Shown piece after piece: positions 1 through 64,000 of a stretch of 64,000 nt of DNA. Under the pieces are notes generated by a model. It was not told the DNA's origin. It did no database searches and was given only the letters and a program-made list of their open reading frames with translations. The first letter of the stretch is position 1, and each line of letters starts with the position of its first letter. The position numbers and the translations under genes were made by a program. The stretch comes from Bacillota bacterium (GTDB taxonomy: Bacteria; Bacillota; UBA4882; UBA10575), in assembly GCA_012837715.1 (NCBI GenBank), contig DUQR01000041.1:1-64000 (forward strand), read 5' to 3'.

Positions 1-394
1 AATCAACCCGCTCCATGCTGTCCGGCCCGCAAACGGTGTTGATCATCCGGTAGGCGGTGGCAAAAAGATAATCGCCAACTAAAACCGCAGTTTTTACCCC
101 CCACCTTTTCCAGACCGCCGGGCGCCCCCGCCGGCGTTCACTTTGGTCGAGTAAATCATCATGGACTAAAGTGGCCAGGTGTAAGAGTTCGAGCCCTAAC
201 GCCAGAGCGTGCAGTTGGGGCTGGGCGGCCACCCGTTGGGATCCGCCGGCGCTGAGGATTAATAATTCCCCCCGCAGCCCTTTTCCCGGTGTTGCGAAAA
301 GTTCCTTTAAGATCGCCCGAAGCGGCGTAAACAGCTCATCGTTTTCATCAGGGAGCAGCGTATTTTCGACGCCAAAGAGATTTTTTCCGCTCAT
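1..394 (-). CDS. Polyprenyl diphosphate synthase, N-terminal part (truncated by window edge)
   Basis: Trans-type polyprenyl synthase that would extend allylic diphosphates with isopentenyl diphosphate to make the side chain of menaquinone or the undecaprenyl/heptaprenyl carriers. The visible 131 codons start with ATG at 394 and run off the left edge without a stop. They contain the GKGLRG(E/K) substrate-binding stretch and, further on, LVHDDLLDQSERRRGRPA, which carries the first aspartate-rich motif DDxxD. The start overlaps the TAA of the upstream prenyltransferase by one base (TAATG), so the two are translationally coupled, which fits a quinone side-chain role. The catalytic C-terminal half and chain-length-determining region beyond the edge cannot be seen, so the exact product length is unknown. 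Confidence 0.9.
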   Translation of the reverse strand, partial: MSGKNLFGVENTLLPDENDELFTPLRAILKELFATPGKGLRGELLILSAGGSQRVAAQPQLHALALGLELLHLATLVHDDLLDQSERRRGRPAVWKRWGVKTAVLVGDYLFATAYRMINTVCGPDSMERVD

Positions 395-1296
395 TATAAC
401 CCCCCATACCATACGGCAAGAATCAGGACTACTCCATTCACTAAATGAAGGAGAATCATCCCGGCACAAGCTGGAACCAATTTCTCCCTTTGCTTTAGCT
501 TACGCCGTCCCCACTGCCACACCCAACCCGCGAGGGGAAGAATCAAAAGAAAAACGGCCAGCAATGGATAGACCCGCAACCGGATGATGACAATACCCAA
601 TAAAAGGACCGCGCCGGTTAAAAGCCCGGCCAAAAGGAGGAAACTTTTCTCCGGCCCCAGGCGGACCACCAATGTCCGTTTGCCCGTCCGCTGATCACTT
701 TCGTAATCAGGAACCTCATTAATTAAGATTACGGCGGCGATGAAGAGGCCTACCGGCAACGAAACGAACAAGGCGTCGGGGATAAAGGTGCCGGCCAAAG
801 CGGTCACGGTACCGAGCACCAAAAAAGGGCCAAAGGCCAAACCAACAACTATTTCCCCCAGGCCGGTAGCAGCCAACCGTAAGGGCGGCACTGAATAAAA
901 GTAACCACAGCCCCACCCGGCCAGGCTGCAAAGGAGGACGCCCCACCCCCCACCGGAAAAGGCTAAAACCAAAGCAGAGACCGTTCCCAAAGCGTAACAT
1001 AGAAAGGCCGCCTTTCTCATCTGGGGGACTGTACAAAGTCCCTTCGTTAGCACTTGGCTTCCCCCGTTAAACAGGGTCGCCCACCGGTTGAGGCGATCCG
1101 TCTCCCCATCATAAAGATCATTAACCAGATTAGCCCCGCCATGGTAGCAAAAAACCCCGCCCAGAACCAGGCAAAGACGGAAGAGGGAAACCGGACCCGT
1201 GTTACGGGCCATGACTGCGCCAAGCAGAACGGGAACGAGCGAAGCCGAAAAATAATGGACTCTAAGCGCCTGAGTCCAGAGCCTAAACTGGTTCAT
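394..1296 (-). CDS. menA: UbiA-family prenyltransferase, probably 1,4-dihydroxy-2-naphthoate polyprenyltransferase (MenA)
   Basis: Integral membrane enzyme expected to attach a polyprenyl chain to dihydroxynaphthoate in menaquinone synthesis. The 300-residue product is rich in hydrophobic segments and has both aspartate-rich UbiA motifs: NLVNDLYDGETDRLNR near residue 60 and NEVPDYESDQRTGKRTL near residue 195; the second is typical of MenA. I use the ATG at 1296, because AGGAGG (1305-1310) lies 8 nt upstream; a longer frame reaches 1326 but would put the ribosome site inside the gene. It overlaps the gerAC stop by 4 nt (ATGA) and is followed directly by the polyprenyl synthase gene. UbiA homologues with other aromatic acceptors cannot be excluded from sequence alone. 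Confidence 0.8.
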   Translation of the reverse strand: MNQFRLWTQALRVHYFSASLVPVLLGAVMARNTGPVSLFRLCLVLGGVFCYHGGANLVNDLYDGETDRLNRWATLFNGGSQVLTKGLCTVPQMRKAAFLCYALGTVSALVLAFSGGGWGVLLCSLAGWGCGYFYSVPPLRLAATGLGEIVVGLAFGPFLVLGTVTALAGTFIPDALFVSLPVGLFIAAVILINEVPDYESDQRTGKRTLVVRLGPEKSFLLLAGLLTGAVLLLGIVIIRLRVYPLLAVFLLILPLAGWVWQWGRRKLKQREKLVPACAGMILLHLVNGVVLILAVWYGGL

Positions 1297-2477
1297 CCGC
1301 CTAACCTCCTGACGGTCATCGCCCACTCCATCTTGACTTCAACTTTGATGGGGAAGGCGGAAAACTCCCTTCCCCAATTGCTCTTCATGCGGCGCCACAG
1401 ATCCGGTTTAAATGCTTGCAGGTGGCGGCCAACTCCCAGAATATCCGCCCCCAACTCCTGGGCCCGCCGTATAGTCTGTTCCAGCTCGGCTTGGACGGTC
1501 GCACTCACTACCTTCTCTAAATCATCCTGGAGCACCGCCAACGGACCGTGCTTCTCTGAAAACTCGACGGTTTCGAATTTACCCCTCACTTTAATTAGGT
1601 AAGTTGTTTGCCCATCGATCTCCCGTAACCGGTGGTGGGCGCGAAAATTTTCCGCCCCGACCACAATGGTCTCTCTGGGATGCAAAGGACAAGCCACCTC
1701 ATAGTTGGAGGTGATATTTTGGTTCAACAAGATGTTCAAACCCCGGGTTTCCAAATTACTCAGCCATCCGGCAAACTTTCCTTTGTGAATGACCGCTGCC
1801 CCACCGGTCTGGACCGTCTCCTTACCCATACTGAGCCGTGGCAACACCGGTTCGGTTCCTTCCTCCGACTGCTCTACGAGGAAACGGCCAAAATCGGAGA
1901 TGTAATTGATGGCGCTTCCACTCTGCGCGGAAAGGAGGTTCTCGATGTAGGCGGAAGGTGTTTGGCTGATGGGCGGCTGCAAATTTAAAATCTCTCTCGC
2001 TACCCCGTCGATAATCGCAATTTTAGTCATCCTTTGCACCCGAAAATCCCGTTTAAAATAATCCAGGAGGCGATCAACCCCGATCGTCTTCGCTACTTCG
2101 ACATTGATTAAGATTAATTGGGTATGACCGAAAAAAAGTTCCCGGTCGATTTGACGTTGAAGTTGGCGAATACCGATCTGTACCAGCTTGGCGGTGGTGC
2201 CAAAGACCACAAAGGGCTGATCGCCCCCACCCCCGCCGCCGCCGTCGCCACCCTCGCCCCCCATTTTCGCCGGGACAGGAATTTGGACACTCAGCAGGAA
2301 CTCGGACGGATCCGCCTCTTCCGTAGCTGGGCGGTCAAAGGCGACGGCGGTGACAAAAGCCCGGGCGTTCAGTTCCAACCCTTGCCAGCACCCTGACGCG
2401 GTCAAGACGATAACCAGAAGCATACTGAAGAAAAACCCTTTCTTCCGGAAAGAAGTGGATTTCACCGGTCTATTCAT
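1293..2477 (-). CDS. gerAC: Ger(x)C family spore germination lipoprotein (GerAC-type)
   Basis: The C subunit of a GerA-type nutrient germinant receptor, anchored to the outer face of the spore inner membrane. It has a lipoprotein signal peptide with the lipobox LTASGC (Cys30), followed by the characteristic GCWxGLELN start of the mature protein. The length, 394 residues, is normal for the family. A glycine-rich stretch around residues 76-86 (GGEGGDGGGGGGG) is an unusual insertion in the first domain. The ATG at 2477 overlaps the end of gerAB by 8 nt. It is the last receptor gene of a gerAA-gerAB-gerAC operon, and runs straight into the menA-like gene, an arrangement I would not predict from function. 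Confidence 0.93.
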   Translation of the reverse strand: MNRPVKSTSFRKKGFFFSMLLVIVLTASGCWQGLELNARAFVTAVAFDRPATEEADPSEFLLSVQIPVPAKMGGEGGDGGGGGGGDQPFVVFGTTAKLVQIGIRQLQRQIDRELFFGHTQLILINVEVAKTIGVDRLLDYFKRDFRVQRMTKIAIIDGVAREILNLQPPISQTPSAYIENLLSAQSGSAINYISDFGRFLVEQSEEGTEPVLPRLSMGKETVQTGGAAVIHKGKFAGWLSNLETRGLNILLNQNITSNYEVACPLHPRETIVVGAENFRAHHRLREIDGQTTYLIKVRGKFETVEFSEKHGPLAVLQDDLEKVVSATVQAELEQTIRRAQELGADILGVGRHLQAFKPDLWRRMKSNWGREFSAFPIKVEVKMEWAMTVRRLGG

Positions 2478-3567
2478 GGCGTTTTTCCTTCCGCAAACTC
2501 AAAAAGTAGAGTAAAGGATAGAAAAAAAAGGCAATAACCAGCGACAAAAGGGCCACATAAATGCTCCACCGGGTCCAGATAAAATAATTCTTCAGGCTGG
2601 CGCTCAGGTAGTAAGTGACGGGAACCAGCGCCCAAATTATATATGCCTTTTTCCTGACCCGGACCAGCTGCCCTAAAGCCAAACCCACCAAGAAAGAGGA
2701 GATCAGCCCGGTGGTATAGAGGGCCGAAATCCAAGAGACAATGAGGACTAAATCCAACCGTTGGAGGATCACCGCCCGGGAGTTCACTGATTTGGCCAAC
2801 TCAAGGCCGATCCAAGAAAGATCGATTGCTTCTTTATACCCAAAGACGCCCAGCGATACAGCGGTAAAAAAAGTATAAATCAGGGCAATGAAGAAACTCG
2901 CCTTCATCGTCGCCTTCGTCGTCTGGCGGGGATTACGGATGTAAGGAACCACCATATTAACCACCGGAAGACTGCCAAAAGCAAAGGTCAGCCCTAACAA
3001 TTGCTCCATTTGGTCCAGGTTAATCTGGTCTTTGCTAAAGACGGGAAGTAAATGTATGGGGTCAAAATGCTGAAAAGAAGCAACAACAACAAAAAGACCA
3101 ACGAAGATAGCTATTTCGATCAAAAGCTCATTGACCTGCGCAATTTGGTCAACTTCCCGGGATGCGCCATAGGCGAGAGCCAAAAGATAGGTACCGCTGA
3201 CAAACCAGGTGGGCGCTCCGGGCAGCAGGGAAATATTGACCAACTCTTGGAGAATCCGGATATTAACCGGAATAACCAGATAAAGGAGGGCAATAAAAGC
3301 CAGGTTGAAAAGCAAACCGATCACTTTTCCCAGCAGCCGGGGGCTGTATTCAATGATCGTCTCCTCCGGGAATTTTTCCGCCAACCGGCCGGCAATCCAA
3401 GCAACGCCGACGTATAAAAGGCCAATGACAAGGACCGCCAGCCAACCGGAAGCGCCAAAAATCCCCGCCGCCAGGCTTGGTAAAGTCAGAATTCCGCCCC
3501 CGATCCCATAACCTAAAATCATCAAAGTAACCTGCCGGGCGGATAAGGAACGTCCTCCGGTTTTCAC
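2470..3567 (-). CDS. gerAB: Endospore germination permease (GerAB-type)
   Basis: B subunit of the germinant receptor, a member of the APC-like amino-acid permease superfamily thought to bind the germinant. The protein shows about ten hydrophobic segments, beginning with MILGYGIGGGILTLPSLAAG. I place the start at GTG 3567, which overlaps the gerAA stop (GTGA) and has purine-rich AAGGAGG upstream; this gives 365 residues, the usual size. An ATG at 3624 would add 19 charged residues and a 60-nt overlap with gerAA, which I consider unlikely. Lies between gerAA and gerAC in one operon. Confidence 0.92.
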   Translation of the reverse strand: MKTGGRSLSARQVTLMILGYGIGGGILTLPSLAAGIFGASGWLAVLVIGLLYVGVAWIAGRLAEKFPEETIIEYSPRLLGKVIGLLFNLAFIALLYLVIPVNIRILQELVNISLLPGAPTWFVSGTYLLALAYGASREVDQIAQVNELLIEIAIFVGLFVVVASFQHFDPIHLLPVFSKDQINLDQMEQLLGLTFAFGSLPVVNMVVPYIRNPRQTTKATMKASFFIALIYTFFTAVSLGVFGYKEAIDLSWIGLELAKSVNSRAVILQRLDLVLIVSWISALYTTGLISSFLVGLALGQLVRVRKKAYIIWALVPVTYYLSASLKNYFIWTRWSIYVALLSLVIAFFFYPLLYFLSLRKEKRHE

Positions 3568-5219
3568 TCCCCCTTTCCCCTCCTTCTCTTCCGGTGCTTC
3601 GGTGGCATCAACAGAGCCTCCCACCAGTGGTTGGCCTTGGAAGCCTCCCGCCGGAGATCAAGGGGTTCATTCACCAAAGGCCGTTTAATCATCGCCCAAC
3701 GGGGAGCGACAAAAAAGGAGTCCTTTAGATCCGATAGATTTAAGGGCACCACCGGGGAAAGGAAAGGTACCCCGAAGGAACGGAGCCCGGTCATATTAAT
3801 CAAAAGGAAAATGGTGGCGAGGGATAGTCCGTACAAACCTCCGATTTCCGCGACTAACATTAACGGAAAACGTAAAATGCGCATGGTGATCGCCACCCCA
3901 AAGCTGGGGGCGGTGAAAGAAGAGATCGCCGTTAAGGCTACGATAATGGTCATGATCGGCGAGATTAGTCCGGCGCGGACGGCCGTATCCCCTAAGATAA
4001 AACCACCGACAATCCCGATGGTTTGTCCAAAGGGACCGGGGAGTCGCACCGAAGCTTCCCGGAGAATTTCAATGGCCAGTTCCATGAATAAGGTCTCCAA
4101 AAAGATGGGGAAAGGAGTCCCTTCCCGGGTTCCGGCAATTTTAATCGCCAGGTTAAACGGGATTAACTCCGGGTTATGTACCGCCAAGGCAATAAAGATC
4201 GCCGGTAAGTATAGCGAAAAAAAGAAAGCGATAAACCGGATCACCCGGATCAGGAAGGTTAACGGCCAGCGATGGTAGTAATCTTCGGCCGAATAGTAAA
4301 GCTGCCAAAAGGTAATCGGCATAATCAGGGCAAAGGGTGTATTGTCAACAAGAACGGCCACTTTCCCTTCGAGCACAGCCCCGACCACCCGGTCGACCCG
4401 TTCCGTTGTTTGCAAGGTTGGAAACAAGCTGTAAGGACGATCCTCGATGTATTCCTGCAAATAAGCGCTTTCCACCACACCGTCGATTTCAATCTTTTTC
4501 AAACGTTCTTCCACCGCGGCCACCAATTCCGGATTGGCCACCGTTTCCAGATAAACAAGGGCCACATCGGTCTGGGAACGCAACCCGATTTTCATGGTTT
4601 TTACCCGCAGGTCCGGGTCGCGGATCCATCTTCTGACCTGGGCGGTATTGGAGCGGAGAATCTCATTAAACCCCACCCGGGGTCCCCGGACCGCCGCTTC
4701 CGTTGAAGGTTCCTCAATCCCCCGGTGCTCCCAACCCCGGGTGTTACAGATCAAAGCCCGATCTTCGCCCTCTAAGAGCAGGGCGGTTTCACCCGAAAGA
4801 ATCGCGGTGATCATCAGTGTAAGGTTTGACTCCAGACTAACTTCATTGATGGCGAGGACATGATCTTTGACCTTTTCCGCCAAATTCCGCCGGTCTTTCG
4901 CCCAGTCGGCTTCCTTGGCCTCAAAGGTAGTCAAAGAAAGCAAGATATATTCATTGATGGTATCCTTAGTGATTAAGCCATCGACAAAGATAAGGACCGC
5001 CTGGACCGGTTCGGGTAAAGGGAAGACGAATTCCCGGAAGACCACATCGTTACTGACGCCAATTCTTTCTTTCAAATAATTGATATTGGCGGTAAAGTCG
5101 GTGGTCAGCGCCGGACCTTCCTGCGGTGGTCCTCCTTCGTTGCCTGCCCGTTCTTTTTTTGCTTTCTCTTTGCGAAATTCAGCAACCGGTCGCGCCCGCC
5201 GAAAACTACGTTTTTTCAT
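3564..5219 (-). CDS. gerAA: Spore germination protein GerAA
   Basis: A subunit of the GerA-type germinant receptor in the spore inner membrane. The 551-residue protein has a large soluble N-terminal domain (about residues 45-290, containing VLIFVDGLITKDTINEYIL) followed by a group of membrane segments between about 320 and 470 and a basic C-terminal tail. The first 40 residues are highly charged and low in complexity (KKRSFRRARPVAEFRKEKAK), an extension often variable in this family. The ATG at 5219 has GAGG upstream. It is the first gene of the operon; the 106 bp between it and the activase gene downstream (5220-5325) is on the other side of its promoter. No sigma-G promoter was assigned with confidence. 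Confidence 0.94.
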   Translation of the reverse strand: MKKRSFRRARPVAEFRKEKAKKERAGNEGGPPQEGPALTTDFTANINYLKERIGVSNDVVFREFVFPLPEPVQAVLIFVDGLITKDTINEYILLSLTTFEAKEADWAKDRRNLAEKVKDHVLAINEVSLESNLTLMITAILSGETALLLEGEDRALICNTRGWEHRGIEEPSTEAAVRGPRVGFNEILRSNTAQVRRWIRDPDLRVKTMKIGLRSQTDVALVYLETVANPELVAAVEERLKKIEIDGVVESAYLQEYIEDRPYSLFPTLQTTERVDRVVGAVLEGKVAVLVDNTPFALIMPITFWQLYYSAEDYYHRWPLTFLIRVIRFIAFFFSLYLPAIFIALAVHNPELIPFNLAIKIAGTREGTPFPIFLETLFMELAIEILREASVRLPGPFGQTIGIVGGFILGDTAVRAGLISPIMTIIVALTAISSFTAPSFGVAITMRILRFPLMLVAEIGGLYGLSLATIFLLINMTGLRSFGVPFLSPVVPLNLSDLKDSFFVAPRWAMIKRPLVNEPLDLRREASKANHWWEALLMPPKHRKRRRGKGE

Positions 5220-5325
5220 CCTAAACCTCTTCTACTTAGAAAATCCCTCTTATCCTCGTCACTTGTTCACTTAAGATGAAAAATCACCCAATTTACCCAG
5301 CCTAAATGCTTCTTCTGGCATTATT

Positions 5326-6309
5326 TTACCCGGTGGCCTTGGTGTTTATCCTTTGCCATTTTCCACAGCGGTCACCCCAACCGGATACCCGTCGCTGGTT
5401 AATCCTGACTGTAATCACTTCACACCGGTTCGGACAGTCAGGACACTCGAAACTCTCGACGCCAATCGCATCTTCTCCCAGTTGGAAACCGCGAAAACGT
5501 GAATTGCCGTATTCTGCTTTCTCCTCCTGGGCCAGCAAAGCCACCCCCCATGCCCCCATGGTATCGTAATATTCGGGAACAATCACCTCACACCCTAATT
5601 CCTTCTCAAAGGCCTTTTTTATTCCAGCGTTGGCCGCCACCCCTCCTTGGAATAAAACCGGTGGCCATATTTCTTTTCCTTTGCCCACATTATTCAGGTA
5701 GTTCCGGACCAGGGCCTCACAGAGTCCGGCCACAATATCCTCCAAACTGTGCCCCATCTGTTGTTTATGAATCATATCCGATTCGGCAAAGACCGAACAG
5801 CGTCCAGCGATCCGGACCGGATGTTTCGACCGTAAAGCAATCGCCCCAAATTCGGAGATGGACAGGTTAAGCCGGTGGGCTTGTTGGTCGAGGAAGGAGC
5901 CGGTCCCCGCAGCGCAGACCGTATTCATCCCAAAATCAACAGCTACACCCTGGTTGATCAGGATGATCTTCGAATCCTGTCCCCCAATCTCAAGGACCGT
6001 CCGGACCCCGGGATGGGCCCGTAAAGCCGCCACTCCGTGGGCGGTAATTTCATTTTTTACCACATCCGCCCCTAAAATTGCGCCAATTAACTGCCGTCCC
6101 GAACCGGTGACCCCCACTCCCAAAACCTTTTCTCCACTCAACTCCGCCGCCACCTGACGGAAGGCCCTCTGGACGGAACCGACCGGGTTCCCCTCCGTTC
6201 GGAGGTAGATTTTGCGTATAATCTGGCCCTCCGGCGCCATCACCACCAGATTAGTACTGACCGAACCGACATCAACCCCTAAAAAATATCCTTCTTCCAT
6301 CCTTCTCAC
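5326..6309 (-). CDS. Acyl-CoA dehydratase activase (BadF/BadG/BcrA/BcrD ATPase family, HgdC-like)
   Basis: Predicted homodimeric ASKHA-fold ATPase carrying one bridging [4Fe-4S] cluster; relatives fire single electrons into 2-hydroxyacyl-CoA dehydratases or benzoyl-CoA reductases. Visible motifs: phosphate-1 loop GVDVGSVSTN (11-20), EIGGQDSK (107-114), and two cysteines at 132 (NTVCAAGTGSFLDQQ) and 171 (GRCSVFAESD), 39 residues apart as in HgdC. The C-terminus adds a Cys-rich tail (CPDCPNRC, then RCGK) that the minimal activase lacks and that may bind a metal. The GTG at 6309 directly follows the TAA of the preceding gene, with AAGGG upstream; an ATG at 6300 is the alternative. Last gene of a run that includes two dehydratase-like proteins and spoVAE. 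The substrate is unknown. Confidence 0.88.
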   Translation of the reverse strand: MRRMEEGYFLGVDVGSVSTNLVVMAPEGQIIRKIYLRTEGNPVGSVQRAFRQVAAELSGEKVLGVGVTGSGRQLIGAILGADVVKNEITAHGVAALRAHPGVRTVLEIGGQDSKIILINQGVAVDFGMNTVCAAGTGSFLDQQAHRLNLSISEFGAIALRSKHPVRIAGRCSVFAESDMIHKQQMGHSLEDIVAGLCEALVRNYLNNVGKGKEIWPPVLFQGGVAANAGIKKAFEKELGCEVIVPEYYDTMGAWGVALLAQEEKAEYGNSRFRGFQLGEDAIGVESFECPDCPNRCEVITVRINQRRVSGWGDRCGKWQRINTKATG

Positions 6310-7434
6310 TTACCATCCCTTCTGTTCTCTTCGGAACGGGCCATCACTGTTAGCGCCCATTTTTAGTCGTTTGCGTCGCAGGAGGTCAAGAAAGGCCTCC
6401 AACCGGGTAATAATGCCCGCCTCCGCCGAGTGTTCGTCGATGACTAAGGATAAAACGGGTAGCTGATATACGGCGCTGACCTCCGGCGTAATACTCTGGG
6501 CTACGATCTCCGGCATACAGGTGAAAGGGAGAACTTGAATCACCCCGTCCAACCGGTTAACCCCGGCATCCACCATTTCCGCAATGGTCTCCCGACCATG
6601 CCCCCCGACAAAGGACGGGAGAAAAGGCTCAGAAAGGAGAATGGTCCGCCGCTTATGATGGGGATAAAAGAAACCAAGCAGATGCTCTTCCACCCACTGG
6701 GAGATTGACATCTCCCGTACCACCTCAACGCCCATCTCGCCTAAAAGCTTTTCCAATTGAAAATTAACCCTTGGTTCCAAGACCATGTAAATCTCACCAA
6801 TAATCTTCACCCGGAGCAGTGGACCGGTTTCCCGCCCAAGATTACGCTTGAGGCTGACCTCCATCTTTTGAAGGTGCGCTTTTAAACGACATACCTTTTT
6901 TTCCTCCCGGATCGATTCCAGGAATTGGTTGTAACTCTTGCTCGCTTCAGCCTTATCCTTACACCGCGGTAAGTAATAACGGAAGAGCGCATTCCCCCGG
7001 TCCACCCAGCGAATTTTTTCCCAAGCCAATCTCAGAGCGGCCACCGCCTGGGGAAAAGCCACTTTCTCCAGTAAGACCCGGAGGGCGCGGTATAATTCCC
7101 TGCGTTCACCGCCTAAGGGTTCAAGTAGTAACAGAGTGAATTGATAACCTAAGTCTTCCAGAATCTGCCGTTGAATTTGGGCATAGTACCCGAAACGGCA
7201 GGGGCCGAGACCGCCGGCCATTAAGATTCCTTCCGCCCCCCGTTCCAAAGCCTCAATATAATTACCCAGGTTGATCTTAAAGGGGAGGCAAGCCCCTTCC
7301 GGCGCATATTTGGACCCTAACTCAAAAGTCCGTTTGTTGGTGGGCGGAGCGGGAACGGCCTCATGACCGAGGCCGTTGATTAAGGTTTCGACCGGTATTG
7401 ACAAAAGACCCATATGGGGAAAGGTCAGACGCAA
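6310..7434 (-). CDS. Acyl-CoA dehydratase-activase-related protein (DUF2229/CoA-activase-associated)
   Basis: A 374-residue protein of the group that pairs with BadF-type ATPases and resembles the [4Fe-4S] subunits of 2-hydroxyacyl-CoA dehydratases. Conserved cysteines occur in APEGACLPFK, GGLGPCRFGYYAQ and LPFTCMPEI, suited to an iron-sulfur cluster. It ends with VIDEHSAEAGIITRLEAF, nearly the same signature as the neighbouring upstream protein (DEHSGEAGFVTRVEAF), so the two are probably paralogues or two halves of one complex. Start is TTG at 7434, six bases after AGAGGAG; this overlaps the previous gene by 10 nt. The catalytic role is not known; no CoA-binding subunit gene (HgdA-like pair) is next to it. 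Confidence 0.8.
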   Translation of the reverse strand: MRLTFPHMGLLSIPVETLINGLGHEAVPAPPTNKRTFELGSKYAPEGACLPFKINLGNYIEALERGAEGILMAGGLGPCRFGYYAQIQRQILEDLGYQFTLLLLEPLGGERRELYRALRVLLEKVAFPQAVAALRLAWEKIRWVDRGNALFRYYLPRCKDKAEASKSYNQFLESIREEKKVCRLKAHLQKMEVSLKRNLGRETGPLLRVKIIGEIYMVLEPRVNFQLEKLLGEMGVEVVREMSISQWVEEHLLGFFYPHHKRRTILLSEPFLPSFVGGHGRETIAEMVDAGVNRLDGVIQVLPFTCMPEIVAQSITPEVSAVYQLPVLSLVIDEHSAEAGIITRLEAFLDLLRRKRLKMGANSDGPFRREQKGW

Positions 7435-8384
7435 TTCAATCTCCTCTTTCGGTTTAAAAGGTCGATAAAGGCTTCTACCCGGGTCACAAAGCCGGCTTCA
7501 CCCGAATGTTCATCCAAATCCAGTTGGAGAAGGGGTAAACCGTTGGCTTTGGCCTCCTTCTTGACCAGTTCGCCAATTAAGGCCTCCGGTCCGCAGGCAA
7601 AAGCGCTTAGATAGATTACCCCTTCCACCTTTTCTTTGCATAAGAGGCGAAAGGCACCAAAAATTCGTTGGCTTAAGGTCCAAAACAGCGGCTTGGCCAG
7701 AACGCGCTGTTCTTCCGCGATCTGCCGGGGAGTGAAGAACTCCGGCGCTAACACTTTAAAGCCATAACGGCGTAAAAGACGGACTAGATCTAAATTAATA
7801 AAGGGATCGTATAAACAGTAAGGATGGCCGATTAGCCCCATCCGGCGCCGGTCTTCAGCCCGGTGTTTTTTTTCCGCACCGAAAAGGATCCTTTCCGCCT
7901 CGTCCGGAAAGAGCCCTTGTTGTAATAGACCGTGATAAATACGGAAGGTTGTTTTCGCTTTTTGCAAGCCCTTTTTGATTTGCCGTCGCGGAAAGTTACG
8001 GCGAATGTCCAAAGGAAGAGCTTTCAGCGAGCCAAGGTCCGAATTTTGCTCACTCTTCCAGATCAAAACCGGATGGGCGCCTACTGCTTGTTTGGTCATT
8101 TCGGGTAAACCCATGAATTTCGGGCAAATATAATCTTTCCGGTTAATACTGACCAGACGGGGGATGAGCAAAGCATCACATTGCGAGGTTAAGGCCAGAC
8201 TGTGACCGAGGAAAACCTTGACGGGTAAACAAACTTCATCAACAGCCGCCTTCACTCCGGCGTTGATCAGCTCCTTACCAGTGGCGCCCGAGACAACCAC
8301 TGTAAAACCCAGTTCTTCCAAGAAAACCCGCCAAACTGGGCCATACCAGTAGTAAAGTAAAGCCCGGGGAATTCCGATTTTTAT
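7425..8384 (-). CDS. DUF2229-type CoA-activase-associated protein, apparent ATA start
   Basis: A 319-residue protein with Cys52 (VCLPVK), Cys69, Cys87 (YICPKF), Cys190 (HPYCLYD) and Cys264 (FACGPEA), and the C-terminal signature DEHSGEAGFVTRVEAF shared with its downstream neighbour. Family members typically begin M(K/R)(I/V)GIPRALLYY; here the matching codons are ATA-AAA-ATC, with AAGGAGG at 8392-8398 seven bases before the ATA at 8384. No ATG, GTG or TTG occurs in frame between this point and position 8477, which lies far inside spoVAE. I therefore mark 8384 as the start, with the caveat that an ATG at 8477 exists and that a base error could explain the ATA. Stop TGA at 7425. Function unknown; probably acts with the adjacent ATPase. 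Confidence 0.75.
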   Translation of the reverse strand: MKIGIPRALLYYWYGPVWRVFLEELGFTVVVSGATGKELINAGVKAAVDEVCLPVKVFLGHSLALTSQCDALLIPRLVSINRKDYICPKFMGLPEMTKQAVGAHPVLIWKSEQNSDLGSLKALPLDIRRNFPRRQIKKGLQKAKTTFRIYHGLLQQGLFPDEAERILFGAEKKHRAEDRRRMGLIGHPYCLYDPFINLDLVRLLRRYGFKVLAPEFFTPRQIAEEQRVLAKPLFWTLSQRIFGAFRLLCKEKVEGVIYLSAFACGPEALIGELVKKEAKANGLPLLQLDLDEHSGEAGFVTRVEAFIDLLNRKRRLNCV

Positions 8385-8397
8385 CTGAATCCCTCCT

Positions 8398-8979
8398 TCA
8401 CGCCCTGATCCCCGCCAACAGACCGTGGTATTTAAGGATCTCTTCCAAGGCCTGCGTGGTAATACGTGCTCCCGCATCCGCCCGGTCGGCCGGGGACATC
8501 TTGCCAATGTCGCCAATCCCCACAACTAAAGGAAGACGGAAACCGTTAAGGACATCAACGGTATCCCCCTCTACCCTTTTCTGGCCTTCCGGTTCCGGGT
8601 GCCCATCTTTGTCGACTGATCCCCGGTGGATCTTCCCTTCCCTGGTAATCGAGTAACTCACTCTCACGCCGCGCACGGGTTTGGTGTCGGCCGCCACGGC
8701 GATTACCCCTAAGACCGCAAAGTGCTCATCACGCAAGAGGTTTTCCAGCAGCCGTTCTCCGTGGCCCTTCTTTGGTTCACCCCCATCATCAACCATCACC
8801 AACACCGGCTCCCCCTTGGCGGCCATAATTTCTTTCCTTACCGCAGCGGTAGGCAAAGGTGTTGGATTCCCCGCCGTGGCGGTAACTGTTGTTAAACCCA
8901 ATCTTTCTCCTGCGGTTTCAATGGTCTGCCGCGCCCACTGATCACCATCGGTAATGATGATAATCTTTTTCTTCCCCAT
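8398..8979 (-). CDS. spoVAE: Stage V sporulation protein AE (SpoVAEa-type soluble subunit)
   Basis: Soluble SpoVAEa-like protein associated in Bacillus with the SpoVA channel that moves dipicolinic acid into and out of the spore. Recognised from the N-terminus IIIITDGDQWARQTIE, the SAGNPT-like ATAGNPTPL, VMVDDGGEPKKGHGE, VLGVIAVAAD and the C-terminal LVVGIGDIGKMSPADR. Length 193 residues is normal. The ATG at 8979 lies 38 nt inside the end of the DUF3189 gene; the SD GGAAGGTG sits there. Other spoVA genes (AC, AD, AEb) are not in the window, so this copy is separated from the core spoVA operon and instead travels with DUF3189, spoIIP and the activase trio. Confidence 0.9.
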   Translation of the reverse strand: MGKKKIIIITDGDQWARQTIETAGERLGLTTVTATAGNPTPLPTAAVRKEIMAAKGEPVLVMVDDGGEPKKGHGERLLENLLRDEHFAVLGVIAVAADTKPVRGVRVSYSITREGKIHRGSVDKDGHPEPEGQKRVEGDTVDVLNGFRLPLVVGIGDIGKMSPADRADAGARITTQALEEILKYHGLLAGIRA

Positions 8980-9442
8980 CCTGCACCTTCCTTATAATCT
9001 CCTTTTTTACCGTTCGCACTAATTTCCGCAGACGAGGTAAAGCATGAATAATCCCCTGGGCAGCCAGAGGTTTACCTATCCGAGGCCACCCTAACTTTTT
9101 GGAGATGAACCCTCCCACCCGGGTCACCAGGCCAATCTCGGGTAAAGTATTAATCAGCAGAATTTGGTCAGCTTGTCCCAACTGACCGGCTAAGCTTAAA
9201 ATCGCCTTGACACAGACGGGAGCTAGGCTATTCAAACCTAAAATATAAACCTCATTGGCCGCCTCATCCCTTCCCATAAAATAAGGCTCTCCCCAATCCT
9301 CCGCTTGGGCCAGATCAAATTCGGGTAGTGCCATAATCAGCTCCGCCCGCACCTTCCCCTCCATCGGTAACTTGCCCAAATGAAGGGAGGAGGCGACAAC
9401 GGACGAATGGGCTCTGCCATAGCAATGATAAATAACCTTCAC
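8942..9442 (-). CDS. DUF3189 family protein, copy 2
   Basis: A 166-residue protein of a family found in spore-formers with no established function. The N-terminus MKVIYHCYGRAHSSVVAS is the hallmark; a histidine/cysteine pair (YHCYG) and a further NTLPEIGLVTRVGGFIS motif are visible. No signal peptide or membrane segment. GTG start at 9442, with AAGGGG six bases upstream, lies immediately next to the TAG of copy 1 (9443), so the two copies are cotranscribed. Its tail overlaps spoVAE by 38 nt. Context suggests a late-sporulation or spore role, but that is inference only. Confidence 0.8.
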   Translation of the reverse strand: MKVIYHCYGRAHSSVVASSLHLGKLPMEGKVRAELIMALPEFDLAQAEDWGEPYFMGRDEAANEVYILGLNSLAPVCVKAILSLAGQLGQADQILLINTLPEIGLVTRVGGFISKKLGWPRIGKPLAAQGIIHALPRLRKLVRTVKKEIIRKVQDGEEKDYHHYRW

Positions 9443-9811
9443 CTATAACCCCTTCTGTACTTGCCTTACCATTTGGCCAATTTGATTATACCAGCCGCAA
9501 GGATCAAGGTCCGTTTGGGCTTTCTGGATCATATACGTTTGACAGTTAATAAAATGGTAGTGCAACGGGTCTTCCCCCAAGAGCGGTAAGATATTAGTGA
9601 GGGTTTTGAGGAGCAGATCCGTTTTTTTTCCGGTCGCCAGTATAAAAACATCTTCTCCTTTTTTTCCCTCTCCCATATGGTGTAAGATCCCCACCGCCAC
9701 CGCGGACTTGAGCCCTTGTACAAAGGGAAGAAATTGTCGGCGCAAGATGCGGAGTTCTTCTTCGGTTCCAACCCGAGGGGGTAGGTATCCCAGATGAATG
9801 GCCGCCGCCAA
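9443..9811 (-). CDS. DUF3189 family protein, copy 1, with no standard start at the expected place
   Basis: Homology to copy 2 extends upstream of this interval: in frame, codons from 9856 read FKVIYHWGGKDGTAPLAAAI, matching the MKVIYHCYG start of the family, but the codon that should be ATG (9854-9856) is TTT, and a TGA of the upstream spoIIP frame precedes it by one codon. The first usable start, TTG at 9811, removes the conserved N-terminus and has no clear ribosome site, while AGGAGG at 9865-9870 sits 8 nt before the TTT. Either one base changed (TTG to TTT), a short insertion broke the start, or initiation is non-canonical. The remainder is intact to TAG at 9443 (122 residues from the TTG). 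Could be a decaying gene. Confidence 0.6.
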   Translation of the reverse strand: MAAAIHLGYLPPRVGTEEELRILRRQFLPFVQGLKSAVAVGILHHMGEGKKGEDVFILATGKKTDLLLKTLTNILPLLGEDPLHYHFINCQTYMIQKAQTDLDPCGWYNQIGQMVRQVQKGL

Positions 9812-9859
9812 TGGCGCCGTCCCGTCTTTCCCCCCCCAATGGTATATTACTTTAAACCT

Positions 9860-10951
9860 TCATTCCTCCTTCGGTTCATTCTCCGCTCCGGCGCTACCGC
9901 CGTCACCCCCAACACTCCTGTGCATTTTCCCCAAACCACCGTTGATGATGAAGTAAATGGCCATCCCGGCTAAGGCCAGGCCAATAATCCAAAGGACGGA
10001 TCGGGAAGCTCCTTTGCCAACCGCCCGGTTACTGGCGCCAGCTCGCGCCAGGACTTCCTGCGCAGCCGAGGCAAAGATGGCCGCACCCCTTTCCGCTTCT
10101 TCCCGGCTATTGGTATGGGTGCCCATTTCCACAAGGAGCAACCGGGGAGCTAAATCCTGATTGTATTTTCCATCCCCGTAGAAAATTCCTTTAATAAATC
10201 CCGGATACTTCTTATCCACCACGGCCTTCACTTGGTAGGCAAAGGCCTCGTTGGCTTTCATATGCGGGTTTTGCCGTCCGACCACTAATTGGGCTTTAGT
10301 GACCGCCGTATTATTAATCTGGTCGGCATACTCATCGGCGGGAACCGCATCCCGGTGTAGATCGATCAAGGCAATTGGGTTTTTCTTCAGTAATTCTGCC
10401 GCCGTGCGGCGGGAACGGTCATAGGCCATGGCGTCGTGGGGATCATGGGGTGTTTTATCGTGAAGAATATTGATTCCCCGTTCCTGTAAAGTCTGGGCCA
10501 AAGACTCACCGACTTGAAAGATCCCCCCATTCCCACGGATACTGGAACGCCCGTCGGTGGGGACATAGGATTCATCCGAATGGGTATGGTAGATCGCCAC
10601 CGGCCGGTTATTACCCTGGACATATTCTTCCCTGGTAAACAAACTGGCGATGGCGCCGGTAATCCGGGAGAAGAGCGACGGCGCGATCGCCGCTTCCAAA
10701 TCCACCTGGCGCACCAGCCGAAGGTGGGCTGTATCTTCCCGGACCTCTTCCACCTCGTATAATCTATTCTCCGCTGTCAAGTACTGATCACCTTTTTTTA
10801 CCTCATGGGCAGTCCGGCAAATAGTTTCGCCCTTTTCATCCACCAAAGTAAAATAGCCGTCTTCCCGTTCCTTTTCTGCTCCCACCGGGAGGGCTAGCGT
10901 AACCAGCAACAGAATGACCAAGGATAAGACTAATTTTCCCCTTTTAATCAT
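9860..10951 (-). CDS. spoIIP: Stage II sporulation protein P (SpoIIP)
   Basis: Membrane-anchored cell-wall amidase/endopeptidase that works with SpoIID and SpoIIM to dissolve septal peptidoglycan and drive engulfment. The N-terminus has a signal/anchor (LVLSLVILLLVTLALPVGA); the catalytic domain shows AIYHTHSDESYVP, GIFQVGESLAQTL, ALIDLHRDAVP and LLVEMGTHTNS, which contain the expected zinc-binding His/Glu residues. A second hydrophobic segment (WIIGLALAGMAIYFII) lies near the C-terminus. I use ATG 10951 with AAGGAGG eight bases upstream (363 residues); a longer frame to 10999 overlaps the preceding gene more heavily. It overlaps DUF1614 by 8 nt. Confidence 0.92.
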   Translation of the reverse strand: MIKRGKLVLSLVILLLVTLALPVGAEKEREDGYFTLVDEKGETICRTAHEVKKGDQYLTAENRLYEVEEVREDTAHLRLVRQVDLEAAIAPSLFSRITGAIASLFTREEYVQGNNRPVAIYHTHSDESYVPTDGRSSIRGNGGIFQVGESLAQTLQERGINILHDKTPHDPHDAMAYDRSRRTAAELLKKNPIALIDLHRDAVPADEYADQINNTAVTKAQLVVGRQNPHMKANEAFAYQVKAVVDKKYPGFIKGIFYGDGKYNQDLAPRLLLVEMGTHTNSREEAERGAAIFASAAQEVLARAGASNRAVGKGASRSVLWIIGLALAGMAIYFIINGGLGKMHRSVGGDGGSAGAENEPKEE

Positions 10952-11624
10952 GTTCTTCCCCTCCTTCCCTTTGTTCTGGCGCTTGGAGTTCCTCCGCACG
11001 CTCGGAGGAACGGTCCGGCCCGCCCTGCAGACTTTCCCGCGTTTCCCCGATTACTTCCGCTAAAACCACCCCGATCAACCCGGCCAGCACCACTGTATCC
11101 AACACTCCGGCCCCACCGATCCGGGTCGGCGAAAAACGGCCGGTGAGCCCGGCTTCCACCGCATGGGCCAGATCCACCAAAATAACCCCCATGGTAGCGC
11201 CGATAAAGGCCAACCGGCGAGAACGACCAATCAGATAGGCGGTAAGTCCCGCTAAGATCCCCCACAGATACTGAGGTTCAATAAAACCGGTGTGCGTGTC
11301 GAAATGATAAAGCTTGGAAACGCCGTAGATGATCCCACCGACCAGCACCGAGCCGAGGATCCCCCGTTTGGTTTCTTTGGCCGTCCCCGCCCGGTATAAA
11401 ACATAGATACTGAGCGCCAGGGGAATGATGGCCCCGCCGATGTTGATACTGACCGGCGGATCCCCGCGGTACAGGGGGAGATCAATAAAACTGCCAACCA
11501 CCATCGCAGCCAGGATGATCAAGGCTTGTTTATCATTAAGATATAAACGGTCCAGAACCTGTTGGGCTAAGCCGAGCAGAATTAAGATTCCCACCCCGAT
11601 CAGAAGCAACAAGCCAATACTCAT
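10944..11624 (-). CDS. DUF1614 multi-pass membrane protein
   Basis: A 226-residue integral membrane protein with about six or seven hydrophobic segments, starting MSIGLLLLIGVGILILLGLA, and with the family-like core ISINIGGAIIPLALSIYVLY. A glycine-rich loop (SPTRIGGAGVLDTVVLAG) precedes the last membrane span, and the C-terminal 25 residues are charged. DUF1614 has no assigned function; the gene is first in a presumed operon with spoIIP, two DUF3189 genes and spoVAE, so a sporulation connection is reasonable by context. ATG at 11624 has GGAGGGAAACAC upstream. No catalytic residues stand out. Confidence 0.82.
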   Translation of the reverse strand: MSIGLLLLIGVGILILLGLAQQVLDRLYLNDKQALIILAAMVVGSFIDLPLYRGDPPVSINIGGAIIPLALSIYVLYRAGTAKETKRGILGSVLVGGIIYGVSKLYHFDTHTGFIEPQYLWGILAGLTAYLIGRSRRLAFIGATMGVILVDLAHAVEAGLTGRFSPTRIGGAGVLDTVVLAGLIGVVLAEVIGETRESLQGGPDRSSERAEELQAPEQREGGEEHD

Positions 11625-11732
11625 GTGTTTCCCTCCTCCAGCAACGTGAGTTAAAGTCCAGTCGTGTTAAAATTTATTATCCCACGCCCTCCGATTCCAA
11701 TTCAAAAAGTCGCCCACCAGTAAGGAAAGAAG

Positions 11733-11772
11733 AAAAAAAAAAGCCTCCCTCCGTGGGGGTAAACCTACGGAG
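11733..11772 (-). terminator. Rho-independent terminator after ispH-rpsA
   Basis: Read on the minus strand, CTCCGT (11767-11772) pairs with ACGGAG (11749-11754) around a loop that can add AGG/CC pairs, followed by GGAGGC and a run of ten T (11733-11742). It lies about 120 bp beyond the end of the ispH-rpsA gene and before DUF1614, separating the two transcription units. The rest of the 266-bp gap (11625-11890) holds only a short CTGC...GCAG stem right after the stop codon. Confidence 0.75.
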
Positions 11773-11890
11773 CAGAGACCCTTTTTATGACTAATATGAA
11801 GAATTTAGACCTTTTTGTTATTTGCTTAGAAAATCATTGTCGCCTGGAAATAGCTTTGCATTTCTAACACTGCGCCCAAAGGGGCAGTTG

Positions 11891-14005
11891 TTACTCTTCT
11901 TGATCGTTATTTAAACCCATCTTTTCCGCCAACAGATCCCCGAGATTAGAAGAAAGGGGTTTCTCCTCAAGACCGGGGATGCTCTGCGCTTGCTTTTGCT
12001 CACGCGGCGGTTCCGGTTTTCGTTCCTGCTGTTCCCGAAGGCTTAAACCGATCCTTTTTTGTTCGGGATCAACCTTCACTACTCGCGCCCGGACGGTCTC
12101 GCCGATTGTAACGACCTCTTCTGGTTTTTCGACCCGCTCCCCACTGAGTTGGGAAATATGGATCAAACCATCGACCCCTTCCTCTAAATTGACAAAAGCG
12201 CCGAAGGAAGTAAGACGAACTACTTTTCCTTCTACCATATCGCCCACCTTATATTTTTCCCCCACCTTACTCCAGGGGTGTGGTGACAACTGTTTCAAAC
12301 TGAGGGAGATCCGCTTCGCTTCCCGGTCAACCTTAATAACCAGCACCTGAAGTTCCTGGCCTTCCTTCAGCCGGGCCGACGGATGAGGGATTCGTTCCCA
12401 TGCAATCTCCGAAATATGAAGCAACCCTTCCACCCCATCGCCTAAATCAACAAAAGCACCAAAGGGAGTTAAACGGGTGACCACCCCATCCCGGGTCTGC
12501 CCTTCCTCTAACTCAGCGTAGACTTTAGCTTCAACCGCATCCCGTTCCTCCTGTAAGACCTCTTTCCGGGAGAGAACGGCCCGGTGTCGCTGGGGTTCAA
12601 AATCGATCAGGTAAAATTCGGCTTCAACCCCTTCTAACTTGGTAAGATCAGCCACATATCCCAAGTCCGCCTGGGACGCGGGAAGAAAGGCAATAAGGCC
12701 GTTGATATTCACTTGAAGACCGCCCTTGATCGCACGGATAATTTTCCCCGACACCCGCCGGTGTTGCTCAAAATCGTCTTTTAGTTCTTGCCAAGCCAAT
12801 TCTTCATCGGCCTTCCGCTTTGAGAGCCGGGTCTTCTCATCTTCGGCTTTCAGGACCATGACCTTAATCTTGTCACCCACTTTTGCCACTTCACGGGCAG
12901 AATCCACTTTCGCACTGGTTAACTCGGCTAGAGGAATCGTAAAATCGGATTTTCCACCGACATTGACGGCGATTTCATCATCATTAACCGCCACGACGGT
13001 TCCTTCCACGATTTTACCCTCTTCCAACCGGGGGATCTCTTGATTTAATAACATTTCTTCACTGTCCATTGCCGGCTGGTCATTATCCACCTTATCTACC
13101 TCCTCTGTCAGCTGTCCATTCGTAACTTGATTCTCTTCCATAGTTATACCTCTACCTCCTGTATAATTTTGTTTCAGCCAGTCCACGACCTCGGAGATCT
13201 GACCTTGAGGGGTCGACGCTCCGGCTGTTACTCCAATTATTTTTTTCCCTGCCAACCATTGGGGATTTATCTCTTTTTCTGATTCTATATGATAAGTCGG
13301 GGTAAGGGAAGACCCAATCTCCACAAGTTTACGGGTATTAGCTGAATTTCTTCCCCCGACCACCAATAACAGATCAACCTGACGGGCCAGTTCCCCTGTT
13401 TCTCCTTGCCTTTCCCGCGTCGCATGGCAAATTGTATTATAAATCTTTACTTCCTTCGCCCCGGGAAGCAAGGCCGCAACCACTTTCGCCAGCGACTCTT
13501 GGGGGAGGGTGGTCTGACAAACAATTCCCAGTTTCGGCTTGTATGGGCCGGTCGGCCACTTTTCCGGCACCGCCGGATCGACAATGATCGCCTCTTGGTT
13601 TACCCCATCGACCACTGCCTGCACTTCCGGATGGTTAGGATCACCAACCACCACCACTTGGTAACCATCCTCCCGTAACCCCCGGGCTAATAGCTGTTCC
13701 TGTTTAACAAAGGGGCAAGTTGCATCAATTACCTTTAACCCCTTTTTTTCGGCTGCCGCCAAAACCGTTGGCCCGGCGCCATGGGACCGAATGAGCAGAA
13801 TACCCCCAGGTTTGGTTTCTGCTAAGTCCGTAACGGTTTGGATTCCGCGTTTTTCCAAATCCGTAATCACCCGCGGATTATGAATGAGCGGACCTAATAT
13901 GTAAACCGGCTGCTGGTTTTGGGTTTGACATTCCAACGCGATTTTGAGCGCCCTTTCCACCCCAAAACAAAAACCGGCTTTTTTCCCTATAATGATTTTG
14001 CCCAT
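11891..14005 (-). CDS. ispH-rpsA: Fused 4-hydroxy-3-methylbut-2-enyl diphosphate reductase / ribosomal protein S1
   Basis: Two-domain protein of 704 residues, a fusion known from Clostridia. Residues 1-285 are IspH, the last step of the MEP isoprenoid pathway: cluster cysteines C13 (GFCFGVERA), C97 (DATCPFV) and C193 (TICHATRER), plus H42, H75, H125 and E127. An acidic linker (290-325) leads to four S1 RNA-binding repeats, e.g. VEGTVVAVNDDEIAVNVGG, RVSGKIIRAIKGGLQVNI, RDGVVTRLTPFGAFVDLGDG and VEGKVVRLTSFGAFVNL; the third and fourth have the classical S1 signature. An internal ATG at 13141 (residue 289) follows AGGAGG and AGAGG, so S1 may also be made alone. Start ATG 14005 overlaps plsC by 19 nt. 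Confidence 0.95.
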   Translation of the reverse strand: MGKIIIGKKAGFCFGVERALKIALECQTQNQQPVYILGPLIHNPRVITDLEKRGIQTVTDLAETKPGGILLIRSHGAGPTVLAAAEKKGLKVIDATCPFVKQEQLLARGLREDGYQVVVVGDPNHPEVQAVVDGVNQEAIIVDPAVPEKWPTGPYKPKLGIVCQTTLPQESLAKVVAALLPGAKEVKIYNTICHATRERQGETGELARQVDLLLVVGGRNSANTRKLVEIGSSLTPTYHIESEKEINPQWLAGKKIIGVTAGASTPQGQISEVVDWLKQNYTGGRGITMEENQVTNGQLTEEVDKVDNDQPAMDSEEMLLNQEIPRLEEGKIVEGTVVAVNDDEIAVNVGGKSDFTIPLAELTSAKVDSAREVAKVGDKIKVMVLKAEDEKTRLSKRKADEELAWQELKDDFEQHRRVSGKIIRAIKGGLQVNINGLIAFLPASQADLGYVADLTKLEGVEAEFYLIDFEPQRHRAVLSRKEVLQEERDAVEAKVYAELEEGQTRDGVVTRLTPFGAFVDLGDGVEGLLHISEIAWERIPHPSARLKEGQELQVLVIKVDREAKRISLSLKQLSPHPWSKVGEKYKVGDMVEGKVVRLTSFGAFVNLEEGVDGLIHISQLSGERVEKPEEVVTIGETVRARVVKVDPEQKRIGLSLREQQERKPEPPREQKQAQSIPGLEEKPLSSNLGDLLAEKMGLNNDQEE
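13139..13161 (-). promoter_or_regulatory. Internal ribosome-binding site and ATG for S1 inside ispH-rpsA
   Basis: On the minus strand the sequence AGGAGGTAGAGGTATAACT is followed at once by ATG (13139-13141), in frame with the fusion at residue 289, exactly in the linker between IspH and the first S1 repeat. AGAGG is spaced 7 nt from the ATG and AGGAGG 13 nt. Initiation here would give a 416-residue S1-only protein, close to the size of free-standing S1 in related bacteria. The match of position, frame and domain boundary is observed; use in the cell is inferred. Confidence 0.55.
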
Positions 14006-14610
14006 TTTTCCGTCGCGATCTCCGCTTTTTTTTCTAACGCGATCAGGTGCCGATAAATTTCTTCGGTTCCGGTACGGATTAACTCCTTTTTACTATTATC
14101 CCCGGCCAACTTAAAAGCCGGACCCACATAGGCTTTGATCCGCGGAAACCGGAAAATTTTTAACCGTTCGGTCCCGGTAATTACCATCGGTAAAATCATC
14201 GCTCCGCTCTCGACCGCAAGGAGAGCGGCGCCTGGCCGTAAGGGATGGATTTTGCCATCCTTGTGTCTGGTCCCCTCAGGGAACATCCCCAAGACTTGAT
14301 CGGCGGACAAGATTCCGAGCGCCGCCCGGAAAGCCCCCCGGTCACCTTTGCCTCTTTTGACCGGAAAAGCGCCCAAACGCCGGACCAGACCGCCCAGGAG
14401 CGGGATCCGGAATAACTCCTCTTTAGCCATAAAACAAACCTGCCGTTGACGCAGGCTACAACCGACAACGATCGGATCAATCAAATTCGTATGATTACTC
14501 ACCACAATAACCGGCCCCTTCTCCGGCAGATGTTCTGCTCCGGAGACTTCAAAACCGTAACAAAGTCTCAACCATCCGTATAAAATCGCACGACAAATCC
14601 GATATAACAA
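13987..14610 (-). CDS. plsC: 1-acyl-sn-glycerol-3-phosphate acyltransferase (PlsC family)
   Basis: Membrane-associated acyltransferase that adds the second acyl chain to lysophosphatidate in phospholipid synthesis. The 207-residue protein shows the HX4D block VVSNHTNLIDP, the acyl-acceptor block GAFPVKRGKGDRG, and FPEGTRHKDGK, in the standard order. Start is TTG at 14610 with GAGG just upstream; it lies 7 bp after the cmk stop. Placed between cmk and ispH-rpsA, an order commonly seen in Firmicutes. Specificity for 1-acyl-G3P rather than another lysolipid is assumed from family membership. Confidence 0.9.
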   Translation of the reverse strand: MLYRICRAILYGWLRLCYGFEVSGAEHLPEKGPVIVVSNHTNLIDPIVVGCSLRQRQVCFMAKEELFRIPLLGGLVRRLGAFPVKRGKGDRGAFRAALGILSADQVLGMFPEGTRHKDGKIHPLRPGAALLAVESGAMILPMVITGTERLKIFRFPRIKAYVGPAFKLAGDNSKKELIRTGTEEIYRHLIALEKKAEIATEKWAKSL

Positions 14611-14616
14611 AAGACC

Positions 14617-15309
14617 TCATTCCTCCTGGCCCGGAAAGGAAAAAGAAGACAACTCCAGAATCCTTTCGACTACTTCCTCGATCCTTAGCGCGCTCGTATC
14701 AATATTTATACTGTCCGGCGCCGGTTTGAGCGGAGAAACCGCCCGTCCTGCGTCATAGGCATCCCTTCGTTTTAAATCTTCGGCAATTTCTTCCTTTGTT
14801 CCGGTAAATCCTTTTGCTTTCATTTCCAGCCACCGTCGGCGCGCCCGTTCTTCAAGGGAAGCCGTCAAATAAATCTTCAAATCGGCTTGGGGAAGAACCA
14901 CTGTGCCAATATCACGACCGTCCATCACTACGCCGCCCTGGCCAGCAATGATCTGCTGCTGCTTGACTAAAACTTCCCGGACCCTGGGTACGGCAGAAAC
15001 CGCCGAAACATTCCTGGTCACTACCGCCGAACGGATCTCGGCGCTTACATCCTGCCCATCCATAAAAAGATGATATGTTCCATCCGCGGCCTGTACAAAC
15101 GCCAAATCGGTTTCACCGGCCAGCACCGCCAACTTTTCTTCATCCGTTGGAAGAATACCTTCCCGTAAAGCTTTTAACGTTACTGCGCGGTACATCGCCC
15201 CGGTATCCAAATAGAGAATCCCTAAAGCCTCCGCCACCCGTTTAGCAACGGTACTTTTACCGGAACCGGCCGGGCCGTCGATGGCAATGGTGATATTATT
15301 CTTCTTCAC
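14617..15309 (-). CDS. cmk: Cytidylate kinase
   Basis: Phosphorylates CMP and dCMP using ATP. The P-loop is IAIDGPAGSGKSTVAKRVA at the N-terminus; LYLDTGAMYRAVTLKA, MDGRDIGTVVLPQADLKIYL and the lid arginines in ERARRRW follow as in all CMP kinases. I choose GTG 15309 ([12 protein letters not shown]), four bases after AGGAGA, giving 230 residues as is usual; an in-frame ATG at 15321 and a TTG/ATG further up to 15351 would extend into the preceding gene. The start overlaps the end of the coiled-coil gene by 14 nt. Confidence 0.94.
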   Translation of the reverse strand: MKKNNITIAIDGPAGSGKSTVAKRVAEALGILYLDTGAMYRAVTLKALREGILPTDEEKLAVLAGETDLAFVQAADGTYHLFMDGQDVSAEIRSAVVTRNVSAVSAVPRVREVLVKQQQIIAGQGGVVMDGRDIGTVVLPQADLKIYLTASLEERARRRWLEMKAKGFTGTKEEIAEDLKRRDAYDAGRAVSPLKPAPDSINIDTSALRIEEVVERILELSSFSFPGQEE

Positions 15310-15784
15310 TATTCTCCTCATCAGCTTCTTCTCTTCCTTTGGTGGGCTCATAATCCTCTTTCGCCCGGTGCACCACCTTGATGGCCTCCAACAGATTTTC
15401 TTCCAACCGGCTTAAAACCTCTTGAACATAAAGGTTGGCATCCTTCTCCAACTGTTGCGCATAACTTAAGGCTTGGGCTTTTAGCTCATTGCTTTTTTCC
15501 TGCGCCAGTTTGGTTAAATGATGCTCGGAAAGAATCCGCTGGACTTCTTCGTTGGAACGATTCAGAAGGCGTTCGGCTTCTTCCTTTGCCTCTCCAATTA
15601 TACGCTCTTTTTTCTGTAAAATTTCCTCCGCGGCCTTCACCGCGGACGGCAAAGTCACCTGAATCTTCTTCAGGATTTCGAGAGCTTCATCGTAAGGGAG
15701 AAAAACACGACCGGCGAAGCGGGGGCTTTTCGCAATCAGTTCCTCCAAACGACCAAGGAGCAATAACAGATGACCACTACCCAT
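15296..15784 (-). CDS. Coiled-coil protein of unknown function (ATPase-like, coaD-linked)
   Basis: A 162-residue acidic protein with no membrane segment. Residues 1-50 ([33 protein letters not shown]) resemble the short N-terminal motif of a Firmicutes family often listed only as ATPase or DivIVA-like. Residues 55-145 form a long heptad-rich coiled coil ([20 protein letters not shown]), and the last 20 residues are very acidic ([11 protein letters not shown]). It lies between coaD and cmk, overlapping coaD by 8 nt and cmk by 14 nt. I cannot assign a function; a scaffold or division-related role is only a guess from its build. Confidence 0.7.
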
Positions 15785-16280
15785 TTATCTTCCCCCGTTT
15801 TTCCAGTTTTTTTTGCAAAGCAGTTACCACCGCCGGGGGGACTAACCCGTCCGGATTCCCGCCAAAGAAGACAATTTCTTTAACCATACTGGAACTAAGA
15901 AAGGAATATTCATTGGCGGTCATCATGAAGATGGTTTCGATGTCTGGGGCTAGTTTTTTATTTGTTAACGCCATTTGAAATTCATATTCAAAATCGGAGA
16001 GGGCGCGTAATCCTTTCACGATCACCCGGGCCTTTTGGGCTCGGGCGTACTCAACTTGTAAACCATGAAACCGATCGACCCGGACATTGGTTAACCGGGC
16101 TTCCCTAATCACCTGTTTAATCAGGGTAATCCGTTCCTCAACCGTAAAAAAGGGCGTTTTTCCCGGGTTATGGCCGACGGCCACAATGACCTCGTCAAAA
16201 ATCTCCGCCGCCCTTTGAATAATATCGAGATGGCCGTTGGTTACCGGATCAAAACTGCCCGGGCAGATGGCAATCGTCAT
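15777..16280 (-). CDS. coaD: Phosphopantetheine adenylyltransferase
   Basis: Transfers AMP from ATP to 4'-phosphopantetheine, the penultimate step of coenzyme A synthesis. Nucleotidyltransferase motif [19 protein letters not shown] is at the N-terminus; [20 protein letters not shown] and the ISSS-like [11 protein letters not shown] near the C-terminus are typical, and the length of 167 residues is normal. ATG at 16280 overlaps the rsmD stop by 4 nt, the usual rsmD-coaD pairing. Confidence 0.97.
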
Positions 16281-16852
16281 TCGGTATCAGCTCCATCTGT
16301 GGCATACTTCCAAAATTCTAAAGACACTTCCCCATATACCCTCTTATCCACCCGCTGTAAACAACCGACCCGTTCCGGAAGGAGAGCATATTTTGAAATT
16401 TCCACTACAATCTGACCATCCGTCGCCAACATCGGCAACCGGGAAATCAGCTCTAAAACTCCCAACCAAAGCTTGGCCTTAAAAGGGGGATCCATTAAAA
16501 CAAGGTCGAAAACGGCCTCTTCCCGGCTGATTTTGGGCAAAATCCGCAACACATCACCGGGAAAGATCCTGACTTCCGTGGTGACTTCGGGTAGACGTTG
16601 AAGATTCTGTTTTAGGAGGCGCAACCCTTTATGGTCTTTTTCCACGAAATAAACCGTCCGGGCGCCACGACTAATCGCTTCCAGGCCCAGGGTCCCAGCT
16701 CCGGCAAAAAGATCCAAAACCCGTCCGTCAAGGAAAGAGTCGCCCAAAATATTAAAGAGCGCCTCTCTCAACATGTCGGTGGTCGGTCGTAGCCCTTGGT
16801 GGGTTGGACCTAGTAGTTTAATTCCACCGTATTTTCCACCTGTGATGCGCAT
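16277..16852 (-). CDS. rsmD: 16S rRNA (guanine966-N2)-methyltransferase
   Basis: S-adenosylmethionine-dependent methyltransferase modifying G966 of 16S rRNA during 30S assembly. N-terminal [12 protein letters not shown] and [15 protein letters not shown], the SAM-binding [19 protein letters not shown], and the catalytic [10 protein letters not shown] (NPPY-type, here DPPF) are all present. It has 191 residues and no truncation. First gene of the rsmD-coaD-coiled coil-cmk-plsC-ispH/rpsA string. Confidence 0.95.
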
Positions 16853-16875
16853 AGCAAACCCACTTTACACGGCTT

Positions 16876-16900
16876 CAAGCAATGCTTATGAAGCCGAAAG
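16876..16900. repeat. Short inverted repeat in the rsmD/yloV gap
   Basis: GGCTTCA and TGAAGCC flank an inner AGCA/TGCT pair, making a compact hairpin in the 130-bp space between the yloV-like gene and rsmD (16853-16982). No T-run follows on either strand, so it is not an obvious terminator; its role is unknown. Nothing else is seen in this gap. Confidence 0.4.
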
Positions 16901-16982
16901 CTTTACTCAACCTGCTCAATGTGTTGTCCCGTCTGCAAACCGCCCGTTATAATCCTTATGATCGATCAACAACACTCCCGTA

Positions 16983-18611
16983 TTAGCTTTCAACAGAGAA
17001 CAAATAGTAGTAGAGGGGTTGTCCACCATAGTATAATTCCACTTCCGCGTCGGGGAAGAGAGCTTGTACCTTTTCCAGAATTCCCTCGGCTTCTTTTTCA
17101 TTAATATCATGACCATAATAAATAGTTATAAATGAATCCTCCCCTTCCACACAATGGGAGAGCAGATCAAGCAGCACTGCCGAAGCGTCCTTCCCTTTAC
17201 AGGTGATATCGCCTTCTTTTAGGCCAATGATATCTCCTTCCTGGATTTCCAGACCGTTATAGGAAGAGCTTCTGACCGCAAAGGTTACCTCCCCGGTGGT
17301 CACCGAACCTAAAGCGCGCGTCATTGCCTCTTGGTTATTGACTAGAGACTCCTCGGGAGTAAACGCCATTAAAGCAGCCACCCCCTGCGGAATCGACTTG
17401 GAGGGGACCACCGCTACCGGGATATCGGTTAGTTCACTAACTTGCCCGGCTGTCATCACGATGTTCCCGTTATTGGGGAGGATAATCACCTGTTTGGCCG
17501 CTACTTTCATCACCGCATGGTATAAATCCTCCGTGCTCGGGTTCATCGTCTGACCGCCTTCAATCACCTCATCCACACCTAAACTGCGGAAGATATTCTG
17601 GAGGCCTTCTCCGGAAGCCACGGCCACCAGACCAATCTCCTTAACCGTCTGGGGTGTTTGGTCCCGACGAAGTTTTTCCAGCCGTTGTTGGCTCTGCTCC
17701 ACCATATTATTGATATCGATCTCCGACAATTCACCCAAATGGACAGCATAATCCAGAATAAGGCCGGGATTATTCGTGTGAATATGAATCTTGACCGTCT
17801 TTTCATCCCCAACTACCAACATACTGTCACCATGGGGCGCCAAATCTTCTTTGATCGACTCCAAAGCAAGACCCTCTCCCCGCAGGATAAATTCGGTGCA
17901 ATACTGGAAAGTGATATTATCCGGGTCAAAATCATCTTCCACCGGAGCAAAGAGCTCTTTTTTCTCGACCGGAACGGCTTTCTTAATCGTAATGGGTTGG
18001 CCTTTTAGCCCCGCAATCACACCTTGAAAAAAGAAGAGCAGACCTTTCCCGCCCGCATCTACAACTCCGGCTTGTTTCAAAGCCGGTAACATCTCCGGGG
18101 TTTTCGCTAACACTTTTTCCGCGTGTTTATAAACTTGTTCCACAAACCGGATGAGGTTATCCTCTTTCCCCTGGATTTTTTGGGCTTTTTCGCCTGCTTC
18201 TCTTACCACCGTAAGAATTGTCCCCTCGACTGGTTTCCGGACTGCTTGATAGGCGGTAGTGGCCGCGCCAACGATCCCCTTGGCTAGATCGGGGATCCCC
18301 AGTTTCTCCACTTTACCCACAGCCCGGGCAAAGCCACGGAAAAACTGAGAAACAATTACCCCTGAATTCCCACGGGCGCCCATCAAAGCACCCTGCGCTG
18401 CGCGCTCCAAAATCGCCGGAACTTCGTCCGTTGCTTTCTCTGCTTCCCTTAAAGCAGCCTGGAAAGTCAGGGACATATTGGTTCCTGTATCACCGTCTGG
18501 AACCGGAAACACATTGAGGGCATCCACTTCTTCTTTATGCCCCACTAAGGTTTCCACGCCGGCAGCAAGAATCGTTTTTAATTTTGGTCCGTCGATTAAA
18601 TCAAGGTTCAA
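16983..18611 (-). CDS. fakA: DAK2/DhaL-domain protein YloV, fatty acid kinase A-like
   Basis: The N-terminal ~200 residues are a DhaL-type nucleotide-binding domain (DALNVFPVPDGDTGTNMSLT, GARGNSGVIVSQFFRGFA), which in FakA phosphorylates fatty acids bound by a DegV-like FakB partner; the C-terminal part (from about residue 310) matches the YloV-specific region. I choose TTG at 18611, eight bases after GGGAGG, for a 542-residue protein; an ATG at 18665 lies inside the asp23 gene. Follows asp23 by 13 bp. A degV-family gene at 45814, far away, could supply a partner. The fatty-acid role is inferred from characterised homologues. Confidence 0.88.
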   Translation of the reverse strand: MNLDLIDGPKLKTILAAGVETLVGHKEEVDALNVFPVPDGDTGTNMSLTFQAALREAEKATDEVPAILERAAQGALMGARGNSGVIVSQFFRGFARAVGKVEKLGIPDLAKGIVGAATTAYQAVRKPVEGTILTVVREAGEKAQKIQGKEDNLIRFVEQVYKHAEKVLAKTPEMLPALKQAGVVDAGGKGLLFFFQGVIAGLKGQPITIKKAVPVEKKELFAPVEDDFDPDNITFQYCTEFILRGEGLALESIKEDLAPHGDSMLVVGDEKTVKIHIHTNNPGLILDYAVHLGELSEIDINNMVEQSQQRLEKLRRDQTPQTVKEIGLVAVASGEGLQNIFRSLGVDEVIEGGQTMNPSTEDLYHAVMKVAAKQVIILPNNGNIVMTAGQVSELTDIPVAVVPSKSIPQGVAALMAFTPEESLVNNQEAMTRALGSVTTGEVTFAVRSSSYNGLEIQEGDIIGLKEGDITCKGKDASAVLLDLLSHCVEGEDSFITIYYGHDINEKEAEGILEKVQALFPDAEVELYYGGQPLYYYLFSVES

Positions 18612-18624
18612 TCCTTGACCCTCC

Positions 18625-19008
18625 CTACAAATTGCCGTTACTTCCAGTGCGGACACCGGTGACAATCACATTAATTTTAGTCGCCATCACTTCGAGTTGA
18701 TTTTCAATCGCATATTTAACGTTTTCAATGACATTATGGGCCACTTCATTAATCCTGGTCCCATATTCCACAATAACGTACAAATCCACGATTACCCGGT
18801 TATCATCAATCCGCACTTCAATCCCTTTGGTCAAATTTTCTTTACCCAATAGTAATTCTGCTATGCCATCCTGGAAACTCCGGGATGACATCCCAACGAC
18901 GCCAAAGCATTCTAAAGCGGCAATCCCTGCTACCATGGCAATGGCCTCGGGGGCAACGTCAATGGTTCCCAAAGGTTTTTGGGACTTGACGGAGAGATTT
19001 CTCTCCAC
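18625..19008 (-). CDS. Asp23/Gls24 family envelope stress protein (YloU)
   Basis: A 127-residue soluble protein with the Asp23 fold: GTIDVAPEAIAMVAGIAALE, CFGVVGMS, and a C-terminal VDLYVIVEYGTRINEVAHNV that ends in INVIVTGVR. Relatives are membrane-associated alkaline-shock proteins or YloU, always upstream of yloV, as here. The ATG at 19008 has AGGAGG just upstream (19016-19021 region). Divergent from rpmB. Precise function is not established. Confidence 0.92.
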   Translation of the reverse strand: MERNLSVKSQKPLGTIDVAPEAIAMVAGIAALECFGVVGMSSRSFQDGIAELLLGKENLTKGIEVRIDDNRVIVDLYVIVEYGTRINEVAHNVIENVKYAIENQLEVMATKINVIVTGVRTGSNGNL

Positions 19009-19460
19009 AGATCAGACCTCCTTTTGGGGGATAAAATCTTAAATAATATTCGCTTTCCAGCCCCTATCTCCTGCTCATTTCGGAAAAAACCCGTAAAATC
19101 CGAGGCTGTACGGGCGAACCCCAGCTCTCTTTCCTTTCCCTCCCTATTATATTACTAAACCCTCATACTTAACTTCTTTCTCGCAGAAAAATCTCCTCTT
19201 TTCCCAATCATTATTACAATCTTTTATAATTTTCTAAAATGTTAAGCTGTGATCTGCTTTCGGACTTCTGGGCCCGGGCGGTAGCCAGTGGCGACTAACC
19301 AGAAATAACCTTAGTTCTTCACCCGCTTTGGTTTATTACTGGTAAGAATTGAATTTCTTAACATGTCTTCTTCGCCGACTTTTTTGCCCTTGCAGTGGCC
19401 CAACTGTTGTGATAAAATCTGTATAGTGTGTATTATGCGTACTTTGGAGGTGTAATCGAA
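19009..19460. other. Divergent intergenic region between asp23 and rpmB
   Basis: About 450 bp without a credible gene. On the minus strand a TATAAT (19146-19151) with a weak TTAAGT box could drive asp23-yloV. On the plus strand TTGTGA (19407-19412) and TATTAT (19431-19436), 18 bp apart, precede rpmB. A small frame on the minus strand (19311-19520) overlaps the start of rpmB and has no recognisable product. Confidence 0.4.
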
Positions 19461-19652
19461 GTGTCTGCCCGTTGTGATATTTGCCGCAAAGGACAACAAT
19501 CCGGTAATCAAGTTAGTCATTCAAACATTAAAACCAGGCGGGTTTGGAAGCCTAATCTCAAACGGATCCAAGTTATCATTAATGGGACACCAAAAACGGT
19601 TAAAGTTTGTACCCGTTGCCTACGTTCAGGAAAAGTGCAGAGAGCGATTTAA
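19461..19652 (+). CDS. rpmB: 50S ribosomal protein L28
   Basis: A 63-residue basic protein of the large subunit. ARCDICRKGQQSGNQVSHSN, then KTRRVWKPNLKRIQV and the C-terminal KVCTRCLRSGKV are diagnostic; both CxxC pairs of the zinc-binding L28 form are present (CDIC and CTRC). GTG start at 19461 follows TTTGGAGGTG (19444-19452). A longer frame from 19428 lacks a ribosome site. The rpmB / asp23-yloV divergence is a standard Firmicutes neighbourhood. Confidence 0.96.
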   Translation: MSARCDICRKGQQSGNQVSHSNIKTRRVWKPNLKRIQVIINGTPKTVKVCTRCLRSGKVQRAI

Positions 19653-19669
19653 GGCTGAAGTGTCCCCCC

Positions 19670-19697
19670 AAAAAAGGCCTTTTGATGGGTCTTTTTT
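19670..19697 (+). terminator. Terminator of rpmB
   Basis: AAAAAAGGCC (19670-19679) pairs with GGTCTTTTTT (19688-19697) with one mismatch, and the T-run continues into the downstream sequence; about 17 bp after the rpmB stop. Confidence 0.65.
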
Positions 19698-19773
19698 GTT
19701 TGTTTACCGGATACTTTATTAGCAGAAGATCCGATGTGGAAGAGGAAAATGGAATTAGGCAATGAGGTGATTA

Positions 19774-20721
19774 ATGGTGAGCAATTACCATCAGATGAAA
19801 CTTTTTACCGGTACCGCCAACCCGGATTTAGCCAAAGAGATCGCCGACTCGCTTGGCGTCTCCTTAGGCGGGGTACGGATTTCCCGTTTTGCCAACGGCG
19901 AAATCTACGTGCGCTTTGACGAAAGTATTCGCGGCGTTGATGTTTTCGTTATTCAACCCTTTTCTAAGCCCGTCAACGAAACCCTCATGGAACTTCTGAT
20001 TATGATTGATGCGCTGAAAAGAGCTTCCGCCGGACGGATTACCGCCGTAATTCCCTTTTATGCTTACGCCCGTCAAGAAAAGAAAACCGCCCCCCGGGAA
20101 CCGATCACCGCGCGTATGGTTGCTGATATTTTATCCACCGCTGGAGCCGATCGCATCTTGACGATGGATTTACATTCCCCGGCGATTCAAGGTTTCTTTA
20201 ATATTCCGGTGGACAACCTGACCGCCCTCCCGAAGCTCTCTCAATACATAAAAGAGAAGAACATTGAAGATGGCGTTGTCATCGGCCCCGATGCGGGGAG
20301 TGTAAAAAAGGCGGAAAAACTTGCCACTTATTTACATTTACCCTTAGGGGTCATGTATAAAAGAAGACCGGGTCCAAATGTGGCTGAAATGTCCTTTTTT
20401 ATCGGTGATGTCAAGGGGAAGACGCCGATTATCATTGATGACATGATCGATACGGCCGGCAGTTTAGAGCAAGTCATTAAGGCCCTGGAGGAAAGGGAAG
20501 CCAAAGAGATTCATATTCTTGCCACCCATGGTGTCTTTTCCCCACCGGCCCTAGAGCGCCTGAACCGTCCCAACATCAAAGAATTAGTGGTCTGTAATAC
20601 TTTACCCTTAAAGCCGGACCCAGCCTATCCCAAATTAAAAGTGCTCTCTGTCGCCCAGCTTTTTGGCGACGCCATCCGGCGGATTCATCAAAACAACTCA
20701 ATCAGTGTTCTTTTTGATTAA
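19774..20721 (+). CDS. prs: Ribose-phosphate pyrophosphokinase (PRPP synthetase)
   Basis: Makes PRPP from ribose 5-phosphate and ATP for purine, pyrimidine, NAD, His and Trp synthesis. KLFTGTANPDLAKEIADSLG, the ATP-loop RQEKKTAPREPITARMVAD, the metal-binding MDLHSPAIQGFF, and the PRPP loop IIIDDMIDTAGSLEQVIKAL are all present. 315 residues, normal. ATG at 19774 follows GAGGTGATTA; an internal ATG (MKLFTG) is a weaker alternative. Monocistronic, convergent with yunB. Confidence 0.97.
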   Translation: MVSNYHQMKLFTGTANPDLAKEIADSLGVSLGGVRISRFANGEIYVRFDESIRGVDVFVIQPFSKPVNETLMELLIMIDALKRASAGRITAVIPFYAYARQEKKTAPREPITARMVADILSTAGADRILTMDLHSPAIQGFFNIPVDNLTALPKLSQYIKEKNIEDGVVIGPDAGSVKKAEKLATYLHLPLGVMYKRRPGPNVAEMSFFIGDVKGKTPIIIDDMIDTAGSLEQVIKALEEREAKEIHILATHGVFSPPALERLNRPNIKELVVCNTLPLKPDPAYPKLKVLSVAQLFGDAIRRIHQNNSISVLFD

Positions 20722-20760
20722 TCCCTTTTTCTACGTTAATAGTCGATCAATCAATCCCGT

Positions 20761-20799
20761 TCCTGGCAAGTATTTTACTGCTCGCCAGGAATCGTTTTT
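20761..20799 (+). terminator. Terminator of prs, overlapping the 3' end of yunB
   Basis: TCCTGGCAAG (20761-20770) pairs with CTCGCCAGGA (20781-20790), one mismatch, followed by ATCGTTTTT (20791-20799). The right arm lies inside the last codons of yunB on the opposite strand (yunB stop is at 20775-20777), so the coding end of one gene forms the transcription stop of the other. Confidence 0.6.
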
Positions 20800-21479
20800 A
20801 AAAGATCCGGGAGGCTAATAATGGGCTGCCCGCCGAAATAAACTTGGGGCACTTCACCCATGATGACCGCTTCCGTTAACGGTACTTCCGCCTTAATCTC
20901 CACCTGAGAACTGAGCAGCGGAATGAGAATCCGAACCGTGGTTTTGATCTGCAAATAAATCTTATGACGGGTTTGGTTGATGCCGGCCTGTTCGAAAACA
21001 TCGTAAACCCGGCTTTCCACCGTACCGACGGGCACAATCACAATGGGAATATCGGGCCCGCGGCCGGCCAGGAGTTGACTTCCCAATAATTGGCCCAGCG
21101 GAATATAGATCTTATCCTTAGTATTTTTCATCAATTCTTGAACCGTAATGGTCGCGTCGGAAGCCAACCGGTTGATTTCACCGGTATTCGGTTGCATTAA
21201 CACCACCCGTCCTCGGTTATCGACTTTGACTGAGATTAAATCTTCGTAACGGATGTTTTTGGCGACATTTTCCCGGATCGCCTGATTGATTGAGGTTGTC
21301 GCCAATACACGGGCATGAGCTTCCGCCCGCGCCTTAATTGTCGGTCGCAATTGATGGTCGGCAAAGAGGAATCCTCCGACCAGACAGAGAATAAATAAGA
21401 AAATAAGGTACGGGGTTTTTTTTCGGGGAAGAGGTGGTAAAACCCTTATTCGTTTTCTTTTTCCTAAGCGCATGCGCAT
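20775..21479 (-). CDS. yunB: Sporulation protein YunB
   Basis: A 234-residue membrane protein of sporulating Firmicutes. A basic N-terminus (RLGKRKRIRVLPPLPRKK) is followed by one membrane segment (YLIFLFILCLVGGFLFA), then an extracytoplasmic domain with ATTSINQAIRENVAKN and, near the end, EVPLTEAVIMGEVPQVYFGG, which are typical of YunB. In B. subtilis it is a late, mother-cell gene needed for full spore development. ATG at 21479 after GGTGATGGGTAG. Confidence 0.9.
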   Translation of the reverse strand: MRMRLGKRKRIRVLPPLPRKKTPYLIFLFILCLVGGFLFADHQLRPTIKARAEAHARVLATTSINQAIRENVAKNIRYEDLISVKVDNRGRVVLMQPNTGEINRLASDATITVQELMKNTKDKIYIPLGQLLGSQLLAGRGPDIPIVIVPVGTVESRVYDVFEQAGINQTRHKIYLQIKTTVRILIPLLSSQVEIKAEVPLTEAVIMGEVPQVYFGGQPIISLPDLLKTIPGEQ

Positions 21480-21793
21480 CTACCCATCACCACCGTTTAC
21501 GTTAGAACTGACTTTCCGTCAATCCTGTTTCTTTCTATTTTTATGTCATCTTTTTAAAATACTTACCTAGGGCTTATTATGTTGTTCTTTGTTTAAACGG
21601 CCCAATGCAATATGTTGTTTGTCGGATTTAAGTGAGACCCTATATATTGTATTGGAATTCCGTTTATTGTTTTCAACAGAAAATCTTGCCCAAGCTTTTT
21701 CTGTTCTTTCGATTCGATCAAAACTCCGTTCCGATAGACCTTTTAGTAAACAATCATCACCTGCCTAATCCTACCATTTGGGAGGGGGAAACT
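21480..21793. other. Divergent intergenic region between yunB and the class A PBP, with a palindromic element
   Basis: 314 bp without a gene. An open frame runs in from 21632 to the PBP gene but has no ribosome site or family similarity until the ATG at 21794, so it is not counted. Its main content is the imperfect palindrome at 21580-21678 listed separately. Confidence 0.5.
21580..21678. repeat. Imperfect palindromic element A
   Basis: Left half TGTTG (21580-21584), TAAACGG (21594-21600) and CCAATGCAATAT (21602-21613) reappear in reverse complement on the right: ATATTGTATTGG (21644-21655, 11 of 12), CCGTTTAT (21660-21667) and CAACA (21674-21678). Its interior (TGTTGTTTGTCGGATTTAAG, then CTATATATTG) resembles elements at 33893 and 41138. 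Confidence 0.5.
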
Positions 21794-24124
21794 ATGGCCC
21801 ATTCACATGCTCCTTTCGGTTTATCTTGGCGTGTCATTACAATTGTCTTACTTTCCGGCCTTTTAATCGGGGTGGCTGCCGGACTGATCTTTGGTTCCAA
21901 AATTCCGGACAACCCTCCCCCCCCGGTTGAAGCAACAATCATCTACGATATCAATGGCCAAATTATTCAACGGCTTTTTCAGGAAAACCGAATTCCCGTT
22001 GATTTCGATCAGATTCCCGAATTAATGAAAAATGCCGTTATCGCCGTGGAGGACCCCGATTTTTATCACCACCGGGGAATCCAAATCAAAGCGATTATGC
22101 GCGCGGTTTGGGTTAATCTTTTAGCTTGGGATTATAAACAAGGGGGCAGTACCATTACCCAGCAGTATGCGAAGGTCTCCCTCCTAACCCATAAAAAAAC
22201 CATCTCTCGTAAGGTCAAAGAATGGTTTTATGCGATTAACTTGGAACGGAATCTATCTAAGAACGAAATTTTAGAACGTTACTTGAACTATATTTATTTT
22301 GGTAACGGCGCCCATGGGGTGGAAGCAGCAGCCCAACGTTATTTCAATAAACATGTTTGGGAGTTGGAACTGCCTCAATTTGCTTTACTGGCTGGTATTA
22401 TCCGGAGTCCGGGTTATTATTGTCCTTTTAAAAACCCGCAAAACGCCCAAGACCGGAGGGCTTTTGTCTTAGATAAAATGGTCGAGAATTATTACATTAC
22501 CCCGGAGGAAGCCGCGCTGGCAAAAGCGGCGCCCCTTGGAGTAGAGAGCCAAGGTTCCCGCGGGCGGAAAGCGCCCTTCTTTGTCGACCATATTATTCAG
22601 GAACTAGCGATCAAAAGAAACCTATTGAGCGAGGAAGACCTGTATACGCAAGGTTACCGGATTTATACCACCTTGGACCTAAACATGCAAGCTTATGCCG
22701 AAGAAGCCATTGCCAATCTGCCCACTGGTGAGCCAGATAAAAACAACGTCACCCAACCACAAATCGCCTTAGTGGCACTGGATCCGACCAACGGTTATAT
22801 TAAAGCAATGATTGGCGGCCGTGATTGGCAAAACACCCAACTGAACCGGGCCACCAAAGCCCACCGCCAGCCGGGTTCCTGTATGAAACCCTTTGTTTAT
22901 ACTGCTGCCATCAACAGCCATCAGTTTACCCCGGCCTCCGTCGTCGTTGATGAAGCGATCGAATACCCTAATGGCGATAGCGCTGAGCCTTGGATTCCCC
23001 GGAATTTTAGTAAAACCTATCAAGGACCGGTCCGACTCCGTCGGGCGTTAGAAGCTTCCTTAAATACCATTTCTGTTCGGCTTACCGACCAGTTGGGTGT
23101 CAGTAACGTTTTTAAAACAGCCCAAAACATGGGACTAAACAGTCTGGTCTCCACGGGCGGACTGAATGATATGGCCCTTTCACCTTTGGCCTTAGGGGGC
23201 TTAACTAAAGGGGTTACGCCGCTAGAATTAACGGCCGCCTATACTCCTTTGGCCAATAAGGGTATTTACTCCGAACCGATCGCTATTTTAAAAGTCACCG
23301 ATAGCCAAGGACGGGTCATTTTGGAGAATAATCCGGAACGGCGGGTGGCCATCCGTGAGTCCGTTGCCTACGTCGTTACGGATATGTTAAAAGGGGTAAT
23401 TGAAAACGGGACCGGACTGCGCGCCCGCATCGGCCGACCGGCGGCTGGAAAAACCGGAACTTCCGATCAAGATACCAATGCCTGGTTTGTTGGTTATACC
23501 CCCGAATTAATTGCCGGGGTTTGGATCGGCAATGACAGTCAAGCGGTTCCGCTTGTTGTTAACGGAACCAAAATCACCAGTGGTTATGCCGCCGAAATTT
23601 GGGGGAAATTTGCCCGCAAAGTTTTGGAGAACAGACCGATTACCGATTTTCCGGTGCCAGCCGGTGTTTCCACCAATATTGAAGTTTGCGCGGAAACCGG
23701 TTACCTTGCCTCCGCTTATTGTCCGGAAACGATCCGGGAAATCTTCATTGCTGGCACGGAACCGGTGGATCTTTGTCCCACCCACTCCGCTCCCGACCTC
23801 GGTAGTAAGATTAGTCTCCAGATCTGCCTGGATTCAGGGGCCCTTGCCACCGATTTTTGCCCGGCGGAACGGGTAATTACCAAAACCTATTGGGCAGTGA
23901 CCGGTACGGAAACTAATGACGGCACACCGATGCCAACTGAAAAATGCCCCTTGCATGGAGAAGCCCAGGCTGAAGAGGTTATCGTCGAGATTTGCACCGA
24001 ATCCGGTTTACTGGCTACCCCCTTCTGTCCTTTCGAAGCGGTGGAAACCCAGTCCTTTGCACCGGGGGAAGAACCAACCCTCCCTTGTAACTTGCACGCT
24101 GGACGGAACCGTCGGCGGAATTGA
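21794..24124 (+). CDS. Class A penicillin-binding protein (transglycosylase/transpeptidase)
   Basis: Bifunctional peptidoglycan synthase, 776 residues. A membrane anchor (VITIVLLSGLLIGVAAGLIF, ~15-35) is followed by the glycosyltransferase domain with EDPDFYHHRGIQIKAIMRA (catalytic Glu), GGSTITQQYAK and YLNYIYFGNGAHGVEAAA. The transpeptidase domain has PGSCMKPF (SxxK serine), SLN (EASLNTISVRL) and KTGTSDQ. The C-terminal 150 residues hold four Cys-pair repeats (VCAETGYLASAYCPE and similar; CxxTGxLA-type), a PASTA-unrelated extension of possible disulfide or metal-binding type. ATG at 21794 follows GGAGGGGG. Confidence 0.95.
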   Translation: MAHSHAPFGLSWRVITIVLLSGLLIGVAAGLIFGSKIPDNPPPPVEATIIYDINGQIIQRLFQENRIPVDFDQIPELMKNAVIAVEDPDFYHHRGIQIKAIMRAVWVNLLAWDYKQGGSTITQQYAKVSLLTHKKTISRKVKEWFYAINLERNLSKNEILERYLNYIYFGNGAHGVEAAAQRYFNKHVWELELPQFALLAGIIRSPGYYCPFKNPQNAQDRRAFVLDKMVENYYITPEEAALAKAAPLGVESQGSRGRKAPFFVDHIIQELAIKRNLLSEEDLYTQGYRIYTTLDLNMQAYAEEAIANLPTGEPDKNNVTQPQIALVALDPTNGYIKAMIGGRDWQNTQLNRATKAHRQPGSCMKPFVYTAAINSHQFTPASVVVDEAIEYPNGDSAEPWIPRNFSKTYQGPVRLRRALEASLNTISVRLTDQLGVSNVFKTAQNMGLNSLVSTGGLNDMALSPLALGGLTKGVTPLELTAAYTPLANKGIYSEPIAILKVTDSQGRVILENNPERRVAIRESVAYVVTDMLKGVIENGTGLRARIGRPAAGKTGTSDQDTNAWFVGYTPELIAGVWIGNDSQAVPLVVNGTKITSGYAAEIWGKFARKVLENRPITDFPVPAGVSTNIEVCAETGYLASAYCPETIREIFIAGTEPVDLCPTHSAPDLGSKISLQICLDSGALATDFCPAERVITKTYWAVTGTETNDGTPMPTEKCPLHGEAQAEEVIVEICTESGLLATPFCPFEAVETQSFAPGEEPTLPCNLHAGRNRRRN

Positions 24125-24160
24125 CCGGCTAATTCGAGCGCGAACTGAGCACAAACTATA

Positions 24161-24197
24161 AAAGCTCCGGGTAACGTAATAAGTTACCCGGAGCTTT
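24161..24197 (+). terminator. Strong hairpin terminator after the class A PBP
   Basis: A perfect 15-bp stem, AAAGCTCCGGGTAAC (24161-24175) with GTTACCCGGAGCTTT (24183-24197), loop GTAATAA, begins 36 bp after the PBP stop. The T-run is short (CTTTCTT), so the stem may serve mainly as an RNA end, but its position fits termination. The 128 bp between this and rodA hold nothing else I recognise. Confidence 0.75.
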
Positions 24198-24325
24198 CTT
24201 CAGCGCAGATTTCGCACCCATCGACCCATGAGTCCTAAATTAAAATTCAAAAGATCAAGGCAGAATGATAAGCAAAGCGGAGTTGAAAGGGGGTCGCGCG
24301 ACCGGGAGAACACGCACCGCGGGCC

Positions 24326-25468
24326 CTAAAACAGCAGCTTCTGGCGGCGAATCCAAATATTCTCCACAAAACCGATGGCCAGAAGGTTTGTAATGATCGA
24401 GCTTCCACCATAACTGACAAAAGGCAAGGGAATCCCCGTAATCGGCATAATTCCCAGGTTCATTCCGATGTTCTCCAAGATATGAAAAAGAAACATCGCA
24501 GTAATTCCGGCCGAGATGAGAACCCCTTCCTTATCCTTGGCTTGCTGCATAATCACAAGACAACGCCAGATCAGAATAAAAAATAATGAAAGCACTATAA
24601 ACCCGCCGCAGAAGCCCAATTCCTCACAGAGGATGGCAAAGATAAAGTCATTATGGCTCTCCGGTAAAAAACCCAACCGTCCCTGGGTCCCCTGGAAAAG
24701 TCCTTTCCCCATAAAACGGCCGGAACCAACCGCAATAATCGCTTGACGCACATTCCAACCGCTCCCGGTAGGGTCCCGATCCGGGTTAAGAAAGATCGTG
24801 ATTCTTTGAATCTGATGCTGTTTGAAAGGCAAAGGGGTCCCCAAATAATAATGGCTGACAAAGAGTAAGACCAGAGCGAGAATGCCGGCGAGAATAATCC
24901 CCAGTAGAAAACGGCGGTTATAACCGGCGATATACAACATGACAAAAAAGAAGAAGATAAAGACTAAAGTCGTGCCTAAATCGGGCTGAAGTAAGATTAA
25001 AACCAGAGGCAGAAGAATATGAAGAAAGGGCGACCACAAGTCCCAAAAGGAATCAAGCTCTTCCTTATCTGCTAAATGCTTGGCTAAAGTCAGAATCACC
25101 AGTAATTTGGCAAACTCGGAAGGCTGCAAAGAAAAAGCGCCACCCAGATTAATCCAAGATTTAGCCCCTTTTACTTCCATTCCTAACGGCGAGAGCACCA
25201 GGACCAGCAGGAGCAGGTTGATCCCATAAAGAATCTGAAAGATTAAATCGGGGAACCGGTAATCACTGAAAATGATGACAATCATCCCGAGCACCCCGAT
25301 GGCGGCGGCGATCAATTGTTTTTTGACCAAAGCAAAAGGATCCCCGCCGGTAAGAGCGTAATTGTTTCTGGTCGCGCTGTAAATCATCACCAGACCAATC
25401 ACCATCAACAAAAAAACGGAGATCAGCAAGTAATAATCGATATTTTTAAGCAGTTTCTTATCCCACAC
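24326..25468 (-). CDS. rodA: Rod-shape peptidoglycan polymerase RodA
   Basis: SEDS-family glycosyltransferase of the elongasome, working with PBP2. The 380 residues contain about ten membrane segments; KGAKSWINLGGAFSLQPSEFAK (read as two blocks around W and QPSE), LLQPDLGTTLVFI, and LPFVSYGGSSIITNL are SEDS signatures, with the catalytic Asp in QPDLG. It ends in a short basic tail. GTG start at 25468 preceded by AAGGTGACTTCAAG. Downstream of minE, and close to PBP2 and mreBCD, the gene family context of rodA rather than ftsW. Confidence 0.93.
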   Translation of the reverse strand: MWDKKLLKNIDYYLLISVFLLMVIGLVMIYSATRNNYALTGGDPFALVKKQLIAAAIGVLGMIVIIFSDYRFPDLIFQILYGINLLLLVLVLSPLGMEVKGAKSWINLGGAFSLQPSEFAKLLVILTLAKHLADKEELDSFWDLWSPFLHILLPLVLILLQPDLGTTLVFIFFFFVMLYIAGYNRRFLLGIILAGILALVLLFVSHYYLGTPLPFKQHQIQRITIFLNPDRDPTGSGWNVRQAIIAVGSGRFMGKGLFQGTQGRLGFLPESHNDFIFAILCEELGFCGGFIVLSLFFILIWRCLVIMQQAKDKEGVLISAGITAMFLFHILENIGMNLGIMPITGIPLPFVSYGGSSIITNLLAIGFVENIWIRRQKLLF

Positions 25469-25505
25469 CTTGAAGTCACCTTTTTCTCCACGCCAAAGAC
25501 GGCGC

Positions 25506-25757
25506 TTACTCTATAGCGCGACGCACTCTCACCACCGGAATATTCGCTACTAGCTCTGCCTTGGAATCGTTGGCATTTAGTTCAATCTCGATCTCGTTTT
25601 CATCGATCTCCACATATTTGGAGATGGCATTTATAATCTCGCCCCGTAAAAGCTCCAAAAGACCAGTGGAAACCTTCGCCCGGTCATGGACGAGAATTAA
25701 ACGCAGTCTTTCCACTGCCTGTTTTTTGCTGGGCGATTCCTCCCGAAAGAACTTCAT
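25506..25757 (-). CDS. minE: Cell division topological specificity factor MinE
   Basis: An 83-residue protein that stimulates MinD ATPase and sets the Min oscillation. AVERLRLILVHDRAKVSTGL covers the MinD-binding, anti-MinCD region; the C-terminal half (ISKYVEIDENEIEIELN) is the dimerisation domain. It is the third gene of minC-minD-minE. The presence of MinE implies the oscillating Min system rather than the DivIVA/MinJ arrangement of Bacillus. Confidence 0.96.
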   Translation of the reverse strand: MKFFREESPSKKQAVERLRLILVHDRAKVSTGLLELLRGEIINAISKYVEIDENEIEIELNANDSKAELVANIPVVRVRRAIE

Positions 25758-25801
25758 TCTTTCCTGCTCCTTTCCCCTAGCATCTTCCCCGGTTCTTGCC
25801 C

Positions 25802-26602
25802 TTATTTCCCGTGCATTAATTTTAAGAACTTTCCGAAGAGTCCTGTCTCGCCATTGATCGGCATGAAAGGAACCTCTTCCCCTTCCAACCGTTTCACAAT
25901 ATTACGAAAAGCCTCCCCTGCTTTGGAATGGCTATTTAAGACGGCCGGTTCTCCTTTATTGGTGGAGATAATAATCTCTTCATCATCGGGAACAATCCCC
26001 AGCAGTTTTATGGCTAAAATATCATTTATGTCATCCACATCCATCATATCACCTTTTCTCACCATCTCGGGGCGGAGACGGTTTAAAACCAGTAACGGTT
26101 CGTAAATCTCCTTCTCTTGCAACAACCCGATAATCCGGTCGGCATCCCGCACCGCCGAGACTTCCGGGGTGGTGACAACGATCGCTTCCGTAGCCGCCGC
26201 CACCGCATTATTGAACCCCCGTTCAATCCCGGCCGGACAATCAATCAAAATATAATCAAACTCTTCTTTTAACCCCTCGACAATCTCAATCATCTGATCC
26301 GGTGTGATCGCATCCTTATTCCGGGTCTGCGCCGCGGGGAGGAGAAATAGATTGCTTAACCTTTTATCTTTAATTAAAGCTTTATTAATCGAACGGCAAG
26401 TTTTTTCGGCCACATCCACCAGATCATAAACAATCCGGTTCTCCAGCCCCATCACCACATCAAGATTACGCAGGCCGATATCGGCATCGATCATCACCAC
26501 TTTTTTATGGCGCAAAGCCAATCCGGTTCCGATATTCGCCACCGTCGTGGTCTTCCCGACTCCTCCCTTACCGGAAGTAACGACAACTACCCGTCCCGCC
26601 AT
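25802..26602 (-). CDS. minD: Septum site-determining ATPase MinD
   Basis: A deviant-Walker ParA-family ATPase that recruits MinC to the membrane at the poles. Walker A VVTSGKGGVGKTTTVANIG at the N-terminus, RNLDVVMGLENRIVYDL, DYILIDCPAGIERGF, and an amphipathic C-terminal targeting helix (LFGKFLKLMHGK) are present. 266 residues. ATG at 26602 preceded by AGGAGGATATCTTC, 21 bp after minC stop. Confidence 0.97.
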   Translation of the reverse strand: MAGRVVVVTSGKGGVGKTTTVANIGTGLALRHKKVVMIDADIGLRNLDVVMGLENRIVYDLVDVAEKTCRSINKALIKDKRLSNLFLLPAAQTRNKDAITPDQMIEIVEGLKEEFDYILIDCPAGIERGFNNAVAAATEAIVVTTPEVSAVRDADRIIGLLQEKEIYEPLLVLNRLRPEMVRKGDMMDVDDINDILAIKLLGIVPDDEEIIISTNKGEPAVLNSHSKAGEAFRNIVKRLEGEEVPFMPINGETGLFGKFLKLMHGK

Positions 26603-26623
26603 GAAGATATCCTCCTTTATCTC

Positions 26624-27262
26624 CTATAATCGCTCAACAACAATCTTTTCCCCTTTAATATAAGCTACTTCCGGTCCTTGTCTTCCTTTTCTTCCCTCCG
26701 GAGCGCGGGAAATAAGATGAGCGATCCGCAGTTGAACCGGGGATAAAGAAAAGGCAACAATCTCGGCTTGCATGTTTCCTCCAGCCCCGGCATGGGCCAC
26801 TCCCCTTAAGGCGCCCAGGACAATAATGTCTCCCGTCGCAACTATTTCGCCGCCGGGATTCAAATCCCCTTTGACCACAATGTCGCCCTCGTTCTCCATC
26901 CGTTGACCGCTGCGCACCGTCCCTTTCACCAGTAAAACCCCAGTTGAAATCGGTGACTGCTCTTTAGAACGGGGAACAAATCGTTTCTTCGCAATGGGAT
27001 TAAAGTCTTTGATCCGCATCCGGTACTTACCTAATATTTTTCTCAAACCGGCCAGTTCACCGGGGGTTAGTTTCCGTTCACCCAATTCAACTAAGATCGT
27101 GCCCCCTTGAAAAAAATCTTTCGCCGCATTTAACCGCTGATCCAAAAGAGTTAGCCAGTGCCCAAAGGATTCCTTTTCCGGAATAAACAACGTTAGGCCT
27201 TGTTTTAGTCCCTTAAAGACCAATTCTTCAGCCCGCAGAGAGCTGGTAGCCGGTAGTAACAT
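26624..27262 (-). CDS. minC: Septum site-determining protein MinC
   Basis: FtsZ-assembly inhibitor of the Min system. The C-terminal beta-helical domain with repeats typical of MinC (VKGTVRSGQRMENEGDIVVK, DLNPGGEIVATGDIIVLG, GVAHAGAGGNMQAEIVA) is clear; the N-terminal 100 residues are the less conserved SulA-like half. 212 residues, usual length. First gene of minCDE; the gap to PBP2 is 75 bp. Confidence 0.94.
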   Translation of the reverse strand: MLLPATSSLRAEELVFKGLKQGLTLFIPEKESFGHWLTLLDQRLNAAKDFFQGGTILVELGERKLTPGELAGLRKILGKYRMRIKDFNPIAKKRFVPRSKEQSPISTGVLLVKGTVRSGQRMENEGDIVVKGDLNPGGEIVATGDIIVLGALRGVAHAGAGGNMQAEIVAFSLSPVQLRIAHLISRAPEGRKGRQGPEVAYIKGEKIVVERL

Positions 27263-27337
27263 CCTTCGCTCACACCTTAGGTAATTTTATCTTTCTATTC
27301 CACATAACCTTTTTAAAATCCTCCCATCCGCCAGGAC

Positions 27338-29230
27338 TTATTCCACCAGGCCCAGTTGATTGGTTACGCCAAGAAGATTGGCATTGGTCGGTGCGCCCGA
27401 GTCCCCCACCGCCGGTTCTTTCAGCCCGAAATAGGCCTCATAAATCTTCCGGGCGACGGGCGCGGCCGCTTGCGAGCCAAAGCCTCCTTCTTCGATCACC
27501 ACCACCACCACTAACTCCGGTTCATCGGACGGAGCGTAACTGGCAAAAAAGGCATAGTCGTTTTTTCCCACATTCTCCGCCGTCCCGGTTTTTCCGGCCA
27601 CCGGAATCTGGTCCAAAGGAAAACCGGCAAAAGCGTAACGGGCGGTTCCCTCCTGCACCACTTCGGTCAGGCCTTCCCTGACCACCGCCAGGTTTTCCGG
27701 TTTGACGTTTATTTTCCGGACCGCGCGCGGTGCAAATTCGGTCACAATTTCTCCGGAAGCGGTTGTAATTTTCTTGACCAATTGCGGTTGAAAGACTTGA
27801 CCCCCGCTGGCAATCGCCGCATAGACCTGTGCCAACTGGATCGGTGTAACATTAATAAAACTTTGTCCAATCGCAATCAACGCCGTTTCCATCGGGTACC
27901 AGGGTTCGCCCCGGGCTTTTCTTTTCCACTCCGGATCGCCGATCAGTCCTTGGATTTCTTCCGGTTCTAAATTCAACCCGGTCCTGGACCCCAGGCCGAG
28001 CAGTCTAGCGTAGGCGGCTAGTTTCTCTGGTCCAACCCGAAAAGCCAACTCCGCCATCACCGTATTACAGGAGTTCTTCAAGCCATCAACCACGTTCTGT
28101 TCGCCATGGGCCGGACTACACCGAAGCTGCCGGTTCCCCACGCGAACCACACCCGTACATTTAAAGGTCTCGTCCGGTTGGGCAAAACCCCCCTCTAAAG
28201 CGGCTAAAACCGTAATCGGTTTAAAGGTGGAACCGGGCATAAACTGTCCCCGGGTAATCCGGTTGGAGAAGGGGTTTAGCGGATTATTAATTAACTCATT
28301 AAAGGCTGCGCTGCTAATATTCCCCACAAACAAGTTGGGATCAAATTCCGGATAACTGACCATTGCTAGAATAGCGCCGGTGCGCGGATCAAGCGCCACC
28401 ACTGACCCGGCATTCGCCTTATTCAATTGGGGATTGGTCTGGGTTTTCGCCCACTCCAACTGTTCCCGAATGGCCAGTTCGGCTACAGCCTGTAAACGGG
28501 CATCAATCGTCAGGTGGAGATTATGTCCGGGAATATATTTCTTCTCTTCTAAAACTCTAATCGGCTGCCCGACCCGGTCAACTTCCCAGATCCGGACCGC
28601 CTCTTCCCCTTTGAGCTCGAAGTCGAAGGTTCGTTCTAAACCCATTTTCCCGATCTGATCCCCTAGACGGTAACCTAATCCTCTCCTTTGAGCCAGCTCC
28701 TGTTCGCTAATCTCCCCCAAATAACCAAAGAGGTGGGCCCCCCATTCTCCCTGCGGGTAATAGCGGACGGGATAGTCCTCCACGACTACCCCCGGAAGAT
28801 CCAGTTTCGCTTCGAGAATTTGTCCGATCGTGGCCGCATCCACATCTCTTTTCAAGGGAACATACTGGTCTTTTTGGTATTTTGAGCTCTCTTCCATCCG
28901 CTGAAAGAGCTCTTCTTCGGAAAGGTCTAAAACCCGACTTAAAAACTGAACGACATCAGGGTTAGCTTTGATATCTTCCGGAACAACCGAGACGACATGG
29001 GAAATCCGACTGGTCACTAATAACTCACCGTTCCGGTCGAACATATTACCGCGGGGCGCGGTGATCCAAATCGGTCGGGTCCGGTTCTGACTGGATTTAA
29101 CAAAGGTTTCTTCGCCTTTGATAATCTGTAAATACCAAAGGCGGGATAAAAGCAGGGAAAAAAGAATGAGCACTAAGATGTTTAAAACCTTAACGCTTCG
29201 ATCCAGTCCGATAATTGTGCGTTTCTTCAA
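27338..29230 (-). CDS. mrdA: Penicillin-binding protein 2 (rod-shape transpeptidase, MrdA)
   Basis: Class B transpeptidase of the elongasome, partner of RodA. A single N-terminal anchor (LNILVLILFSLLLSRLWYLQ) precedes the dimerisation domain, with RGNMFDRNGELLVTSR. The transpeptidase domain carries PGSTFKPIT (SxxK), SCN (KNSCNTVMA), and KTGTAENVG. 630 residues. Its start overlaps mreD's stop by 4 nt, so mreBCD-mrdA form one unit. Confidence 0.95.
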   Translation of the reverse strand: MKKRTIIGLDRSVKVLNILVLILFSLLLSRLWYLQIIKGEETFVKSSQNRTRPIWITAPRGNMFDRNGELLVTSRISHVVSVVPEDIKANPDVVQFLSRVLDLSEEELFQRMEESSKYQKDQYVPLKRDVDAATIGQILEAKLDLPGVVVEDYPVRYYPQGEWGAHLFGYLGEISEQELAQRRGLGYRLGDQIGKMGLERTFDFELKGEEAVRIWEVDRVGQPIRVLEEKKYIPGHNLHLTIDARLQAVAELAIREQLEWAKTQTNPQLNKANAGSVVALDPRTGAILAMVSYPEFDPNLFVGNISSAAFNELINNPLNPFSNRITRGQFMPGSTFKPITVLAALEGGFAQPDETFKCTGVVRVGNRQLRCSPAHGEQNVVDGLKNSCNTVMAELAFRVGPEKLAAYARLLGLGSRTGLNLEPEEIQGLIGDPEWKRKARGEPWYPMETALIAIGQSFINVTPIQLAQVYAAIASGGQVFQPQLVKKITTASGEIVTEFAPRAVRKINVKPENLAVVREGLTEVVQEGTARYAFAGFPLDQIPVAGKTGTAENVGKNDYAFFASYAPSDEPELVVVVVIEEGGFGSQAAAPVARKIYEAYFGLKEPAVGDSGAPTNANLLGVTNQLGLVE

Positions 29231-29736
29231 GGTGTAGCACCAACCTTTAACTGTTCTCCAAAGTAGGTTAGGCTTTTCTTTAACCCGTAATAAATCGGTA
29301 CGGTCAAGAGTAGATGGTAGAGGCAGAGCGGTAAGAGGGTTGAACCAAGAAAGGAAAGAAAGTTAATCCGCCAACCAAAGGCCCGCAAAATACAATAGGA
29401 GATGAGTTCGGCCAGCACGGTACCGATCTGGACAAGACAAAGGGGAACCAAAAGGTAGCCCTTAAAAACCATCCTTTCCAGATAACCGACGCCAAAACCG
29501 AGTGCGCCCAGAACAATTATGTTAATCCCTAAAATACCGCTACTGGCTAAATCCAAACAAAGTCCGCCCAGTATTCCCAGGTATAATCCGGGGCGGGCCC
29601 CTTCTAACAAACCATAACAAATCGTGATCATCAATACCAAATTCGGGACTACTCCAAAGAGAGGAAGATGGGGAAAGAATACAGTCTGCAACACAAGGGG
29701 GAATAAGATAAAAAGCAAATATTTCCTAAGCTTCAA
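29227..29736 (-). CDS. mreD: Rod shape-determining protein MreD
   Basis: Integral membrane partner of MreC. The 169-residue protein (177 with the longer start) has about five hydrophobic segments, including NLVLMITICYGLLEGARPGL and GGLCLDLASSGILGIN, which are typical. I prefer TTG 29736, because GGGAGG lies six bases upstream; the GTG at 29757, which overlaps the mreC stop, has only GGAG two bases away. Between mreC and mrdA. Confidence 0.88.
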   Translation of the reverse strand: MKLRKYLLFILFPLVLQTVFFPHLPLFGVVPNLVLMITICYGLLEGARPGLYLGILGGLCLDLASSGILGINIIVLGALGFGVGYLERMVFKGYLLVPLCLVQIGTVLAELISYCILRAFGWRINFLSFLGSTLLPLCLYHLLLTVPIYYGLKKSLTYFGEQLKVGATP

Positions 29737-29753
29737 AGGCCTTCCTCCCTTCT

Positions 29754-30581
29754 TCACTTCTCCGTAACCACATATAAATATTCCATCCGGCTAAAGTCAG
29801 CGGCCGGTTCCAAGTAAGCCTGCTGTTCAAAACCATCCTCCGATTCCTGCACTTCCATAATGGTCCCGATCAACAGATTCTTCGGAAAGTACAGACTGGA
29901 TTCGGCGGTTAAGATCCGGTCTCCCGTCTGCAACCGGACACTTAAATCCGATGGTTTCACCAGACAAGCGCCCTTCTTGCCGCCGCCATAGATATAAACC
30001 AGTTCTCTGGTGCGTTCAATCACTCCACTCATACTGTTCCCGGGGCGAGGATCAGTCAGGAGGATCACTTCGGCGGAGAAGGGCTCCACCCGTAAGAGCC
30101 GACCAGCCAGTCCTTGGGTAGTTATCACTGGCATATTACGAGCTAAACCGGCTTTACTACCCTTATCAATCGTCAAAGTGGCGCTGGTATTATTCGGGTT
30201 CCGGGCGATCACTTCGACCGGAACCAATTCAAGTTCAGCGGCAGCTTTAAACTGTAGTAGTTTCCGCAAGCGTTCGTTCTCGGCTTTTAACTGTTCAAGC
30301 TGGGAAAGTTCGGTAACCAGCTCCGAAATGTACTTGCGCATTTCATCGTTTTCCCGGTGGAGAGCACCCAGCGTATTCACCGTCTGCCAGGAATCGGTCA
30401 CAAAAGTGGTGACGTAGTAGATGCCCTTTTGAAAGGGGTACAAAACATACTTAAAGGCCTTCTCCAGCCAGATCTCTTCCTCCCGTTCCTGGGAAGAATA
30501 AAACATTAAGCCGGTGATAATCAGAAAGCAAACCGCTAACGTCACCAGTAAGACCCGCTTTTGGAATAAAGGTTGTAACAC
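29754..30581 (-). CDS. mreC: Rod shape-determining protein MreC
   Basis: Membrane-anchored periplasmic/extracytoplasmic scaffold of the elongasome. N-terminal membrane segment (VLLVTLAVCFLIITGLMFY), a coiled coil (about 70-115, with ELSQLEQLKAENERLRKLLQ), and the beta-rich MreC domain with VIARNPNNTSATLTIDKGSK, LAGRLLRVEPFSAEVILLTD. 275 residues. GTG at 30581. Upstream mreB ends 28 bp away. Confidence 0.95.
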   Translation of the reverse strand: MLQPLFQKRVLLVTLAVCFLIITGLMFYSSQEREEEIWLEKAFKYVLYPFQKGIYYVTTFVTDSWQTVNTLGALHRENDEMRKYISELVTELSQLEQLKAENERLRKLLQFKAAAELELVPVEVIARNPNNTSATLTIDKGSKAGLARNMPVITTQGLAGRLLRVEPFSAEVILLTDPRPGNSMSGVIERTRELVYIYGGGKKGACLVKPSDLSVRLQTGDRILTAESSLYFPKNLLIGTIMEVQESEDGFEQQAYLEPAADFSRMEYLYVVTEK

Positions 30582-30609
30582 CTTAATCGGCCCCTTTTCC
30601 CCAGTTTTC

Positions 30610-31638
30610 TTATTTCGAGATTAAGACTTTCCGCAAATCATCGAGCGCATCAAGGGCTAAACCGGTCCCCCTGGCGACACAAGTCAAGGGATCTTCAGCC
30701 ACTTGCACCGGCATTTCGGTCTCTTCCGCCAATAAACGGTCCAGTCCACGGAGGAGAGCGCCGCCCCCCGACATCACAATCCCCCGGTCTAGGATATCAG
30801 CGGCTAATTCAGGCGGGGTTTTCTCCAGAGTCATCTTCACCGCCTCCACAATCGTCCCGACCGGTTCAGCTAAGGCTTCCATCACTTCCCGTGAAGAAAG
30901 AACGGTCACCTTTGGTAAACCGGTGACCAAATCCCGCCCCCGTACCTCGATGGACTCCTCCTCTTTCTGCGGATAAGCGGAACCAACGGTCCGTTTTATC
31001 TCTTCAGCGGTCTGTTCGCCAACCATCAAATTATAACTTCGCTTAATGTACTGGGCAATCGCCTCGTTCAATTCATCACCGGCGACCCGGATCGAACGGC
31101 TAGTCACGATCCCGCCCAGGGAAATGACAGCCACTTCCGTGGTTCCACCACCAATATCGACAATGAGGTTACCCGTCGGCTCCTGAATGGGTAAACCGGC
31201 CCCGATCGCGGCGGCCATCGGCTCTTCGATTAAAAAGACTTCGCGCGCTCCGGCTTCCCGGGCCGCATCCATTACCGCCCGTCTTTCCACTTCCGTTACC
31301 CCGGAGGGAACCCCCACAATGACCCGGGGGGCTAAAAAAGCCTTGCGCCGTCCGGCTTTTTTAATGTAATAATGTAACATTTTTTCGGTTACTTCAAAAT
31401 CGGCAATCACGCCGTCTTTCATTGGCCGGACCGCTACAATACTGCCGGGAGTCCGCCCGACCATCTGTTTGGCTTCCACGCCAACGGCAATCAAACTATC
31501 CGTCTCCCGATCAAACGAAACCACCGTTGGTTCCTGAAGGACAATCCCTTGATTTTTTACGAAAACCAGTGTATTAGCAGTACCTAAATCGATTCCCATA
31601 TCGCGCGAAAAACGACCGAGCAACTTTTTGAGCATCAA
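30610..31638 (-). CDS. mreB: Rod shape-determining protein MreB (actin homologue)
   Basis: Cytoskeletal ATPase that positions the elongasome. [20 protein letters not shown] (phosphate 1), [58 protein letters not shown] (phosphate 2), and a C-terminal [20 protein letters not shown] adenosine motif are all in place. 342 residues. The ATG at 31638 follows AACCGGAGGGAAA. Confidence 0.97.
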
Positions 31639-31686
31639 TATTTCCCTCCGGTTGTAAAAAAATATAAAGTGGATGCTACTTCGTTA

Positions 31687-32370
31687 TTAAAATAAACCTT
31701 CTTCTCTCATACTATAATAATTCTGATTGCCGATAATGACATGGTCAAGAATGGGGATGCCCAAGAGCTCTCCGGACTCTCTAAGACGCCGTGTTAAAGA
31801 AATATCTTCTTGACTAGGACGCGGATCCCCACTCGGGTGGTTATGGGCTAAAATGAGGGCCGCACTGCTTTGCCGAATGGCGGCTTTAAATACTTCCCGG
31901 GGATGAACCAAAGAAGCATCTAAAGTGCCAATGGTAACCGTTTCGGTCCCCAGCAGCCGGTTTTTTGTATTAAGGTGTAACGTGAGAAAATGTTCCTGTG
32001 CTAACAAGCTTAGACGCGGCATCAGATAACTGGCTACTTCCTGGGGTGAAGATAAGGGCCCATCTTGGAGAAAGCGGGAAGTCTGTAACCGCTTTCCCAA
32101 TTCAAAAGCCGCCAGTAATTGAATGGCTTTAGTTTTACCCATTCCCCGTACCGTGCATAACTCGGACAGACTGGCCGCTGCCAATTTTTGCAAGCTTTGG
32201 AATTTGGCCAGTAACAATTGGGCCATGGCCAGCACGGATAATTCGGCGGTGCCGCTCCTGAGGATAATCGCCATCAATTCAACGGTGGAGAGATTTTCCG
32301 CTCCGTACTTCTCCAACCGTTCCCGTGGGCGCTCCCCGGCGGGCAAGTTCTTGATCACCGGTCCGACCAA
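31687..32370 (-). CDS. radC: JAB-domain protein RadC
   Basis: RadC-family protein with an N-terminal HhH region (LSELCTVRGMGKTKAIQLLA) and the C-terminal JAMM/MPN domain whose metal ligands appear in LILAHNHPSGDPRPSQEDI (HxH...SxxD). The name implies DNA repair but its biochemical function is unsettled. Start TTG at 32370 follows CCGGAGGTGAATACCC. The unusual feature is the 92-bp overlap with the 3' end of maf. Confidence 0.93.
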   Translation of the reverse strand: MVGPVIKNLPAGERPRERLEKYGAENLSTVELMAIILRSGTAELSVLAMAQLLLAKFQSLQKLAAASLSELCTVRGMGKTKAIQLLAAFELGKRLQTSRFLQDGPLSSPQEVASYLMPRLSLLAQEHFLTLHLNTKNRLLGTETVTIGTLDASLVHPREVFKAAIRQSSAALILAHNHPSGDPRPSQEDISLTRRLRESGELLGIPILDHVIIGNQNYYSMREEGLF

Positions 32371-32977
32371 GGGTATTCACCTCCGGCAAGGTAATCCCGT
32401 ATTCTTTTAAAAGAAGAGCTAAACGGGATACAGGGAGGCCCATTACATTATAAAAACAGCCTTCGATCCGGTCAATTAAAATCGCGCCCAACCCCTGAAT
32501 CCCATAAGCTCCTGCTTTATCCATCGGTTCACCGGTACTGATGTAAGCAGAAATCTCCGCTTCAGTTAATGGGCGAAAATGAACCCTCGTCATCTCGCAA
32601 GCAGTGATCCTTTTTCGGTGATGAAATAGAGCCAAACCGGTAAAAACTTGGTGCCAGCGGCCGGATAACGCCCGCAGCATCCGGCGGGCTTCCTCCTGGC
32701 TTGCCGGTTTCTCAAGGAAACTGCCATCCAGAACCACAATCGTATCAGCGGCAATCACTAAATCGTCAGCTGTCTCCGGTTGTCCAGAGGTGACCCGAAA
32801 AACCTCCTCCGCTTTGCCCCGGGCGGTCGCCATTACCAGGTCAGCTGGGGAAGCAGACCGGTCCGCTTGGCCCTTTTCCTCAAAACTACTAACCATCACC
32901 TGAAAATCGAGGCCGAGCATAGCAAGGAGGGCCTGGCGCCGTGGAGAAGCGGAAGCGAGAATCAGCCGATTAATCAA
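32279..32977 (-). CDS. maf: Maf-family nucleotide pyrophosphatase
   Basis: Septum-associated pyrophosphatase, acting on non-canonical or modified NTPs; next to mreBCD as in Bacillus. LILASASPRRQALLAMLGLD, VIAADTIVVLDG, and GAYGIQGLGAILIDRIEG are diagnostic. Normal Maf proteins end near LLKEYGITL (about residue 198 here); this frame continues another 35 residues into radC, ending at 32279, giving 232 residues. The start is read as TTG 32977, with GGGGAGG five bases upstream; GTG 32983 is the alternative. Confidence 0.9.
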   Translation of the reverse strand: MINRLILASASPRRQALLAMLGLDFQVMVSSFEEKGQADRSASPADLVMATARGKAEEVFRVTSGQPETADDLVIAADTIVVLDGSFLEKPASQEEARRMLRALSGRWHQVFTGLALFHHRKRITACEMTRVHFRPLTEAEISAYISTGEPMDKAGAYGIQGLGAILIDRIEGCFYNVMGLPVSRLALLLKEYGITLPEVNTLGRTGDQELARRGAPTGTVGEVRSGKSLHR

Positions 32978-32993
32978 ACCCACCTCCCCGTGG

Positions 32994-33023
32994 AAAAAGC
33001 GCTTGCTATGATTTTCATAGCAA
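32994..33023 (-). terminator. Terminator of the rnf operon
   Basis: On the minus strand, TTGCTATGA and TCATAGCAA (33015-33023 and 33003-33011) form a 9-bp perfect stem with a three-base loop, followed by GCGC and TTTTT (32994-32998). Located 20 bp beyond the rnfB stop; it separates the rnf operon from maf. Confidence 0.75.
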
Positions 33024-33042
33024 AAGCATTATTAGTATTTCC

Positions 33043-33867
33043 CTATCCGGCCGCTCTTTCCTGCTTTTTCTCACTTTTAATCGTTTTCATTGGGCATTTC
33101 TCAACACAGATTTCACATTCGGTGCACAGCTGCGGATCAATGCGGGCTAAATTATGCTCAACGGTAATCGCATTGCTGGGACAATTTTTGGCACAAAGGC
33201 GGCAACCGATACAACCGACTTTGCAAACCGGCCGCACAGCGGCTCCCTTCTCCTGGTTCATGCAAAGCACCGTCACCTTTTTCGCCGCCGGCCACAAGGT
33301 AATCAGTTGGCGGGGACAGGCCTTAACACACATCCCACAAGCGGTACACTTCGTTTCATCCACCACCGGCAGTCCATTGGCGGAGAGCGTCATCGCGCCG
33401 AAAGGACAGGCTTTCACACAACTACCCAAACCAAGACAACCATAGGTACAGGCTTTTGGCCCACCCCCCAAATTCTGGGCTGCCTGACAGTCTTCTACCC
33501 CAAAGTAGATGAAACGCTGCCGGGCTTCCTGAAGTCCACCGGCACACCTTACCTTGGCAATCTTGCGTTCGACCGCCCCGGTTTCCACCCCCATCACCTT
33601 GGCAATGGGTGAATAGTCTTTTAGCACCGGACAACCGGTCACCGGCCCTGTCCCGGCCACAATCGCCTCCGCCATTCCGCGGCAACCGGGATAACCGCAG
33701 CCACCACAGTTGGCTCCGGGCAAAAGCCCTTCTATTTCATCGATGCGGGGGTCGCCCTTAACTGTCAATTTCCGTGCCGCCACGGCCAGACCGATCCCAA
33801 ACGCCAGGCCCAGCACAAACAGGACGGCAATGGCATTTAGAATAATCCGCAAACTTCCCGCTTCCAT
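33043..33867 (-). CDS. rnfB: Rnf complex subunit RnfB (ferredoxin-like electron entry)
   Basis: Takes electrons from reduced ferredoxin and passes them into the Rnf complex. N-terminal membrane anchor (ILNAIAVLFVLGLAFGIGLA), an Fe-S domain CGGCGYPGCRGMAEA, then several [4Fe-4S] ferredoxin motifs: CVKACPFGAM, CTACGMCVKACP, CIGCRLCAKNCP and CTECEICVEKCP. 274 residues. It is the last rnf gene, but 233 bp, holding palindromic element B, separates it from rnfA, so its expression may differ from the rest. ATG 33867 follows AAAGGAGGTAA. Confidence 0.95.
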   Translation of the reverse strand: MEAGSLRIILNAIAVLFVLGLAFGIGLAVAARKLTVKGDPRIDEIEGLLPGANCGGCGYPGCRGMAEAIVAGTGPVTGCPVLKDYSPIAKVMGVETGAVERKIAKVRCAGGLQEARQRFIYFGVEDCQAAQNLGGGPKACTYGCLGLGSCVKACPFGAMTLSANGLPVVDETKCTACGMCVKACPRQLITLWPAAKKVTVLCMNQEKGAAVRPVCKVGCIGCRLCAKNCPSNAITVEHNLARIDPQLCTECEICVEKCPMKTIKSEKKQERAAG

Positions 33868-33892
33868 GTTTTACCTCCTTTAGTTACAGACC

Positions 33893-34001
33893 TTTTGCGT
33901 TGTATTTGGATTGCACAATCCCAGTGCAATAATTGATCGCCTAGTCTAGGTTGACCATTATAAATTGGATTGGAATCCCTTCTGTTGGTTACAACGCAAA
34001 A
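33893..34001. repeat. Imperfect palindromic element B between rnfA and rnfB
   Basis: Terminal inverted repeats TTTTGCGTTGTA (33893-33904) and TACAACGCAAAA (33990-34001) are perfect over 12 bp. The halves are loosely complementary throughout, with an inner perfect stem ATTGCAC/GTGCAAT (33910-33930). The right end ACAACGCAAAAAGCTT recurs at 41242 and, inverted, at 62433. Lies inside the rnf gene cluster. Confidence 0.65.
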
Positions 34002-34019
34002 AGCTTAGTTAGCCTTTTC

Positions 34020-34100
34020 TGTTATTAATTGATCGAGTGCGCAGCGCACAACGAAAAAGCGCTAGTCGTTACTTGGACCCATCAGTATAAACGGTCCAGG
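34020..34100. other. Remaining rnfA-rnfB spacer with two short stems
   Basis: Besides element B, this spacer carries GTGCGC/GCGCAC around one base and TGGACC/GGTCCA around a 13-base loop (about 34072-34098). No T-run makes either a standard terminator. They may help set the relative amount of rnfB. Confidence 0.3.
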
Positions 34101-34694
34101 TTATAAATTTAATAAGGCGGCAAGATTAAATCCGGAAAAACCTAAAAAGGCAATGGAGATTAAACCAGCCGTAATCAGCGCAATCGGGAAGCCCTCCATC
34201 GCTTTGGGCAAAGGCGCCAAGGCCAGCCGCTCCCGGATTCCGGCAAAGAGGATCAGCAACAAGGAAAAACCCAATGCTCCTCCGATTCCACTCACGACCG
34301 ATTGGAGAAAATTATAATTTTCGTTGACATTGATAATCGTTACCCCCAAGACCGCACAGTTGGTGGTGATCAAGGGCAAATAAATTCCCAACGCCCGGTA
34401 AAGCACAGGGCTGCTTTTTTTAATCACCATCTCAACAAACTGCACCAAAACAGCGATCACCAGAATAAAAGTGATCGTTTGTAAAAAGGCAATATCGTGT
34501 TTGACCAGTGTTTTCTGGACCCAATAGGTGATCCCGGAAGCTAAGGCCATGACGAAGGTCACCGCCAAGCCCATCCCCGTCGCCGTTTCCACCTGCTTGG
34601 AAACGCCTAAAAACGGACAGATCCCCAAGAAACGCGAAGTGATAAAGTTATTAATAAAGATGGAGCCAAGTACGATCAATACATAATCAGTCAT
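34101..34694 (-). CDS. rnfA: Rnf complex subunit RnfA
   Basis: Integral membrane subunit that, with RnfE, binds the buried [2Fe-2S]/Fe centre. The 197 residues contain about six membrane segments, with [20 protein letters not shown] and [16 protein letters not shown], both conserved Cys-containing blocks. ATG at 34694, overlapping rnfE by 8 nt, is preferred; an upstream start at 34721 would lie in the rnfE coding end. Confidence 0.95.
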
Positions 34695-35316
34695 CCTTCT
34701 TCTCCCCCCTCCTGCCAACAAACCAGTTAATCCCGGCCATTAACAAACCTAGGGTAATAAAGGCGCCTGGCGGCAAAATCAAAAGTTTAGCCCCCAAATC
34801 CTCCGGGAAGAGGTGAAACCCGGCAAAGCCGAAATCCCGGGCTTCGAGTAATGTTCCGGTCCCCAATAATTCCCGGATCACACAGACCATCGTTAAAGCC
34901 AGTGTAAAGCCGAGCCCCATGCCCAAACCATCCATCGTCGCTTCGAGGGCATTATGCTTAGAAGCAAAGGCTTCCGCCCGCGCCAAGACAATACAATTCA
35001 CCACAATTAACGGGATAAAGATCCCCAAAACCTGGTGCAGATCGGGCAGAATCGCCGCCATGGTCTTATCCACAATCGTCGTAAAGGTCGCAATGACCAC
35101 AATATAAGCGGGAATCCGGATTTCTTGGGGGATAAAATTCCGGAGTAAAGCAATGATCACATTCGAACCGGTCAGCACGAAGGTAGTGGCTATTCCCATC
35201 CCCAGTCCGTTCACCACCGCCGTTGTCACCGCCAAAGTGGCGCACATCCCCAAGACTAGACGGAAGATGGGGTTTTCATTAAAAACACCATTCTTAAAAA
35301 TTTGCCATTTGGTCAC
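34687..35316 (-). CDS. rnfE: Rnf complex subunit RnfE
   Basis: Membrane subunit paired with Rnf[21 protein letters not shown] (first Cys block) and [19 protein letters not shown] (second) are conserved, and six hydrophobic segments can be counted in 209 residues. The ATG at 35316 overlaps rnfG's stop by 4 nt, and its end overlaps rnfA by 8 nt, so the five upstream rnf genes are translationally linked. Confidence 0.95.
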
Positions 35317-35900
35317 TTCGCTGCACCCCCGATCTGAGCTTCTCCGGCCAACAAGGAACGGCTGATCGCCAATGCGGCATTAACTCCGCGGACAACTGCC
35401 CGGGAAGAGACTGTAGCGCTAGTTATGGCTTCTACTTGGCCTTTATCTTTGGTGACGGCCAGTTGGTCTTGGTTCGTCGCATCCCGGAACGCCTTCTGGG
35501 CTCGGAATTTTTCGCCCGTTATTTTCGCGCCAAGGCCCGGAGTCTCCGCTTGACTGATCACGGTCAGCCCGGCCAGGTTCCCGTCCTTGGTCACACCCAC
35601 CGCCAACCGGATGACGTCGGCGTAACCCCTTTGCTCGACGATAAAAACCAATCCTTCCAGTTGGGAGCCTTGGTAACCACGATAAACCCCAACCACCCCG
35701 GTGGATTCTTCCGCTTGGAAGGAGGTTTCCGCCCGAAATTGGCTGGCTGCAGGTAAAGCTTCTTGTAAAGCCTTTTGTTGGGCCATTTCATTCTGGGCTT
35801 TAATCGCCGGCGCGGTTAAGGCGTTTACCAACCCCAGGACGGCCGCAGAAACGACACAAATAACGGTTAACACCAGAACCAACCGAAGCTCCTTAGCCAT
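35313..35900 (-). CDS. rnfG: Rnf complex subunit RnfG (covalent FMN)
   Basis: Extracytoplasmic flavoprotein subunit, held by one N-terminal anchor (LVLVLTVICVVSAAVLGLVN). The C-terminal AITSATVSSRAVVRGVNA contains the SATx-type threonine to which FMN is attached by a phosphoester bond. GLTVISQAETPGLGAKI is also typical. 195 residues. Start overlaps rnfD by 8 nt. Confidence 0.94.
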   Translation of the reverse strand: MAKELRLVLVLTVICVVSAAVLGLVNALTAPAIKAQNEMAQQKALQEALPAASQFRAETSFQAEESTGVVGVYRGYQGSQLEGLVFIVEQRGYADVIRLAVGVTKDGNLAGLTVISQAETPGLGAKITGEKFRAQKAFRDATNQDQLAVTKDKGQVEAITSATVSSRAVVRGVNAALAISRSLLAGEAQIGGAAK

Positions 35901-36888
35901 TGGCTTTCACCTCCCCAAACCGTTTCGGCGCCGTCCAGCGGTCCAGGAGCGGAGTAGTGATATTCATCAGTAAAATTGAGTAACAAACCCCTTCCGGAAA
36001 CCCGCCAAACTTTCGGATCAACATCGTCAAGAGACCGCAGCCAAACCCAAAAAACACGCGCCCCCAGGGAGTAACCGGCGTCGTCACGTAATCGGTGGCC
36101 ATAAAGAAAGCCCCGAAAAGAAGACCACCGGCCAGGAGATGAAAGAGGGGATCTTCCCCCATCAGAAAAGCAAGCAAAAGAACGGTGCCTAAATAAGTGA
36201 AAGGAATCCGCCAATCAATAATCTTAACAATCAGCAGGAACAAACCGCCCAGTAAAATCGCTAAAGCCGACGTTTCCCCCAGGGAACCGGCAATATTACC
36301 AAAGTAAAGTTGGAGGTAGGGAATGCCCGTGATACCCTGCCGCCAAAGACCAAGGGCGGTCGCTCCGGCCACTGCATCGGCAGCCGTCCCGGCTGCCTCC
36401 ATGGTGGCTCCGGCTAGCGCTTCCGCCTTCGCCCAACCCAAGGCACCTTCCGGCCAGACCCAGTTCACCATAAAGGTCGGCCAGGAAGCCAGCAGGAAAG
36501 CCCGTCCAATTAAGGCCGGGTTGAAAGGATTATAACCCAAACCTCCGTAAATCTGTTTCCCGAAAATAATCGCAAAAATTGACCCCGCCACCGGGATCCA
36601 CACCGGAACGGTCGGTGGGAGGGTTAAAGCCAATAATAATCCGGTCACTACGGCACTCCCATCATAGATGGTCAGCGGCCGTTTCATTATCGTAACGACC
36701 ACCGCCTCTGTCAATACTGCCGCAGCGATCGAGGCCAAGATTATGGTGAGCGTCGGCCAACCAAAATAGTAAACGGCAGCTACGGAGGCTGGAACTAAAG
36801 CAAGCACCACCACCCACATAATCCCCTCGGCGTTGTATCCCGCTCTGATATGGGGGGAAGGGGAGACAACAACTTCCGTCTCTAACAA
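35893..36888 (-). CDS. rnfD: Rnf complex subunit RnfD (covalent FMN)
   Basis: Integral membrane flavoprotein and likely part of the ion path. Begins VVSPSPHIRAGYNAEGIMW; has about nine membrane segments, GKQIYGGLGYNPFNPALIGR and DAVAGATALGLWRQG, the latter holding the FMN-attachment threonine. RnfD residues 250-300 include MATDYVTTPVTPWGR. 331 residues, normal. ATG 36888 is 14 bp after the rnfC stop. Confidence 0.95.
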   Translation of the reverse strand: MLETEVVVSPSPHIRAGYNAEGIMWVVVLALVPASVAAVYYFGWPTLTIILASIAAAVLTEAVVVTIMKRPLTIYDGSAVVTGLLLALTLPPTVPVWIPVAGSIFAIIFGKQIYGGLGYNPFNPALIGRAFLLASWPTFMVNWVWPEGALGWAKAEALAGATMEAAGTAADAVAGATALGLWRQGITGIPYLQLYFGNIAGSLGETSALAILLGGLFLLIVKIIDWRIPFTYLGTVLLLAFLMGEDPLFHLLAGGLLFGAFFMATDYVTTPVTPWGRVFFGFGCGLLTMLIRKFGGFPEGVCYSILLMNITTPLLDRWTAPKRFGEVKANG

Positions 36889-36902
36889 CTTAATACCTCC
36901 CT

Positions 36903-38225
36903 TTATCCTTTTTTCTGTGCTGCCCTAATTTTTTCTTTTGCATTCTTAATCATCTGGAGTAATGGTCGCCTACTGGGGCAGACATAGGAGCAAGAACCAC
37001 ACTCCCGGCAATCCATAACTCCATATTTCTCCGCATCCTCTAATTTATCATGTTCAGCATAGTCACCCAGAAAATTAGGGAGTAAATTATATGGACAAGC
37101 AGTTATGCACCGGCCACAACGAATACAAGGTAAAACCGGGGGTTTTTCCACCTCGGCACGGGTTTGGACCAGAATTCCGGAAGTGCCCTTCATCACTGGT
37201 AAATCCAGTCGGTAAACGGCCGGTCCCGTCATCGGGCCACCCAAAATAATCCGCCCTGGCGCTTGGGTGAATCCACCGCAATAAGAGATGACCTCCTCGA
37301 CCAAAGTCCCAATTCGGACCAGAAGATTCCGGGGATTCTTAACCCCTTTCCCGGTAACAGTAATGATCCGGCTCACCAAAGGCAAACCAGTCCGGAGATA
37401 ACGGCCAAAAGCAGCTGCCGTCGCCACATTATTGACGATCACACCGACTTCGATCGGTAAAGCGCCAACCGGAACCACCCGGCGAGTAGCAGCGTAAATT
37501 AACATTTTTTCTTCCCCTTGCGGGTATTTAACCTTTAAGGGCAGAATGCTTACGGGTAATCCGGCGGCCGCTTTTTTTAAGGCGACGATCGCATCGGGTT
37601 TATTGGCCTCAATCCCAATTACGCCCCGGGGTGCCCCGGCCGCCTTCATCAAAGCCTGTAAACCGAGGAGCAAATCATCGGCCTCTTCCAGCATCAGCCG
37701 ATGGTCACAGGTTAAATAAGGTTCACATTCGGCGCCGTTTAAAAGAATATAATCCACCTTTTTCCCCACGGGCGGATGATATTTAACATGGGTTGGAAAG
37801 GCGGCGCCCCCCATCCCGACTAAACCGGCTTCTTTCATCAAAGCCTTAATTTCTTCCGCCGAAAGTTCATCCAAATTGGGATGGGTTGTTAATTCCGGAG
37901 TTAAGCGATCGGCGCCGTCACTTTCGATCACAATTGCCGGCACCATACTACCACAAACGTGAGGTCTAGGTTCAATGGCAACTATTTTTCCGGAAATACT
38001 GGCGTGTAATGGAACGGATACCATCCCTTTAGCCTCAGCAATCTTTTGTCCGGTTGTCACTTCCGCTCCGACCTCCACTAACGGTTCGGCCGGCGCGCCA
38101 ATATGTTGGCCAAGGGGTAAGACCACCTGTGACGGCAGTGGAAGTTCTTCAACCGGTAATGAAGCAGTTAATCCTTTATTGGTCGGGGGATGAATCCCCT
38201 TTTTAAATGTTACAAGCCCCATCAT
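36903..38225 (-). CDS. rnfC: Rnf complex subunit RnfC (NADH-oxidising/reducing, Fe-S)
   Basis: Peripheral subunit exchanging electrons with NAD(H). FKKGIHPPTNKG at the N-terminus, the flavin/NAD-binding stretch AGLVGMGGAAFPTHVK and LLNGAECEPYLTCDHRLM, and two [4Fe-4S] motifs CIRCGRCITACP and CRECGSCSYVCP at the C-terminus are present. 440 residues. First gene of rnfCDGEAB. With ferredoxin as donor, the complex would couple electron transfer to Na+ or H+ export; the ion cannot be read from sequence. Confidence 0.95.
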   Translation of the reverse strand: MMGLVTFKKGIHPPTNKGLTASLPVEELPLPSQVVLPLGQHIGAPAEPLVEVGAEVTTGQKIAEAKGMVSVPLHASISGKIVAIEPRPHVCGSMVPAIVIESDGADRLTPELTTHPNLDELSAEEIKALMKEAGLVGMGGAAFPTHVKYHPPVGKKVDYILLNGAECEPYLTCDHRLMLEEADDLLLGLQALMKAAGAPRGVIGIEANKPDAIVALKKAAAGLPVSILPLKVKYPQGEEKMLIYAATRRVVPVGALPIEVGVIVNNVATAAAFGRYLRTGLPLVSRIITVTGKGVKNPRNLLVRIGTLVEEVISYCGGFTQAPGRIILGGPMTGPAVYRLDLPVMKGTSGILVQTRAEVEKPPVLPCIRCGRCITACPYNLLPNFLGDYAEHDKLEDAEKYGVMDCRECGSCSYVCPSRRPLLQMIKNAKEKIRAAQKKG

Positions 38226-38495
38226 CCCACTCCTTTATTGGTTTTCGGAATTCACCTAATTCTTTGATACAAGCTTTGCCCACAACATATTGACCGTCTC
38301 ATATAAATATACACTTTTGCCGACAAATGGATCCTCAAGTTAATTAAGGGGTATCCCCGCCGACAAACACGATAAGCATTGGCAATTAGCCCGCCAGTGG
38401 TTCCCAGTCTCATCTTAGCCCATCTTGCGCCGACGGGCAATGGAAAAAGAAACAAGGGTTTTATGCCAGAGACACGGTAAGACAAAAAGCCTTGA
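38226..38495 (-). other. Leader/promoter region of the rnf operon
   Basis: 270 bp between the pyrimidine phosphorylase and rnfC. It has a direct repeat GCCGACAAA at 38319-38327 and 38359-38367 (40-bp spacing; a third GCCGAC at 38429), a palindrome GGGGTATCCCC (38348-38358), and a GCCC..GGGC stem around 38418-38440. I do not recognise a known riboswitch class. A 77-codon frame on the minus strand (38252-38485) has no ribosome site or family likeness and is not taken as a gene. Confidence 0.4.
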
Positions 38496-39800
38496 TTATA
38501 TGATATAACCGATCACCAATGGTGAAACCGGTGGGGGAACCGTTGTTAGTTTAACCTCGGTCAAGATCTCAGCCACCGCGGTCGTAGCTTCCGCCTGGGA
38601 ACGGGCATAAACCTTGGCGATTTCCTCTCCTGCTTCGACCCAATCTCCGACTTTCTTTTTTATGACCAAGCCAACGCCGTAATCAATGGGCTCCCCTTTC
38701 TTAGCCCGCCCAGCGCCTAGACGCATTGAGGTCAAGCCTAGAGCTTCCGTCTCCCAAGCGCTCAGATAACCCCGAACCGGACTTTCTACTCCGACCACCA
38801 CCGGCGCGGTCGGGAGTAAATCGGGATCGTCGACGATCTGCGGATCTCCGCCCTGGGCGGCCACCCAACGCCGGAAGACAGCTAAGCCTTCTCCGTTGGC
38901 AATAATCGTTTTCAGCTTGGCCTCTGCCCGGTCGGCATCGGTTTCCTGCCCGGCCAAGATCAACATCTGGGCGCCAAGAACCAGGGAGAGCCTTTCTAAA
39001 TCGGACGGACCTTCCCCCCGCAAGGTAGCAATCGCCTCCTTCACCTCCAAGGCATTACCGATCGCCTGCCCTAAGGGTTGGTCCATCGCCGAAAGGACCG
39101 CCACCGTCTTCCGGCCGGCATTTTTCCCAATGGCCACCATCAGTTCGCCCAGTTTTTCCGCTTCTTCCTTGGTTTTGAGGAAGGCGCCGCTTCCTACCTT
39201 CACATCCAAGACAAAACCGTCGGCCCCGCCAGCCAGTTTTTTACTCATGATACTAGTCGCGATCAAAGGAATACTGGCTACCGTGCCGGTCACATCCCTG
39301 AGGGCGTAGAGTTGTTTGTCGGCGGGGACTAAATTCCCGGTCTGACCAACCAAGCCAACCCCGACTGTTTTGACCTGCTCAAAGAGGACAGGAAGGGAAA
39401 GTTCCGTCCGGAAGCCGGGGATTGATTCCAGTTTATCAATAGTTCCGCCGGTATGGCCTAAGCCGCGTCCGGACATCTTACAAACGGGGATCCCGGCTGC
39501 AGCCACGAGCGGAGCTACCACCAACGAAGTTTTATCACCAACCCCACCGGTAGAGTGTTTATCGATCTTGATCCCCGGAAGCGGCGACAGATCAACCTGG
39601 TCGCCGGAAGCAGCCATCTTGACCGCCAAATCCCGGGCTTCCCGCGGCGACATCCCTTGAAAATAAACAGCCATACACCAAGCCGCCAGCTGATAATCGG
39701 GGATACTGCGGTCGACAATCCCCTGGACGATAAAACTGATCTCTTCCGGCGTATGTTCTAACCCATCCCTTTTCCGGCCGATGAGATCGACCATTCTCAT
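38496..39800 (-). CDS. pdp: Pyrimidine-nucleoside phosphorylase
   Basis: Phosphorolysis of uridine, deoxyuridine or thymidine for salvage. MVDLIGRKRDGLEHTPEEI, IKIDKHSTGGVGDKTSLVV and KMSGRGLGHTGGTIDKLES are the signature blocks of the thymidine/pyrimidine phosphorylase family. 434 residues; the C-terminal DUF-like domain with DYGVGLVIKKKVGDWVEAGE is normal for the family. ATG 39800 preceded by AGGAGG and seven bases. It is downstream of deoB, the mutase that uses its sugar phosphate product. Confidence 0.93.
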   Translation of the reverse strand: MRMVDLIGRKRDGLEHTPEEISFIVQGIVDRSIPDYQLAAWCMAVYFQGMSPREARDLAVKMAASGDQVDLSPLPGIKIDKHSTGGVGDKTSLVVAPLVAAAGIPVCKMSGRGLGHTGGTIDKLESIPGFRTELSLPVLFEQVKTVGVGLVGQTGNLVPADKQLYALRDVTGTVASIPLIATSIMSKKLAGGADGFVLDVKVGSGAFLKTKEEAEKLGELMVAIGKNAGRKTVAVLSAMDQPLGQAIGNALEVKEAIATLRGEGPSDLERLSLVLGAQMLILAGQETDADRAEAKLKTIIANGEGLAVFRRWVAAQGGDPQIVDDPDLLPTAPVVVGVESPVRGYLSAWETEALGLTSMRLGAGRAKKGEPIDYGVGLVIKKKVGDWVEAGEEIAKVYARSQAEATTAVAEILTEVKLTTVPPPVSPLVIGYII

Positions 39801-39906
39801 TGCGCCACCTCCTGCCGCCTCTGCGTCGCGAAAACAACGGCGCTCAGCTTTTCCTTATCCTAATAGTTATTCTTGTTTTGAAGACTAAACCCTTTTGGTA
39901 AAGCCC

Positions 39907-41097
39907 TTATTTTTCTGCCGCCGTAACCATTTCCTGGTAGAAACTTTTCCCGGTCGGCCATGGGGCGAGGCCAAAGTAATCGGCAATGGTCGCGGCAATA
40001 TCAGTAAAGGAGTTTCTAATCCCTAAGGCGAACCCTGCGCGGACCTGGGCGCCGGTCACGAGCAAAGGAACATATTCCCGGGAATGATCGGTGCTGGGGG
40101 TAGTCGGATCCCCGCCATGATCCGCCGTAATCATCAATAAGTCTTCTGGATGAAGCAAAGTAGCCAGCTTTGCCAGATATTCATCGGCCGTGGCCAGGGC
40201 AGCCGCAAAACCCCGTACATCATTGCGGTGACCGTATAAACTGTCAAAATCAACGCAGTTGGCAAAGGCTAAAGCCGGACCCGCCAGGGTATTACCCAGA
40301 GTGAGCAACTGTTCGAGCGTACTGATGTTGTCTCCCGTATGATAGCTGGCGGTCAAACCCCGTCCGCTAAAAATATCCTCAATTTTACCCACACCGACCA
40401 CGGCAATCCCGGTTGCGGCCAGCCGATCCAAGATGGTTTCGGCAGGCGGAACCACCGAAAAATCCTTACGCCGCTTCGTCCGGACAAAAGCGCCGGGTTC
40501 TCCCACAAAAGGCCGGGCAATTACCCGTGCCACCTGGTGTTCCCCGCGAAGAATGCTCCGGGCGCTTATACAAAACCGGTATAATTCGTCGATCGGAATT
40601 ATTTCCTCATGGGCGGCAATCTGAAAAACACTATCGGCTGAGGTGTATACGATGGGCTTTCCAGTGGCCATGTGCTCGGGCCCCAGTTCTTTAAGGATCT
40701 CTGTCCCGGAAGCCGCTTTATTCCCCAACACCGGACGGCCGATCGCCGCCGTAAACTCCCTGATCACCTCTTCCGGAAACCCGTTTGGATAGACGGGAAA
40801 GGGGCGTTCCAAGATCACACCCGCCAACTCCCAATGGCCGGTAATGGTATCTTTACCCGGCGATGCTTCCGCCATCTTGCCATATGCCCCCCGGGGCTTT
40901 TTCGCCGCCGGCACGCCCGGTAAGGGAACGATGTTGCCCAGCCCTAAGGAAATCAGGAAAGGAACGGACAAACCACCTAGTTGAGCGGCGATATTGCCCA
41001 GCGTATTACTGCCTGCATCTCCGTACCGGTGGGCATCGGGCAATTCACCAATCCCGACTCCGTCTAATACCACCAAAAATAGCCGGCCTTTCGTCAT
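39907..41097 (-). CDS. deoB: Phosphopentomutase
   Basis: Interconverts ribose/deoxyribose 1- and 5-phosphate; alkaline-phosphatase superfamily. FLVVLDGVGIGELPDAHRYG (metal Asp), the phospho-threonine region ASPGKDTITGHWELAGV, and the C-terminal ITADHGGDPTTPSTDHSREY metal-binding motif are conserved. I use ATG 41097, with AAGGAGG eight bases upstream (396 residues). The frame is open to 41172 but those codons lie in palindromic element C. Pairs with pdp. Confidence 0.94.
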   Translation of the reverse strand: MTKGRLFLVVLDGVGIGELPDAHRYGDAGSNTLGNIAAQLGGLSVPFLISLGLGNIVPLPGVPAAKKPRGAYGKMAEASPGKDTITGHWELAGVILERPFPVYPNGFPEEVIREFTAAIGRPVLGNKAASGTEILKELGPEHMATGKPIVYTSADSVFQIAAHEEIIPIDELYRFCISARSILRGEHQVARVIARPFVGEPGAFVRTKRRKDFSVVPPAETILDRLAATGIAVVGVGKIEDIFSGRGLTASYHTGDNISTLEQLLTLGNTLAGPALAFANCVDFDSLYGHRNDVRGFAAALATADEYLAKLATLLHPEDLLMITADHGGDPTTPSTDHSREYVPLLVTGAQVRAGFALGIRNSFTDIAATIADYFGLAPWPTGKSFYQEMVTAAEK

Positions 41098-41137
41098 CGC
41101 CACAACCTCCTTGTCTTGCCGTATTTCTTCGGATCGG

Positions 41138-41255
41138 GCTTTCTGCGTTGTTCTTTCGTTCAACCATTCCAATACAGTACATTGGTTAACTTGATTTAAG
41201 TTTGAACACTATATTTGTGCTTAAATCCCTTTGCTTCGGTAACAACGCAAAAAGC
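41138..41255. repeat. Imperfect palindromic element C between deoB and rplS
   Basis: Ends GCTTTCTGCGTTGTT (41138-41152) and AACAACGCAAAAAGC (41241-41255) are complementary at 14 of 15 positions, and the centre TTAACTTGATTTAAGTTTGA is itself nearly palindromic. The right end is identical over 16 bp to that of element B, and to 62433-62449 inverted. Confidence 0.65.
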
Positions 41256-41286
41256 TTTGATCAGGTTTGTGCCAAAAAGAACAAAC

Positions 41287-41309
41287 AAAAGACCACCCAG
41301 AGGGTGATC
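41287..41309 (-). terminator. Terminator of the ffh-rplS operon
   Basis: On the minus strand GATCACCC (41302-41309) pairs with GGGTGGTC (41291-41298) including one G-T pair, loop TCT, followed by TTTTGTTTG (41287-41290 and on). It begins 10 bp after the rplS stop. Confidence 0.75.
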
Positions 41310-41318
41310 CTTTGCTTG

Positions 41319-41657
41319 TCATCTTTCTCGAATCCGAGCGGCTTTACCCGATCGTTTACGTAGATAATAGAGTTTTGCCCGGCGTACCCGGCCCCTTCTG
41401 GCCACTTCGATCTTGGCAATCATCGGGGAATGTAAGGGGAAGATCCTTTCCACACCTACACCACCGGATATTTTCCGAACCGTAAAGGTCTCTTTCAAGC
41501 CTCCATTCGCCCGGGCAATCACAACACCTTCAAAGACCTGAATCCTTTCCCGCTCTCCTTCCACCACTTTAAGGTGTACCCGGACGGTGTCGCCGGGGCC
41601 GAAGACCGGTAGATCTTTTTTTAATTGTTCCTGTTCCACCAGATCAATCAGATTCAT
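41319..41657 (-). CDS. rplS: 50S ribosomal protein L19
   Basis: Large-subunit protein at the 30S-50S interface. The 112 residues contain [35 protein letters not shown], and the C-terminal [17 protein letters not shown], all typical. The ATG 41657 overlaps trmD by 14 nt. Last gene of the operon. Confidence 0.97.
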
Positions 41658-42435
41658 CAGTATTCCCTCCCTTCACAACGAGATCAGTCTGCACAGCTTC
41701 CAAAACAACCCGGTTCTTTTCCAAAAAAGCCCGGTCTTCCTTCTTTAATTTGAGTTTCGCCAGTAACTCCGGTCGACGGCGGGCAGTCCGCAAAAGCGCT
41801 TGTTCCCGCCGCCAAGCGGCGATTTTACCATGATCCCCTGACAGTAAGATCGGAGGCACCTTCATCCCGCGGAAATCCGCCGGTTTAGTGTACTGGGGAT
41901 AATCAAGGATTCCCTCTTCCCCACTGAACGAATCCAGTTCTGTAGCCGCCGGATCCCCCAACACACCGGGCAGCAGCCGGATAATTGCTTCTGCCATAAC
42001 CATGGCCGGCAGTTCGCCCCCAGTGAGGATATAATCGCCGATCGTCAATTCGCGGTCCGCTAAGGTTCGAATCCGCTCATCATACCCTTCATAATGACCA
42101 CAGATAAACAACAAGTGAGGAAGGGCGCTTAACTCCTCCGCAATCTTCTGACTAAAGGGTTCCCCTTGCGGCGTAGTTAAAATGGTATAGGGTTTGACCC
42201 CCGCTTCCGCTGTAACCTCCTCGACCGCTTTAAAGATGGGTTCCGGTTTTAAGATCATCCCCGGACCACCCCCATAGGGAGTATCATCCACCGTCATGTG
42301 CCGGTCGGTGGCATACTGGCGGAAATTAATCAATTCCAGTCGGACTAACCCACGGTCCTGTGCCCTTTTAATCATGCTATGGGCGAATGGGCCGTCAAAC
42401 ATCGCTGGAAATAAGGTTAAAAAATGGATTAACAT
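41644..42435 (-). CDS. trmD: tRNA (guanine37-N1)-methyltransferase
   Basis: SPOUT-class enzyme that methylates G37 of tRNAs to prevent frameshifting. [38 protein letters not shown] and the trefoil-knot region [12 protein letters not shown] plus [18 protein letters not shown] are diagnostic. 263 residues, a little longer than usual at the C-terminus. Between rimM and rplS, the standard arrangement. Confidence 0.97.
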
Positions 42436-42995
42436 CTTTCTTGATCCTCATCCACCAGTCCGGGGGGTAACTCCACCCGCATAATCCCAGCTGCCAGGTC
42501 CACAGAACGGATCACTGATTTTAAGGCGGGGAGTAGAATCTCGCCGCCGGTTCCGCCCCTTAAGACATAAACATCATTTCCGCCGGTAAAAAGGACCTGT
42601 GCCACGGCACCCAGAAAACAGCCAGTCAAGGTGTATACCTTGAGCCCGATGATCTGATCAACGTAAAACCGGTCCGGCGGCAAAGGGGGTCTTTCCGCTT
42701 CCGGCAACCATAAAAAGGTTCCTTGCAGAACTTCCGCGCCGGAGATATCATTGATCCCCCGGAATTTAACAATCACCAGCCCCTTGAAGAAGCGGACCTT
42801 TTCCAGAAAAAGCGGTTGAGGGTCCTCTTCATTGAAGATCAAAACCCTTTCCAATTCCAACCACCGTTCCGGATGATCGGTTAAAGAAGCCACCTTGACT
42901 TCTCCGCGGTTCCCTTGTGTTCCCAGAACCTCGCCCACGGCAATTAAACTCTCCGGCGGGTTGGACCAGGGATTAAAGGGGCGATCCTGTTTCAT
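42429..42995 (-). CDS. rimM: Ribosome maturation factor RimM
   Basis: Assists 30S head assembly (16S processing) by binding S19. AVGEVLGTQGNRGEVKVASL opens the RimM barrel, and the C-terminal PRC barrel has FYVDQIIGLKVYTLTGCFLG and VYVLRGGTGGEILLPAL. I use ATG 42995 (188 residues; residues before this in the frame belong to the khpA overlap), which overlaps khpA's stop (ATGA). Confidence 0.94.
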   Translation of the reverse strand: MKQDRPFNPWSNPPESLIAVGEVLGTQGNRGEVKVASLTDHPERWLELERVLIFNEEDPQPLFLEKVRFFKGLVIVKFRGINDISGAEVLQGTFLWLPEAERPPLPPDRFYVDQIIGLKVYTLTGCFLGAVAQVLFTGGNDVYVLRGGTGGEILLPALKSVIRSVDLAAGIMRVELPPGLVDEDQERC

Positions 42996-43219
42996 TCCGC
43001 CAATTCCACCATGACTCTCTTTTCCACGGGAGCACAGGCCCAAACCAAAGTCCGGATCGCTTTAATCACGCGACCCTTCCGCCCGATAATCTTCCCTAAA
43101 TCATCCTTGTTCACCGTAATCTCCAAAAGAATCGTATCGGCTGATTCCTCTTTCCGGACGTAGACTTCATCGGCATGATCGACCAGTGATTTAGCGAGCA
43201 ACTCCACCAATTCTTTCAA
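42992..43219 (-). CDS. khpA: KH-domain RNA-binding protein KhpA
   Basis: A 75-residue single KH protein (YlqC family) known to bind RNA and to act with KhpB in Gram-positives. LLEITVNKDDLGKIIGRKGR includes the GxxG loop (IGRKGRVIKAI). The context rpsP-khpA-rimM is standard. Confidence 0.95.
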   Translation of the reverse strand: MKELVELLAKSLVDHADEVYVRKEESADTILLEITVNKDDLGKIIGRKGRVIKAIRTLVWACAPVEKRVMVELAE

Positions 43220-43235
43220 GGAATTTCACATCCTT

Positions 43236-43496
43236 TCATTCCCCGACCGCTCCTTCCTCCAGGACCCCGGCTTTCTTAAACAACCGTTTCACCGGTTCTG
43301 AAGGCTGGGCCCCTTGGGCAAGCCAATACAAGGCTTTTTCCTTATCAACCACTAATTCCGTCGGGTTTGCGATCGGATTATAATGACCTAAAATCTCAAT
43401 AAACCTCCCGTCCCGCGGGGAGCGGGAATCAGCCACCACAAACCGGTAGAAGGGACGTTTCTTTGCCCCCATCCGGGTCAGTCGAATCCGAACCAT
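43236..43496 (-). CDS. rpsP: 30S ribosomal protein S16
   Basis: [20 protein letters not shown] and [20 protein letters not shown] are the S16 hallmarks, with 86 residues. ATG at 43496 has AGGAGG eight bases upstream; the frame extends to a GTG at 43505, too close to the ribosome site. Confidence 0.96.
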
Positions 43497-43565
43497 CACT
43501 TTCACCTCCTTACCTTCGTCAAAAATGCTCTATCTTAATGATCAAGGGTGGGCTTACCAAAGCTT

Positions 43566-43578
43566 AACGCAAAAAGCT
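43566..43578. repeat. Isolated palindrome-element end sequence
   Basis: AACGCAAAAAGCT, 13 bp identical to the right ends of elements B and C, lies directly before the ffh stop codon (43579) in the short rpsP-ffh spacer. No matching left end is visible nearby, so it may be a remnant. Confidence 0.4.
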
Positions 43579-44904
43579 CTACCAGAAAGGTAACTTTGGC
43601 AGCCCGCCTTTACCAGCTTTTCCAAGTTGCTTCATCATCTTTTTACTCTGCTCAAACTGGGAGAGGAGCCGGTTCACTTCCTGAACCGACCGCCCCGCCC
43701 CCTTCGCGATCCGCCGGCGTCGACTGGCGTTGATGATCTGAGGGGTTCTCCGTTCTTCCGGGGTCATCGATTGAATAAGGGCTTCCAAGTGTTTCATGCT
43801 TTTCTCGTTAAACTCCAGACCTTGTAGTTGTTTAGGTTTTATCCCCGGTAACATGCCTAAGATTTGGTCTAAGGGGCCCATCTTCTGAACTTGGCGCATT
43901 TGATCCAAAAAGTCTTCTAAAGTGAACTCATCCTTTTGGATCTTCTTGAACAGCGCTTTCGCCTGTTCGGCTTCGACATTAGCTTCTGCTTTTTCAATCA
44001 GCGTTAAAACATCACCCATGCCCAAAATGCGGGAAGCCAACCGCTCCGGGTGAAAAACCTCAATCCCGTCCAGTTTCTCACCACTACCGATCAACTTAAT
44101 CGGACAACCGGTCACCTCCCGGATGGAAAGGGCGGCCCCGCCCCTGGTATCGCTGTCTAACTTGGTTAAGATCAACCCGGTCAAGGTAAGCTGCTCATGG
44201 AAATTGCGGGCAACGTTAACCGCATCCTGACCGGTCATCGCGTCAACCACCAGGAGAATCTCTTCCGGTTCCACCGCTTCTTTAATCGCGGCCAATTCTC
44301 CCATCAATTCCGCGTCCACATGAAGGCGACCGGCGGTATCTATGATCACTACATCTCGTTGGGTTTGGCGGGCTTTCTCCACCCCTCCGGTGGCAATGGT
44401 CACCGGATCCCGACCGGAATCACTGTAGACCGGTAAATCCAGTTGCTGACCAAGGACTTCCAATTGTTTAACCGCGGCCGGACGGTAAACATCCGCTGCC
44501 ACCAAAAGGGGCCGCCGTCCCTGGTTTTTAAGCAAGCCGCCAAGTTTACCGGCGGTAGTCGTTTTCCCGGCGCCCTGCAAACCGGCGAGAAGATAGACCG
44601 TTGGCGGACGGTCACTGCTCTTCAGCTTCTCCGCCTTCTCCCCCATCATCTTCGTCAATTCCTGGTGCACAATCTTGATCACCATCTGTCCGGGGGTTAA
44701 ACTATCCATTACTTCCTGGCCAATCGCCCTTTCCCGCACGCGGTTGATAAAATTGCGGACCACTCGGAAGTTAACATCCGCTTCTAATAGGGCCAGTTTA
44801 ACCTCGCGTAAGGCCTCATCCACATCTTTTTCACCCAGTTTCCCTTTTCCGCGTAAACGGCGGAAAGTCTCCTGGAGTTTTTCTGATAGCGCCGAAAAAA
44901 CCAT
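43579..44904 (-). CDS. ffh: Signal recognition particle GTPase Ffh
   Basis: SRP54 homologue that targets nascent membrane and secreted proteins. N-domain FSALSEKLQETFRRLRGKGK, G1 LLAGLQGAGKTTTAGKLGGL, G3 DVVIIDTAGRLHVDAELM, G4 LTKLDSDTRGG, and the methionine-rich M domain (DQMRQVQKMGPLDQILGMLP; SMTPEERRTPQIINASRRRR) are present in 441 residues. Preceded by ylxM two bases away. Confidence 0.97.
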   Translation of the reverse strand: MVFSALSEKLQETFRRLRGKGKLGEKDVDEALREVKLALLEADVNFRVVRNFINRVRERAIGQEVMDSLTPGQMVIKIVHQELTKMMGEKAEKLKSSDRPPTVYLLAGLQGAGKTTTAGKLGGLLKNQGRRPLLVAADVYRPAAVKQLEVLGQQLDLPVYSDSGRDPVTIATGGVEKARQTQRDVVIIDTAGRLHVDAELMGELAAIKEAVEPEEILLVVDAMTGQDAVNVARNFHEQLTLTGLILTKLDSDTRGGAALSIREVTGCPIKLIGSGEKLDGIEVFHPERLASRILGMGDVLTLIEKAEANVEAEQAKALFKKIQKDEFTLEDFLDQMRQVQKMGPLDQILGMLPGIKPKQLQGLEFNEKSMKHLEALIQSMTPEERRTPQIINASRRRRIAKGAGRSVQEVNRLLSQFEQSKKMMKQLGKAGKGGLPKLPFW

Positions 44905-44906
44905 CT

Positions 44907-45344
44907 TTATCTTCCGCTCCCTTTATCTCCGGATTTGACCTCTAGCTCCCGGGTCTTTGTTCCTGGCCCCTCTTCGCTCCCTAGCTCTAAAACGGAGAAC
45001 AACCTAGTCAAAGCCGCGCGCACCCGGGCCAAGCCCCTAACCACCTGTTCATCCGCAGGTCGCAGGCGGTCCAGGTCCTCCACCGCTTCTTTCACCTCTT
45101 TTACCGCCTCCAGCTCTTGTAAGTAACGGGCGACCAGACCCAGCTTACTCTCCCATCCTGCCAAGAGTCTTTCGGTGCGTTGCAAGAGATCATGGACGGC
45201 TTGTCGCGTGGTGCCCTCTTCCTCGGCAATCTCCGCTAAGGAAAGGTTATCCAAATAATAAAGGCCAAAAACCCGCTGTTGTTTCGGTGTTAGTAATCCG
45301 CCATAGAAATCATAGAGTAGGCCCATCCACACCACATTCTCCAT
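44907..45344 (-). CDS. ylxM: YlxM-family helix-turn-helix protein (UPF0122)
   Basis: A small SRP-associated protein that in streptococci modulates SRP activity. The sigma-70-r4-like HTH (LTPKQQRVFGLYYLDNLSLA, EIAEEEGTTRQAVHDLLQR) covers residues 20-70; the C-terminal half is charged and alpha-helical and longer than in many homologues. I use ATG 45344, after AGGAGG and nine bases, for 145 residues. Lies two bases before ffh, the usual place. Confidence 0.9.
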   Translation of the reverse strand: MENVVWMGLLYDFYGGLLTPKQQRVFGLYYLDNLSLAEIAEEEGTTRQAVHDLLQRTERLLAGWESKLGLVARYLQELEAVKEVKEAVEDLDRLRPADEQVVRGLARVRAALTRLFSVLELGSEEGPGTKTRELEVKSGDKGSGR

Positions 45345-45813
45345 TCTGATGAGCCTCCTTGCTGACAAGTATATTTACTTTACACCTGACTAGTATAAGG
45401 ACTGAAGCGGGAAAAGTCAAGCTTTTTTTGACGGCTTTTCCCTTCAACCAAAGCCCTTTTACGTATTGGCAACAATAATAAACGATTTAGATGTAATCAT
45501 TTTCCCCGCTTTACGTCTAAAGAAGAAAACCTCCGGTCAGACCATAGGACTTACCCGGGTTAAGGATTCACCTCAGTAATCCTTTTCCCTTGGACACTGG
45601 ACTGTTACGCATCAAAACTATTTATAACTGGATAAACAAAGCCAATTAAGGGAGAAGGCAAAAAGCCTTTCCGCAGTAGAGTTAAAAGCGGGTCCAGCCA
45701 CATAAATGCCGCCAGCGGAAGCGATTACTTTGTCCCAACAAAAAACCGGGGTATTTATGTAATTTCCTCAAATGGTCTAAACTAATCTTAGCCGGAGACT
45801 AGGGGGTCAACCA
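45345..45813. other. Divergent intergenic region between ylxM and degV with possible structured RNA
   Basis: About 470 bp without a credible gene. Two stems stand out: AAGGC-AAAAA-GCCTT (45655-45669) and a long-range pair ACATAAATGCC (45700-45710) with GGTATTTATGT (45750-45760), 10 of 11 plus a G-T pair, enclosing a 39-nt loop that contains GCCAGCGGAAGCG. They sit 54-160 bp before the degV start and could be a leader or small RNA. I cannot name it. Confidence 0.35.
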
Positions 45814-46656
45814 TTGAAAAGAATCGCTTTAGTAACCGATAGTACCGCCGATCTTACCGCGGAAATGAAAAGAGCATTTAATGTGTACACTATTCCTTTA
45901 AAAGTCAGATTTGCCGAGCAGGAGTTTAAGGATGGTGAACTGACACCGGAAGAGTTTTACCACCGTTTGGCCAAAGGAGGACCACTGCCCCAAACTTCCC
46001 AACCGTCACCGGAAGAATTCCGTCAGCTTTACCGGAAACTTCTGGTTGATCACGACGCGATCCTTTCCATCCATCTCTCCTCCGCCTTAAGTGGCACCTT
46101 GAATGCGGCGGCACTGGCAAAAGCCGATTTTAAGCAGGAAATCCACCTTTTCGATTCCAAAAACATCAGTCTCGGGATCGGTCTCCTGATCAAGGAAGCG
46201 GCCCGCCTCATTGCTGAAGGCCTTCCCCTCCCCCAGATCATTGCCGAGCTCAAAAAGGTCCGGGGACAAATCGTGACCCTTTTTACCCTTAATACATTAG
46301 AATATCTACACAAAGGAGGCCGCATCGGTAGAGTCCCCAATTTACTGGGTTCACTCCTGAAAGTAAAACCTTTGATCCGGGTTAATCCGGAGGGGGTCTA
46401 TGTTTTGCAGGGAATAGCCCGTACCCAAGACCGGGCGCTGAAAGGAATCGTCCATGCCTTTCAAGAGCTGGCCGCCGGTGAAAAACCGTCCCTCCTTTTT
46501 GTCGCCCACGGCGCCGCCCTTGAGGCCGGCCAACGCTTGAAAAACCTTCTGGAAACCAGCTTTCAACTGCAAGCTTCCGCCTTTACCCAAGTCGGGCCAG
46601 TCATCGGGGTCCATACCGGGCCGGGCACCGTCGGCGCCGCCATCCTCTTTAAGTAA
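45814..46656 (+). CDS. DegV family fatty-acid-binding protein (FakB-like)
   Basis: A 280-residue two-domain protein that binds a long-chain fatty acid, in characterised relatives as the FakB partner of FakA. ALVTDSTADLTAEMKRAF at the N-terminus, TSQPSPEEFRQLYRKLL, SIHLSSALSGTLNAA and GRIGRVPNLLGSLLKVKP match the family; H275-like GVHTGPGTVG is at the C-terminus. TTG start at 45814 after AGGGGGTC and five bases. Possibly the partner of the yloV/fakA-like protein at 16983. Confidence 0.9.
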   Translation: MKRIALVTDSTADLTAEMKRAFNVYTIPLKVRFAEQEFKDGELTPEEFYHRLAKGGPLPQTSQPSPEEFRQLYRKLLVDHDAILSIHLSSALSGTLNAAALAKADFKQEIHLFDSKNISLGIGLLIKEAARLIAEGLPLPQIIAELKKVRGQIVTLFTLNTLEYLHKGGRIGRVPNLLGSLLKVKPLIRVNPEGVYVLQGIARTQDRALKGIVHAFQELAAGEKPSLLFVAHGAALEAGQRLKNLLETSFQLQASAFTQVGPVIGVHTGPGTVGAAILFK

Positions 46657-46673
46657 AGATTGCCTCGAAAAAA

Positions 46674-46704
46674 AAAGAAACTGTCTCCATGCGACAGTTT
46701 CTTT
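46674..46704. terminator. Bidirectional hairpin terminator between degV and the AcuB-like gene
   Basis: A perfect 12-bp stem AAAGAAACTGTC (46674-46685) / GACAGTTTCTTT (46693-46704), loop TCCATGC. The minus-strand reading has a long run of T after the stem (nine A on plus at 46668-46676), so termination is strongest for the liv/acuB side; for degV the stem itself ends in TTTCTTT. Confidence 0.8.
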
Positions 46705-46739
46705 CGCTCCAGACCTGTATTATCAGTAATACCGGTTAA

Positions 46740-47369
46740 TTAGTCGGAAATGGTCACCGAAGTAATCCGAAAACCTTTTTCCTTCAGTTTATCGGTAAGC
46801 TCCTCCGGCTTCCGGGTATCAACCCGGAGGACAATTTCCCCATGGTAGATCGCCAGATGCGTGATATTAACATTACATGCGGCAATTGTCTTCGCCAGTT
46901 CCGCCAGGACACCCGGGCGGTCTTCCTGGATCAAAATGGAGATCCTGCTGCCATGCTCCCGGAACCCCATGATCTCAATAAAGGCATCGAAAATATTGGA
47001 TTCGGTAATAATCCCGACCAGTTTACCTTTTTCGACCACCGGAAGCCCGCCGACGCTATTATCTCTCATCTTTAAAGCGGCAACTTCCAACAAATCATCG
47101 GGGGAGACAGTGACGACTTTTTTGGTCATCACCTCTTCCACCTTTGTCTTGGAAAGCAAATAATTGATCTCAAAAATACTAAGCGAGGTTGCTGAAGAAG
47201 GTGAAACTTCCATTAACTTCCGTTCGGTGATAATTCCCACCAGTTTTCCGTCTTTAACCACCGGGACCCGGTTAATTTTCTTCTCCCGCATTAATTCCAA
47301 GGCATCAGCAATCATGGTGTCCGGGGAGACCGTAAAAGGATTGATCGTCATCCGGCTACGCACATACAT
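46740..47369 (-). CDS. CBS-ACT domain regulatory protein (AcuB-like)
   Basis: Two CBS domains (about residues 8-60, MTINPFTVSPDTMIADALEL; and 79-130, VMTKKVVTVSPDDLLEVAAL) and a C-terminal ACT domain (ISILIQEDRPGVLAELAKTI). Such proteins sense nucleotides and amino acids; AcuB acts in acetoin use in Bacillus but here the gene is the last of the liv operon, so a role linked to branched-chain amino acids is more natural, by inference. I use ATG 47369, with GGAGG eight bases upstream (209 residues); a longer frame reaching 47516 overlaps livF. Confidence 0.82.
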   Translation of the reverse strand: MYVRSRMTINPFTVSPDTMIADALELMREKKINRVPVVKDGKLVGIITERKLMEVSPSSATSLSIFEINYLLSKTKVEEVMTKKVVTVSPDDLLEVAALKMRDNSVGGLPVVEKGKLVGIITESNIFDAFIEIMGFREHGSRISILIQEDRPGVLAELAKTIAACNVNITHLAIYHGEIVLRVDTRKPEELTDKLKEKGFRITSVTISD

Positions 47370-47409
47370 TCTACTTCCCTCCATTTCGTCCTTTTTTGCT
47401 TTTTCGCCC

Positions 47410-48117
47410 TTATCCTCCCAGGTAGGCTTTGCGTACTTCTTCACTGTTAGCCAGTTCTTTGGCATCGCCCTGTAAAACAACGCGTCCGGTTTCCAGCACA
47501 TAAGCCCGATTCGCAATGGAGAGGGCTAATTGGGCGTTCTGCTCCACCAGTAAAATCGTGGCGCCCGTCGCGTTAATCTCTTTGATAATCTCAAAGATCT
47601 CCTTCACCAGTAAGGGGGCGAGACCCATTGAAGGCTCATCCATCAAAACCAGTTTCGGTCGGGACATTAGCGTCCGCGCGATCGCCAACATCTGTTGCTC
47701 ACCGCCGCTTAAGGTACCGGCCACTTGCTTCAGGCGTTCCTTCAGGCGAGGGAAACGCGTAAATACCATCTGGTAATCGTCCTTAATTCCCTTGGGGTCC
47801 TTCCGGGTAAAAGCACCCATCTCCAAGTTTTCTTTTACGGTGAGATTGGCAAAAATCCTTCTGCCCTCCGGCACATGGGCCAAACCCAATTGCACAATCT
47901 GGTGGGGCAAAGCGGCGGTCAGATCCTGTTCCAGGAAGCGCACGCTACCCGCCGCAATGGGAATCAGTCCAGAGATGGCATGAAGCGTCGTGGTCTTTCC
48001 CGCTCCGTTGGCTCCGATTAAGGTCACAATCTCCCCTTCCTTAACCTCGAAGCTGACTTCATGCAAGGCATGGATATTACCATAATAGACATCAAGGTTT
48101 TCGACCTTAAGCATCAT
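47410..48117 (-). CDS. livF: Branched-chain amino acid ABC transporter ATP-binding protein LivF
   Basis: One of two ATPases of a branched-chain amino-acid importer. Walker A IGANGAGKTTTLHAISG, LSGGEQQMLAIARTL, and Walker B LVLMDEPSMGLAPLLVKEIF are present in 235 residues; the MLKVENLDVYYGNIHALHEV start is typical LivF. ATG 48117 overlaps livG by 11 nt. Confidence 0.95.
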   Translation of the reverse strand: MMLKVENLDVYYGNIHALHEVSFEVKEGEIVTLIGANGAGKTTTLHAISGLIPIAAGSVRFLEQDLTAALPHQIVQLGLAHVPEGRRIFANLTVKENLEMGAFTRKDPKGIKDDYQMVFTRFPRLKERLKQVAGTLSGGEQQMLAIARTLMSRPKLVLMDEPSMGLAPLLVKEIFEIIKEINATGATILLVEQNAQLALSIANRAYVLETGRVVLQGDAKELANSEEVRKAYLGG

Positions 48118-48898
48118 TCTCCATCTCCTTCCCGAGATAGGCTTTGATCACCAGAGGGTTATTGGCAATTTCAGCGGGGGTACCCCGGGCAATCGTCCGA
48201 CCGTAATCCAAGACGTAAATCCGCTGACAGATCCCCATCACCAACTTCATATCATGTTCGATAAGGAGAATAGTAAGGGCAAAGCGCTCCTTTATATATT
48301 CAATCAAATCCATTAACTCCTGGGTTTCCTGGGGGTTCATCCCGGCAGCCGGTTCATCCAGGAGCAAGATATGGGGCTTGGTGGCCAAGGCCCGCACGAT
48401 CTCGAGTTTCCGTTGTTCACCATAGGGTAAGTTTTTCGCCAATTCGCCACTTTTCGCCTCAATATTGAAAATCTTGAGCAGCTCCATGCTTTGTTCTTCA
48501 ATCCGTTCTTCTTCCTGGTAATACTTGGGCAGCCTCAAGACAGCATCAAGCGTGTTATATTCCACATTCAGGTGGTTGGCAATCCGCACATTATCCAAAA
48601 CGGTTAAGTCTTTAAACAACCGGATATTCTGGAAAGTACGTGCCATCCCCAAAGCAGTAATCTGGTAGGGGTGTAATTTCCGGATATCCTGAACTTCGTC
48701 CTTGCGGTCTTTAATCATAATCCGCCCATTGGTTGGTTTATAAACCCCGGTTAGCATATTAAAGATCGTCGTCTTGCCCGCCCCGTTCGGACCGATTAAA
48801 CCGACCAGCTCTCCTTCTTTAATATCCAGATTCAAACCGGAAACGGCCATTAAGCCACCGAACTGAATCGAAATATTCTCCGTTTTTAAGACGGTCAT
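48107..48898 (-). CDS. livG: Branched-chain amino acid ABC transporter ATP-binding protein LivG
   Basis: Second ATPase of the importer. ENISIQFGGLMAVSGLNLDI, Walker A IGPNGAGKTTIFNMLTG, LPYGEQRKLEIVRALA, and LLLDEPAAGMNPQETQEL are typical LivG features. 263 residues; ATG 48898 overlaps livM's stop by 4 nt. Confidence 0.95.
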   Translation of the reverse strand: MTVLKTENISIQFGGLMAVSGLNLDIKEGELVGLIGPNGAGKTTIFNMLTGVYKPTNGRIMIKDRKDEVQDIRKLHPYQITALGMARTFQNIRLFKDLTVLDNVRIANHLNVEYNTLDAVLRLPKYYQEEERIEEQSMELLKIFNIEAKSGELAKNLPYGEQRKLEIVRALATKPHILLLDEPAAGMNPQETQELMDLIEYIKERFALTILLIEHDMKLVMGICQRIYVLDYGRTIARGTPAEIANNPLVIKAYLGKEMENDA

Positions 48899-49917
48899 TG
48901 GACTTCACCCGCCTTATCTGAAGATTTCTCCTGGGTTGGGCGCTCACTATTAAGCTTATTAATTAAAGTGGCCAACGAGAATTCCCGGTTACCGAATAAG
49001 CCCATAATTCCTGAAGGCTGAAAAATCATCACGACAATTAAGATCAAGGGATAAATTACTAAACGATAATCCTTAAGAAAGCGTAAGACTTCTTGTAAAT
49101 AGGTAAGACCGATCCCGGCCAGGACCGTCCCCGTAAGGTTCCCCATCCCGCCTAAAACAACGATGATCAGGAACTCCACTGATTTTTGGAAGTTAAACAT
49201 ATTCGGGCTCAAGTAACCAAAGAACGGCGCATAAAGGGCTCCGCCCAAACCGCCGATGAACGCCGAAACGGTGAAGGAAAAAATCTTATAGTAAAAGACA
49301 TTAATCCCCATGGCGTTCGCGGCGATCTCATCCTCCCGGATCGAAATGATCGCCTTCCCGTGGGATGACCGGAGCAAATTACTGAGCAGGACTACCACAA
49401 AGGCCAAAACAAAATAGACCAGAGCAAAGGAGACCACTGGACGCCAGAAAAAATTGGTGGTATACGTGGGTATCCCTTTTAATCCGGCCGGACCGCCGGT
49501 CAAATCGGGTAAATTAATCATCACAACCCGAATAATCTCCCCAAAACCCAAGGTGACGATAGCCAGATAATCCCCGCGCAACCTTAAGGTTGGTAGGCCA
49601 ATCAAAAATCCAAAGATCGCGGCCATCAGTGCTCCGCCAATGATCGCTGGAAAGACATGGATGTTTAGTTTCATCATTAAGGCCGCCGTCGTATAAGCCC
49701 CTACCGCCATAAAACCGGCATGCCCCAAGGCCAACTGACCGGTGAAACCGGAAATTAAGTTTAGTCCTAAAGCAATAATAACATTGATCCCGGCGATGGT
49801 CAAAACCTGACTGGTATACTCATCAATGATCCGGAGCGCAACCAGGACATTCAAAAGCAATAAGACTATGGCGACCACAAAACCAGAAACGACAGTTGTT
49901 TTTTTCTTACTCACCAA
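48895..49917 (-). CDS. livM: Branched-chain amino acid ABC transporter permease LivM
   Basis: Integral membrane permease, about eight to ten segments, with GLNLISGFTGQLALGHAGF and FGFLIGLPTLRLRGDYLAIV, EIIRVVMINLPDLTGGPAGL and AFIGGLGGALYAPFF, which are LivM signatures. 340 residues. Confidence 0.94.
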   Translation of the reverse strand: MVSKKKTTVVSGFVVAIVLLLLNVLVALRIIDEYTSQVLTIAGINVIIALGLNLISGFTGQLALGHAGFMAVGAYTTAALMMKLNIHVFPAIIGGALMAAIFGFLIGLPTLRLRGDYLAIVTLGFGEIIRVVMINLPDLTGGPAGLKGIPTYTTNFFWRPVVSFALVYFVLAFVVVLLSNLLRSSHGKAIISIREDEIAANAMGINVFYYKIFSFTVSAFIGGLGGALYAPFFGYLSPNMFNFQKSVEFLIIVVLGGMGNLTGTVLAGIGLTYLQEVLRFLKDYRLVIYPLILIVVMIFQPSGIMGLFGNREFSLATLINKLNSERPTQEKSSDKAGEVQ

Positions 49918-49924
49918 AGCTCAC

Positions 49925-50827
49925 CTACACTTTCTCACCCATGGGTTTACCAAGGAGACCGGAAGGTTTCACCACTAAAATGAGGATCAACAAACCAAAA
50001 GCGATGGCGTCAGAGAGTTGCGATGACAAAAAACCTTTGGTCAACGTCTCCGCCACGCCTAAAATCAAACCGCCCAGTACCGCTCCAGGAATACTGCCAA
50101 TTCCGCCAAGGACGGCCGCAATAAAGGCTTTCATCCCGGGCATGATGCCCATATAAGGCTCGATTTGCGGATAAGCGCTGGCAAAGAGGATACCGGCCGC
50201 CGCCGCCAATGATGAACCTAAAACAAAGGTAAAAGAGATCACCCGGTCGACATTGATTCCCATTAATGCTGAGGCGCCTTTATCAAAAGAAACCGCCCGC
50301 ATCGCTTTGCCAATCTTAGTGAAACTAACAATATAATTCAGGACTAGCATTAAAAAGATGGCCACCACAAAAACCAGGATCTGAACCTGACTAATACTTA
50401 CTAGCCCGAACCAATTATAGTTCACCACCGGCAAGGTGGGAAAGACCCGGGGGTTCGGCCCGATCATCGGGAGCACGCGCGCGCCGTTCTCTAACAAGAA
50501 AGAGACCCCGATCGCCGTAATCAAGGAGTTGATCCGTGGTTGGTTACGTAACGGTTTATAACATAGTTTCTCCATCGTAACGCCTAAGGTTAGGCAGAAG
50601 AGCATCGCCGGTAAAAAGGACAGCATCAGGGTTACAGGTGTAATACCCCATTGTTTTAGGACAAAATAACTGACAAAGGCGCCCACCATCAGAATATCGC
50701 CATGGGCAAAGTTGATCAATTTAATAATCCCGTAAACCATGGTATAGCCCAAGGCTAATAAGGCGTAGATACTTCCGAGAGACAAGCCGTTCAATGTTTG
50801 CTGGCAAAATTGTTGCAGAAAATCCAT
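49925..50827 (-). CDS. livH: Branched-chain amino acid ABC transporter permease LivH
   Basis: Integral membrane permease, with FCQQTLNGLSLGSIYALLAL, YGIIKLINFAHGDILMVGAF, RAVSFDKGASALMGINVD and AAVLGGIGSIPGAVLGGLIL. 300 residues. First permease gene; separated from the binding protein by a 244-bp spacer with a perfect hairpin. Confidence 0.95.
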   Translation of the reverse strand: MDFLQQFCQQTLNGLSLGSIYALLALGYTMVYGIIKLINFAHGDILMVGAFVSYFVLKQWGITPVTLMLSFLPAMLFCLTLGVTMEKLCYKPLRNQPRINSLITAIGVSFLLENGARVLPMIGPNPRVFPTLPVVNYNWFGLVSISQVQILVFVVAIFLMLVLNYIVSFTKIGKAMRAVSFDKGASALMGINVDRVISFTFVLGSSLAAAAGILFASAYPQIEPYMGIMPGMKAFIAAVLGGIGSIPGAVLGGLILGVAETLTKGFLSSQLSDAIAFGLLILILVVKPSGLLGKPMGEKV

Positions 50828-51012
50828 CCAAACCCCACCTCCTGAGTTAAGGAATTACGCCTCTTTAATTATACTATATATAATCGTCCGCGCGGAACTG
50901 TCAATTCGCTTTTTCTCGATTGTTCCGGTTCTAAGGCATTCCCCTTTTTGGTGAAACAAGCCAAGTGAGAATTTACCGAAAGGGGAAGCAGCTTTAAAAC
51001 GAGTTGCACATA

Positions 51013-51046
51013 AAGTAATGGGAGAAAACACTTTCTCCCATTACTT
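51013..51046 (-). promoter_or_regulatory. Perfect hairpin between livK and livH
   Basis: AAGTAATGGGAGAAA (51013-51027) and TTTCTCCCATTACTT (51032-51046) form a 15-bp perfect stem with a 4-nt loop. On the minus strand it comes 25 bp after the livK stop and is followed only by TTTATG, not a full T-run, so it most likely stabilises or attenuates mRNA so that more binding protein than permease is made. The rest of the 244-bp spacer shows nothing definite. Confidence 0.6.
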
Positions 51047-51071
51047 GTTGACCGCTATTTAATTTTCCGTC

Positions 51072-52220
51072 TTAATCGGGGTTAACCACACCCACATATT
51101 CGGTGGTTAATTTCCCATCGGCGCCCTTAACCACCTTCAAGATGGTGGTGGATTTCACCGGGTCACGATTTTCGTCAAAGGTGATATGTCCAGTGACATA
51201 TTTGGCACTGGTCTCCATCAGCGCCGCCTTAAGCTTTTGCGGATCATCAGTGCCGGCCCGTTCGATGGCTTCCAGCACAATATAAGTGGCATCATAACCC
51301 AACGCCGCAAGGGCATTCGGTGTCAGGCCATAACGTTCCCGATATTGAGCGACAAACTGCTCCACATCGAAATCATCCGCATCTGGGCTATAATGGTTAC
51401 AGTAGTAACCGCCGACCGCTTCTTCCCCGGCTTGACCTACCAACTCATCCCAACCATCGGGGCCAAGCATCGTCACATCCAAGCCTTGGTTCCGCACTTG
51501 TTTAGTGATCAAAGAAACCGTGTTGTAGTAGTCAGGGAGAAAGAGGACATCGGGTTCTTCCGCTTTAATCTTAGTAATCTGCGCATTGAAATCTTTATCC
51601 CCACCGGCGTAAGATTCGGTGGCAACCACTGTCCCGCCTAAAGCAGTAAAAGTTTCTTCAAAACTCTTCGTCAAACCGGTAGAATAGTCGTTATTCATAT
51701 CATAGAGCACGGCGCCCTTCTTTGCGTTTAAGGTTTCAATGGCAAATTGGGCCATGACCGTACCCTGGAAAGAATCTTTAAAACAAGCACGGAAAACCAG
51801 ATCACCCGCATCGGTCACCATATCATTGGTGGAAGTCGGTGTGAAAAGCAAAATCCCTCTTTGCTGGGCTTCTTTCGTGATGGCTAAAGTACAATCACTG
51901 GTTAACCCACCCAGAACCACCTTTACTTTATCTTTCGTGACCAATTTTATCAGGGCGTTCATGGTTTTTTCCGGGTTTTTCTCATCGTCTTCCACAATAA
52001 GCTCGACTTGTTTCCCTAAAACCCCGCCCCTAGCGTTAAATTCATCAACCGCCATCAGCATGGCATCCCGGCATTGGCTTCCAAAGTGGGAAACCGGGCC
52101 GCTGGTAGACATAATTACACCAATTTTAAGGGTATCGCTCTTTCCCCGTCCGGTCAAGATAATAATAATGACCGCCACAACCACCACGAGCGCTCCCACA
52201 ATTAACCATTTCTTTTTCAT
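51072..52220 (-). CDS. livK: Branched-chain amino acid ABC transporter substrate-binding protein LivK
   Basis: Periplasmic-binding-protein fold of type I. LKIGVIMSTSGPVSHFGSQC, GKQVELIVEDDEKNPEKTMN, GGLTSDCTLAITKEAQQRGI and GPDGWDELVGQAGEEAVGGY are conserved. Unlike most Gram-positive binding proteins it shows no lipobox cysteine: the N-terminus MKKKWLIVGALVVVVAVIII is a plain hydrophobic anchor followed by LTGRGKSD. 382 residues. ATG 52220 after AAGGGGGTAAAGG. Confidence 0.92.
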   Translation of the reverse strand: MKKKWLIVGALVVVVAVIIIILTGRGKSDTLKIGVIMSTSGPVSHFGSQCRDAMLMAVDEFNARGGVLGKQVELIVEDDEKNPEKTMNALIKLVTKDKVKVVLGGLTSDCTLAITKEAQQRGILLFTPTSTNDMVTDAGDLVFRACFKDSFQGTVMAQFAIETLNAKKGAVLYDMNNDYSTGLTKSFEETFTALGGTVVATESYAGGDKDFNAQITKIKAEEPDVLFLPDYYNTVSLITKQVRNQGLDVTMLGPDGWDELVGQAGEEAVGGYYCNHYSPDADDFDVEQFVAQYRERYGLTPNALAALGYDATYIVLEAIERAGTDDPQKLKAALMETSAKYVTGHITFDENRDPVKSTTILKVVKGADGKLTTEYVGVVNPD

Positions 52221-52263
52221 TACCTTTACCCCCTTGTATGTTTGTTAAAATAATAAATATACA

Positions 52264-52302
52264 GACGAGACAAATACTACCGGTACCTGTATCGATCTCG
52301 TC
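52264..52302. promoter_or_regulatory. Operator-like palindrome in the livK leader
   Basis: GACGAGA (52264-52270) and TCTCGTC (52296-52302) flank ATAC..GTAT and a centre containing ACCGGT. It lies downstream of the predicted livK promoter, about 45-80 bp before the start, where a repressor or an RNA hairpin could act. No regulator gene is adjacent. Confidence 0.45.
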
Positions 52303-52323
52303 CTCTGGAATTATATTACGAAA

Positions 52324-52352
52324 AATATATCAAACCCACTCGTAAAAGTCAA
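52324..52352 (-). promoter_or_regulatory. Sigma-A type promoter of livK
   Basis: On the minus strand, TTGACT (52347-52352), a 17-bp spacer, and TATATT (52324-52329), about 110 bp upstream of livK; transcription would begin near 52316 and include the palindrome at 52264-52302. Confidence 0.6.
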
Positions 52353-52440
52353 TCTAATTTCACGTAAAAAAAACGCAAATCCTATTCTGTATCATTATTT
52401 ATGCAATGGATTGGCAAACTTATAATCGGGATCCCACTGA

Positions 52441-53811
52441 TCACTTCACCTGATTCGCTGCGGGAGGTAGCGACTGCTCCTCCGGAGCTTGCTCCCGGTG
52501 TTGAAGCGGTCGAGCCGGAGGAATCAGCTCCTCCGCTATGTCATCCTGGACGGCAGGGAGCAGCACAGCCTCCCCGCCCGGAGCGGCGAATTCATCGCCG
52601 TCGCCTTTTGGCTTGTTTCTTTTGGTCACATACTTGTTCACATCATAGCGACAACTGGGGTTCCAAAAAATCCATTCCCGGACCCCCGCATCATAAGCCG
52701 CCTGAATCTGCGCTTCAATCTGGGCCGGACCATATTTACTTCCTAGGGAAAAATCCTGTAACCAGGGGCGGAGTCTCACCGGATAGTCATTCAACCGTCT
52801 ACTGGCATCCCGTAAGCTTTGTAAAACCGTTTCGTAGGGAAAAAGGTCCGGGTTGGACAAACCATAACTCCCCCGCGCGTAATGGGAAGGATAGACCATC
52901 GGGGAAATGATCGACACTGCTTCGGCGATCTTCTCCAACTGCTGTCCGATGAAAAGGTCGTCTGGCGCCGAACAAGCCAAACCAAAGACATCGGCGGAAA
53001 CGACCGCTCCTAAAGGTTCCAACTCTTCCCGGGCATACTGAAGAAAGGCTTTGATCACATCCTCTTTACTGCTCCCATCGGCGTAGGGATAAACGCAATT
53101 CTTTAAATCACCATCACTGGCAAAACGAACATAGTCAAATTGGATTTCCGGAAACCCCATTTTAATTGCTTCCTTGGCAATTTGGATATTGTACGCCCAG
53201 ACCTCCATAGAGTGGGGGTCTACCCAAGCCAGTCCCTTATAATCCCGCCATATCTCGCCGTTTTTTTGCTTCACAGCCAAATCCGGTCGTTTTTCAGCCA
53301 GATACGGATCTTTAAAAACAACCAACCGGGCAATGGGATAGACCTGCTTCCGCTTTAAAGTCTGTAATAGCCTCTCTACATCCGGAATTTTCTTCTCCCA
53401 GGCCCCCAAGACATTGACCATCGGCACCGCCGACCGGTAACTAAGGACGCCAGTGTCATCTTTAATATCAACCACTAAGGAATTAATTTCGGTCTCGTCA
53501 ATAAACGCTAAAATACGGTTGAACAAGACCGGACTACCCGCCGCCCATCCGGTAGCGTAAACCCCTTTCACTTCCGTTGGCATCGGAACGGGAGTCACCC
53601 GGGAAAAGACCGGTTCCGGCTCCAGGGGGGGCGTCCCTTTAGGCGGGATCGCCGGCGGGGGAGTAAACAGCCGTTCCTCGCTGTGCTTCGGATATAATAA
53701 CTCAGATAAAACCCCACCACCAGCAGGTGTTGCGGCGGTAATGGCAATAATTGGGTTGGCGCATAGGAAAATGAGGGCCAGGAAAAGCAAAAGCCTAGTC
53801 TTGTTTAGCAT
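52441..53811 (-). CDS. Secreted putative glycoside hydrolase (DUF4015/GHL13)
   Basis: A 456-residue exported protein. Signal peptide (LLLFLALIFLCANPIIAITA), a proline-rich stretch (TPPPAIPPKGTPPLEPEP), then a TIM-barrel-like DUF4015 domain: VKGVYATGWAAGSPVLFNRI, LVVDIKDDTGVLSYRS, FPEIQFDYVRFASDG, VSADVFGLACSAPDD and ISPMVYPSHYARGSYG. The aspartates in EIQFDYVRF and MVYPSHY are probably part of the active site. The C-terminal 60 residues are low complexity. Function on cell-wall or exopolysaccharide is not determined. Confidence 0.85.
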   Translation of the reverse strand: MLNKTRLLLFLALIFLCANPIIAITAATPAGGGVLSELLYPKHSEERLFTPPPAIPPKGTPPLEPEPVFSRVTPVPMPTEVKGVYATGWAAGSPVLFNRILAFIDETEINSLVVDIKDDTGVLSYRSAVPMVNVLGAWEKKIPDVERLLQTLKRKQVYPIARLVVFKDPYLAEKRPDLAVKQKNGEIWRDYKGLAWVDPHSMEVWAYNIQIAKEAIKMGFPEIQFDYVRFASDGDLKNCVYPYADGSSKEDVIKAFLQYAREELEPLGAVVSADVFGLACSAPDDLFIGQQLEKIAEAVSIISPMVYPSHYARGSYGLSNPDLFPYETVLQSLRDASRRLNDYPVRLRPWLQDFSLGSKYGPAQIEAQIQAAYDAGVREWIFWNPSCRYDVNKYVTKRNKPKGDGDEFAAPGGEAVLLPAVQDDIAEELIPPARPLQHREQAPEEQSLPPAANQVK

Positions 53812-53898
53812 TCATTCTTGCCTCCACGAAAATACGGTTATTAAACTATTCGACTAAGCTTCCCAAGCTCCTTCCGGGTTTTGCCCCTTTGGGTACTG

Positions 53899-53925
53899 GA
53901 AAAAGCAGGTTTTTGCTGGACCTGC
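53899..53925 (-). terminator. Terminator after the PsiE-like gene
   Basis: On the minus strand GCAGGT (53920-53925) pairs with ACCTGC (53905-53910) around a nine-base loop, followed by TTTTT (53899-53904). It starts 5 bp after the gene end, so the secreted glycosidase gene downstream probably has its own promoter. Confidence 0.7.
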
Positions 53926-53929
53926 CTAC

Positions 53930-54553
53930 CTATCCTTTCGGTCCATCCTCGACCATGAGCTCCAAGACCTGGATGATCCCGTTCTCCATCCGGTTAATCC
54001 GAACCTTAACCCCATTTACCGTATAGACCGCTCCTTCTTGAAGTTTCCGCTTTTCCTGGCTGGCAATCCGCGCCACTACCCCACCAACCGTCTGGGCTTG
54101 GTGGGGTAGTGGCCGGTTGAGGAGCTTTTCCGCTTCGGCCACCGGCATCGCCGCACTAACCACCAGTCCGTTTTCGGTGCTAAACTCGGAGACAAAGAGA
54201 TACTTACGAATCAAAAACAAGAAGGCGATGGCAATAATCCCGATCAAAAACCCCAATGTGTCGTTTTCGCTCACGATCAATTTCCGGGAGATCGCAATTA
54301 ATAGAACCTCTATTGTGCTGCCGATCGTATCCCGAAGGATCATCTTTATTAACTCCAAAGCAATGATCAGCGCCATGGTCGAACCGAGAAATTTCTGGAA
54401 ATAGTTGGTATCGTTCAAATTTTGCGCCAACCCGTAGAGGTTCAGCACCAGACCAACGGTGGCAATTACCACACTGACGATCAGCAGGAAGGAAAGAAAG
54501 ACTTCCATAAACCCGGTCCAGCGCAACAGATGATTTCGGAAGAAAAAACCCAA
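53930..54553 (-). CDS. PsiE-like membrane protein with a soluble C-terminal domain
   Basis: A 207-residue protein whose first 130 residues have four membrane segments resembling the phosphate-starvation-inducible PsiE family (MALIIALELIKMILRDTIG, VLLIAISRKLIVSEN). The last 75 residues, from about 130, form a soluble tail with EKRKLQEGAVYTVNGVKVRI and MVEDGPKG, which I do not recognise. TTG start at 54553 nine bases after AAAGGAG. Function unknown; the PsiE likeness is moderate. Monocistronic, with its own terminator. Confidence 0.6.
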   Translation of the reverse strand: MGFFFRNHLLRWTGFMEVFLSFLLIVSVVIATVGLVLNLYGLAQNLNDTNYFQKFLGSTMALIIALELIKMILRDTIGSTIEVLLIAISRKLIVSENDTLGFLIGIIAIAFLFLIRKYLFVSEFSTENGLVVSAAMPVAEAEKLLNRPLPHQAQTVGGVVARIASQEKRKLQEGAVYTVNGVKVRINRMENGIIQVLELMVEDGPKG

Positions 54554-54642
54554 CTGTGACTACTCCTTTCATCATTGCTTGATCTTGGATCTATCCCTTA
54601 GTCTGTCCTCATCTACATCAAAAACCTGCAACTTTAGCCGCT

Positions 54643-54745
54643 CGATCCTCCTCATTCATCGCTTGATGCTCGTCACTGGATACTCGTGGCTAGATACTAG
54701 TTCGTCGTTGGATTCTCGTCATTCGTCATTCAATACTTGTCGCTC
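54643..54745. repeat. Degenerate ~14-bp tandem repeat between thrS and the PsiE-like gene
   Basis: Successive units GATGCTCGTCACTG (54665-54678), GATACTCGTGGCTA (54679-54692), GATACTAGTTCGTCGTTG (54693-54710), GATTCTCGTCATTC+GTCATTC (54711-54731) and AATACTTGTCGCTC (54732-54745), preceded by a weaker copy from 54643. No coding frame explains them, and there is no T-rich terminator. The whole 206-bp gap 54554-54759 is otherwise featureless. Confidence 0.55.
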
Positions 54746-54759
54746 GTTCGCTCTGTTTT

Positions 54760-56670
54760 TTAACTCTTTTCCCGGATCTCCTTTTCCATCCGGGCCAGCA
54801 GCTCTTCCCGGGAACAGGCGCCCAAATCCCCTTCTTTTCTAGTCCGGACCGCCACCTGACCGGTCTCCGCTTCTTTCGACCCCACTACCAACATATAAGG
54901 CACTTTCTGGACTTGGGCTTCCCGAATCCGGTAACCGATCTTCTCATTCCGGCTGTCCAGCTCCACCCTAATACCCTTCGCCCGTAACCAATCATAAACT
55001 TCCCCGGCGTAATCTAAATTAGCAGGTAAAACCGGAAGGACCACAGCCTGGACGGGCGCCAGCCACAAGGGGAAGGCCCCTTCATAGTTTTCAATCAAGA
55101 TGCCAAAAAAGCGTTCCAAGGAGCCAAGCAACGCCCGGTGGATCATGTAGGGCTGGTGGTCCTGGCTATCCGACCCTTTATAGCTTAAGTCAAACCGTTC
55201 CGGCTCGTTAAAGTCAAATTGGATGGTGGAACACTGCCATTCACGGCCCAAGGCATCCTTGATTTTGAGGTCAATCTTCGGTCCGTAGAAGGCGCCTCCC
55301 CCCTCATCGACGGCATAAGGAAGTCCGGTTTTTTCGATGGCCGCCCGCAGGGCTTCCGTCGCCGCCGCCCAGCGTTCCTCCGCCCCCACCGATTTCTCCG
55401 GCCTGGTGGCGAGGTAAAGCTTGAAATCTTTAAAGCCAAAGGCTTTCAGTATGGCCAAACAAAAGGCCAGAGTCCGATCGATCTCCTCCGGCATCTGGTC
55501 GGGCCGGCAGAAGATATGGGCGTCATCCTGCGTAAAACCGCGCACCCGTAAGAGTCCATGCAGGACTCCACTACGTTCATAACGGTACACCGTCCCCAGC
55601 TCCGCCCAACGGAAGGGCAGGTCCCGGTAGGAACGGCTCCGGCTTTGATAGATCGCGATATGGAACGGGCAGTTCATTGGTTTAATCAAATATTCCTGCC
55701 CCTCAACCTCCATCCCCGCATACATATTTTCCTGATAAAAACCTAAGTGACCGCTGGTTTCCCAAAGTGATCTCCGGCCTAAATGGGGGGTATAAACAAT
55801 TTCATAACCGTTTTTCCGGTGCTCTTCCCGCCAGAAGTCCTCGATCACCTGGCGGATCCGGCCTCCTTTGGGGTGCCAGAGGATTAACCCGGGACCAATT
55901 TGGTCGTCGGTAGAGTATAAATCCATTTCCCGTCCGAGTTTCCGGTGATCCCGCCGGGCCGCCTCGGCTAATAGTTTAAAGTAATGATCTAGCTCTTCCC
56001 GGCTAAAGAAGGCCGTGCCGTAAATCCGCTGCAGCATTTCACGGGATGAATCCCCGCGCCAGTAAGCCCCGGCAATACTGGTCAGCTTAAAGGCTTTAAG
56101 GTAGCGGGTTGACGGCAGGTGGGGCCCCCGGCAAAGATCGGAAAACTCACCTTGCTGGTAAAAGCTGATCTCGCCATCTTCCAGTTCCGCCACTAATTCC
56201 TCCTTATATTTCTCCCCGGCTTGGCGTAAACTGGCCAATGCTTCTTCCTTCGCCACCAGACGGTGGGTGAACGGATAATCCTCCTTAATGATCTTCTTCA
56301 TTTCCCCTTCAATCACGGTTAAATCTTCCGGCGTCAGCGGGCGGGGCAGGTCAAAATCATAGTAAAACCCGTTTTCAATCGCCGGCCCGATCGCCAGTTT
56401 CGCCGCGGGAAAAATCCGTTTGACCGCCTGCGCCATAATATGGGCCGCCGAATGTCTCAACACCTCCAGGGCTTCCGGATCGGACCGCCGGACCAGACTG
56501 ACCTCGGCGTCGGCCGGCAGTTGGGTGTCAAGATCTTTCAATTCCCCGTTCACCTTCAAACAGACCACCTCTTTTTTCAGGGCAGTCTCCAATCCGCCGA
56601 TTAATTCTTTTCCAGAGATCCAATTCTCCACCATCCGGCTGGAACCATCAGGTAGCAACAGTTTAATCAT
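54760..56670 (-). CDS. thrS: Threonyl-tRNA synthetase
   Basis: Class II aminoacyl-tRNA synthetase that charges tRNAThr and edits Ser. N-terminal TGS domain (IKLLLPDGSSRMVENWISGK), editing domain with HSAAHIMAQAVKRIFPAAKL, GAYWRGDSSREMLQRIYGTA, catalytic MNCPFHIAIYQ (zinc Cys) and VRGFTQDDAHIFCRPDQ, ending in the anticodon-binding domain with VEAEVYDWLRAKGIRVELDS-like VYDWLRAKGIRVELDSRNE. 636 residues. Behind the Nudix gene under the T-box. Confidence 0.96.
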   Translation of the reverse strand: MIKLLLPDGSSRMVENWISGKELIGGLETALKKEVVCLKVNGELKDLDTQLPADAEVSLVRRSDPEALEVLRHSAAHIMAQAVKRIFPAAKLAIGPAIENGFYYDFDLPRPLTPEDLTVIEGEMKKIIKEDYPFTHRLVAKEEALASLRQAGEKYKEELVAELEDGEISFYQQGEFSDLCRGPHLPSTRYLKAFKLTSIAGAYWRGDSSREMLQRIYGTAFFSREELDHYFKLLAEAARRDHRKLGREMDLYSTDDQIGPGLILWHPKGGRIRQVIEDFWREEHRKNGYEIVYTPHLGRRSLWETSGHLGFYQENMYAGMEVEGQEYLIKPMNCPFHIAIYQSRSRSYRDLPFRWAELGTVYRYERSGVLHGLLRVRGFTQDDAHIFCRPDQMPEEIDRTLAFCLAILKAFGFKDFKLYLATRPEKSVGAEERWAAATEALRAAIEKTGLPYAVDEGGGAFYGPKIDLKIKDALGREWQCSTIQFDFNEPERFDLSYKGSDSQDHQPYMIHRALLGSLERFFGILIENYEGAFPLWLAPVQAVVLPVLPANLDYAGEVYDWLRAKGIRVELDSRNEKIGYRIREAQVQKVPYMLVVGSKEAETGQVAVRTRKEGDLGACSREELLARMEKEIREKS

Positions 56671-56751
56671 CTTAATCCTCCTCCTTTACTTGACCTCAAA
56701 TCCCTTTTATCCATACAACCTGCTTTGCGGGGCGCAACGGATCTTCATGCC

Positions 56752-57159
56752 TCATCTCGTTTTTTCATATAGGGTAAAGGCTTTGGCCGCCAGTTGACGG
56801 TCGGCCGGAAAACTTAAGGTCTCCACTTCCTCCGGGGAAAGAAGACGAACTGCCGTAAACAACTCGGCTTCCGGTCGGAGCTGGCCGCCAATGGCTTCCA
56901 TATAAAACCAGAAAACCTTTTTCCGGTGGATAACCCCATCTTCCGTAAAACTGTATTCGGTCTCTCCCAAAGGCGCCCCCACCTGCGCCACCAAGCCTGT
57001 TTCTTCCAGAACCTCCCGGACAGCCGCTTCCTCCAGGGATTCACCGGGGTCCACATGTCCTTTCGGCATCAACCAAACTCCGTTCTTCCGCCGTAAACTA
57101 ACCACTTTTCCATCTTTAAAAACGACACCACCGGCGCAGATCTCAACTTCTGCCCCCAT
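56752..57159 (-). CDS. Nudix hydrolase
   Basis: A small Nudix-fold pyrophosphohydrolase; the Nudix box is complete: GHVDPGESLEEAAVREVLEE followed by TGL, with the metal-binding glutamates. Before it, GGVVFKDGKVVSLRRKNGVW; the diadenosine-tetraphosphate hydrolase type is a possibility given its pairing with an aminoacyl-tRNA synthetase, but the substrate cannot be read. I use ATG 57159 after GAGGTGAAGGTG (135 residues), because the longer frame to 57225 runs into the T-box terminator. Confidence 0.85.
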   Translation of the reverse strand: MGAEVEICAGGVVFKDGKVVSLRRKNGVWLMPKGHVDPGESLEEAAVREVLEETGLVAQVGAPLGETEYSFTEDGVIHRKKVFWFYMEAIGGQLRPEAELFTAVRLLSPEEVETLSFPADRQLAAKAFTLYEKTR

Positions 57160-57223
57160 CACCTTCACCTCACTTTCATTTTGCCTCTTTCTCTCAGATA
57201 AACCTTGGCGAAATGAGGCGATC

Positions 57224-57492
57224 AAAAAACCCGCCCCCTGTTAAGGGACGGGTAATCTGGCCCGCGGTTCCACCCTTGTTGGTCTAGGACCCGGCTTCAT
57301 GACAAATAACGGTGTCACCCGTTTGGCTTCTTCACCATCAGCTCCAAGGTGGTCTTCACTGGCCATCAGGGAAGGCTTTCCAGCCACAGGCCTTCCTCTC
57401 TGTAACCGACGGGGACCCAGTTACTTCCTCTTCCTCGCCACTTTCACCATTATCCTCAGTCAGCGCCGTTGAAAACGTACGCTCATTAAATT
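57224..57492 (-). ncRNA. Threonine T-box riboswitch leader of the Nudix-thrS operon
   Basis: Minus-strand leader. The T-box sequence AGGGTGGAACCGCGG lies at about 57262-57276 and is followed by a terminator hairpin CCCGTCCCT/AGGGGGCGGG with TTTTTT (57224-57253). Upstream, stem I includes GGAAGTAACTGG, GGCTGGAAAGCC and GTGAAGACCACC; the trinucleotide after GTGAAG is ACC (57351-57353), a threonine codon, which agrees with the thrS target. Uncharged tRNAThr is expected to promote readthrough. The Nudix gene is first, thrS second. Confidence 0.88.
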
Positions 57493-57498
57493 ATTACG

Positions 57499-57527
57499 AT
57501 TATACCCTAGTTCACCGGTATGGTCAA
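57499..57527 (-). promoter_or_regulatory. Sigma-A promoter of the T-box/Nudix/thrS operon
   Basis: On the minus strand TTGACC (57522-57527), 17 bp, TATAAT (57499-57504): a near-consensus promoter. It starts transcription near 57492, right where the T-box leader begins, and lies 20 bp downstream of the asd gene end. Confidence 0.85.
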
Positions 57528-57546
57528 GTCTATACCGCCTATTCTT

Positions 57547-58626
57547 TTATAGCCACTTTAAATAGTATTTCACCAAATATTCGGCGGTTTGCACCGCGCC
57601 CTTCGCCGCCCCCAACTTTGTATTATGCGCTAAGCACACGTATTTAAGGCCGTTTTCAAGGATGGGGTCCTTCCGGAGTCGGCCAACCGTAACCGTCATC
57701 CCATCCCCCCGCTCCCGGTCCATCCGCGGTTGGGGCCGGAAGGGATCGTCGGTGACTGCAATCAACTGTGGCGGTGAACTGGGCAAGCCCAACCGACAAA
57801 AGTCGGCGCCAAAGTCGAGCATTGCTTCTTTAACTTCTTCCGGCGTACAAGCCTTTTCGGTTTGGACAAAGACCACCACCAAATGGCCGTCGAGGACAGG
57901 AACCCGGGTGCAAGTCGCCGTGATCCCAAAGGAGGCGTTAGTAATCCCCTTTCCGGTAAATGTGCCCAGAATCTTGAGGGGTTCGGTCTCAACCTTCGGT
58001 TCTTCCCCTGGAATATAAGGAATGACATTCTCCGTCATATCCATCGCCGAAAGGCCGGGAGTCCGTCCGGCTCCAGACATGGCTTGCAAAGAAGTCATCA
58101 TCACTCGTTCAACCCCGAAGTGGGTCAAAACCGGTTTCAACGAAACAACCAAACCGGAGATGGTACAGTTGGATTTGGGCACCACAAAGCCCTTCCAGCC
58201 CCGGCGTTCTTGCTGCACCCGGATTAAGGCTGTATGCTCCATGTTTACCCCACCAACCAAAATCGGCGTATCATCCTCATAGCGGAAAGCCGAAGCGGTA
58301 CTGATCACCGGTGTGGTCTGAGCCCATTTTGGTTCAAGCTCTTTCGCGACCCCTGCATCCAGGGTGGAGAAGATTAAATCAACACTGGTCGGGTCAAAGT
58401 TGGCGGCTTCTTCCACCGGCAACTGGGCAATAGCCGAAGGTAATTCCTGTGGGCACCACCAACGGGAAGCGCCGTTCGCTTCCCGGAGGGCTTCCGCATA
58501 GGTTTTTCCGGCCGAACGGGCGGAAGCCGCCAGTTTTGTCACTTGAAACCAAGGATGATTCATTAAACTCACTATGGCCTGCTGGCCAACGATACCTGTT
58601 GCTCCTACAATCGCCACCTTGATCAT
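57547..58626 (-). CDS. asd: Aspartate-semialdehyde dehydrogenase (archaeal/fungal-type)
   Basis: NADPH-dependent reduction of aspartyl phosphate, the branch point to Lys, diaminopimelate, Met and Thr. N-terminal MIKVAIVGATGIVGQQAIVS, the catalytic Cys in VPKSNCTISGLVVSL, and LQAMSGAGRTPGLSAMDM are conserved. The 359-residue length and SNCT catalytic motif mark the archaeal-like subclass. I use ATG 58626; codons before it to 58692 do not resemble the family. Adjacent to the F420-ligase-like gene. Confidence 0.93.
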   Translation of the reverse strand: MIKVAIVGATGIVGQQAIVSLMNHPWFQVTKLAASARSAGKTYAEALREANGASRWWCPQELPSAIAQLPVEEAANFDPTSVDLIFSTLDAGVAKELEPKWAQTTPVISTASAFRYEDDTPILVGGVNMEHTALIRVQQERRGWKGFVVPKSNCTISGLVVSLKPVLTHFGVERVMMTSLQAMSGAGRTPGLSAMDMTENVIPYIPGEEPKVETEPLKILGTFTGKGITNASFGITATCTRVPVLDGHLVVVFVQTEKACTPEEVKEAMLDFGADFCRLGLPSSPPQLIAVTDDPFRPQPRMDRERGDGMTVTVGRLRKDPILENGLKYVCLAHNTKLGAAKGAVQTAEYLVKYYLKWL

Positions 58627-58694
58627 GTCAAACCCCCATTTATGATGTGCTTTCTCACCGTAAGGCGTCATTACTTTATCCTTACAAATCAACC

Positions 58695-59879
58695 TTACTC
58701 GGTGGTATAATTATCAAAGTAACCTTGGACCAGAACAATCGGGGTCCCTTTGTCTCCGCTGCCACTAGTTAGGTCACAAAGACTCCCCAGCAAATCGGTG
58801 AGACGCCGCGGGGTCGTCCCCACCGAAGCTTCGGTCCCCACCAGGTCTGTTTGTTTTTGCCGAAGATAATCCTTAACTTCTTCCAGCGCCGCTTCACCCT
58901 TACTCTCCAGTAGATCGTCGGCCAGATACTTAATCTTCACCTCATTTGGAACTCCGGCCAAACCCTGGGTAAAAGCGGGAGAAACAACCGGATCGGCCAG
59001 TTCCCAAATGTGACCGACCGGATCTTTAAAAGCACCGTCCCCGTAGATGAGAACTTCCACCTTTTTACCGGTTCGTTCTTTGATGATCCGCTGTATTTCA
59101 TTGACATAAGCTTGCCCGTCTCTGGGGAAAAGCTTTAGTTTGTTTTCGGTCGCCAGGTTCGAACCTAACAATCCGTACTGGGGATTATAACCGCTGCCGT
59201 CGACCGGCTCCGTACAAAGATCATCGAGACCATAGATGATCTCCGCTCCGGCGGCCCTTAATCTTTTTTTCGTCCGGGCGCGGGAATGGATATCCGCCAC
59301 CAACACCTTTCGGGTAAACTTCAGGATCTCCAGGGGATTATTGGCCAGAAGCACCGTAATATTGTCATTAACCCCCATTTCTTTATACAAGCGGACATAA
59401 TCAGTACCGGTAAAAGGGTGTTTAACTTCCGGACCAAAAATCCGCCGGTAATCCTCTTCGGTAAGAAGATCGGTATAAGGGTTAATCCCGGACTCTTCCA
59501 TCCGCTCCAGATCCATCAAGGGATTTCCCACCTCATCCGCAGGATAACTCAGTTGGAGATAAACACGGGAAAACCCGGTGGCGATCGCCTTCAAAATTAG
59601 GGAAAAACGGTTGCGACTCAGGATAGGAAAGACCACGCCCAACTCATCAGCGCCAAATTTGCGGTTTAATTCCGCCGTCACCAGCGGCAGGGTTACATAG
59701 TTCCCTTGAGCCCGGGCGACCAAAGACTCGGTAATACCAATTACATCCCCGGCATTAAGTTTAAACCCTTCTTTGCCCATCGCTTGCCAAAGGCTATCAA
59801 TAACGATTTGCACCAGATCGTCACCGGCTTTGACGATCGGCGCTCGGATTCCACGCACTTGCACGCCCACTGTTCTCAT
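58695..59879 (-). CDS. Coenzyme F420-0:L-glutamate ligase-like protein
   Basis: A 394-residue member of the CofE superfamily: VRGIRAPIVKAGDDLVQIVI, NAGDVIGITESLVARAQGN and AVEGHIWELADPVVSP-like DPVGHIWELADPVVSPAFTQ. In methanogens CofE adds glutamate to F420-0; in fermentative Bacillota lacking F420 the substrate is unknown. I use ATG 59879 (after GGGGAG and eight bases); the first frame start is at 59888. Immediately upstream of asd, an operon whose logic is unclear, perhaps an amino-acid- or folate-related ligase. Confidence 0.8.
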   Translation of the reverse strand: MRTVGVQVRGIRAPIVKAGDDLVQIVIDSLWQAMGKEGFKLNAGDVIGITESLVARAQGNYVTLPLVTAELNRKFGADELGVVFPILSRNRFSLILKAIATGFSRVYLQLSYPADEVGNPLMDLERMEESGINPYTDLLTEEDYRRIFGPEVKHPFTGTDYVRLYKEMGVNDNITVLLANNPLEILKFTRKVLVADIHSRARTKKRLRAAGAEIIYGLDDLCTEPVDGSGYNPQYGLLGSNLATENKLKLFPRDGQAYVNEIQRIIKERTGKKVEVLIYGDGAFKDPVGHIWELADPVVSPAFTQGLAGVPNEVKIKYLADDLLESKGEAALEEVKDYLRQKQTDLVGTEASVGTTPRRLTDLLGSLCDLTSGSGDKGTPIVLVQGYFDNYTTE

Positions 59880-60065
59880 GTCTTTCACTCCCCGGTATTG
59901 ATCTGACCCGAAAACGATCTAATCCCTTGCGCTGATTATTGACCAAAAATTGGTTCGACAGCAAAGGCTTTCACTAAAAGCTTAAACATCCTATTGTTCA
60001 AGGAAAGAATATGCTTGCGATAGCGGAAAAATTATGCTTTCACCCTAAGCGTACTCCATCCCATG

Positions 60066-60153
60066 GCGCAAACTTTAGACACAATATGTTGAAGCCCCAT
60101 ATCAGGCTGTCACTATAGATTGCGTCTAAATAAAAGTTTCGATGCCCTTGCGC
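60066..60153. repeat. Imperfect palindromic element D
   Basis: GCGCAA (60066-60071), AAACTTT then AGACACAAT (60070-60085) face ATTGCGTCT (60119-60127), AAAGTTT (60133-60139) and TTGCGC (60148-60153). The centre GTTGAAGCCCC..GGCTGTCAC is partly complementary. It resembles elements A-C in size and in CAATATGTTG, but its ends differ. Confidence 0.4.
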
Positions 60154-60210
60154 TTCCCTCCCTATATAATAACACTAAGCGTTCCTTTTTTACAGTTATT
60201 TTTCAAAATT

Positions 60211-60242
60211 GAAAACCCCCCAGGCGAAAAAGCAGGGGGGGT
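60211..60242 (-). terminator. Terminator of cinA
   Basis: On the minus strand ACCCCCC (60236-60242 complement) and GGGGGGT (60215-60221 complement) form the stem, closing a loop CTGCTTTTTCGCCT, followed by TTTTC (60211-60215). About 28 bp after the cinA stop. Confidence 0.75.
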
Positions 60243-60270
60243 AAAAGCCAAGCCCGTCAGGGTCTAAACT

Positions 60271-61512
60271 TCACGCTTCGGTCGCCAGTAAGGTCCGCCG
60301 GAGAAGATCCAGCACCGCTTGGGTAGTACGGCGTTTAATCTTGACGCGGTCCCCCGACCAGTGCACCTTTTGCACCAGGTTAACCCCAGGCCCAACCAAG
60401 GCATAATAAACCAGACCAACCGGTTTTTCCCGGCTGCCGCCGCCGGGTCCAGCGATTCCGGTGATCCCAATCCCCCAATCCGTCCCGGCGCTCATACGCA
60501 CCCCTTCCGCCATGTAGCGGGCTACTTCCCCACTGACCGCTCCGTGGGCTACAATGACCGCCGCGGGAACCTGAAGTAATTCCTCTTTCGCCCGGTTACT
60601 ATAGGTCACCAAACCCCGCTCCAAGACAGCCGAAGCGCCGGGCACATCAGTAATCCGGTTGGCCAAGAGGCCTCCGGTGCAGGATTCAGCCACCGCCAGG
60701 GTTTCCCCGCGTGTACGCAGGAGCTTCACCACCACCGCTTCCAGAGTGTCATCATCGGTTCCATAAATCCAGTGGCCTAATCGCGCCCGCAGCTTAGCCT
60801 CAAGTTCACCGATGAGCGCTTCCGCTTCCCGCTCCGATTGGGCCCGGGCGGTAATCCTGAGTCGGAGCTCGCCTTCGGAGGCTAGTGGCGCTAAGGTGGG
60901 ATTAGTCTGGTCCGTCAGCAAATCGGCAATCTCCTCCACCAGCTCGCTTTCGCCCACACCACAGAGGCGTAACACCCGGGAGTGGATAACCCCCCGGCTT
61001 TTCGTTCGCAAATAGGGTAAGACATAACTCCGGAACATGGGGATCAACTCCCGGGGCGGTCCGGGCAAGCAAACGACTACTTTCTCTCCTTTACAAATAA
61101 GAACGCCGGGGGCAGTCCCGTTCGCATTTGGCAAGGCTTCCCCGCCTGCGGGGATCATCGCCTGTTTCTGGTTGTTCACCGTCATTTCCTTGTTCATCCG
61201 GGCAAAATACTCTTTAATCCATAGCAAGGAAGGACGGTCTAAAACCAAGGGCAATCCTAAGACCGCCGCCACTGTCTCTTTGGTCAGGTCATCGGCGGTC
61301 GGTCCCAAACCACCACTGGTAACCACCAAATCAGCCCGGGCCAGAGCTTCAATTAAGGCTTGTTTCAGCCTTTGCTCATTGTCACCTACCGTTGTCCGGT
61401 GGTACAGTTCAATCCCGAGCGCCGCTAATTCCTGCGAGAGAAAAGCCGCGTTTGTATCAATGATTTCGCCCAATAGTAACTCGGTGCCAACAGAAATAAT
61501 TTCCGCGCGCAA
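60271..61512 (-). CDS. cinA: Competence/damage-inducible protein A, NMN amidohydrolase fusion
   Basis: The N-terminal domain (1-170, IISVGTELLLGEIIDTNAAF, TSGGLGPTADDLTKETVAAV) is a molybdopterin-binding-like COG1058 fold; the C-terminal PncC domain (about 255-410) has AESCTGGLLANRITDVPGAS and GITGIAGPGGGSREKPVGLV and would deamidate NMN for NAD salvage. 413 residues. TTG start at 61512 with AAGGG seven bases upstream. Monocistronic by its own terminator. Confidence 0.93.
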   Translation of the reverse strand: MRAEIISVGTELLLGEIIDTNAAFLSQELAALGIELYHRTTVGDNEQRLKQALIEALARADLVVTSGGLGPTADDLTKETVAAVLGLPLVLDRPSLLWIKEYFARMNKEMTVNNQKQAMIPAGGEALPNANGTAPGVLICKGEKVVVCLPGPPRELIPMFRSYVLPYLRTKSRGVIHSRVLRLCGVGESELVEEIADLLTDQTNPTLAPLASEGELRLRITARAQSEREAEALIGELEAKLRARLGHWIYGTDDDTLEAVVVKLLRTRGETLAVAESCTGGLLANRITDVPGASAVLERGLVTYSNRAKEELLQVPAAVIVAHGAVSGEVARYMAEGVRMSAGTDWGIGITGIAGPGGGSREKPVGLVYYALVGPGVNLVQKVHWSGDRVKIKRRTTQAVLDLLRRTLLATEA

Positions 61513-61575
61513 ACAAAATCCCTTCCTTAAACCATAAACTATTCTTTTTCCCTGGTTTCTGTAGTGGTCTTAATC

Positions 61576-61660
61576 TAGTTTTTGTGTTGTAACCAATAAA
61601 AAAGATTTCAATACATATTATACGTATTGAAATTGTTGAATCCAAGGACTACGCAAACAG
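61576..61660. repeat. Imperfect palindromic element E
   Basis: Left arm TAGTTTTTGTGTTGTAACC (61576-61593) and TTTCAATAC (61606-61614) face GTATTGAAA (61624-61632), then TTGTTGAATCC and ACTACGCAAACA (61650-61660 and around). The left end resembles GCTTTTTGCGTTGTAACC of elements B and C. It lies between the tag stop and the cinA start. Confidence 0.45.
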
Positions 61661-61662
61661 TC

Positions 61663-62256
61663 CTAATAAAACCGGGTTCCGGATTGGCGGGCTTTATCAC
61701 CTACCTCCCGGTAACGGAAACAATCAATAATATGGTCGTTTACCAGACCGGTTGCTTGTAAATGGGAGTAGATAATCGTCGGACCAACAAACTGAAACCC
61801 CCGCTGTTTCAGATCCCGGCTGATCTTCGCCGAAAGGGGGGTTTGCGCCGGTATTTCCCGTTCATGCCGCCAACGGTTGAGTACCGGCCGACCGTCAACA
61901 AACCGCCAGAGGTAAGCGGAAAAGCTACCAAAAGCCTCCTGGACCTCCAGGAAATGCTGGGCATTATTAATTGAGGCCCTTATTTTCCTTTCGTTCCGGA
62001 TAATAGCCGGATTCGTGAGCAGCTTTTGGATTTGGGCTTCACTAAAATTGGCCACCACTTGCGGATTAAACCCGGCATAAGCTTCCCGGTAACCTTCCCG
62101 CTTCTTTAAAATGGTTAACCAACTCAAACCGGCCTGGGCCGGTTCGAGGATGATAAATTCAAAATGCTTCCGGTCATCATAAAGGGGAACCCCCCACTCC
62201 TCATCATGGTAGCGGCGATAGAGCTCATCTTGCTCGCACCAGGAACATCTTTTCAT
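61663..62256 (-). CDS. tag: DNA-3-methyladenine glycosylase I
   Basis: Removes 3-methyladenine from alkylated DNA. CSWCEQDELYRRYHDEEWGV contains the zinc cysteines and the catalytic Glu of YHDEEWG; LSWLTILKKREGYREAYAGF is also typical; the C-terminus has NDHIIDCFRYREVG. I use ATG 62256 (197 residues); residues coded upstream to 62337 are not family-like. Upstream of cinA. Confidence 0.93.
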   Translation of the reverse strand: MKRCSWCEQDELYRRYHDEEWGVPLYDDRKHFEFIILEPAQAGLSWLTILKKREGYREAYAGFNPQVVANFSEAQIQKLLTNPAIIRNERKIRASINNAQHFLEVQEAFGSFSAYLWRFVDGRPVLNRWRHEREIPAQTPLSAKISRDLKQRGFQFVGPTIIYSHLQATGLVNDHIIDCFRYREVGDKARQSGTRFY

Positions 62257-62432
62257 TGACCGGTCCCCACTTCCGTCTGGTTGCTTAGGGCTTTTGTCAA
62301 ATTCATTTCTTTTCGGGCCCACACTATAATTCTCCACTCTCTCCCCAAATCCTCTCCAGTTTCCGGAAAAGGCGCGGACCCGGTATCTTAAAAAACCACC
62401 CCTGCCCCAAATGGAATAAGGCTATATCAAGC

Positions 62433-62449
62433 AAGCTTTTTGCGTTGTT
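62433..62449. repeat. Isolated palindrome-element end sequence (inverted)
   Basis: AAGCTTTTTGCGTTGTT is the exact reverse complement of the right end of element C (41241-41257). It stands alone in the 192-bp gap (62338-62529; measured from the tag start at 62256 the gap is 273 bp) with no matching second end, so it may be a truncated copy. Confidence 0.5.
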
Positions 62450-62529
62450 CCCCCCCGAAGAGGCTTAACAGCTAATGAAAGCGGAAAGGCCAACCAAAAG
62501 ATGCTGGCCGGAGCCAAAGAAACACCGCC

Positions 62530-64000
62530 TTATACGGTTGAAGGATCCGGCGACCCCAAAGGCGCTGGCGCCGACTCAGCCTGTTCTAGGAAAAATTTGC
62601 GAAAATGAAAACCATAGATGGTATAAGCCACGGCCAGAGGGAAGGTGCGTGGCTTTTTCAATAAGGACCAACCGAGCAACCGCCAGAAATACAACCGGTC
62701 TTTATCCCAAATCCCCAGCCAAAAGAGGGCTTTAACGAAAGCAATCCCATGTTCGAGCCGGGCATGGATTTTTCGTCCCGCCGGGGGATTATACTCCTGC
62801 AAAAAAGCGATCACCCGTCGGTAAAAGTATTTTGGCGTATACAGAGTAGTCGTCACTCTTTTATAACCAGCCAGTAGTTTTTCCCAAGGCATTTTCGGCT
62901 GATAATTAATCTGCTGGCCGGTGTTATCACCGGAGCTTTCCGCCAAGATTCGTCCTTCCCTTTCCATCCGCTGATAGAGTTTGGTTCCCTTCAACACATT
63001 CAAGAGCCCGACCATGGCCGTGACAATCCCGCTTTGCTGGATGAAGTCGATCTGCCGTTCAAAGATGGTTGGTGGATCATGATCAAATCCTAAAATAAAC
63101 CCCCCCTGGACCTGTAGGCCATGGCGTTGGATCTTTTTGACCGCCGCCAGCAGATCCCGGTTTTTATTCTGGAGTTTACCACATTCGGTCAGGCTTCCCT
63201 CATGGGGTGTTTCAATCCCAATAAAGACCGACTCAAACCCCACCCTAACCAGATCTGCGAGCAGTTCATCGTCATCGGCCAGGTTGATGGAAGCCTGGGT
63301 ATTAAAAGTAAAGGGATACCCCCGCTGAGCTAGCCAGTCTTCCATCGCCGGAAGGATCTCTTCCTTGAGCGCCTTTTTATTGCCAATAAAGTTATCGTCT
63401 ACCATAAAGACTCCGCCACGCCAGCCGTGCCGGTAAAGATGGTCCAACTCCGCTATGATCTGTTCTTTACTTTTTGTCCGGGGTTTTTGCCCATAAAGCA
63501 GGGTTATATCGCAGAACTCACAGTCAAAGGGGCAGCCCCGGGAATACTGCAGGCTCATCGCATTATATTTTTGGATCGCCAAAAGATCCCACCGGGGTAA
63601 TGGTGTTGTGCTCAAATCCGGCCATTCATCGGGCCCGGGGCTATACCGGTGTTGCGGACAACCAGCCGCCAGGTCGGCAAGAAAACGGGGCAAGGTAAGT
63701 TCGGCTTCACCCAGAACCAGATGATCGATCTCCGGGTATTCCTCCCAACTCACCGAAAAGAGGGGTCCACCCGCCACCATCTTTTTTTCCAATCCCCGAC
63801 ACCGGGTAATAAGCTCCCGCACACCCTCTTTTTGCACCGCCATCGCGCTGATGAAAACATAATCGGCCCATCTTAAATCTGCATCTTCCAACGGAGTAAC
63901 ATTTTCATCCACTAACCGTAGCTCCCAATCGGTTGGTAATAAACCGGCGACGGTCAACAGTCCTAAAGGCGGATGGGCCGCTTTCTTATTAATGAAACGA
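62530..64000 (-). CDS. B12-binding radical SAM protein, truncated by window edge
   Basis: Continues beyond the right edge: the frame is open from 64000 and reads KKAAHPPLGLLTVAGLLPTD before the first in-frame TTG, so the N-terminus lies outside. N-terminal part is a cobalamin-binding-like domain (VFISAMAVQKEGVRELITRC), then the radical SAM cluster SRGCPFDCEFCDI (CxxxCxxC), FMVDDNFIGN and NTQASINLADDDELLADLV, and a DUF4070-like C-terminal domain (about 300-475). It resembles radical SAM enzymes acting on lipids or hopanoids, but no substrate can be named. Stop is at 62530. Confidence 0.88.
   Translation of the reverse strand, partial: RFINKKAAHPPLGLLTVAGLLPTDWELRLVDENVTPLEDADLRWADYVFISAMAVQKEGVRELITRCRGLEKKMVAGGPLFSVSWEEYPEIDHLVLGEAELTLPRFLADLAAGCPQHRYSPGPDEWPDLSTTPLPRWDLLAIQKYNAMSLQYSRGCPFDCEFCDITLLYGQKPRTKSKEQIIAELDHLYRHGWRGGVFMVDDNFIGNKKALKEEILPAMEDWLAQRGYPFTFNTQASINLADDDELLADLVRVGFESVFIGIETPHEGSLTECGKLQNKNRDLLAAVKKIQRHGLQVQGGFILGFDHDPPTIFERQIDFIQQSGIVTAMVGLLNVLKGTKLYQRMEREGRILAESSGDNTGQQINYQPKMPWEKLLAGYKRVTTTLYTPKYFYRRVIAFLQEYNPPAGRKIHARLEHGIAFVKALFWLGIWDKDRLYFWRLLGWSLLKKPRTFPLAVAYTIYGFHFRKFFLEQAESAPAPLGSPDPSTV

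Follow-up and report, generated by a model that had tools for sequence, protein, structure and literature searches.

The fused ispH-rpsA gene in the window (the whole stretch of 64 000 nucleotides that was analysed) is best read as a two-product gene, to which we assign a probability of about 0.9: an IspH-S1 protein would be made from a weak ispH start and free ribosomal protein S1 from a start inside the gene. Joining of the S1 gene to that of a metabolic enzyme occurs in many anaerobic bacteria; about 180 fused genes were compared, and in nearly all of them a ribosome landing site with a start codon persists at the junction. Ribosomes starting at the weak ispH site would read across the border and give a minor IspH-S1 fusion; other ribosomes would load independently at the Shine–Dalgarno (SD) sequence of the border, where the original rpsA start is kept in frame, and give free S1 (~46 kDa), presumably the more abundant product. 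As fused genes have no ispH stop codon, termination-reinitiation is impossible and loading would have to be independent. Internal initiation would keep the S1 supply independent of IspH and could answer the stoichiometry problem of a ribosomal protein tied to a metabolic enzyme, as the original prediction proposed. As long as free S1 persists, small frame shifts could fuse and split the genes repeatedly.

The open reading frame (ORF) of the window was assigned to the fusion family with NCBIfam profile NF000907 (764.5 bits; curated cut-off 624), and Pfam placed LYTB at residues 4–277 and four S1 domains after it. Apart from the fusion, the window genome has no IspH match and no full-length S1; all other S1 matches are single S1 domains, and separate ispH or rpsA genes were not found in the assembly, which is 98.7 % complete. 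The sequence around codon 289 is ACAGGAGGTAGAGGTATAACTATGGAAGAG; read on the minus strand, AGGAGGTAGAGG (13160–13149) is followed by TATAACT (13148–13142) and ATG (13141–13139). Unlike the coupled ispH/rpsA pairs of split relatives, the window gene has no stop codon between IspH and S1; what is found is an SD with an in-frame start inside one ORF, conserved at the DNA level, as in genes with an internal in-frame start. The features are collected in Table 1.

Table 1. Features of the fused ispH-rpsA gene and its internal site in the window.
Feature	Position	Strand	Basis
ispH-rpsA fusion ORF, 704 codons, encoding IspH (LytB) and four S1 domains in this order	11891..14005	minus	NF000907, Pfam
ispH start overlapped by upstream plsC-like ORF (19 nt); weak ispH SD (-7.3)	13987..14005	minus	
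AGGAGG, strong SD core, 13 nt ahead of internal ATG (7 nt in relatives)	13155..13160	minus	sequence, relatives, duplex energy -12.4
TAGAGG, 6 nt inserted; absent from the other genus members, fused or split	13149..13154	minus	comparison with L002–L004, L008–L011
In-frame ATG inside the ORF (codon 289), homologue of the codon that starts rpsA in split relatives	13139..13141	minus	sequence, relatives
Further SD-like stretch and its GTG (codon 306), GAGGAGGTAGATAAGGTG	13088..13105	minus	SD score slightly above that of the ATG site
Predicted free S1, 416 aa, 46.4 kDa	11891..13141	minus	ORF; separate rpsA from homologous codon in G001 (L009/L031)

The original prediction had placed an in-frame ATG at residue 289, on the IspH/S1 border, and an S1-sized product of 416 residues behind it, and the sequence agrees. 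It had also described a strong SD seven bases before this ATG: AGGAGG is present but 13 nt away, and the element at 7 nt is the weaker AGAGG. A 6-nt spacer insertion was recognised because the relatives read AGGAGG-TATAACT-ATG with 7-nt spacing; within the genus it occurs only in the window genome, where it shifted AGGAGG from 7 to 13 nt and added the second SD, and it may weaken the internal site of this gene.

From this one sequence a chance origin of the site is possible, because the SD pairing energy at codon 289, although the best of the seven in-frame ATGs, is surpassed at four in-frame GTG/TTG codons (117, 118, 306 and 614). The original view that the site is unlikely to be accidental was therefore too strong for the single gene and holds from the comparative evidence. 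That the genome uses SDs is indicated by AGGAGG-N(4–13)-ATG, found 19 times in the window (5.3 expected); absence of the 16S 3′ end from the window assembly was counted against the two-product reading. GTG 306 was set aside as a real S1 start: its SD-like stretch is common to the genus members, and it was judged incidental because the other genera of the family have lost the start codon.

Sixteen genomes were searched for the family comparison. The fused genus members (L002–L004, L008, L010 and L011) carry AGGAGG, 7 nt and ATGGAA at the border, and in the split relative G001 the same SD and ATG start a separate rpsA, the ispH stop TAA lying inside the spacer. Split relatives ordinarily start rpsA at this same codon, behind the same SD, so the internal ATG is homologous to a genuine rpsA start. 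The border of the fused gene in G009 differs from that of the split genes in G014 and G015 by one G in the spacer, and the fused G012 and the split G011 are a comparable pair; small indels fuse or split the two frames. A tree was built from IspH and S1 with the linker left out. It shows eight changes between the fused and the split state, at least seven of which are forced by well-supported branches, and on this tree the fusion state in the window's family is one that comes and goes. In a split Lachnospiraceae contig (L149), ispH and rpsA overlap, the rpsA SD lies inside ispH, and rpsA has a TTG start in another frame.

In a phylum-wide sample, the fusion was found as one open frame in 147 of 200 genomes. 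The usual site lies in the last IspH helix, at the codons [K/E]-E-V-x-x-x-M, with the DNA reading (A/G)AGGAGGT...ATG. Codon choice was tested because the [K/E]-E-V peptide is SD-like by nature. A first pooled codon test was circular, its genes having been picked by SD spacing, and was replaced by landmark-anchored and hold-out tests, in which the conserved Ile270 of IspH served as the anchor and an ATG seven codons later was the sole requirement. The discovery set comprised 69 clusters below 70 % identity, 68 of which could be anchored. The ATG stood at the expected codon in 58 of these 68, with GG[AG]GG in place in 58/58; codons were xAG in 57/57 (27.9 predicted by the usage of each gene) and GAG in 54/54 (23.1 expected). 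Elsewhere in the discovery genes, both codons of a [KE]EV tripeptide are xAG in 9/84 cases. The same Ile270 rule was applied to a hold-out set of 103 newly fetched fused genes: 89 have the ATG at the exact codon, all 89 with the SD core, and the codons under the SD are xAG in 86/86 (31.5 expected) and 82/82 (27.6 expected). The 14 exceptions are SDs with the ATG one codon earlier (seven), GTG at the same codon (five) and a displaced arrangement (L290 and L306), so that an SD and a start codon stand at the border in 103/103 hold-out genes; absence of such conservation had been named beforehand as what would speak against internal initiation. Since the genomes are related, the P values of these tests are nominal; exceptions are few. 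In the discovery set, L072 lacks the motif at the usual place (AAAGAAGTT) and has GAGGG before a later ATG, and L012 and L013 show weaker or non-ATG arrangements. The check extends to a distant class with otherwise standalone IspH, in which two fusions (L169 and L170) carry AAGGAGGT and an ATG at the border with 8 nt from core to ATG; this fusion, present in two genomes of one family, possibly reflects transfer or taxonomic misplacement. Standalone IspH genes of Bacilli were tried as a control (1/28 carries GG[AG]GG within its final 28 codons) and rejected as poor, because their C-termini are not alike. The anchored counts show phylum-wide conservation of the SD in the DNA itself, more than the protein needs.

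Further marks of a start site accompany the motif. The in-frame ATG with the strongest SD falls in the border zone in 99/103 hold-out genes (33.9 expected), and the mRNA has less structure around the border ATG than the gene shows elsewhere (mean z +1.5, 97 % positive, n=147), a signal partly due to a G+C content lower by about 10 points. Behind the border ATG stand residues of the kind usual at N-termini (SE, EE, TE, EN); the separate S1 of L149 appears to start at TTG with SEVSFEQML, which is near the MSE...FEEML of fused genes. The SD of the internal site outranks that of the ispH start in 134/145 genes, and ispH starts with TTG or GTG in 93/145, counting whichever start codon lies closest to the aligned start. 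A weak ispH start and a strong internal SD fit a low predicted level of IspH-S1 and a high one of free S1. In most fusions the spacing from core to ATG is 11 nt, which is long by Escherichia coli standards; Staphylococcus aureus prefers a spacing 2–3 nt above that of E. coli, with SD pairing extended towards the start (PMC13009471). A spacing of 11 nt is taken as workable in these relatives, with some moderation of initiation possible.

The SD and ATG might instead be an inert relic of the old ispH/rpsA boundary, S1 being present only within the fusion or freed by proteolysis of the linker. In the window's family, where fusion is recent and reversible, there has been too little time for decay, and persistence of the site there would suit a relic; retention of the SD codons across the phylum in all anchored ATG-bearing cases would not be expected of one, nor do the exceptions look like decay, as they swap ATG for GTG or shift SD and start jointly. 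We regard a relic as improbable. Ribosome pausing has been proposed as a role for SD-like sequences at domain borders, and the stretch might slow elongating ribosomes to aid IspH folding, with no start; even so, a pause site needs neither a start codon at a fixed distance, nor a region of low structure, nor homology with true rpsA starts, all of which were found, and this explanation appears still less probable than the relic.

The least probable of these explanations is that the protein alone is constrained, the end of IspH requiring [K/E]-E-V...M and resembling an SD and start by chance. The peptide is indeed conserved and SD-like, and synonymous recoding gene by gene gave a weak signal (median p about 0.14). 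The absolute choice of GAG in both sets, set against the 9/84 for the tripeptide elsewhere, speaks for the DNA, as does the SD of the window's family, which sits on different residues (TGG) further downstream; on the codon counts the protein-only explanation is already contradicted.

Fusion of the two genes was already known; the conserved internal start appears to be unreported, and its components and principle are of known kinds. An internal in-frame start giving two products is known from IF2 alpha/beta. Cas11b is likewise made separately as the C-terminal part of one ORF, cas8b, from an internal SD and start (PMC11899642). In contrast to both, the internal product predicted for ispH-rpsA is a complete ribosomal protein, and its start site was once that of a separate gene, a use that it still has in split relatives. 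Translationally coupled overlapping pairs (PMC6728339) resemble the split loci L038, L039 and L149, with the rpsA SD in the 3′ end of ispH and stop/start overlaps, whereas fused ispH-rpsA genes lack the ispH stop.

The IspH-RPS1 ‘Rosetta stone’ fusion was described from more than 400 sequences, in organisms that have no further ispH or rps1 gene (Rao et al. 2015, PMC4746011), and the fused gene and domain order (NF000907, PRK00087) are those of the window. There the product was treated as one bifunctional protein, the fusion was used to argue that isoprenoid synthesis is linked to the ribosome, and an N-terminally tagged full-length product was purified from E. coli; such a tag would not retain a product that starts inside the gene. 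The main text of PMC4746011 makes no mention of an internal start, the conserved second start being what the present comparison adds to that description. A 46-kDa protein copurified with the Clostridium thermocellum fusion (PMC4746011) fits free S1 in mass, but was identified by the authors as E. coli Rho and is for that reason no evidence for it. A Fusobacterium 2D-gel spot assigned to LytB/RpsA was also set aside, as no mass was found for it. The literature search, with subscription papers mostly outside it, returned no report of internal initiation in ispH-rpsA, of which an earlier description is possible, and no ribosome-profiling or proteomic data on a shorter product.

Genomes with the fusion are annotated with S1 solely inside an 80-kDa metabolic enzyme. 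Given the conserved internal start, free S1 is predicted from sequence to be very probably made and to have been missed by annotation, which changes the reading of the widely annotated ‘bifunctional’ IspH/S1 family. If the internal start is used, what needs explaining is the retention of the read-through product. One tentative and rather doubtful suggestion is that the ribosomal protein is mainly the free S1 and that the minor IspH-S1 is purposely kept to carry a redox-sensitive Fe-S enzyme to a few ribosomes.

Two minor observations concern the relatives. The genome G011 has, beside its own split pair, a second and distant fused ispH-rpsA on contig C54 (L040); this is likely assembly contamination, because it shares an almost identical border with L022 from genome G043. 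The linker from the border ATG to the first S1 domain (L011, L035 and L038) is highly variable in length even within the family and contains expanding repeats that are E/A/T-rich or of the MDSEA type.
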